Below are positions 1 to 32,953 of a stretch of 32,953 bases of DNA, piece after piece. The position numbers and the translations under genes are program-made. Origin of the DNA: Allomyces arbusculus (Eukaryota > Blastocladiomycota > Blastocladiomycetes > Blastocladiales > Blastocladiaceae). Every line of letters starts with the position of its first letter. The stretch's first letter is position 1. The DNA lies in assembly GCA_027604705.1 (NCBI GenBank), contig JADHYV010000127.1:1-32953 (forward strand), in the 5' to 3' direction. The notes under the pieces are model-generated. The model had not been told where the DNA came from, did not search any database, and saw nothing but the letters and a program-made list of their open reading frames with translations.

Positions 1-420
1 TTGGGGCCCCTCCGTCCCCGCGCAAGGCGCACGCGGCCTCGTTTGCGCGCGGCGGGTTCCCCGCGCTGGGCCCGTTGGGGGCCCTCCCTAGCTCCCCCCC
101 CCCCCCCCCCCCCCCCCGATCCTGCCCTCGTTTGCCCCTTTACGCTGCTCTATCCGTTCGCTGTTGTCGTGTCGCTCGCCCGCCCTGTCCGTTCCCGCCG
201 TCACCGCCGCCGCCGCCGTTCGTTTCCGCTTTGCCTTGTCGGCCATGATATGATTATATGCTAGAAAGTTGTTACCCAAACAGCTGAAGCGGGAGAGAAC
301 GAGAGCGAAAACAACCAGGGCCCAAAAAAACAATGCCGAGAGAGAGAGAAAACACACCGTTCATAATCCAAAACCGTGCTATAACAATACCTTCCCGCCC
401 GCATTCTTATCCGGTCACGC
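1..420. other. Left-edge intergenic/3' region with C24 homopolymer
   Basis: No gene is well supported here. The stretch lies beyond the 3' end of the minus-strand eIF2B gene. It contains an uninterrupted run of 24 C (94-117) and a short CCG-type repeat near 203-217. A plus-strand frame is open from position 3 to a TGA at 246-248, with GC-rich third positions in its first 90 nt. It could be the tail of a gene entering from the left, but it matches no family I know and is Pro-rich because of the C tract. Confidence 0.4.
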
Positions 421-2116
421 CTACTGCTCACCCTCTGAGCTCACATCCTCGTCGCTCCCTTCACTCTCCGCGACCGCAGGCTTGCGCACCACCGGGACCG
501 CCGGCGCGACCTTTCTCGCGCCCGTCGCCGCCGCCGCCGCCGCCGTCTTCGGGAAAAACCGGTCCCACGCACCCGGGCTCAACTCGAGCGAGACGTCGTC
601 CGGGTGGTACGACTCGGTGAGCAAACGGTACATGTAGGACGGCGCGTAAACACCCTCGTTGGTGATAAACAACGCCACGAGTTCCGGCGCAACGTAATCA
701 AAGTAGGGGTTCAGCACTTCAGCACCCGCGGCAAGCGTATCCCCGGCCTCGTCAGCGACCGTCGCGGGCGCACCGAGCAAGTTGAATACGTCGAGGTCGA
801 ACGGGTGCAGCGGGGTCAGCTTGTAGAGACCCGCCGTCACGACGACGGGGATCGCGTAGTGTTTCGCGGCCACGGCGAGGGTCGTTGCGCCAGAGAGAGC
901 GACGAGGCCGCCGTTGGCAAGGATCGAGTGCGTGCCGAGCACGACCTTGTTGACGCGCGACATGACGGCAAAGACGGCCGAGTCAGGGATCACGGTGGTC
1001 TCAATCCCGGCAGCGGCCAACTTGCGCGCGAGCTGGTGGCCCGAGTAGACGGGCGCGGATTCGACGACGATCACGTGAAATTGCCGCTTCTTGGCCGCAT
1101 GCTTGAAGAAGTTGAGCGTCGTGGTTGCGTCGCCGCACGTGAGGATGATTTCGCTACCAGGAAGTCAAGCGTCAGTTCCGAATGTGCACGATACAGGCCG
1201 TCGTCGACAAGAAGAAACAAAATACGCACTTGGAATGAATGTGCGCGACCGACTGGGCGGCAATCGAATCATGGAGATTGCGCATCTCATCGAGCATCTC
1301 ATTGATCGCCTCGACAAACATGCTCTTGGTTGTCGTCGACTTGATGCGGCCATAGTCGATTCGGACCGCGTCGGTCTCGGCAAACAGACTGAACACCGAC
1401 GTGTGCGGCGCGAGCTGGTGATGGTGCAAATGCGACCCGTGCGGCGACGTTGGCGGCGCCGAACTCGCCGCACTGGGCGACCCCGCGACTGACAGGTTGC
1501 CGAGCCCAGCGGCCAACGCGTTCACGTCAGCGCCCGTACCCGTCATGGCGGCACCGGTGGCAATCGGTGCCAGCGTGAGCGACGCAAGCGCCGGCGACTT
1601 CTTGGCCGACGCCGGGCGACTGCCCGCGGCCGACGCGGGCTTGCTCAGACCCTTGCCCGTGGCCGTTGCCACAGTCGAGGCAACGCTCTTACTGCGGGCA
1701 AGCTGCTGCTCGCGTTGTTCGCGCTGCTCCTCCATAACAATGGCATGACACTCTTCGCGAATGACGCTGAGCAGGCGGCGCACGATATTGCCCGTGCACA
1801 GTTCCATGGGCTGCGCCTCCTGGCACCGTTTGCCGACGAGCTTGATCAGGTCCATGAGGTTGTCAACGTTACCCCACTTGCCCGACGAGACGACCATGCG
1901 CAGGATGTCGAGCATTTTCTCGGAGACGGCGTGCGATCCGTAGATTTGGCTAGAATGGGCAGCAGCAGGGCAAGCGTCGGTCGGATCAGAGTCATAAGCA
2001 AGCGCGACGAGCCAGCAGGGCAGATGAGCGTACCGGCGACGCAGCTGGGCAATAAACGTTTCGATTGCGACTTGCACGCGCGCACTGACGTGCGGGATCT
2101 TGACGGTGCCGGCCAT
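421..2116 (-). CDS. GCD7: Translation initiation factor eIF2B subunit beta
   Basis: Regulatory subunit of the eIF2B guanine nucleotide exchange factor, which recycles eIF2-GDP for Met-tRNAi delivery in the cytosol. Three exons in transcript order: 2116-2034, 1949-1230, 1153-421, giving 511 aa. Introns of 84 and 76 nt start GTACGC and GTGCGT. The splices join RRR to QIYGSHAVSEK and HIHS to NEIILTCGD, as the family requires. The C-terminal Rossmann-like half is typical, with AGIETTVIPDSAVFAVMSRV, VVLGTHSILANGG, and FDYVAPELVALFI followed by APSYMYRLL. Family members are about 350 aa. The extra length is a Ser/Ala/Pro-rich insert between the helical N-terminal domain and the catalytic-fold half, plus an acidic, Ala-rich C-terminal tail. 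The start at 2116 is the first ATG ahead of the conserved helix. The next gene on this strand, RhoGDI, ends 636 bp upstream. Confidence 0.93.
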
Positions 2117-2751
2117 GGTTGCGAGTTGGTGATCGGGTCGGGTGCACTGGAGTGGGCGCTGGAAAGAAGGTGCAGGGCGATCACGGCCGTTAAGCAGCTT
2201 GCTGGTCGGTGCGGAACCACGGGCGCGCTCGCAACAATAAATTGCGGGCAGTTGTATGTCGGGGAGACTAGAGCTGTTGGTGCTGTTGCCTGCCGAGCGC
2301 GGGTGGTTGCTCGTAGGCGTGGTGTGCGTGTCCGTTTGTTCACGAACCAGCGCAGCCAAGTCCGAAGCAACGCTGGTCACTCGCTTGACTCACCTACCGC
2401 TCGCCCTGGCTGTGCGCGACCAACACTACCAGAGCAATCAACATGGTGACATTGGGCAGCCGAGGAAACAACCGCCGCCCGCGCCGTGCCAGCATGCATG
2501 TCCAGGAGCCATGATCCCGCACGCGCGCGAGAAGCAGGCGAAACACGCGCGCGTCTGGGTGCGAGCGGCGGGCGGGGAGCAAACAACAGGAGGAAAACCA
2601 AACGAAAGGCGAAAAAGAACGAAACAAAGCGGGGTTGGAGAGCTCACAAAAAGCGGGGACGTATCCGGACGCCGCGAGCGAGTGCGCGCCGGGAATACTT
2701 CCAGAGAGAAAACACGAAAACCGAACTGCAGGTGGAGGGAGCGCGAGTTCC
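2117..2751. other. Intergenic: eIF2B beta promoter and RhoGDI 3' flank
   Basis: This 635-nt gap lies between two minus-strand genes. It should hold the RhoGDI 3' end and the eIF2B beta promoter and leader. Open frames cross it but none shows family similarity. I see no clear TATA box or RNA gene. Confidence 0.5.
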
Positions 2752-4191
2752 TTACTCGTCGTCACCGCCCGTCGACTTCCAGTCCTTGGAAATCTTGAAC
2801 GACCAGTCCCACTCGAGGTGCGTCTGGCCGTCGTCGTCGACAAACTTGGACCGGACGTCGTAGAGACCGCGTGCGAGCATGCCCGAGGGCGCCTCCTCCA
2901 TGGCAAACTGGAGGAACAGAGGCCATTGTGTCAGTAAAACGATGCTTCGTCGCGCGGTGATCGCAAATTAGCCGAAAAATGCACCTTCTTCTCGTAGGGT
3001 TCCGGAGCGGGGCCGTACGAGCCAAGCATTTCCTCAACGCGGTCCACTATGATGAAATGTGTCAATCACGGAAGGGGAGTCACGCGAATATGAGAGAACA
3101 CGCAATCCGTACCGCGAATGCCCTTGCGCTTGACGACGTGCAAGTACTTGAGGCCAGAAACAACGTCGTGCTGAATGCTAATGGTGCCGAATCAAAGACG
3201 GCGCGTCAAATCATCGTCAATTGGTCCAATAGTGCGCGTGGCAAAACACGCACCAGAACTTGATTTTGAGTCGGTACTCGGTGCCCTCCTTGATGCTCAG
3301 CACACTGTTTTTGACGCGCTCCACGCTCTCGGCCGATGAGAGGTCCATGACAACGTCATCGCGATCGGCCACCTCCATGGCGAGGGCCAGGACGACAACC
3401 TTGCGCGGGTCATCGGCGGGGGCAACTGGAGAGAGGGTGAATAGTGGTCAATTTCAGAATCGGGAAAAGAAAAAGCTGGCGTAGAGGGAAACGGGCAACG
3501 AACCAGCAGCGGCGGCCGCTGAGGATGATAAAATGAGCACAGTCCCGCACCACAACGACAAACACGAGCGCGACGAGAGCGAGAACGGCCAAACCAAGCG
3601 TGCACGGCAGGGGTGGATGCAGGAGGTTCAGGAGGACGCGTGGGATCAGATCACCACGGCGCGAGTCGAGCGAGGGCAAGATAAAGAAGAGCATGACAGT
3701 GAGCATACGTGGTCGCGTTTCAGGCAAGAAATCGAAAGACCATACCGCCAATACCAAGCGACTCCTTCCACTTGCGGAGCGACTCGTCCTCCTGGTCGAG
3801 CTGCGCGAGCTCCTCGACTGTCTTCTTGGCGGGCGCCTGCGGGTGGGATCAAAGCGGATGGGTTGGGTCAGGCCGCCGATTCGGTCTCATGGGCGTGTCG
3901 ACTCCGGCTCGCGGCGGATCGGCGGCGGAGCAGTCATGGTCGCGTCGTCTTGTTGGTTATTTGGGGCCACGACGCGTAACCGCAAGCGGTAACATTGGGC
4001 AAGCGCTGCCGATGCGTGCGTCGCGTCGCCACGCCCCGCGGATGCCGACATGATGCTGCCCGCGCGCGTATCGTGGCGGTGCGCGATTTGCATTCGCGCT
4101 GGCGAAGCGGCTCGGGCGGTTTGGGCGGCGGTACCTTGTAGCCGGCGGTGGTGGTGGGCGCGAGCTCGTCGTGGGAAGCAGCGTCGGCCAT
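2752..4191 (-). CDS. RDI1: Rho GDP-dissociation inhibitor (RhoGDI)
   Basis: Cytosolic protein that extracts prenylated Rho/Rac/Cdc42 GTPases from membranes and holds them in the GDP state. Six exons in transcript order: 4191-4135, 3836-3746, 3425-3254, 3177-3113, 3046-2985, 2907-2752, giving 200 aa, the usual family length. Introns are 298, 320, 76, 66 and 77 nt. All junctions are in frame. The N-terminal regulatory arm reads AGYK then APAKKTVEEL and DEDESLRKWKES-like sequence. The immunoglobulin-like domain has VLSIKEGTEYRLKIKF, HDVVSGLKYLHVVKRKGI, VEEMLGSYGPAPEPYEKK, EEAPSGMLARGLYDVRSKF and HLEWDWSFKISKDW. These are the standard RhoGDI signatures. It is transcribed divergently from the Serinc gene across 639 bp. 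Confidence 0.95.
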
Positions 4192-4830
4192 GATGCTTGC
4201 AGCGGGTGCGGGTGCTGGTGGTGGTGCGGGGGCTGGTTGGGGGGGTTGGACAAGCACTCGCGCGCAAGAGCTGACTTGACGGTGCGTGTTGGTGTCGGCG
4301 GTGGCCGATGGTGGTGGTCAGGCCGGGGTGGTGGTGGGGCCGTGGAAGTGGTGGCGGAGGTTGTCGGTCGAGCCCGCGACGGTGGCGTCTGCTGCGTCGC
4401 GTTTTTTCGAAGGCGGTTTTTTCGCTGCGCAAAATCGCCAAACACTGCGCGGGCCGCGGCGCGTGTTCGATGTGGCAGCGTGCTGCTGATGGGCGTGGCA
4501 GGACAAGGACGCAGGCTCTAGAAGCAGCGTACGCTTCTTGTGCTGACACGTGCTGCGCATGCCCAGGCACTTTCTGCTGGCAGGAGAGCGTCCACGTCAA
4601 TCGAAAGCACATACGACGCGCACAACTTTCCGTCAGCGATTCGTTCATTCCCTGCATCGGCCGAGTCCAGCATCTTTGTCGTCGACAACGTCGACTAACC
4701 GACGCTGCCCGCTTCTTCAGCATCCAGTGCCGCCGCACTGCCCGCAATTGACAGGCCTCTTTAACGTGCTCCTGGCGTTTGCATCGCCCTCGACAACCCA
4801 AATTTTGCCAAGAACGACCTTCACGTAACG
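4192..4830. promoter_or_regulatory. Divergent promoter region, RhoGDI / Serinc
   Basis: A 639-nt interval between the start codons of two divergently transcribed genes, so both promoters must lie here. It is G/T-rich on the RhoGDI side (4195-4375, with runs of GGTGGT) and more balanced near Serinc. No unambiguous TATA box is visible. The assignment rests on gene orientation only. Confidence 0.5.
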
Positions 4831-6703
4831 ATGGGTGTGCTGCTGTCGACTGGCATGTCCGCCGGCCTCTCCATCGCATCGTTCATGGCGACGCAGGCCG
4901 CCTGCTGCTGCACGTCTGGTAGGCCTTTGCTCCAGTTCTCGCTGCAATCGACCCACGTTGCTCTGACGCGACACCAACAATAATTTGTCCAGCTGCGTGC
5001 CGCTGCGTCAGCGCCCTGTCGTGCAATTCCTCGACGGCGACGCGCGCTGCCTATGCCGCGCTCTTCCTCGTCAACTCCATTGCCGCATGGACCATGGAGT
5101 CGGATGCGGTCGGTAAGCTGCTCGCACGCGCGTCGCAAGGCTACCTCAAGCTCGACTGTCCAGATTGTTACGGCGTGCTCGCCGTACAACGAGTGTGTTT
5201 TGCCCTCGCACTATTCCACGTCGCTATGGCTGCGCTGCTCGCCGGTGTGCGCACCTCGCGCGACCGACGCGCCGGGTTCCAAAATGGGTTCTGGGGGCCC
5301 AAGTTGACATTGTGGCTCCTGCTCGTGGTTGCCGGTACCGCACCGACGGTGCACTCTGCACTTGGCACATGTAGATCCACCCACCCACTGACGCGCCAGG
5401 ACATCGCATCTCTAGCCTTCTTCATTCCAAACGAGTTTTTCATGGCCTACTCCAAGTCGGTAGCCCTGCTCGGCGCCGGCGTCTTTGTACTGCTTCAGTT
5501 GCTGCTGCTCATTGTGCGTTTTTCCGCCCGTGCCCTTTTTGCGAATCGATTCACCAACGACCCCGACCAACGTCTAGGACTTTGCGCACACGTTTGCCGA
5601 GGGCCTGATTGCCCAGTACGAAGAGGCCGACGGCAAGGGGCCCATGATCGTGCTCGTCGGCGGCACCGTGACGCTGCTCTTAGTCGCTGTCGTCCTGACG
5701 GGCGCACTCTACGGCTACTTTGCTGCCTCGTCGTGCCACCTCAACCAGTTCTTTATCTCGTTCAACCTCGTGCTGTGCCTGATCATTTGCCTGCTCTCGA
5801 TTGCGCCAGCCGTGCAAGAACACAACCCGCGGTCCGGGCTCGCGCAAGTTTCGATGGTCGCGGCGTATGCGACCTACCTCGTCACGTCGGCCGTGGCCAA
5901 CGAGCCCGCCGAATTGAACCCGGACGGGTCGCCCGATACGACGTGCAACCCGTTGGCCGCGGCCAATACGTCGCAGACGGTCACGGTTGTACTCGGTGCG
6001 CTCTTCACGTTCATTGCCGTGATCTACTCGACGTCGACGGCCGCAGTCAAGGGCCGCAGATTCCTCGGGGATGACGACGAGTACGACGACGATTCTAACA
6101 TGCCGTTGCTCGCCGCGCGCGATATCGACGAGGAGGGTGGTGTTGCGGCGGCCGTGTCGTCGGAAATGGCCGCACTGCAGGCGGCTGTGGAAAGCGGTGC
6201 CCTGCCCGAGTCGGCGCTGGCCAACGCCAAGCTCGCACGATCGGCCAGTGGGACCGCCGTGACGGCGCAACCCGGTGCAGGTCAAGCGCCACCACAGCCG
6301 ACGGTCGTGGTCGTGCATGCCGGACCCACAGACCAGTACCCGACCGAAGATGAGGCTAAGGGCGTCGCCTACAGCTACTCGTTCTTCCACGTCGTGTTTG
6401 CGCTCGCGGCCATGTACGTGGCCATGCTGATCACGAACTGGAACACAGTCTCGGTCGTACCAGGCGCGCATGACGATGATTCGGGTTTACTCGCGCAGGT
6501 GGGCAAATCGTGGGCGGCCGTGTGGGTCAAGATTGTCTCGAGCTGGCTCGCAATTCTCTTGTACGCGTGGACGCTGCTGGTACGCACAATTGTCGTTTTT
6601 TTTTGGCGCACCTGGCCGTTGTCGATGCTGCAGTTTCTAATCCATTGCGCCTCTCATTGTTCTTTAGGCGCCGATCGTGCTCCCGGACCGGGAATGGCAC
6701 TGA
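4831..6703 (+). CDS. TMS1: Serine incorporator family membrane protein (Serinc/TMS1)
   Basis: Multi-pass membrane protein of the Serinc/TDE1 family. The family is linked to serine-derived lipid supply and membrane lipid distribution, and yeast Tms1 is vacuolar. Five exons: 4831-4918, 4993-5334, 5416-5513, 5578-6579, 6668-6703, giving 521 aa. Introns are 74, 81, 64 and 88 nt. Diagnostic segments are the N-terminal Cys cluster, SSTATRAAYAALFLVN, RVCFALALFHVAMAALL, GFWGPKLTLWLLLV spliced to AAFFIPNEFF, LLLLI spliced to DFAHTFAEG, CHLNQFFISFNLVLCLIICL and VAYSYSFFHVVFALAAMYVA. The end, WTLL spliced to APIVLPDREWH, mirrors the animal Serinc tail. An acidic and Ala-rich cytosolic loop before the VAYSYSFFH segment is longer than in animals. 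Start codon choice follows the conserved N-terminus. Confidence 0.94.
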
Positions 6704-7249
6704 AGCGAGGAGAAGCTTGCAGGTCATGTCGTGCCCCGCGCGCGAGTGTCACGGTTTTGTTGAATGCACGGCCCAATTTTATTTACACAAGAGCAAAATC
6801 TCCTTCGAGCCCGTGAGCGGGCAAGGAGCGCTCATCGCTGTGCTGCTGGTCGCTGCTGGTCGCTGCTGATCGCTGCAAGCTGAACGTGCGAGTTGTGACG
6901 TGAAGCACCTGTGAGGTTTAATTCATAACGTTGCCTCTGCGGGTGCCACCGCTGCTCCGTGCTAATTCCTTGCGAGCCTCTCTCTGCATGCCATTCCTCG
7001 CCGTGACTCGCAGCAACCATCAGCTTGGCCGCGATCAACTGCCGCACCCGCTGCAAGCTTGCCATAAACCATTGTAAACTCCTCAAGGCCCGAGCTGCAA
7101 CGGCACCCCCACAACTGGACCAACCAGACCGAGGACCCGTGGCGTGGTCAGACAAGCACACTCACTTCGTGTTTCAACCCGATCCGACACGCGCATGCCC
7201 GGACACGCCGTGGAAACGGTGGCACGGCAGTGATCCACGTACCACGAAG
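6704..7249. other. Intergenic: Serinc 3' flank and DENND6 promoter
   Basis: A 546-nt gap between two plus-strand genes. It contains three near-perfect copies of the 10-mer GCTGCTGGTC around 6840-6870. No gene, RNA gene or convincing core promoter motif is seen. Confidence 0.45.
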
Positions 7250-10056
7250 ATGAATATGAATCCGGCCATGAATCCTCACGGCCAGAACCACGCCCCACCC
7301 AGCAAGCATGGCATCACGGGCACCAGGCTGGCTGACGCGTCCGCGGCTGCATCCGCGAGCGCAAGCACCAGCACGAGCACGAGCAACACCAACGGCCCGC
7401 CAGACCTGGGCCCGCTCCCGGCCGCGATCCCCCCTCCACGCTCTCCCGCAATTAACAGTAACCCGACGCTACGTCGGTCGCGCAGCAGCACGCTCGAGCT
7501 CGCGAGTTCCCCGACCATGGCACCGTCACCCAATCCCGCACCCATGCTCGCAGCCGCCTCCCCGACACTTGCGGGTGCGTCCCCCGCATCGCCGCGACTC
7601 GTACGCGCTTCAGCGTCCATGTACGGCCTCGCTGCACACGTGCGTGCCGACTCGCCGTTACCTGCACGGCCTGGGTCGGTACATCCGGGTGCGGCACCGC
7701 CACGGCCGAGAGTGAGGACTACGCGCTTGGCGGCTCCCGTGGATGCGCTGGGCCAAGAGGACGTGGCGCACCGTGATTTGGGGGATCCGAATGACGGGGT
7801 GGTGGCCGTGGATGGGGATAAGCTCGCGGCGTGGATCAAGTGCTTGTGCGTGGTCGGGTTCGATTTGGAAACGGGCCAAGGTACGGTGGAGAGAGCTTGT
7901 TGCGGTGCTAGTGTGTCGTGCAGTTTGCTGACGGCGGTGCGCTCATAGTTTTGGAGGCCGTGTACCCGCCAACGACGGTACTGTCCGAGGCCGAGCAGCG
8001 CACCATGTACGTTGCGGTGTGCTAGATCGTTGTGCTCGCGCTCCTCCAGTTGTCCTGACGCTTGCCCATGCTGCGCCAGCAAGTTCACGTCGTTCCCCGA
8101 CTCCAACTCGTTCCTGAATGGCGACTTGCAATTCTCGTTTCGCATCCGGTGCCAGCAGGGCGTGTGCCCGTCACCAACAGTCGCACACACGTCGGCCGCT
8201 ATTTCCGCACGCGGCATGGCCAATACCGTGCCTCGCATCGACGATACGTACCTGCACGCGCACGTCTTTTTTCGGCAACACCCAGACGCGTCGATCCGGC
8301 GTGGGTTCTACCAAAAATCGGTCGTGGTCGTCTCGTCGCTGCCCTACACGGGACTATGGCACCGCGTCGCTGCGATGCTCGGGCCCGTCGTGTGCGAAGC
8401 GGACGCCGGCGGCGTCGCTGTGCTCGAGACAGCCGCGCATCATATTTCGCAATGGTACAAGCATGTGTTACGCTGCGACCGCTTGCCTCTCCACCCTCAC
8501 GCTGTGTCTTTCCCGCAGGCCAGCTCCAGTCCCGGGCATGCACGAGCTGCCGTTCCTTGGTCGCGTTTTGCAATGCCACGTCCCGCAGTCGCCTACGGCG
8601 CCGCAACTGCTCCCGCTCACGACGCGGCAAATGGCGCCGCACCAGGTCCTCGCGGGCACGTTATGCCATGGGCTCTACCCAACGTTCAAGGACCTCGTGA
8701 ATCACCTGTGGACGTTGTGGGAGCTCACGCTCATGAACGAGCCAATTGTCGTTGTGAGCAGCTGCCCCTCGTTGACGAGCGCGGCAGTCGAGGGGATCTT
8801 GTCCTTGGTTCGGCCGGTACGTTTATGGTTTGCAGTGCCCAAGTTCGGGTTGTTGAATTTCGCTGACCCGCTTGCTTGCGCTAGTTGGCCGTGTCGCTCG
8901 ACTACCGGCCGTACATGACGATCCAGGACCCGGATTTCCGCATTTTCACCAAGACCAAGGTACTCTCTTCCTCCCCTACCCTCTCTACTCTTGTCTCCAC
9001 CCAAACTCACCCCTTCACTCAATCCTCCAGCCGCCGCTTCGTGCCATCATCGGCGTGACCAATCCACACCTGCAAGCTGCCTTTGCCGCATGGCCACATC
9101 TCGTGCAACTCGGTCCCGGCGCGCACGGTGCTCCGCAATCATCCCGTGCCGCCGCCCCTTCAGCTGCCGCCACGGCGCCGGCAGTCAAGACACGGCACCG
9201 GCGTGCGGTCGCACGCGACAAGGCCGTGCTCGCGCAAGTTGCGGAAATGGCCCTCGCGCACGTGCCGGATCCGGCGATTGACAATGTGTTGCGGCGGTAC
9301 TTTACGGATTTGACGGCGCGGTTCTTGGCGCCGTTGGTCAAGTATGTGGCCACATTGTGGCCGTCGTCGCTGTACGTTTTTGGGTTTTTTTTTTTTGTTG
9401 TGTGCACGTCATGGATTCGCGACGGATGGGCTTATCGCGGATACGCAACGTTTAGATCGCTTGCAACCGCGTATCCGATCGCACCAAAACCCTTCCGGCA
9501 CGATCAATTCCTCTCGTTTCTCGCAGCCAAGTACGCGGCTTCTCCACCAGTTCCGACTCGGCTCAAGCCGTTGCTGGGCGTGCTCGGTGGTGGGACCTCG
9601 ATTCCGCTTTCATCAGCGCGCGACACGGGCGCGACCGGCGGCGACTGGACGCACCTCTATCGCACGTTCCTGAGCACGCCCATGTTTGTCGCGTGGCTCG
9701 ACGCGCACGCGGCACGCGAGAGCGCGCACTGGCACGCGTCGTTCCATGCGCTGCTCTGTGCAACGGATTTGGCTCGGTGGAAGTCGGGGGGTGGAGTCAC
9801 GCGCACCGATGTGGCCGATTTATTGAGGAGGATTGCGGTCGTTTTGGTGCGTTGGCCGTCCCTGTGCTGTTCTCCACTGTGCGTGCGCGCGTGCGGATGG
9901 GCTCTAACTTGGGTGAGCCGTGCGTGGTAGGACCCGAACAATCCGTTCCCGCCAAGTGCCGAGCAGCGCGACCAAATTCTCGCGCAGGCGCAGGTGTTAG
10001 CGAGCATGTCGCCAGCAGGGCTGCGAAAAGGGAGTGCGGGTGGAGCCCGACGATAA
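7250..10056 (+). CDS. DENND6: DENN domain protein, DENND6 family (Rab GEF)
   Basis: DENND6 proteins are guanine nucleotide exchange factors for endosomal Rabs (Rab14 in animals). Eight exons: 7250-7880, 7949-8006, 8080-8454, 8519-8816, 8885-8959, 9031-9371, 9456-9846, 9931-10056, giving 764 aa. The seven introns are 64-84 nt and every donor has C at +4. After a Ser/Pro/Ala-rich N-terminal stretch of roughly 185 residues without family similarity come the DENND6 landmarks: WIKCLCVVGFDLETGQ spliced to VLEAVYPP, TSFPDSNSFLNGDLQFSF, HAHVFFRQ, IRRGFYQKSVVVVSSLPY, WPAPVPGMHELPFLG, the downstream DENN core with LWELTLMNEPIVVVS, and a late GDWTHLYRTFLSTPMF segment. The last exon is short and helical. 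The start is the first in-frame ATG after the promoter gap; an ATG six codons on is possible. Confidence 0.9.
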
Positions 10057-10365
10057 TACATGATCAGACAGTTCCTAGTAGCCAGAAACCGGGTGGATGT
10101 GGTAGGTATGTATTTGCTCAGAACGAGACAACAGAATCTGTACAAACGAGCGCGGGGATAGAGAGAGAGGGGGCAACACGAAAGGAAAACAAGCCCGTTC
10201 TCGGCGACCGCTCTCAGCCTGCAGCGCGCACACACCCTCTTGAAACGTGCAAAGAGGTGCAGCGAGCCAGCAAGCCGATACGATAATCCACACGACCGAT
10301 CGACACACCGGCGTGGCAGCGAACCGTCGCCGGTAGGGAGAACGGTCCACCAACCCCACCACCCC
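10057..10365. other. Convergent 3' flanks, DENND6 / Atg15-like
   Basis: A 309-nt gap between the stop codons of convergent genes. It presumably holds both 3' UTRs and polyadenylation signals. Nothing else is recognised. Confidence 0.5.
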
Positions 10366-11985
10366 TCATGCGTCCGGGTCGGGCTCGACAAACTTCCACG
10401 CGGCACAGTCGCGGCAATTCTTCTGCGGGGTGCACGCCGGCACGTACGGCCACGGATCGAGCACATAATCAATCACGTCGTGAATCCGGTGGTGCCGAAT
10501 ATCGACTCCCCACCCAAGCACGGGCGGGGCGCGGTCCGTTGGTGTCGGTTCCATGGGCATCGACGTGGGCGTCGGCTCGTTGTCGTTGCCCGGCCACGGC
10601 CAGGGGTTCCACGGCCACCACCACTGCGCACTAGGCTGCGACTCTTGCCGCGACGAGTAGCGGTAGTCGTCGTCCTCGGGCTCGTCGTCATCGTCGTCGT
10701 CGACGGGGCCGCTGCGCACCTTGTACATGCACACGGACCCGAGATGGCATTTGGTTTCCATGGCGTACCCGGCAAAGTAGCACGAGGATCGTGGGCCGCG
10801 GCACTGGCCAATAAAGATCGGGTCGGCGTTGTGGCCGAAATGCCAGATGGGCAGCATGGTCTGGTCCTCGGGTAACGTGAGCCCGACGCGCTCCGCGAAA
10901 AGGCGCTCGCCGGGCGCCTCGTAGGTAACGGCGGCCGTGACGAGGGGGTAGGTTGCGGCGAGCAGGCCGGCGAGGGCGCCGCCGAGCGAGTGTCCCGTGA
11001 ACCAGACGCGAGCGCGGGGGTAGAGCGCTTTGACGACTTGATAGACGTCCTGTTAAAAAAAAAGGGGTGAGGGAGCATTCTGGCAGCAGCAGCAGCAGTA
11101 GCAAAGGGATCAGGCATTTCGTGCGCGTACCTTGCCGGCCTCGTAATACGACGAATCGTACGACGTTGCCGCGTCGCGCAAGCACGCGGCATTGCACGTG
11201 CCCGACTTGACGTAGCATCCGCAGACGGGCCACCAGGATCGGTCAACGCGCCCACAGCAGCACGAGAACATGGAGTTGTCGTTGAACTTGTCCTTGGCGG
11301 CCGTGTCGCCCCCAATGCCGAGAAACTCGGCTGAGGTGCCCTTGATCGTAATCACGGCCAGGTCCTCGTTGGGCGTCGTGTAGACGTAACCACGCAGGCC
11401 GTTGTCATCCCAGCCAAACGACATGTTGGTGCGCAATGGGTCGACGGGCAGCCAGTTTCCGCGGCCGGTGGGCAGCTCGTAGGCGTTGGCGGTGATCTTG
11501 GCCAAGCCCATCACGGTGGTCTTGTCGGTGAAGTCGGGCACGGCCAGGACGGGGTTCGTGTTGTTCTTGTCGGCATCGGTGGCCAAGAATTCGACAGATT
11601 CAGGCGGCGCCGGCTGGACAAGCAAGGGTGCGGACGACGGCGGTGCGCGAATGTTGGCGGCCGGCACGGGTCGGAAGGGCACTGACTGGACGGAAAAGAT
11701 GGTCGAGGCCTGGACAAGGTCCCGGGGCGGCGGCTGTCGAAAGACGCCGCCAATGTGCGCTTGCCGTGGATCGTGCGTGAGGATGCCCGTGAGGGGGTCG
11801 GGCTTGGGGACAGCGACGGGCCGGTGGAGGATGTCCTTGAGCACGAGATGCTGCACCTGTTTGCGTGCGGGCGCGGCATGGGCCGTCGCACTCGCGGCCA
11901 AGAGGGCGAGAACGAACGCCAGGAGCAAACTTGCACGAGGCAACAGGCCCAGCCGCGGCGGGACGTGGTTGCCGCGAGCAGCCAT
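10366..11985 (-). CDS. ATG15: Atg15-like vacuolar phospholipase/lipase
   Basis: Class 3 lipase that breaks down autophagic and multivesicular-body membranes inside the fungal vacuole. Two exons: 11985-11131 and 11049-10366, joined over an 81-nt intron (donor GTACGC) at EAGK to DVYQVV, giving 512 aa. A single hydrophobic segment at residues about 15-36 fits the type II membrane anchor of Atg15. The mature part has MSFGWDDNGLRGYVY, VITIKGTSAEFL, DKFNDNSMFSCCCGRVD, the nucleophile elbow GHSLGG (Ser about 306), TYEAPGERLFAERVGL, HNADPIFIGQC and AGYAMETKCHLG. A GWGVDIRHHRIHDVID block and CRDCAAWKF close it, matching Atg15 throughout. An acidic Asp-rich loop and a Pro/Trp-rich segment between the last two blocks are extra. 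It is divergent from the bZIP gene. Confidence 0.93.
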
Positions 11986-12893
11986 GGCGGCAGGCAGATG
12001 CGGTTGGCGGATTGCAGGTAGTGGTTGCGATTGATGAGCTTCTTGGCGAGCTTTGGTGCGCGGTGGGTGGAGCGGAGAGCTGCGTGGAGCGGAGAGCTGC
12101 GCGGAGCGGAGGGCTGCGCGGAGCGCGCCGGTTGAGAGCGACGGAGCGACGAGCAGGAGACAGGAGTCGCGCCGACGCTGCTGACGCGTTGGTGCCGATT
12201 CGCGTGGGGGAAGTCGTCGACGTGGTGGCCCGTGGACGCGCGCGGTGCGGTCATGTGCGTCCGCGCGTCTGGCTGCGTGCTTTGATGCATCACGTGGCCG
12301 CGTGCGACAGGTGTGGCAGGTGTGCTGCAGCGCCATGCGCATCGGAGCCGCCTCCACCGCACGCGGGCGCATCGACTCACTGCTGTTGGGCCCAACAAAA
12401 CCGATCGACTCCCACAGCTTCCGCCGCAAGCACGCCACCACTTGACTTCACCGCCGCGCCACACCGTCCCCACCGCCTTCCCCGCCCGTTACGCCACGCC
12501 ACGCGCACTGCCTAACGTGACGAACCTGCCACGCCTGTCGCGACCGCCTTCCGAACTGGGGCAATTGCATCACGTGCAAGTCGCCCAGACGCGGCCAAGC
12601 CTCGGACGGATTCGCTCCAAGTTCAGACGACCTGCCCCTGATTCTGCGACGTCGTCTCGTCTCGTCTCGTCCTGTCGCTGTCATCCCGTCGCTCTCGTCC
12701 CGTCCCGCCTGCCCGCGCCCTCGTCGTCGCGCTGCCGCCGCCGTGGTCAAAAATTCTCCCCGGCAACAGCTCCTCGCTGCAGATCGACCGTGCCGCTTGT
12801 CGCCGCCGCCGCCGCCCCTCTCTCTCTCGCGCGCGAGTGACTTCTCTCCCTCCAACTCTCCCTCACTTCCACCCCACCACCACCGCCGGCGCC
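11986..12893. promoter_or_regulatory. Divergent promoter region, Atg15-like / bZIP
   Basis: A 908-nt region between the start codons of two divergent genes. It contains a 17-bp tandem repeat (listed separately), a CACGTG palindrome near 12572 and another near 12290, and TCGTC-type pyrimidine-rich repeats around 12650-12715 close to the bZIP start. There is no ATG in the 448 nt just before the bZIP start codon. Farther up lies an 11-codon plus-strand reading frame, 12253-12285 including stop, whose TGA overlaps the next ATG. Whether it is transcribed with the bZIP leader is unknown. Confidence 0.5.
12069..12128. repeat. 17-bp tandem repeat in promoter region
   Basis: Three full copies and a partial fourth of GGAGCGGAGAGCTGCGY (12069-12085, 12086-12102, 12103-12119, then GGAGCGCGCC). 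Copies differ at only one or two positions, so the array is recent or conserved. It sits about 85-145 nt upstream of the Atg15-like start codon. Confidence 0.85.
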
Positions 12894-14834
12894 ATGGAGC
12901 AATTCCTGAACACAGGCCGCGACCTGTGGAGCGGGTCGTCGCAAGAGTCCATGGCGCTCTCGTGCAGCCAGCAATCGCAGTCGGGCGGCAACGTGCCGCA
13001 GCTGCACCTCTCACAGCTCTCGCAGCCGCCGCTCTTGCCGCCTTCGCCCTCGTCTCCCACGTGCCGCGACTTGAGGCTCGGTGACGACGACGGCGACCTC
13101 GACGCGGATCAGTTCGACGGCGCGTCTGGGTTGGGCGACCGGTTGGAGTTGCCAGCGATTGCGCCGGGCATGCTTGCCTCGGCCCGCAACCCGCCGCTCG
13201 GATACGGGGCCAAGCTGTCACAGATTTTCCCCGACCCGGATCCGCAGCTCATCTCGGTCGCGGCTGCGGCCGTGCTCGAGGCGACGGGGGCGCTCGAGGC
13301 CACGTTTGACGGCAAGTCGATGGTCGGCCAGACTATGATGGCGCCGCCGCCGTCCCTTTTCCCGGCCGCGGCGGTGAACGAGAGCCACCACGGCCACGCC
13401 GGCACCGACGACGCGCTCTTCCCGTTCTCGGCGATGCTGCCGGGCCATGACAGCCAAGGCTTGCGCGACGTGCCCGTGCCGCAAGTCGTGCCGGGCCCGC
13501 GCGTCATCTCGCGCCCCATGCCTGGCGACGACGACAGCGACGATGGCGAGGTGGACACGGCACGCGGCCTGAACAACGCAAGTGCCGCGGCCAACGCGAC
13601 GCCGAGTCCCGCACCCGAGTCAGCCGTGCAGGTCAAGACCGGGCAGGTTTTGCAGCTTGGCCGCGCCGAGTCCTCGCCTCTCCCCGTTTTGCCCCAGGAC
13701 CCGTTCGCCGAGCTGCTCGGCGACCGCCGCCGCGCGGGGCCGCGCCATCACGGGCCGCATCGCACTGACTCGGCGCACGTCTCGGCCGCCGGGACCCCGC
13801 CGCCCTCGCTGGCACGGCTCGCGTCGGCCACCTCGACGCTCGCATCGCCGCCGTCGTCCCGTCTCTCCACGCCCGCATCGTCGGACCTGTCCTCGCTCAC
13901 ATCGCACTCACCCTCGCCCTCGCCTTCGCTCGCCGCGATTGCACGTGCTGCCACCACTGCATCGCCGTTCGCGACACCCATGGGACTCGCAACGACCTTG
14001 CTCACGCCGCCTTCGCTCGCGCCCTCGCCGATGTGGTCGCATCGCCGCCCCATGACCACACCCTCGGCAACCGGTCCCGCTACGGCGACTGCGTCGCCAT
14101 CGCCGTCGCTCTCGCCCCCACCACGCGGACCCGCGCTCGTCCCGGCTCCGCCGCTCCTCGCGGCCCCGAACGGCAGCACGACCGCACCTAGTTCCAAGCA
14201 AACAATTCCGACGAGCACCAAGAAATCCCGCACCAAGTGCAAGTCGATGCCGCAGGAACTCGAGTACCCGGACAACTTGATCCCGCTTGCCGCGCCGATC
14301 CAGTCCAAGACCAAGGGCAAGGCTGCGAACGGGGCGGCGCCGGCACCGCGCAAGACCACGCCCGTGCCTCCCTCCCTCGTCGCCACCTTGCCCGAGCAAG
14401 AGCCCCGCCGGTCGGCCCGTGCCGCGACCAAGCGCCGGTCGTCGACACCCGACGTGGCCGGTGCTGATGCTCCAGCTCCCGCCAAGCGCCGCCGTGGTGC
14501 GGCCGCGCCTGTGCCACTTCCAGCGCCGCCAATGCCCGCGGCCGCGGCAGCGCCCGAGGTCGTCAAGTCGGAGCCGGGGACGGTCGACGAGGACGAGGGC
14601 CACGACGACGATTCTAGCGAGCTGCTCGTAAATCTCGACAATCTCGACCCCAAGGAGTCGAAGCGCATTCGTAATACGCTGTCAGCGCGCAAGTCGCGCG
14701 CGCGCAAAGCGGCCAAGATCAACTTCCTCGAGGAGAGGGTTAACAAGCTCGAGGAGGAAGTTGCGTCGCGCGACCGTATGATTGCCGCGCTCCAGGAGCA
14801 ACTGCGCGCGGCCACGGGTGGGAACCTGCCGTGA
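12894..14834 (+). CDS. Gcn4-like bZIP transcription factor
   Basis: Nuclear sequence-specific activator with a C-terminal basic leucine zipper. One exon, 646 aa, ATG in a good context (GCCATGG). The basic region starts near residue 590: KRIRNTLSARKSRARK, with the invariant Asn about 594 and Arg nine residues on. It is very close to the Gcn4/Cpc1 type (NTEAARRSRARK). The zipper that follows is short, about three heptads with imperfect leucines (FLEERVNKLEEEV). An acidic segment precedes the basic region. The rest is low-complexity Ser/Pro/Ala sequence with short hydrophobic-acidic patches near the N-terminus that could act as activation regions. No splice is needed. Which amino-acid-control or stress factor it corresponds to cannot be fixed from the bZIP alone. 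Confidence 0.85.
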   Translation: MEQFLNTGRDLWSGSSQESMALSCSQQSQSGGNVPQLHLSQLSQPPLLPPSPSSPTCRDLRLGDDDGDLDADQFDGASGLGDRLELPAIAPGMLASARNPPLGYGAKLSQIFPDPDPQLISVAAAAVLEATGALEATFDGKSMVGQTMMAPPPSLFPAAAVNESHHGHAGTDDALFPFSAMLPGHDSQGLRDVPVPQVVPGPRVISRPMPGDDDSDDGEVDTARGLNNASAAANATPSPAPESAVQVKTGQVLQLGRAESSPLPVLPQDPFAELLGDRRRAGPRHHGPHRTDSAHVSAAGTPPPSLARLASATSTLASPPSSRLSTPASSDLSSLTSHSPSPSPSLAAIARAATTASPFATPMGLATTLLTPPSLAPSPMWSHRRPMTTPSATGPATATASPSPSLSPPPRGPALVPAPPLLAAPNGSTTAPSSKQTIPTSTKKSRTKCKSMPQELEYPDNLIPLAAPIQSKTKGKAANGAAPAPRKTTPVPPSLVATLPEQEPRRSARAATKRRSSTPDVAGADAPAPAKRRRGAAAPVPLPAPPMPAAAAAPEVVKSEPGTVDEDEGHDDDSSELLVNLDNLDPKESKRIRNTLSARKSRARKAAKINFLEERVNKLEEEVASRDRMIAALQEQLRAATGGNLP

Positions 14835-16883
14835 GGTGGGGAGAGCCGGCGCGGAGCGGCGTCGCAACGGGCTCGCGCGTGGTCGAGGACGGGTGGAGGC
14901 CGTCCTGGGATGGAGTGGAACCGTTTTGCTTGGTGTTGGTATTCGTTTTCCGTTGTCGTTTGGTTGGGTTGGGTTCGGTTTGGGTTGGATTCCCTCGGTT
15001 GGTTGGCTGTGCCGCATTCATCGTCATTTATCATCAACAATCAACTCCATTTTTGAATACGAGTGCATATGAGTGCAATCCAGTGGCCCGCAATATAGGG
15101 AAGAGGGAGTGTGTTTGCGGACCGCCATGGTCGCGCAAAAGCGAGGCCGGCTGAGGGTGCTGGCAAGGCCTCACTGCACGAACCCCGTTCGGTCCTGACG
15201 TAGCGCTCCTGTCGATGGTCGATCGGCTGCCGCGCCAGTGCCGTTTGCATGGAACTTGAGTGGTGAAGAATTTGGCCAATGCTGTTGCGAAGTAATCACG
15301 CCGTCGATGCAACGGCAAGGCAGTGGGCGTGGAGGGTGGTAAGATCAGAAAGCAAGGACAACCATCGCCATCGCTGTTTTTCTGTCCAAGACGACATGCA
15401 CGCTCCACCAGTCGCACTTTCGCAGTGAACATTGAACACGACCCTATCCAACGGCACGAAAAGTAGCAACGGGCTTCATAATTGCAGCCCATCAACAGTA
15501 CACGCAACAACGGGTCTTGATGGAGACATGATCATAATGGCGTGGACGGTCCGCCCTGACATTTGGCAATCAGCACCCGCGCGCGCAATCCACCTCACTC
15601 AACGCAGAGACCACCACGTCCCGGTCAGCGGTTCAGTCGGTTCAAGGCATGCTGGCACCCAGTTGGCGCGGAATGCGAGAATGACATGGGCTGGACATGA
15701 CCGGCGCCCTTCCATTGTTGTTGACGCGCGAATTCGTCTAAATCGTGCAGGAAGAACTTGATCAGGGCCCTCCTCTGGCAGATGGTGGTGCAAATCACTA
15801 CCGGTCGAAACTGAAAAAGGTTAATGTGATCAGTGCCGAACGCTGGCCGCGGTCCCAGCTTGTGCGGCCATCTCGTCCCACATGGTCGACCGGCCGCGAG
15901 CCGCATCATGTTGCGGAATGCAGATCCACGACAGCGAGTCGAGGAGAGTGCTTGCTTGAAGTTATTTTTGAAGTTGGGCGCTGTGGGCGCTGATCTAAAA
16001 GCGTGATAAACGCGATTTGGGGCGCGGACATGTGACTTTGGTGGTTGGCCTGCAGCGACGTGCGTCGGCCTGACAAGAAATGCAAACGGTCAAGTAACGA
16101 CTTGGGCCCACCCTGCAGTTGCACCACCGTCGACTCTCGCCCTGCTCTTGCTCTCTCGCCACCGCGACGACGACGCGCTCCTTGGACCTCGCCACGCCCG
16201 CGCCGTGCCCAGCAACTTCGCGCCGAGCCTCCTCCTGCCGCCTCTGCACCCGTACGTGCGGTCATCCGCGCCATGATCCGACCACCTCCACCCATCCCCT
16301 CCTCGCTGCTGTGTCCACCAAGATCGCGACGGACGCCGGCCGCGTAGCCACGCTCGTTTCCTCGCTCGATCGTAATGGGACCCGGGACAGGCCAGACAAC
16401 GACCACACCAGCTGGTTGAGCTGGAGCGGCAGATCAGCACGGCACGGCAAACGTGCACTGCGCATGGGTCATGACAACACACGCGCCGCGCCTCTCAACT
16501 CGCTGCATGCCGCCCTCTATTGCTCTTTCGGCGACGGTCGCAGGGACTGGTGCCAGGAGCGCGATCCGTCACCGGGAGTGATGGGCGCTTCGCCGTGACC
16601 GCGTGGTGTTTGCTGGGTCTGCTCTGACTGCTGCGGCCGATGCTGTTGCTGCTGCTGCACGTCGGATTATTACCGTTGGGGCTCCAGCAATCGCTCGCAC
16701 GATCACGAGCAGTGATTATGCCCCCGAGTAGCGCCGACAAGTTGGCGTCGGTGATCGGCCCGCCCTCCTCTGCCAGCCTCTCTTCCCGCTCGCTCTCGCT
16801 TCTCGTCGCGACGCGCCCAACTGATCGCACTCGCGTGTGCCAACCGCTGCTACTCCGCTTCCGTAGCCCTTTATTCACCGAGA
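14835..16883. other. Long intergenic region, bZIP to PDH E2
   Basis: A 2049-nt gap between two plus-strand genes. The first part is the bZIP 3' flank (T/G-rich, 14920-15010) and the last part must hold the E2 promoter. Open frames exist on both strands but none has recognisable similarity. At 16.1-16.6 kb there are splice-like sites (a GTACGT near 16252, a GTGCAC near 16451) and short GC3-rich peptides such as QLVELERQISTARQT, which might mark a small intron-containing gene. I could not close a convincing model. Confidence 0.4.
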
Positions 16884-18455
16884 ATGCTTGCTGTGCGCAC
16901 GCTCGCCGCGTCCCGCATCGCGGCCCACGCTCTGCGTGCCACCCCCGCCGCCTGGATGGCGTACGTTTCCAGAGCGCACTTACGACTGTCATTGGCCTTC
17001 TTCGTGCGCCGAAGCTGACCGCATCGTGCCTGCCACCCTGTAGCCGCGGGTACGCATCGTACCCGAGCCACACGGTCATCAACATGCCCGCGCTCTCGCC
17101 GACCATGACGCAGGGCAACATTGGCGCGTGGAAGAAGCAGATTGGCGACACGATCGTGCCCGGCGACGTGCTCGTCGAGATTGAGACCGACAAGGCGCAA
17201 ATGGAGTTTGAGTGCCAGGAGGAGGGTATTCTCGCCAAGATCCTGCTCGAGCAGGGCGCCAAGGATGTGCCCGTTGGGTCGCCGATCGCCGTCATGTGCG
17301 AGGAGGCTTCTGATGTCGCGCAGTTCAAGGACTTTGCACCGTCCGCTGCTGCCGCGGCACCCAAGGCTGCTGAGGCCGCGCCCGCTGCTGCTCCCGCCGC
17401 TGCTCCTGCTGCTGCTCCCGCGCCGGCAGCTGCTCCGGCAGCTGCCCCCGCTGCCGCTGCTCCCGCTGGTACTATTCCTCGTCTTGATTTTCACGATACG
17501 TGGGCACCGACCTGATCAACGTTGTCTGACAGGCCGCGTGTTTGCCTCGCCCCTTGCCCGCACGCTCGCTGCGCAAAACAACCTGCCTCTGAACGCGATT
17601 CAAGGCACAGGCCCGAACTCGCGCGTGATTGCCGCCGACGTGCAGCGCACGCTCGCGCAGCCCGCTGCCCCGGTCGCTGCCGCTGCCGCGCCCGCGGCGC
17701 CCGTCGGTGCCCCGCAGGCGTCGACGGTCGTGTCGGAGACGGAGACGCCCTTCGAGGACGTGCCGCTGACCAACATGCGCAAGGTGATTGCGCAGCGTCT
17801 CGGTGAGTCGAAGGCCACGATCCCGCACTACTACCTGACCGCGACCGTCACCATGGACCGCGCGCTCAAGCTGCGTGAGGTGCTCAACGCCAAGCTTGCG
17901 GCCGCGGGTCAGGGCAAGCTGTCGGTCAACGACCTAGTTGTCAAGGCCTCGGCGCTTGCTCTCAGCGACGTGCCCGCCGTGAACGCGGCGTGGTGGCCCG
18001 CAACGGGCTCGGTGCGCCAGTTCAAGCGCGCTGATATTGCCGTGGCTGTCGCCACCGACGCGGGCCTGATCACGCCGATCGTGCGTGGTGCTGACACCAA
18101 GGGGCTCAAGTCGATTTCGGCGGCCGTGCGCGACCTGGCCGGGAAGGCCAAGGCCAACAAGCTTGCGCCGCACGAGTACCAGGGCGGGTCGTTCACGATT
18201 TCGAACCTGGGCATGTACGGGTCGGTGGAGCACTTCACGGCCATCATCAACCCGCCGCAGGCCGCGATTCTCGCGATTGGCGGCATGGACGAGAAGATTG
18301 TGCGTGTGCCGGGCAAGGACAATGAGTTTGCGGCGTCGCAGGTGATGAAGGTGACGCTCTCGTGCGACCACCGCGTCGTTGATGGCGCCGTCTCGGCGCA
18401 GTGGCTCGCCGCGTTCAAGAAGTACCTCGAGGAGCCGCTCAACATGCTGCTGTGA
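16884..18455 (+). CDS. LAT1: Dihydrolipoamide acetyltransferase, PDH complex E2
   Basis: Core of the mitochondrial pyruvate dehydrogenase complex. It transfers acetyl from lipoyl-Lys to CoA. Three exons: 16884-16960, 17044-17468, 17533-18455, giving 474 aa. Introns are 83 and 64 nt (GTACGT, GTACTA). The N-terminal 28 residues are Arg/Ala-rich without acids, a mitochondrial presequence, probably cleaved just before GYASYPSH. One lipoyl domain follows, with MPALSPTM and lipoylated Lys about 77 in EIETDKAQM. Then come an Ala/Pro linker, a peripheral subunit-binding domain ([30 protein letters not shown]), and the acetyltransferase domain ending in [13 protein letters not shown] with its HxxxDG active site. 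The second intron falls at the border of the Ala/Pro linker and the subunit-binding domain. Domain order and size match fungal E2. Confidence 0.96.
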
Positions 18456-19000
18456 GATATTTTAAGGCGGCCGCGAGCGAGGGAACGCAACCGTTTGGTT
18501 TGATTTGATGCTTTCATTTCTGGTTTCTCGTGTTTCGTTTTGTCTTGTGTGGGGATAACTGATCCATTCTATGCCACCGCTTCTTTGGTGGCCCCCGTCT
18601 ACTATTTTCCCTCCCCACCATCCACATCCACATCCACTCAAGCCGGGAATCAACACGAAGAAGGTTGAGAAGCAGAGCACGGTCATGAAGAGAAATATCC
18701 ATGCCTTTCCTCTCGTGTCTCTTGGTTCAAAGAAAGAAGCACAAGTGATGGCACAGTTTCTGGCCGGAAAAACAGCTTGCTTTTTGACTCGATGGCGACG
18801 GTGCGCATCCGTCCTCTCTCCCGCCTCGAGTTCCAGCACGCTCTCCATCAGTCAATGCTTCTCCACCCGCTGGCAACGCCGAACACGACGGCCAGGCCGT
18901 CGAGAATTGCCAGGTCGACCCAAGTATAAATCTTTAGACACCCCGATCAGGCTCAATCTCTGCTCAGTCGTACTGCAACCTTCGAGTCTTGGCAACCATC
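18456..19000. other. Intergenic: E2 3' flank and HNH promoter
   Basis: A 545-nt gap. The left part is the T-rich 3' flank of the E2 gene. The right end carries a TATA box for the next gene (listed separately). No other gene is seen. Confidence 0.5.
18925..18930 (+). promoter_or_regulatory. TATA box of HNH-domain gene
   Basis: TATAAA in the context CAAGTATAAATC, 71 nt before the ATG of the HNH-domain gene. In this GC-rich setting an exact TATAAA at that distance is a plausible core promoter and implies a short leader. Among the promoters inspected here it is the clearest TATA element. Confidence 0.55.
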
Positions 19001-19702
19001 ATGAGTCCAGTTCCACCGGCGCCGTCACCGCACACGCAACTCGCCAAGGTCCTACGCGCGCTGCTCGCGCACCATCTCGGCAAGTGGATCAAGCGACCAA
19101 GTCACGGCAACGACGACGACGACGACAACGCGTCGGTGCTCATCGACGTGACCAACCACCTGGCCGACGAGTGTATCGACTATACCGGGCTGGCAGGCGT
19201 GCCTGAATCGACGCTCTACGCGGTCGTGCAACCGGTGCTGTGCGACTGGGACGTGATTCCCCTCGACGACAAGGCCGCGCAGTTGGCCGTGCAGCTGCTC
19301 GCCGACGACCTAGCCGAGGCATTACCGGACCTCGGCGCGTTTCTCGCCGTGCACGGAGATCCGGATGCGGGCAGTGACGACGAGGACGATGACGAGGAGG
19401 AGGGAGAGCCCGGCACGTGCGAGCTGTGTGCGCGTGGGCCGATGCGGCTGTCGTTCCACCACCTGATCCCGAAAAAAGTGCACAAGAAGATGTTCAAGCG
19501 CGGCTTGTACAGCAAGGAGGAGATGCACACGCGCGGCGCGATGCTGTGCCGGCAGTGCCACTCGGCGGTGCACCGCTTCTTTGACCACGAGACGCTCGCG
19601 ACGCAGTACGCGACGGTGGCCGACTTGCTGGGGGCCGAGGAGGTGCAGCGATGGGTCGCGTTCCAGAGCAAGCAAAAGATCCGGCAACGGGCGTTGAGGT
19701 GA
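19001..19702 (+). CDS. HNH endonuclease-domain protein
   Basis: Protein of 233 aa with a C-terminal HNH/zinc-ribbon nuclease fold: CELC at 140-143, the HH pair in LSFHHLIPKKVHKK (His 153-154), CRQC at 183-186 and following His 187 and 191 in CHSAVHRF. This spacing is that of the small HNH proteins common in fungi and bacteria, which continue with the same TQYATVADLLGAEEVQRWV-type helix. Targets of the family are not established. The N-terminal 120 residues are helical and unrecognised, and an Asp/Glu run (124-136) precedes the HNH domain. The stop at 19700-19702 may be bypassed: a GTGAAA donor at 19699 and a TAG acceptor at 19756 would splice in frame to a further coding-looking stretch (see findings). 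The start is the first ATG after the TATA box; an in-frame TTG lies four codons upstream. Confidence 0.8.
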   Translation: MSPVPPAPSPHTQLAKVLRALLAHHLGKWIKRPSHGNDDDDDNASVLIDVTNHLADECIDYTGLAGVPESTLYAVVQPVLCDWDVIPLDDKAAQLAVQLLADDLAEALPDLGAFLAVHGDPDAGSDDEDDDEEEGEPGTCELCARGPMRLSFHHLIPKKVHKKMFKRGLYSKEEMHTRGAMLCRQCHSAVHRFFDHETLATQYATVADLLGAEEVQRWVAFQSKQKIRQRALR

Positions 19703-20789
19703 AATGTGGAGTGGAGTGGAGTGACAACGTCAACGCCAGTGCGAGTGGCCCGTGCTGTAGCCGCGCGTGCGTGTGCGAGGCCTACGACGCGCTCAAAAGC
19801 CGGCGTTGTCCGGCGAGCGTCGACGACTTGCACTCGAAGCACGTGCGCGATATCGAGAACTACGGGCCCAAGCAGCAGCGCGCGGCGCTGCGTGATCTCG
19901 AGACGACTAAGGAAGGGGGCCAGCCGAAGTCGAGGCATCAGCAGTGCAAGACAAGCGCTCAAGTAAACGCTTCAAGTCCAAAACGTTGTGCTACTCGACA
20001 CGGCCGCATGTCGTTCTCCGCGGCACGCAACCATTTTCCAATCCGGCCGGTCACAACGCGCCGCCGTGTGCGATACGCTCGCGCACAAGTGTTCACGTTG
20101 ACGTTTGTCGTTCCTTTATGTTGCTCGTCGCCGCGGGCGTGAAAACGGGGCCCAAGAGCGTGAGTTGCCTGTCATACATATCTTTTCCCCGCCATAGCCC
20201 GGCATTGTTTGATTATGCGTATGTGGTCGTAATTGTGCCTGACACTAGCGACGAGTGTGTGTGGCCTCGACCACCGTTCAGGCGCGAAGCTGAAAAGAGG
20301 AAACTCGTCGTGCCCCAGTCGAGCATCGGCTGCCATCTTGTGAGAACCGAACCGCCCCGCTGTCAGCTGGACCAGCCCTGCTGATCGTGGGACAGACCGT
20401 GCTGGGCCTGCACGCACCAACACCAGGAAGTGAGCATCATCAACTTAGTTGCCATTAAAATGAATGAGAATGTGATTGATTGAGAATGTGATGGATTGAG
20501 AATGGGATGGATTGAGAATGGGATGGATTGAAATACGGTTGGAATGAGACAGGATGAGCAAGCATGTAGAAATGCAGGAAGGATGAGAAGAGCAAATTAA
20601 GCAACCGAGTCAGGTCGTAGGAGAGAGCAACGCGAGCAAACTCCTTCCTCTTCCTTGTTCAACAACACCGGTCAAGAAAGCCTCGTGCACGAATCCGCGG
20701 CGACGACCCACGAGCGCACATGCCTCGGGCTTGCACGCACGTCGATAACAGCGCACGTCACCCGTGCGGTCCCACAGGCCCGGTGTGGC
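19703..20789. other. Intergenic after HNH gene, convergent with membrane protein gene
   Basis: A 1087-nt interval between converging genes. The first 250 nt (about 19757-19950) has strong third-position GC and may be a second exon of the HNH gene. After 19960 composition becomes ordinary and AT-richer, and a 16-bp minisatellite lies at 20472-20535. No RNA gene is recognised. Confidence 0.45.
20472..20535. repeat. 16-bp minisatellite, four copies
   Basis: Four head-to-tail copies of GKGATKGATTGAGAAT: 20472-20487, 20488-20503, 20504-20519 and 20520-20535. The last copy has drifted at its end. It is intergenic, with no visible coding role. Confidence 0.85.
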
Positions 20790-21564
20790 CTAGACGCGGC
20801 CGTTGTCCTGGTTGCCGCCAAACTTGCGGAATGCGAGGCCCCAGATAGCGATAATGAGCGGGAAAGTGCAGATGGCCCAGAGCAACCGTAGCCAGTGCGA
20901 GTTAGAAAACAGCTCGACCAGCACCCACAGCACGCCAATCGCAAACGCAATCCACTGCAGTGCCAAGGTCGCGCCCGATGGGCCGAACCTAAATAGAAAA
21001 AGTGCCGCAGTCTGTCAGTCTCGTGCAAGAGAGCCGACTCAATTCACAGGAAAGAAACACAAAGAAACTTACCCGAGCGCCGTGATCACGGCCGCCGACA
21101 GCAGGAGCAGGAAGTTGAGCCGCGCGGCACGGACGGCGCGCTTGAAACGCGCCGGCCACGTCTTCTCCTCCTCGTGCACGTCGACTGTCGTGGTTTCGGT
21201 GAGGGGCCGGCCCTCAACGTTGCGCGCCGTAGCCATCGTGGTCGCGGGCCTCTTGGACTTGCGGCCGCCAACCACGTAGAGCAGCAAGAGCATCAACATC
21301 CACAAGAGCAGCATCGTGAACGCGGCAATCCACATGGCTAGCGAGGGAGGGGCGCGGTCAGCCAGTTGCCGCGTGTGACGGCGCGCGGCAAGGCCGTGCG
21401 TGACACGCCAGCGGCTCAAGCAAAATGAGAGTCGGCGCACCTCGTTGCATGCTCGAGTAAAACCCTTGCCGACCGCCGAGAAATTGCATGGGGACCACAG
21501 CGCCATTGTCAGGCCCGTTGGCCGTGGCCGGCAGGTCGCGCGGTGCGAGGAGTGCAGGTGCCAT
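20790..21564 (-). CDS. Unrecognised four-pass membrane protein
   Basis: Three exons in transcript order: 21564-21441, 21337-21073, 20988-20790, giving 195 aa. Introns are 103 nt (GTGCGC) and 84 nt (GTAAGT). I do not recognise the family. Four hydrophobic segments are clear: about residues 43-64 (MWIAAFTMLLLWMLMLLLLY), 115-132, 138-157 (LALQWIAFAIGVLWVLVELF) and 162-183 (WLRLLWAICTFPLIIAIWGL). A hydrophilic loop of about 50 residues, basic at both ends and acidic in the middle, separates the first two. The tail is short and polar. The N-terminal 40 residues carry no signal peptide. Both junctions keep the frame and produce continuous membrane segments (ITALG to FGPSGATLALQW), which supports the model despite lack of homology. 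It could be an endomembrane accessory protein; no function is assigned. Confidence 0.75.
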
Positions 21565-21803
21565 GGTGGTAGTCGGGTCGAACGCGTCGCTTGTTGTCAG
21601 AGAGATGGTGGCCGCGGTGGACGGCGCGGACTCGCGAATGGAGGAGAACGTCCTCGCGCGGACGAGGATGGATCGGGCAGACCGAGTCGAGCGAACTCGT
21701 CGTCTTGGTCTGTTGTTCGGGTGCCGGCACGCACGAGGGAGCAGGCACGGTGGAGAGATCGGAGAGAATGACGGTGCAGGCAGGGAGGGCTCAGGCACGG
21801 AGG

Positions 21804-21845
21804 AGAGACAGAGAGAGAGGGAGAGGGAGAGAGAGAAGAGAGGGG
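21804..21845. repeat. GA-rich (purine) tract
   Basis: About 40 nt of imperfect GAGA repeat on the plus strand, CT-rich on the minus strand, 240-280 nt upstream of the four-pass protein start codon. It may be a promoter-associated pyrimidine tract for that gene. Confidence 0.6.
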
Positions 21846-22078
21846 CGGCGCAGTGCGCGGTTTAAGTGTGCAGAGATGGTAGCAACGACGAGCTCCTGTC
21901 GACAGACGAGCCACCAGGCAGGGCGCCGCGGACGCGTCGGTTGAGTGGTACGAGCGATCGCGTTGCTTTGTCCAAAATCGATCCAGCCTGCAGCGCGCGC
22001 TCGCAGCGGCCGCGGCTTGGGCTGTCGATCAGGCGAGCGCGATCGATGCTGCGCAACATGCGGCGGGACAACGAGAAA

Positions 22079-22402
22079 GCGAGCGGGCGCCTTGACCATG
22101 TTCGCGCTGTTGACGGCAACTTGCGCCGCGCCGCTGGTTACTGTCGCGTTGCGCGCTTGCCGTTCGCGCGGGGTCAGACGCGGGCCTGACAGACCAGCGT
22201 CAGTCGGCGCCTGCAGACAAGAAATGGCAGCGCGGGGCTCGCGTTTTCCCGTGAAGACGTGGGGCTGACCGCCGACCGACCGTTGTGGACAGCGTTCGAA
22301 CCTCCCACTCTCGCGAGTGGTCAGTGCCTGACACGAATGCGCCCAGCGGTGCGCGGCGCTCATGTGGTCCAACAGCGCGAACATGGTCAAGTGCGCGCTC
22401 GT
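22079..22402. mobile_element. Imperfect inverted repeat, possible foldback/MITE element
   Basis: Left arm 22079-22112 and right arm 22370-22402 are inverted copies of each other; both contain TTGACCATGTTCGCGCTGTT as read inward from the left. Similarity continues inward with gaps (GCGCCGCGC and CGCTGG blocks) to about 22137 and 22345, giving arms near 60 nt around a core of about 200 nt. No target-site duplication is obvious and no coding capacity is seen. It fits a small non-autonomous DNA element or foldback. The boundaries are approximate. Confidence 0.5.
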
Positions 22403-22909
22403 TTTTAGCGGCTTCCCGTGGGAAACAAGGGGCTGATGGACTAGCGCAGCGCTTTGAACCCCGCTCTGTGGATGACCAACCAACCGGTTCGCTCAGCGCT
22501 GATGGTTTTGGTGATCTGCAGCGAGCAGCCGACAGCCTGAGGAGCGGAGCTGCGTGAGCATCGAGGATTGACATGCGAGTTGGGCTCGATCTTGCAGAAG
22601 CAGCAGACGCCTGTGTTAAACAGCAGCATAGTCTGACATCGATCACAATGAAACAGCGCACGCCTGTGTCAACGGCTGCATGTGTGACTGTCCAATCTCA
22701 AAGAAGCAGCGGATGCCTCTTTCAGCCAGCGCAGAGACACATTGAAGCGCCAAGTTGATTTTTCCGAACTGGAGCGAATTTGACGTCCTTCACCTCCTGT
22801 AACAAACGCCAAGCACCCTATGCAGCTAGAATGCTTGGTTGGCCTCCACTGCACGTCCCCATCGCGCATGTATTGACCGCGTACCAACTGAATGACGCGC
22901 ACTATGGTG

Positions 22910-23160
22910 TCAGCGAGGTAAGGCGAGATGGCAGGATGCACACAGAGTCGACATACTTCGATACGCGTGGAGACGACCGTGGAGCATGCGCTGACGCGAG
23001 CAGTTGCGGCATTTCTGCAGTCGCACATAAAACCAGCAATCATCAGCACGCGATGGGAAAGTGCAGGGCTTGGCACGCACGGCACGCGATTGAGTCGTTT
23101 CTTGCAGTACGCGCATCCGGCCCGCCGCAACTTGAGTCTGGTCGGTTGGCGCTCGCAGGT
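22910..23160 (-). pseudogene. PiggyBac-like transposase C-terminal remnant
   Basis: Two minus-strand pieces, 23160-23086 and 23014-22910, join in phase across a 71-nt GTGCCG...CAG intron. Together they read RRAGCAYCKKRLNR then KCRNCSRQRMLHGRLHAYR, then STLCASCHLALPR and a TGA stop. The spacing CxYC-x7-CxxC followed by a distal CxxC just before the stop resembles the cysteine-rich zinc-binding tail of PiggyBac transposases (for example CTYC...CKKC...CQSC in the moth element). Upstream, 23340-23161 keeps coding-like peptides but no continuous frame; a TGA and possibly a misplaced GTACGT intron interrupt it. No DDD catalytic core was found. It is most likely a decayed DNA transposon or a domesticated fragment. 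A chance Cys pattern cannot be excluded. Confidence 0.35.
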
Positions 23161-23680
23161 TGTCAGCTGCGCGTACGAGTCGTCACCAGTGCATTGCAGG
23201 TCGTCGGCGCGCATGGGACGTTGCTGCACGTCGTCCGCCAGTCAATTGTATGTGCGCAGAAGCTTTTGGAAGTGAAAATCACCGTCAACAACGTACCTAA
23301 TCGGAGTCGCCGTGGTCGTGCTGCTGGTCGCGTCAATGATAGTGCACTTGACCGACAGAAGCCGCATCTGCAGCGGTGGCGCAGCGTGGTGAGCGGACGT
23401 CAGTCAGAGTCCGAAGCAAACAGGATGCGAATGAGAAACGCGTCATGGAATGGGACAGACCGCGCCAGAACTGATCGTCGACCGAAAGTTGCGATGCGGC
23501 GACTGCGCATACGTGCTCGACAACAACCATTCTCGCTCACCACCATGACGTCTGCGACCACAAAGGTAGCAATCACGGCGAAGACAAAATTCACGCGAGA
23601 GCGAAAAGTGAGACTGCAGCTCCACACACGCCGTGAGCGTTGTGCGGCTCATACGGAGCGCGGCTGAGAAAATGCGATGA

Positions 23681-23899
23681 CGTGTGAGGGCGCGAGGATG
23701 GAATAGAGCGACGAGGCCGCTGTGGCGACGAGCGAGGAGGTTAATGCGTCCAAGTTGGTCCCACGTCGAGGTCGGAATCGCGCGATAACAGGAGAATGGC
23801 GAGGAGGGGAGCGTGGCGAGGAGGGGAGCGTGTCGAGGACAGCACCGTGCCAGGAAGCACCGTGTGAGGGCGACACAACGCGAGGACGGCAAAGAGCGA
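23681..23899. repeat. Short direct duplications near 23.7-23.9 kb
   Basis: Two related blocks begin CGTGTGAGGGCG and continue to GCGAGGAYGGMAWAGAGCGA: 23681-23712 and 23861-23899, the second with a 7-nt insertion. Between them the 17-mer TGGCGAGGAGGGGAGCG is perfectly duplicated in tandem (23797-23813 and 23814-23830). No element family is recognised. Confidence 0.65.
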
Positions 23900-24714
23900 G
23901 ATCATGACTGCGAAATGATGGGATTCACGGCCGTCGCGACGGCGCTCATCCAGCAACAGCTCTCACACGGCGACGGCGACCGCGGGAATCTCGAACCCAC
24001 GACGGCCGCGACCTGAAACACGAGCGCCTGTCACCCCACGTGCGGTAACTTGCTGGCCGCATCGCTCGCGGTCAGCCAAAGGCAGGCGGCGCGCGCTTCG
24101 CGTTGTTCGTCATTGCATTCTTGGTGTCAGCAGGTCGGTCGGTCGGCCGCGTGCGTCTTGTCAGTCGTCCTTGTCCCGCGCGCGGCATGCTCGTTGTGTC
24201 CTCAGGGTCGGCAGGGCGCATGTCGTCAGGAGGTCAAGGTTCGTGCACATCCGAGGTTGAGGGCACCTGCCGTCACGTCCTCGATGTTTTGCCGTGGAGC
24301 CTGCGGTTTGCAGCAGCATGAGTGTTGTTGAACCATGGTCGCGCTTGCCGGTCCATCGACGCCGTCGTCGAGCTGGTGCAACGGGACATGTCACATCGTC
24401 GCTGCAACCGTGCCCAGACGGCGAATGCAGTGATAAATCAATTTGCCGACTGAGTCATTGTGTTTGGCCTGCCGCAGCAGGGACCTGCCAGGAGCGGAGT
24501 CGCGTGCGCCCACGCGACGCAATGGCGCTGGCTGCGTGCCACGCTCGTCGGTCCACCCGTCAGCGTCACTGCCGCACCGCAGCCTCACGTCGATCGGTTT
24601 GGCACGGCCACCGCGTCGACGACGACGAGCACGATCGCTGCACCGCGCGCTCTCCCGCCGCCCAGCGACCCACCGCACTCTGCTCTGCACGCCTGCGTCG
24701 CCCCGCTCGCCATC

Positions 24715-26514
24715 ATGAAGCCCTCCGCCTCGACCGACCGTGCCGCGCAGTACAAGAACCGCGGCGCCTTCCGCCCCGAGGAGCTGCGCCGCCGCCGCGA
24801 CGACCAGGTCGTGTCGCTGCGCCGCAAACAGCGTGATGAGAACCTCGCCAAGCGCCGCAACCTCAACTTTGACAATGACGAGAGCGACCTCGACGACGAG
24901 GACGACGCCGCCGGCCTCAACGAGCCGGTATGTTTCGTGCGAGAGCTGCCACGCTCGTATCGCTCGCTCGACTTGCCTGCACGCGTGCGCGAACCGTGTC
25001 CTCATCTTCTGCGCGTGTCATCCGTCTTTCAATCACAGATTGCCGAGCAGCTGCAGTCGCTCACCGCTGCCGTCTTCTCGGACAATGCCGAGAAGCAGAC
25101 CGAGGCCACGACGCACTTCCGCCGTTTGCTGTCGCGCGGTACGCTGTGGTGATGCTTTTTCGCGGCCGCCGTTAGCCAACACCCCGACTCTGACCTCGGG
25201 ACGCGCCCTGTCAATCCAACGTTCTTAGAGCGCAACCCGCCGATTGCCGAGACGATCGCGTGCGGCGTCGTGCCGCGCTTTGTCGAGTTCCTGCGCAACG
25301 CATCGGCGCCGCTGCTGCAATTCGAGGCCGCGTGGGCGCTGACCAACATTGCGAGCGGCTCGTCGGAGCAGACGCAGGAGGTGATCAACCACGGCGCGAT
25401 CCCGATTTTCATTGAGCTGCTGTCTTCGCCCGTCTCGGACGTGCGCGAGCAGTGCGTGTGGGCGCTCGGCAACATTGCCGGCGACAGCCCGGACCTGCGC
25501 AACCTCGTCCTCGCGCAGGGCATCCTGCCGCCGCTACTCGGTCTGCTCAACGAGAACATCACTAAGATTACGCTGCTGCGCAACGCGACGTGGTGCCTGT
25601 CGAACCTGTGCCGCGGCAAGAACCCGTCGCCCGACTGGGAGGCCATCAAGCCGGCGCTGCCTACGCTCGCCAAGCTGCTCTACTCGTCCGATGAGGAGGT
25701 GCTCACCGACGCGACCTGGGCCATCTCGTACCTGTCGGACGGGTCGAACATCAAGATTCAGGCCGTGATCGACACGGGCGTGTGCCGCCGCCTCGTCGAC
25801 CTTCTCTCGCACCCGTCGACGTCGGTGCAGACGCCGGCGCTGCGCGCGGTCGGCAACATTGTCACGGGCGACGACTACCAGACGCAGGTCATGCTCAACT
25901 GCAACGTGTTGCAGGCGCTCAATCTGCTGCTCTACTCGCAGCGCGAGGCGCTGCGCAAGGAGGCGTGCTGGACGATCTCGAACATCACGGCCGGAACCGC
26001 GCAGCAGGTGCAGACGGTGATCGACGCCAACTTGATCCCGCCGCTCGTGCACATTCTCGGCACGGGCGACTTCAAGACCAAGAAGGAAGCGTGCTGGGCC
26101 ATCTCTAACGCCACGTCGAACGGGCTCGATAACCCAGCGCAGATTCAGTACCTCGTCGCGCACGGCGTCATCAAGCCGCTCTGCGACCTGCTTGCGTGCA
26201 TGGACAATAAGATCATTCACGTCGCGCTCGACGCGCTCGAGAACATTCTCAAGGTCGGCGCCATGATCGCGCAGGGTGATGCCAACGCCAATGCGTTTGC
26301 GCTCGCCGTCGAGGAGTGCGGCGGCACCGACAAGCTCTACGCCCTGCAGGACCACGAGAACACGGAGATCTACACCAAGTCCTACCGCATGATCGAGACC
26401 TACTTTGACCATGACGACGAGGACGCTGACGCGCCCGCCGCGCAGGTCGACTCGACGGGCCAGTTCACGTTCAACTCTGACATGTCGGGACCGCAGACGT
26501 TCCACTTTGGCTAA
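24715..26514 (+). CDS. SRP1: Importin subunit alpha (karyopherin alpha)
   Basis: Adaptor that binds classical nuclear localisation signals and links them to importin beta for nuclear import. Three exons: 24715-24927, 25039-25138, 25229-26514, giving 532 aa, the normal length. Introns are 111 nt (GTATGT) and 90 nt (GTACGC). The N-terminal importin-beta-binding domain (residues 1 to about 70) has [20 protein letters not shown] and [15 protein letters not shown]. Armadillo repeats follow, with the NLS-pocket Trp/Asn ladder: [52 protein letters not shown] and [11 protein letters not shown]. The splices join LNEP to [14 protein letters not shown] and LLSR to [19 protein letters not shown], both family-typical. 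The acidic C-terminus (DHDDEDAD) is also normal. The gene is convergent with the F-box gene. Confidence 0.97.
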
Positions 26515-26921
26515 GCGCAGTTTCGACCGGCACGGGTGACGTGCACGCGCACCCCTCGCGCCAAGCCGTGGCCCATGCGCACGCGAGCGCACGGTGCTGT
26601 TGCCGTGCCGTCGTCGCCGGGTGACGTCACGCATCGCTTTTTCTTCTTTTCTAAACTCTGCAACTTCTCGTTTCGCTTTCGTTGGTCGTTGCTTCCTTCT
26701 TTCGGGTTGTTGTGGTCATGCTTTTCATTTACCTCCTTTTGGGTCTTTGTCATTTGTCGAGTGTGGACTTTTCTTCGTTTCCCTTCAGCCATTTCAATGT
26801 ACGCGCACACGTTATTTGAGCAGCTGGGCAGACTAGAAGCAGCCAAGCCGATCAGACACAAGTCGGACCCCATGCACCTCTCAATTTATCTCTTTCACAC
26901 CCAAAGAGCACCACGATCGGT
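26515..26921. other. Convergent 3' flanks, importin alpha / F-box gene
   Basis: A 407-nt gap between stop codons. It is T-rich on the importin side (26636-26780), as expected of a 3' UTR. Neither strand shows a gene. Confidence 0.5.
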
Positions 26922-29359
26922 TCAATAATCCCCACCCCGATGCCTCTGCAAAACTATGAGCAACGGGCCGCGGTAGACAAGCATTGTCATCGCGTCACGA
27001 CCGAGAAACATCAAGTCGCCATATGGCAGCATGCGAAACACGTCCGGATCAAACTCATCTTCCGGATCGAAATCCGACTCGTCAGCACCGTCGCCCATGG
27101 GAGGCGGCGGGACTGGTGCTCCATCATCGTCGGTTCCCGCAGCATCATCTTCGTCTCCCCCTCCTGCAGCAGCTGTCGCATGCGGCGCGGCCTCACCCAC
27201 CACGGGTTCGGCTTCGCCCGCCTGGATCGTAAACGTAGGCACTTCCATGGACATGGCTGTTGCCGTTGTCGACGGCGCGCTCTCGGGCGCCGCGGGCGGC
27301 TCGTCGGCATCGGTTGCGGCGTGTACCTCGCTTAGACGCGCGAGTTCCGAGCAAATGGCCGTACGCGGGAACATGAACTTAGTCACCATCGACTGGAAAC
27401 TACAGGGCGCGGTTCCACGTGTGAGTTTCGTGCAACGCAAACCGAGGACATGAATCGAATCCAGCGCGGACCTCCGATCAGGCATATGCTGCAGCGTGCC
27501 GTTGCGCTGCAACCCCAAGAACGCCGTGCGCGTCCGGAACACATGGTCGGGCGCGACACGCGCAAACCGGTCGTGCACGCGCAAATTCAACGACGTGATC
27601 GTGCTCGTGGCCACGTCGCGCGCCATATCGTGCACGCGCACGTGACCAAACGGATCGAGCGAGAAAAACAGGTGGTGGCTCGCCATGCACGCGAGAAACG
27701 CCGGCGCGTCCCAGTGGTAGAGCAAATGCTGCTTGGCCATAACGGATTCGGGCTCGTCGAGCGCGCGCGCGCCATCGTCATCGTCGTCGTCGTCGGTGAT
27801 CGCGCCGTCCAAGGGTGCGGGCGTGTACAGGTACATGCTGTGCGGCGAGTGCAGGTCCCAGTCGTCGGTCGTGATCAGAACCGAGAGAATTGGTGGGAGA
27901 AAAGGCGCGGCGCCAGGCTCGGGCGGGGCGGGCGGCGGTGGCGCCCACCACGGCCGAAAAATGCTCAGCTCGACCGGATGCTGCCGCGACACGCGGATCG
28001 ACGCAACCGCGGTTGCTGTCTCAGCGTCCCACAGAACCGTGCGCCCGTCGGTGTGCGATGTCAAGACATACTGCGGGAATTGCGCATCGTAGTGGAAGTG
28101 GCACGTGTTGGGGCGCAGCTGGTGCCGATTCAGCGGGCGGAGCGTGCGCGACAGGTGCTGCAAAACGACGCTGTGGTCGTGGACAGGATCGAGATACATG
28201 AGGAGGTAGTTGCCGTTGGCACGCGTCACGAGTTCAGGAGCTACAAAGTAAAAGAAAAACATGGTCAAAAGCAAGTCCACTCGCAAGAGCAAGCAGAGAA
28301 TGGGCAAGTACTGTTTTGAGACGCCGATCCGAATTGAAATTGGCCCACGATGCGCGGCTCGTGCTCCTGCGTAGCATAACTGATAATCAGGAGCCGCGAC
28401 GGCGCGTCAGCGACCCAGTCGACGAGCGCATACGTCTGATCCTTGCGGTTCACGGCCAGAAGCTTGAGCAGGCGCGACTCTGAGTCGGCAAACGCGCCGT
28501 CAGGTGCAGCGTCGTCGCCAAACGACGAGAGGCAGTGTGTGGCCACGAGTGACCACGACGGGTAGTTCAACACGTGCACGGCAAAGACGCCCACGAGCGT
28601 CACGGCGTCCTGGTCGACGTAGTGCGAGAGCACAGCCACGATCCCAGACTTCGCATCCGGGTCGAGGTCATGCACGACCCACTTGTGTGCAGTCAGGCGC
28701 AGGTGCGGGCCCAGCGGGTGGAAGTGGACCGCGTACGTCGTGAACGGCGCGTCAACAAACGTGACGCGTGGGTCCGGGTGTGGCGGGGGCGCCCGAAATG
28801 TGGCCCAGGTCGCATGGAATTGCGCGAGGTCGCGCACGCGGTCATACCATGGGATGACGCTGGCGGCATACGGAATTGGGCGACGTGGTGCGGTGCCGGC
28901 GAGCGCACCGGCCAGGGTGCAGTAGACGCGGCGCCAGAGCTGGTCGTCGCGGATAATTCTAGCGAGTTGGGCACAGCGCAGCGCAGTATAGCGCGACACA
29001 GCGTCAGCCATGGACCAACTAGTTCTGCCTTCTCCACCTGATTGAGAAATGGCAACCCCTGCCTTGCCTGGCCAATGTCAAAATTACCGGTGGAAAAATT
29101 GGCACGCGCGCATAGAGGACGCAAGGGACGGCAGCGAGGATGCCAGGAAACCGAAAATCATGATCCACAACTCGTCAGAGAGCAAGTAAATGTGGGAGGG
29201 CGCTTGGCCAGCGAACCGCGCTGGCATCAACGGGCGTCCACGCGGGTCCGATGCTGCAGCCATGGACCCGGCTCCCGCGGGCATGAAGCCAGAATCTGAC
29301 GCTGACGTGACGTTGGGTGGGAAGGGTGCAACATCGTGTATCCTTGCAGTTGAGTCCAT
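26922..29359 (-). CDS. F-box protein with probable WD-like C-terminal domain
   Basis: Likely substrate adaptor of an SCF ubiquitin ligase. Three exons in transcript order: 29359-29088, 28958-28312, 28240-26922, giving 745 aa. Introns are 129 nt (GTAATT) and 71 nt (GTACTT). The F-box occupies about residues 58-105: LLSDELWIMIFGFLASSLPS, then RACQFFHR spliced to IIRDDQLWRRVYC. That junction restores the classic F-box end. The remaining 640 residues contain spaced beta-rich segments with WD40-like features (TSHTDGRTVLWDAETATAV, LRLTAHKWVVHDLDPD), suggesting a propeller, but the repeats are too weak to count by eye. Long Asp/Ala/Pro-rich insertions (for example around nt 27750-27800 and 27060-27300) interrupt it. 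The specific family and substrates are not recognised. It is the last host gene before the subtelomere. Confidence 0.8.
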
Positions 29360-29617
29360 GGTTGCGTTGCAGGGCGCAGCAGTCGTGGCACAGAAAGGTC
29401 GCCAAAATCGCGCGCCAAGGAGAATCAGAACCGGTTTCGTCGGCTGCTGCAGGTGTCAGCGACGGTTCCTGATGTGGGTGGTGGTGGGGTTCGCAAATCA
29501 AATACAAGGTCTGGCTTGCGGCCAGAGTTCCGCAACCACTTGGATTCTTCCAAAATCCCATCACGTGAATTTGACTCCCGATCCGCTCTGGCACACTGAG
29601 TCAGGAGACTCCAGCCG
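29360..29617. other. F-box gene upstream region
   Basis: 258 nt upstream of the F-box start codon, with normal CpG content, ending sharply at the CpG-free block. It presumably contains the F-box promoter; no TATA box is evident. Confidence 0.45.
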
Positions 29618-30030
29618 GATTCAATGGGATCCTCCCATCATATTGTCAAGCTTGATTGAACACCAACATTTTAAGTGTGATGATTGTGGCCACCACCAGC
29701 TGTCAGCAAGAAGAAAAAACAGCTGCACAAAACAGTAGAATCTGTACAAGACAATAGGACTGTGGAACAAACACAAATTAAACATGCTTGGCCAAACCAA
29801 ATGACACACAATCAGCACAGCCATGCAGCAGGTGGCCAAGTGCATACAATTCAGCCACACCATGCAACCAATCCTTCATGACCACATGCTCCTTGACATC
29901 TCAGCTGTATCTTTGAATCTTTTTGTTGATCTTGTACCCAGCCATGGAGAATGCACACTCAGCATTTGCAATAGTGTGCTCAGAGTGAATGTACTCTTGC
30001 ACCAGCTAAAAGGTTAAGAGGCCTGCCCAG
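29618..30030 (-). mobile_element. Decayed hAT-like DNA transposon fragment, CpG-free
   Basis: On the minus strand between about 30005 and 29848 one frame reads LVQEYIHSEHTIANAECAFS, then MAGYKINKKIQRYS, a TGA, then DVKEHVVMKDWL. The arrangement T-x-A-x-x-E-x-x-F-S-x-A-G followed about 20 residues later by V-x-x-K-x-W-L is that of the C-terminal dimerisation region of hAT transposases. The TGA sits where an Arg codon CGA would fit, so it may be a CpG transition. The whole block 29618-30030 (413 nt) contains not one CG dinucleotide. N-terminal parts and terminal repeats were not found, so the element is a fragment. Confidence 0.55.
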
Positions 30031-30300
30031 CGTCGGTTTTTACTTTTTATTGTATCAATCGATAGCTCTCCTCAAGGACTATTCATGGTGTGGAAAGGTT
30101 TTTGCGCGCGTTCAAAATGGCCAAGTAATAGCCGGTAAACGGGTTTTACGTGTTGAAAGTGCCCCGTGTCAAATAATTCATATGACTACACGAGTACCAC
30201 CACTCGATAGAGATCCTCGAGACAAGGCGATCCGTGCAAACTAGAGGTGTAGGTGACTGAAAATAAAAATGTGGTGAGCTTAAAACGGGTTTGTGTGTCA
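30031..30300. other. AT-richer block with retained CpGs
   Basis: About 270 nt with no gene, lower GC than the chromosome arm, yet with many CpGs, unlike the blocks on either side. The 10-mer AAACGGGTTT occurs twice in direct orientation (30137-30146 and 30283-30292), and the first copy lies in a near-palindrome GTAAACGGGTTTTAC. It may be a younger insertion. Confidence 0.4.
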
Positions 30301-30312
30301 TTGTTGAGTGGC

Positions 30313-30657
30313 ATTCTGTTTTCCCCACTCGCCGTTCCGCTTTTCCCACTCGTCATGCGACCACCACATCACCTCCTCCACCGCACATTCCCCTTTTCCC
30401 ACTCGCCGTTCCGTTTTCCCCACTCGTCACGTGACCACCACATCACCCCTGCACCACACATTCCCCTTTTCCCACTCGCCGTTCCGTTTTCCCCACTCGT
30501 CACGCCACCACCACATCACCCCTCCACTGCACATTCCCCTTTTCCCCACTCGTCATGCCACCACCACATCACCTCTCCACTGCACTTTCCCTTTTCCCAC
30601 TTGCTGTTCCATTTTCCCCACTTGTCATGCAACCACCACATCACCCCCTCCACCAGC
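30313..30657. repeat. Subtelomeric tandem repeat, unit about 73 nt
   Basis: About five head-to-tail copies of a pyrimidine-rich unit. Landmarks in order are CCCACTCGCCGTTCCG, TTTTCCCCACTCGTCA, GACCACCACATCACC and CACATTCCCCTTTTCC. Unit starts are near 30313, 30388, 30463, 30543 and 30594. The fourth copy lacks the first landmark. The last copy is full length but has TG or CA wherever the others have CG. Confidence 0.85.
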
Positions 30658-32452
30658 ACTGCCATCACCACCACCATGACCAACAACCACTGCCTGCACC
30701 TTCATCAGCACATCAACTGCAACCACAACTGCCATGAACAACCACCACCACCACGCTGCAAATAGCTCCAACATGCTGCAATAACATGGATATGACGCCT
30801 GCCATCCAGCACACATGTTGCTCTGCCTGCAGCTGCTGATTTCCAGTCAACCGCATCACCACCACTCTCCATGACACCTGATGCCACACCTGGCTAAACA
30901 GCAATCTATTGCTGGTTTTATTCTCGTGCGTGTGCTGCCATCATTGCACCACTCGCTCCTGATCCATGTTTGCGCTGCACAGCCGTCCCTCTCCTCACAT
31001 GCACTGCCATTGTAGTGCCTGGAAGTCGCGTTTCCAACAGCCTTGCGCTGCCCACAACAGGCCTGCAACCACCCCATGCCTGGCTGCACCCATGTGCGAA
31101 CTCTTCCAGGACTGAGCAATGGTTGCCGCATGTTACCTGGGCCCATACGTGTGGAATGTAGCAGCACACGGCGTCTGGGCGGCGCAGATTGGCATAAGAC
31201 ACGTTTGTCAATGATGCAGCTGCTGCAACTGCTGCAACTGGCCAGTGCGTCTGTCAGTGCTGCCGCCCGCTTTGACATTGTGGATTTGTGCGCTCTAGGG
31301 CCTGACACCCATGTGGCGTGAGCAAGTCAATGTACGTTCTTGCCTGTGATATCGGCGACAACATGTGATGGGTCCAACTCAGCTGATTGAGCCTGCTCTT
31401 TTCTAAGGAGCAGTCCCATGACAACCACTATTGAGCCAACACACAGCGTCTGAGGTGTGCCACCACCAGCGTGACCATGCCACCATGTCTGCCATCACCT
31501 GTCTGTCACTAATGCATGCATGCTCCTCGCCAGCCACGAGACTGATCAGATGTGGTCCACACCTCAGTAGCATGACTCAAGACCCTTGCCCTTGTGTGCC
31601 CTGCCTGCTGTCCTCATGTGCTGGTGCCGCCCCCTTTCTACATTGAAGTGGTTGGTTGTTGCAGGAACACGCAGTCACAGTGTGGGTCCCATGATGTGCA
31701 CTTGATTGGTTGTGTCCCTGTGTTTGCTGCATCTGTGCTTGTCATGATTGCTGAGCTGTTCATGCGTGCGGTTGTGGCAGCCTCCCCTTGTGCAGTCATG
31801 ACGTCCCCCTCCCCCCCCCCCCCTGTGCTGCTCACCTGTGTTGTTGCCCCACATGCACAGTGCCGTGTTTATCTGGTGATGATGTGCATGGCTGCTGATG
31901 CTGATATTCGCGCCAATGGGAGCTGGGCCCATTTTGGGACTTGTCACCCAACATGCACCTGCTGGTCGTGACGCTCACCAATGTTATGGAAATACAAAGG
32001 TACATTGTACTTTGTGCATTCCACAATGGCCAATGCTCATGCTGTGTGACTCTAGACTGATCTGCGACAACGTTTCGTTTTTTGGATGTAGACTGGCCTG
32101 GCTCTGTCTTGTCCACATGCTGTCCCTCCTGCCATCCTTGGCGTCTGCACTGCATGAGCATGCTGCGCTGTGGTCATGTGGGCTGGGACTGGCCGTTGTG
32201 TGCTCTGGGATGATGATGCCATTGCACACACGGCCCGTTTTTTGACGTTCGCATGTGCTCAACATGCACAACTTCATCAAGGTTCAGCTGATCGCGACCC
32301 TGTCGTCACCATGTGCTCAAGATGGCGTGCAGCACTGCACGCAACATGTCATGGTGCATGAGATGGGCCACCACTGGCCGCATATGGCGCGGGCAATGGT
32401 CTTGGACCATGGCACTCAGTGCAGGTTCGTGTTTTTCATGTTTGATTACTGG
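30658..32452. other. Gene-free, CpG-poor subtelomere
   Basis: About 1.8 kb without a recognisable gene on either strand. Open frames are short and Cys/His/Met-rich, as expected from TG/CA-rich noncoding DNA. Counting by eye gives roughly 55 CpGs in this stretch, about 2 per 60 nt, against 8-11 per 60 nt in the importin alpha exons. A C13 run lies at 31811-31823. It may be a decayed subtelomeric repeat shared with other chromosome ends. Confidence 0.6.
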
Positions 32453-32953
32453 TTTAGGTTAGGTTTTAGGTTAGGTTAGGTTTAGGTTTTTTAGGTTAGG
32501 TTTTAGGTTTTAGGTTAGGTTTTAGGTTAGGTTTTTTAATTAGGTTTTTTTAGGTTTAGGTTAGGTTTAGGTTTTTAGGTTTTTTAGGTTTTTAGGTTAG
32601 GTTAGGTTTTAGGTTTTAGGTTTTAGGTTTTAGGTTTTAGGTTAGGTTTTAGGTTTTTAGGTTTTAGGTTTTTTTAGGTTTAGGTTTTTAGGTTTAGGTT
32701 TTAGGTTTTAGGTTTTTAGGTTTTTAGGTTTAGGTTTTTTAGGTTTTAGGTTTTTAGGTTTTAGGTTAGGTTAGGTTTTAGGTTAGGTTTAGGTTTTAGG
32801 TTTTTAGGTTAGGTTTAGGTTAGGTTTTAGGTTTTAGGTTTAGGTTTTTAGTTAGGTTTTTAGGTTTTAGGTTTTAGGTTTTAGGTTTTAGGTTTTAGGT
32901 TAGGTTTTTAGGTTTTAGGTTTTTAGGTTTTTAGGTTAGGTTAGGTTTAGGTT
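32453..32953 (+). repeat. Telomere, irregular T(2-7)AGG repeats
   Basis: The last 501 nt consist of AGG separated by 2 to 7 T, mostly TTAGG, TTTAGG, TTTTAGG and TTTTTAGG in no fixed order. The G-rich strand runs 5' to 3' toward the right edge, the correct direction for a right chromosome end. Only two interruptions were noticed: TTTTTTAATTAGG near 32532 and TTTTTAGTTAGG near 32846. The sequence reaches the window edge, so the true length is unknown. Confidence 0.92.

What the first reader, a model, noticed from the sequence alone, without database searches (positions are those of the whole stretch)
32453..32953. Telomere built from irregular T(2-7)AGG units with only two G
Seen directly: the AGG core is invariant over about 500 nt while the T run varies from 2 to 7 from unit to unit. 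Most fungi have regular TTAGGG. A unit with two G and a floating number of T implies a telomerase RNA template that allows slippage or variable alignment over its A run, or a different end-maintenance mode. Two G per unit also means weaker G-quadruplexes and probably altered binding by Myb-type telomere proteins. Homopolymer sequencing error could inflate the T variation but would not remove the third G from all units.
Basis: partly seen in the sequence, partly recalled or inferred. Interest (0 to 1): 0.7.

Follow-up and report, generated by a model that had tools for sequence, protein, structure and literature searches.

The report
Telomere with floating T-run, two G
The chromosome ends of this probably flagellated fungus carry TTAGG-like repeats whose T stretch varies from two to about seven, most simply explained by a telomerase whose A-rich template cannot hold a fixed register; it is an unusual variant of an ordinary telomere.

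Summary
Window 32453-32953 is a terminal array of 75 T-runs, 73 followed by AGG. The window is contig C127 of a 25.9 Mb, 197-contig assembly. All 126 copies of TTTTAGGTTTTAGG in it lie in 21 terminal arrays, G-rich strand outward at all 21. Pooled: 951 TnAGG units, n=2:215, 3:141, 4:212, 5:231, 6:99, 7:45, 8:6, 9:2; AGGG is 2 of 1003 tokens. The spectrum does not differ between inner and outer parts of the arrays (P 0.12), and ends share no unit order beyond shuffles, so sequencing error and recombination copying are unlikely. A TERT gene is present. Best reading: telomerase whose template has CCU beside an A-run (about AACCUAAAAA) on which the primer's terminal TT can sit in several registers. 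This template comes from a model that is weakly identifiable, and the telomerase RNA gene was sought and not identified. Two-G units are known (TTAGG in arthropods, TTTTAGG in Klebsormidium); the floating T-run is the new part.

The parts
32453..32953 (+). terminal telomeric array T(2-7)AGG, G-rich strand 5'->3' toward the contig end; 75 T-runs, 73 AGG
32316..32452 (.). subtelomeric block abutting the array, 89.8% identical over 137 bp to a block about 1.1 kb inside the telomeric end of contig C106 (L019)
30012..30155 (.). second subtelomeric block, 92.4% identical over 144 bp to the block that abuts the C106 telomere (L019)

Best explanation
This is a true telomere made by telomerase. Shown: terminal position and polarity at 21 ends, no interstitial copies of the 14-mer tested, presence of a TERT gene. 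Inferred: the telomerase RNA template has CCU beside an A-run, about 5'-AACCUAAAAA-3' (possibly 6 or 7 A, possibly followed by CC). Each cycle copies AGG and then TT up to the 5' boundary. On translocation the terminal TT can pair with any two neighbouring A of the A-run. Pairing next to U gives T2, one step further T3, then T4 and T5; one-base pairing or repeated slipping gives T6 and T7. Because a homopolymer alignment region has no unique register, T number is drawn nearly afresh each cycle, while CCU, read directly, gives a constant AGG.
For: T2 to T5 are of similar order (215, 141, 212, 231) and fall off above 5 (99, 45, 6, 2). A copying model over 163 product strings ranked TTTTTAGGTT (template AACCUAAAAA) first by BIC; some longer strings had a higher raw likelihood. 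In 3-fold cross-validation of 17 strings it was second to its extension AACCUAAAAACCUA (-1891 against -1881); the six templates of form A(k)CCUAA, A(k)CCUAAC or A(k)CCUAACC scored -1996 to -2095. Arrays simulated from AACCUAAAAA have T2 189, T3 157, T4 201, T5 178, T6 104, T7 37, roughly like the real ones. Short units (AG, A or G in place of AGG) are followed by T2 in 20 of 37 cases against 191 of 929 after AGG (Fisher P 1.2e-5). After the 10 G-type units the order is T2 6, T3 3, T4 1, as expected if upstream T pairs with the A-run across one mismatch (a post hoc reading). TERT.
Against: The telomerase RNA gene was not identified. The model is weakly identifiable: arrays simulated from all three other templates tried (A7, GTTAGGTTTTT, AGGTTTTTAGG) were also best fitted by TTTTTAGGTT (one simulation each). 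AAAACCUAACCUAA, of another type, cross-validates at -1929, not far behind. The simulation also makes some T1 and T10-T12 units, which the AGG units of the real arrays lack. The dip at T3 is not explained by equal registers. Neighbouring units show a modest dependence (chi-square P 0.006), with fewer T2-T2 pairs than expected (30 against 40.8). The T2 excess after short units was found after looking, and for the A type alone (3 of 7) it is not significant.
Confidence: 0.55

Rival explanations
1. Telomerase copies one fixed template A-run but stutters (the enzyme slips on A) during elongation, rather than choosing a register at translocation.
For: The T-run tail above 5 needs some slipping; AGGTTTTTAGG (template CCUAAAAACCU) cross-validates at -1914 and its simulation also resembles the data (161, 159, 194, 234, 67, 29 for T2 to T7). 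Stalling, stuttering and misincorporation are named as known causes of heterogeneous repeats (passage in PMC8211666).
Against: Slipping about one length should give one mode; T3 is rarer than both T2 (P 1.0e-4) and T4 (P 1.9e-4). The T2 excess after short units is not expected.
Confidence: 0.24
2. Two telomerase RNAs or two template variants, one giving TTAGG and one giving TTTT(T)AGG, act on the same ends.
For: Modes at T2 and at T4-T5 with a dip at T3. Several AACCTA-rich sites exist outside the arrays. Telomerase RNA paralogs with different templates are known (passage in PMC8211666).
Against: Processive use of either would give blocks of one unit; instead T2-T2 neighbours are fewer than expected (30 against 40.8). 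No RNA gene identified.
Confidence: 0.12
3. T variation is a sequencing or assembly artefact of homopolymers.
For: T runs are homopolymers and the sequencing platform is unknown; odd tokens are 16 in the outermost quartile against 8 and 4 in the two middle ones, 6 of the 16 being contig-end cuts.
Against: The spectrum does not differ between the four quartiles of the arrays (P 0.12). Two-mode spectrum with T2 at 22.6 percent (215 of 951). Long open frames such as importin alpha are intact in the window.
Confidence: 0.05
4. Ends are kept by recombination or a mobile element and the array is a relic.
For: Some subtelomeric blocks are shared between ends.
Against: A TERT gene with catalytic motifs. 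Longest shared unit order between ends is 7, 60 shuffles give 6 to 10. No interstitial copies of the 14-mer.
Confidence: 0.03

Closest known systems
Klebsormidium (streptophyte alga) telomere TTTTAGG
   Same: two G per unit and four T; found in cloned and sequenced telomerase (TRAP) products (passage in PMC9498494; group named in a passage of PMC7046594)
   Different: given there as one unit; here T4 is only 212 of 951 units
Arthropod telomere TTAGG
   Same: AGG core with two T, as in 215 of 951 units here; motif as in the abstract start of PMC8977481 listed
   Different: regular unit; different lineage
Heterogeneous yeast telomeres such as Saccharomyces T(G)2-3(TG)1-6 (passage in PMC10100673) and fission yeast (recalled)
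   Same: irregular product, ascribed to variable alignment or partial copying by telomerase (recalled)
   Different: there the G part varies; here the G part is nearly constant and only T varies
Malassezia telomerase RNA template sliding
   Same: alignment slippage near the template is invoked to explain other repeats (passages in PMC12506658)
   Different: between species, not unit to unit in one genome
Cestrum elegans TTTTTTAGGG and Chlamydomonas TTTTAGGG
   Same: long T stretch (passages)
   Different: three G; given as single units there

Membership tests
telomerase-made telomere | tandem repeats at several chromosome ends, absent elsewhere | tested here: met
   126 of 126 TTTTAGGTTTTAGG in 21 terminal arrays; 207 of 209 AACCTAAAACC too
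telomerase-made telomere | G-rich strand runs 5'->3' toward the end | tested here: met
   11 of 11 left ends on minus, 10 of 10 right ends on plus
telomerase-made telomere | TERT with RNA-binding and reverse-transcriptase domains | tested here: met
   PF12009 above cut-off in three pieces, each reading over one stop that I take for an exon edge; motifs A, B', C, E read by me; RVT_1 E 1.4e-4 on the motif C frame, below its cut-off, and no family on the motif B' frame. A full gene model was not made.
telomerase-made telomere | telomerase RNA with matching template | tested here: inconclusive
   33 non-telomeric sites fetched, none singled out, several not followed up; RF02462 gave nothing in G000 or in the controls
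telomerase-made telomere | telomerase activity / BAL31-sensitive ends | not testable with these tools
   needs material
Klebsormidium-type TTTTAGG | uniform TTTTAGG unit | tested here: not met
   212 of 951 units are T4
arthropod-type TTAGG | uniform TTAGG unit | tested here: not met
   215 of 951 units are T2
canonical fungal TTAGGG | three G per unit | tested here: not met
   2 AGGG of 1003 tokens; TTAGGGTTAGGG at 2 single places

The most novel reading that the evidence does not exclude
A telomerase whose template alignment region is a homopolymer, so that translocation has no fixed register and the genome's telomeres are written in a two-part code: a constant AGG and a T number drawn almost freely each cycle. 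This would be a natural read-out of telomerase translocation, and the order of T numbers would be a record of past extension at each end.
Probability: 0.45. Interest if true: 0.55.

Novelty: new variant of a known kind. Interest (0 to 1): 0.42.

Why it matters
If the register model is right, each unit of each telomere reports one translocation event, so register choice, partial copying and the template boundary can be studied from genome sequence alone. It also offers a two-G, variable-spacing substrate for asking what telomere-binding proteins need. It is a modest advance: two-G units and irregular telomeres are each known.

Tried and rejected
Telomerase RNA search. Twenty-five template-like sites outside the arrays came from three patterns (6 from ACCTAAAACC; 3 from CCTAAAAACC; 16 from AAAACCTAAC) and were fetched as 24 loci, L032-L055. 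All patterns asked for a G within 14 to 25 nt downstream, so sites without one are missed. A codon-bias screen found coding-like frames over 3 of the 25 (L042, L054, L055). I first favoured A7CCTAAC at L033 minus strand, but it lies just past the end of a MAPEG-type gene and would run antisense through it, and that template fits poorly (-2094.5). L036, L041, L045 and L039 were read by eye: L039 lies upstream of a GTPase-like frame; L036 (AAAACCTAACCTA before about 1.4 kb without coding-like frames) stays open, its fold z-score being -0.83. L034, L037, L044, L048 and others were not followed beyond the screens.

After I searched AACCTAAAAA with a G within 12 nt: 31 rows, 8 of the places being sites outside the arrays, fetched as L060-L067. 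Three are covered by coding-like frames (L063, L065, L066). Two (L061, L062) look coding by my reading only. L067 lies just before a possible start codon (my reading). L064 lies beside an antisense 471-aa frame. L060 (AACCTAAAAAAACCT) lies in what I read as a divergent promoter. Fold z-scores single out none: of 168 windows in 24 loci the lowest are L046 -4.3 and L051 -3.2, of 120 windows in 4 loci L062 -3.4; these were not followed up. Rfam scans of 10 of the 32 candidate loci gave nothing above a gathering score. The Ascomycota telomerase RNA model was uninformative.

Shared unit order between ends (copying by recombination): none beyond shuffles. Order among units in the window alone: lag 1 P 0.33; lag 6 P 0.002 among 7 lags, taken as chance. 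Naming the organism: the rRNA search failed and was not repeated.

Full report
Check of the observation. The array occupies 32453-32953 and reaches the last base. It holds 75 T-runs; 73 are followed by AGG, one by AG, one by AA. TTTTAGGTTTTAGG occurs 16 times in the window against a shuffle mean of 0.00.

The same repeat is at other ends. The window is contig C127 of an assembly of 25,903,786 bases in 197 contigs. I fetched 20 further contig ends: 11 left ends and 9 right ends, one contig (C29, 284,793 bp) having both. The 14-mer TTTTAGGTTTTAGG is found 69 times forward and 57 times reverse in the assembly, its reversed control 0 and 1 times, and the same 69 and 57 copies are in the 21 ends, so none is interstitial. 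The 11-mer AACCTAAAACC has 207 of its 209 copies there. Orientation is outward at all 21 ends. Array lengths are 188 to 501 bp, mean 335. TTAGGGTTAGGG has two single places against two for the reversed control. A contig end without these words could have been missed.

Unit statistics. Pooled over 21 ends there are 1003 tokens, 951 of them TnAGG: n=2 215, 3 141, 4 212, 5 231, 6 99, 7 45, 8 6, 9 2. The other 52 are AG 23, A 11, G 10 and eight rarer ones, including AGGG 2. Six of the 52 are the last token of an array and cut by the contig end, and several lie at the inner junction. Ends do not differ significantly in spectrum (chi-square P 0.095). T3 is rarer than T2 (P 1.0e-4) and than T4 (P 1.9e-4). 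The spectrum does not differ significantly between four quartiles from inner to outer (P 0.12), whereas odd tokens are commoner in the inner quartile (24) and the outer (16) than between (8, 4). Neighbouring units are nearly independent: chi-square P 0.006 on 892 pairs, with small effects such as T2-T2 30 against 40.8 and T3-T2 39 against 27.0.

Not an artefact, not copying. A homopolymer error about one true length would not give a spectrum with a dip at 3, nor keep it toward the inner side, where coverage should be best (inference; coverage and reads were not seen). The longest unit order shared by two ends is 7 units; 60 shuffles give 6 to 10. Some subtelomeric blocks are shared: the window's 32316-32452 and 30012-30155 match two places near the C106 end at 90 and 92 percent.

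Telomerase is there. PF12009 (telomerase RNA-binding domain) matches three pieces at C8:21372-21893 above cut-off, each reading over one stop that I take for an exon edge. The frames around them contain, by my reading, motif 1-like HRLVPKITG, motif A VKVDIESAFDSI, motif B' SGIPQGGVLSPML, motif C RFVDDF and motif E WCGLLIDT. Pfam gives the RNA-binding domain on two frames, RVT_1 on the motif C frame at E 1.4e-4 (below its cut-off) and nothing on the motif B' frame. Motif names are recalled; no full gene model was made.

Mechanism. I fitted a simple copying model (advance along a template, or leave it and realign with a weight that grows with pairing) to the 21 arrays, each without its first 25 nt. 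Of 163 product strings, TTTTTAGGTT was best by BIC, though some longer strings had a higher raw likelihood. It means template AACCUAAAAA: the primer ends in TT at the 5' boundary and TT can sit in several registers on the A-run. In 3-fold cross-validation of 17 strings its extension AACCUAAAAACCUA scored -1881, itself -1891, A6 -1902, A7 -1906, A4 -1909, CCUAAAAACCU -1914, AACCUAAAAAAACCU -1919, AAAACCUAAAA -1927, AAAACCUAACCUAA -1929, CCUAAAACCUAA -1953, and the six A(k)CCUAA, A(k)CCUAAC and A(k)CCUAACC forms -1996 to -2095; CCUAAAAA without the 5' AA fails (-3961). A caution: I simulated arrays once from each of four templates, and TTTTTAGGTT came out best for all four, its own and the three others (A7, GTTAGGTTTTT, AGGTTTTTAGG). 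The fit therefore says 'CCU next to an A-run of about five' at most, not the exact ends. The simulation from GTTAGGTTTTT gave T-runs up to 45, unlike the real data; that from AACCUAAAAA gave 189, 157, 201, 178, 104, 37 for T2 to T7 with a few T1 and T10-T12.

One further sign: after a short unit (AG, A or G for AGG) the next run is T2 in 20 of 37 cases against 191 of 929 (P 1.2e-5). The parts are AG 11 of 20, A 3 of 7 (not significant alone) and G 6 of 10; the eight rarer odd tokens, and the last token of arrays not ending in T, were left out. If the spacer is short, T further back can pair with the A-run when TT lies next to U, which favours T2; for the ten G-type units the order 6, 3, 1 for T2, T3, T4 fits. 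This was noticed after the fact.

The telomerase RNA was not identified. Thirty-three template-like sites outside the arrays in 32 loci were screened; none stands out, and several non-coding ones, such as L036, were not followed far enough to exclude them (details under tried and rejected). Without a related genome, covariation could not be used.

Organism. The window's importin alpha has as best match in the Protein Data Bank 4rxh, which I recall as Neurospora crassa. A flagellar protein, PACRG, is present (PF10274, E 1.2e-33). GC of the window is about 52 to 71 percent per kilobase. A flagellated fungus such as a blastocladiomycete would fit, but this is inference from recalled knowledge; PACRG also occurs in other flagellates.

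Comparison with print. Two-G units are known: TTTTAGG in Klebsormidium (passages in PMC9498494, and PMC7046594) and TTAGG in arthropods (abstract start of PMC8977481 in the listing). TelFinder (12 of 19 passages of PMC10100673) calls fungal telomeres divergent and irregular, but the passages seen list no variable-T AGG repeat. TeloBase (three passages of PMC10767889) showed none either; its database was not searched. A search for papers with at least four of TTAGG, TTTAGG, TTTTAGG, TTTTTAGG and telomere as whole words gave 0; one for telomere repeat, TTAGG and Blastocladiomycota gave 0; one for TTTTAGG, TTAGG, fungi and telomere gave 3, of which I saw passages in two and only the listing of PMC7658794. 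One search gave 0 because of a badly chosen term. Subscription papers and preprints are mostly not held, so this is weak evidence of absence.

Verdict. A real and general telomere type in this genome, very probably telomerase-made, with a nearly constant AGG and a floating T number. New variant of a known kind. The register explanation is the likeliest but not proven.

Noticed in passing
L060 2366-2380 (minus strand), L067 near 1483, L039 near 1496, L045 near 1560: Single or double AACCTA-rich elements; L060, L067 and L039 lie in what I read as promoter or 5' leader stretches, L039 upstream of a GTPase-like frame: they resemble telo-boxes. Enrichment was not tested.
   Followed up: partly
G000 contig C29 (L013, L024): A contig of 284,793 bp with telomere repeats at both ends, apparently a whole small chromosome.
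   Followed up: no
window 30320-30653: Subtelomeric tandem repeats of 53 to 125 bp period in a kilobase with GC skew -0.38.
   Followed up: no
21 ends, L012-L031 and window: Short units (AG, A or G for AGG) followed by T2 more often than expected (20 of 37 against 191 of 929); only partly explained by the model.
   Followed up: partly
window 421-2386 (-), 4923-6071 (+), 17109-18452 (+), 25153-26511 (+): Ordinary gene frames about 6 kb and more from the telomere: IF-2B-type subunit (second frame just below cut-off), Serinc, 2-oxoacid dehydrogenase E2, importin alpha. Four of the ten frames scanned had no family.
   Followed up: partly
window, first 150 bases: A run of more than 20 C near the window start, possibly of uncertain length.
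   Followed up: no
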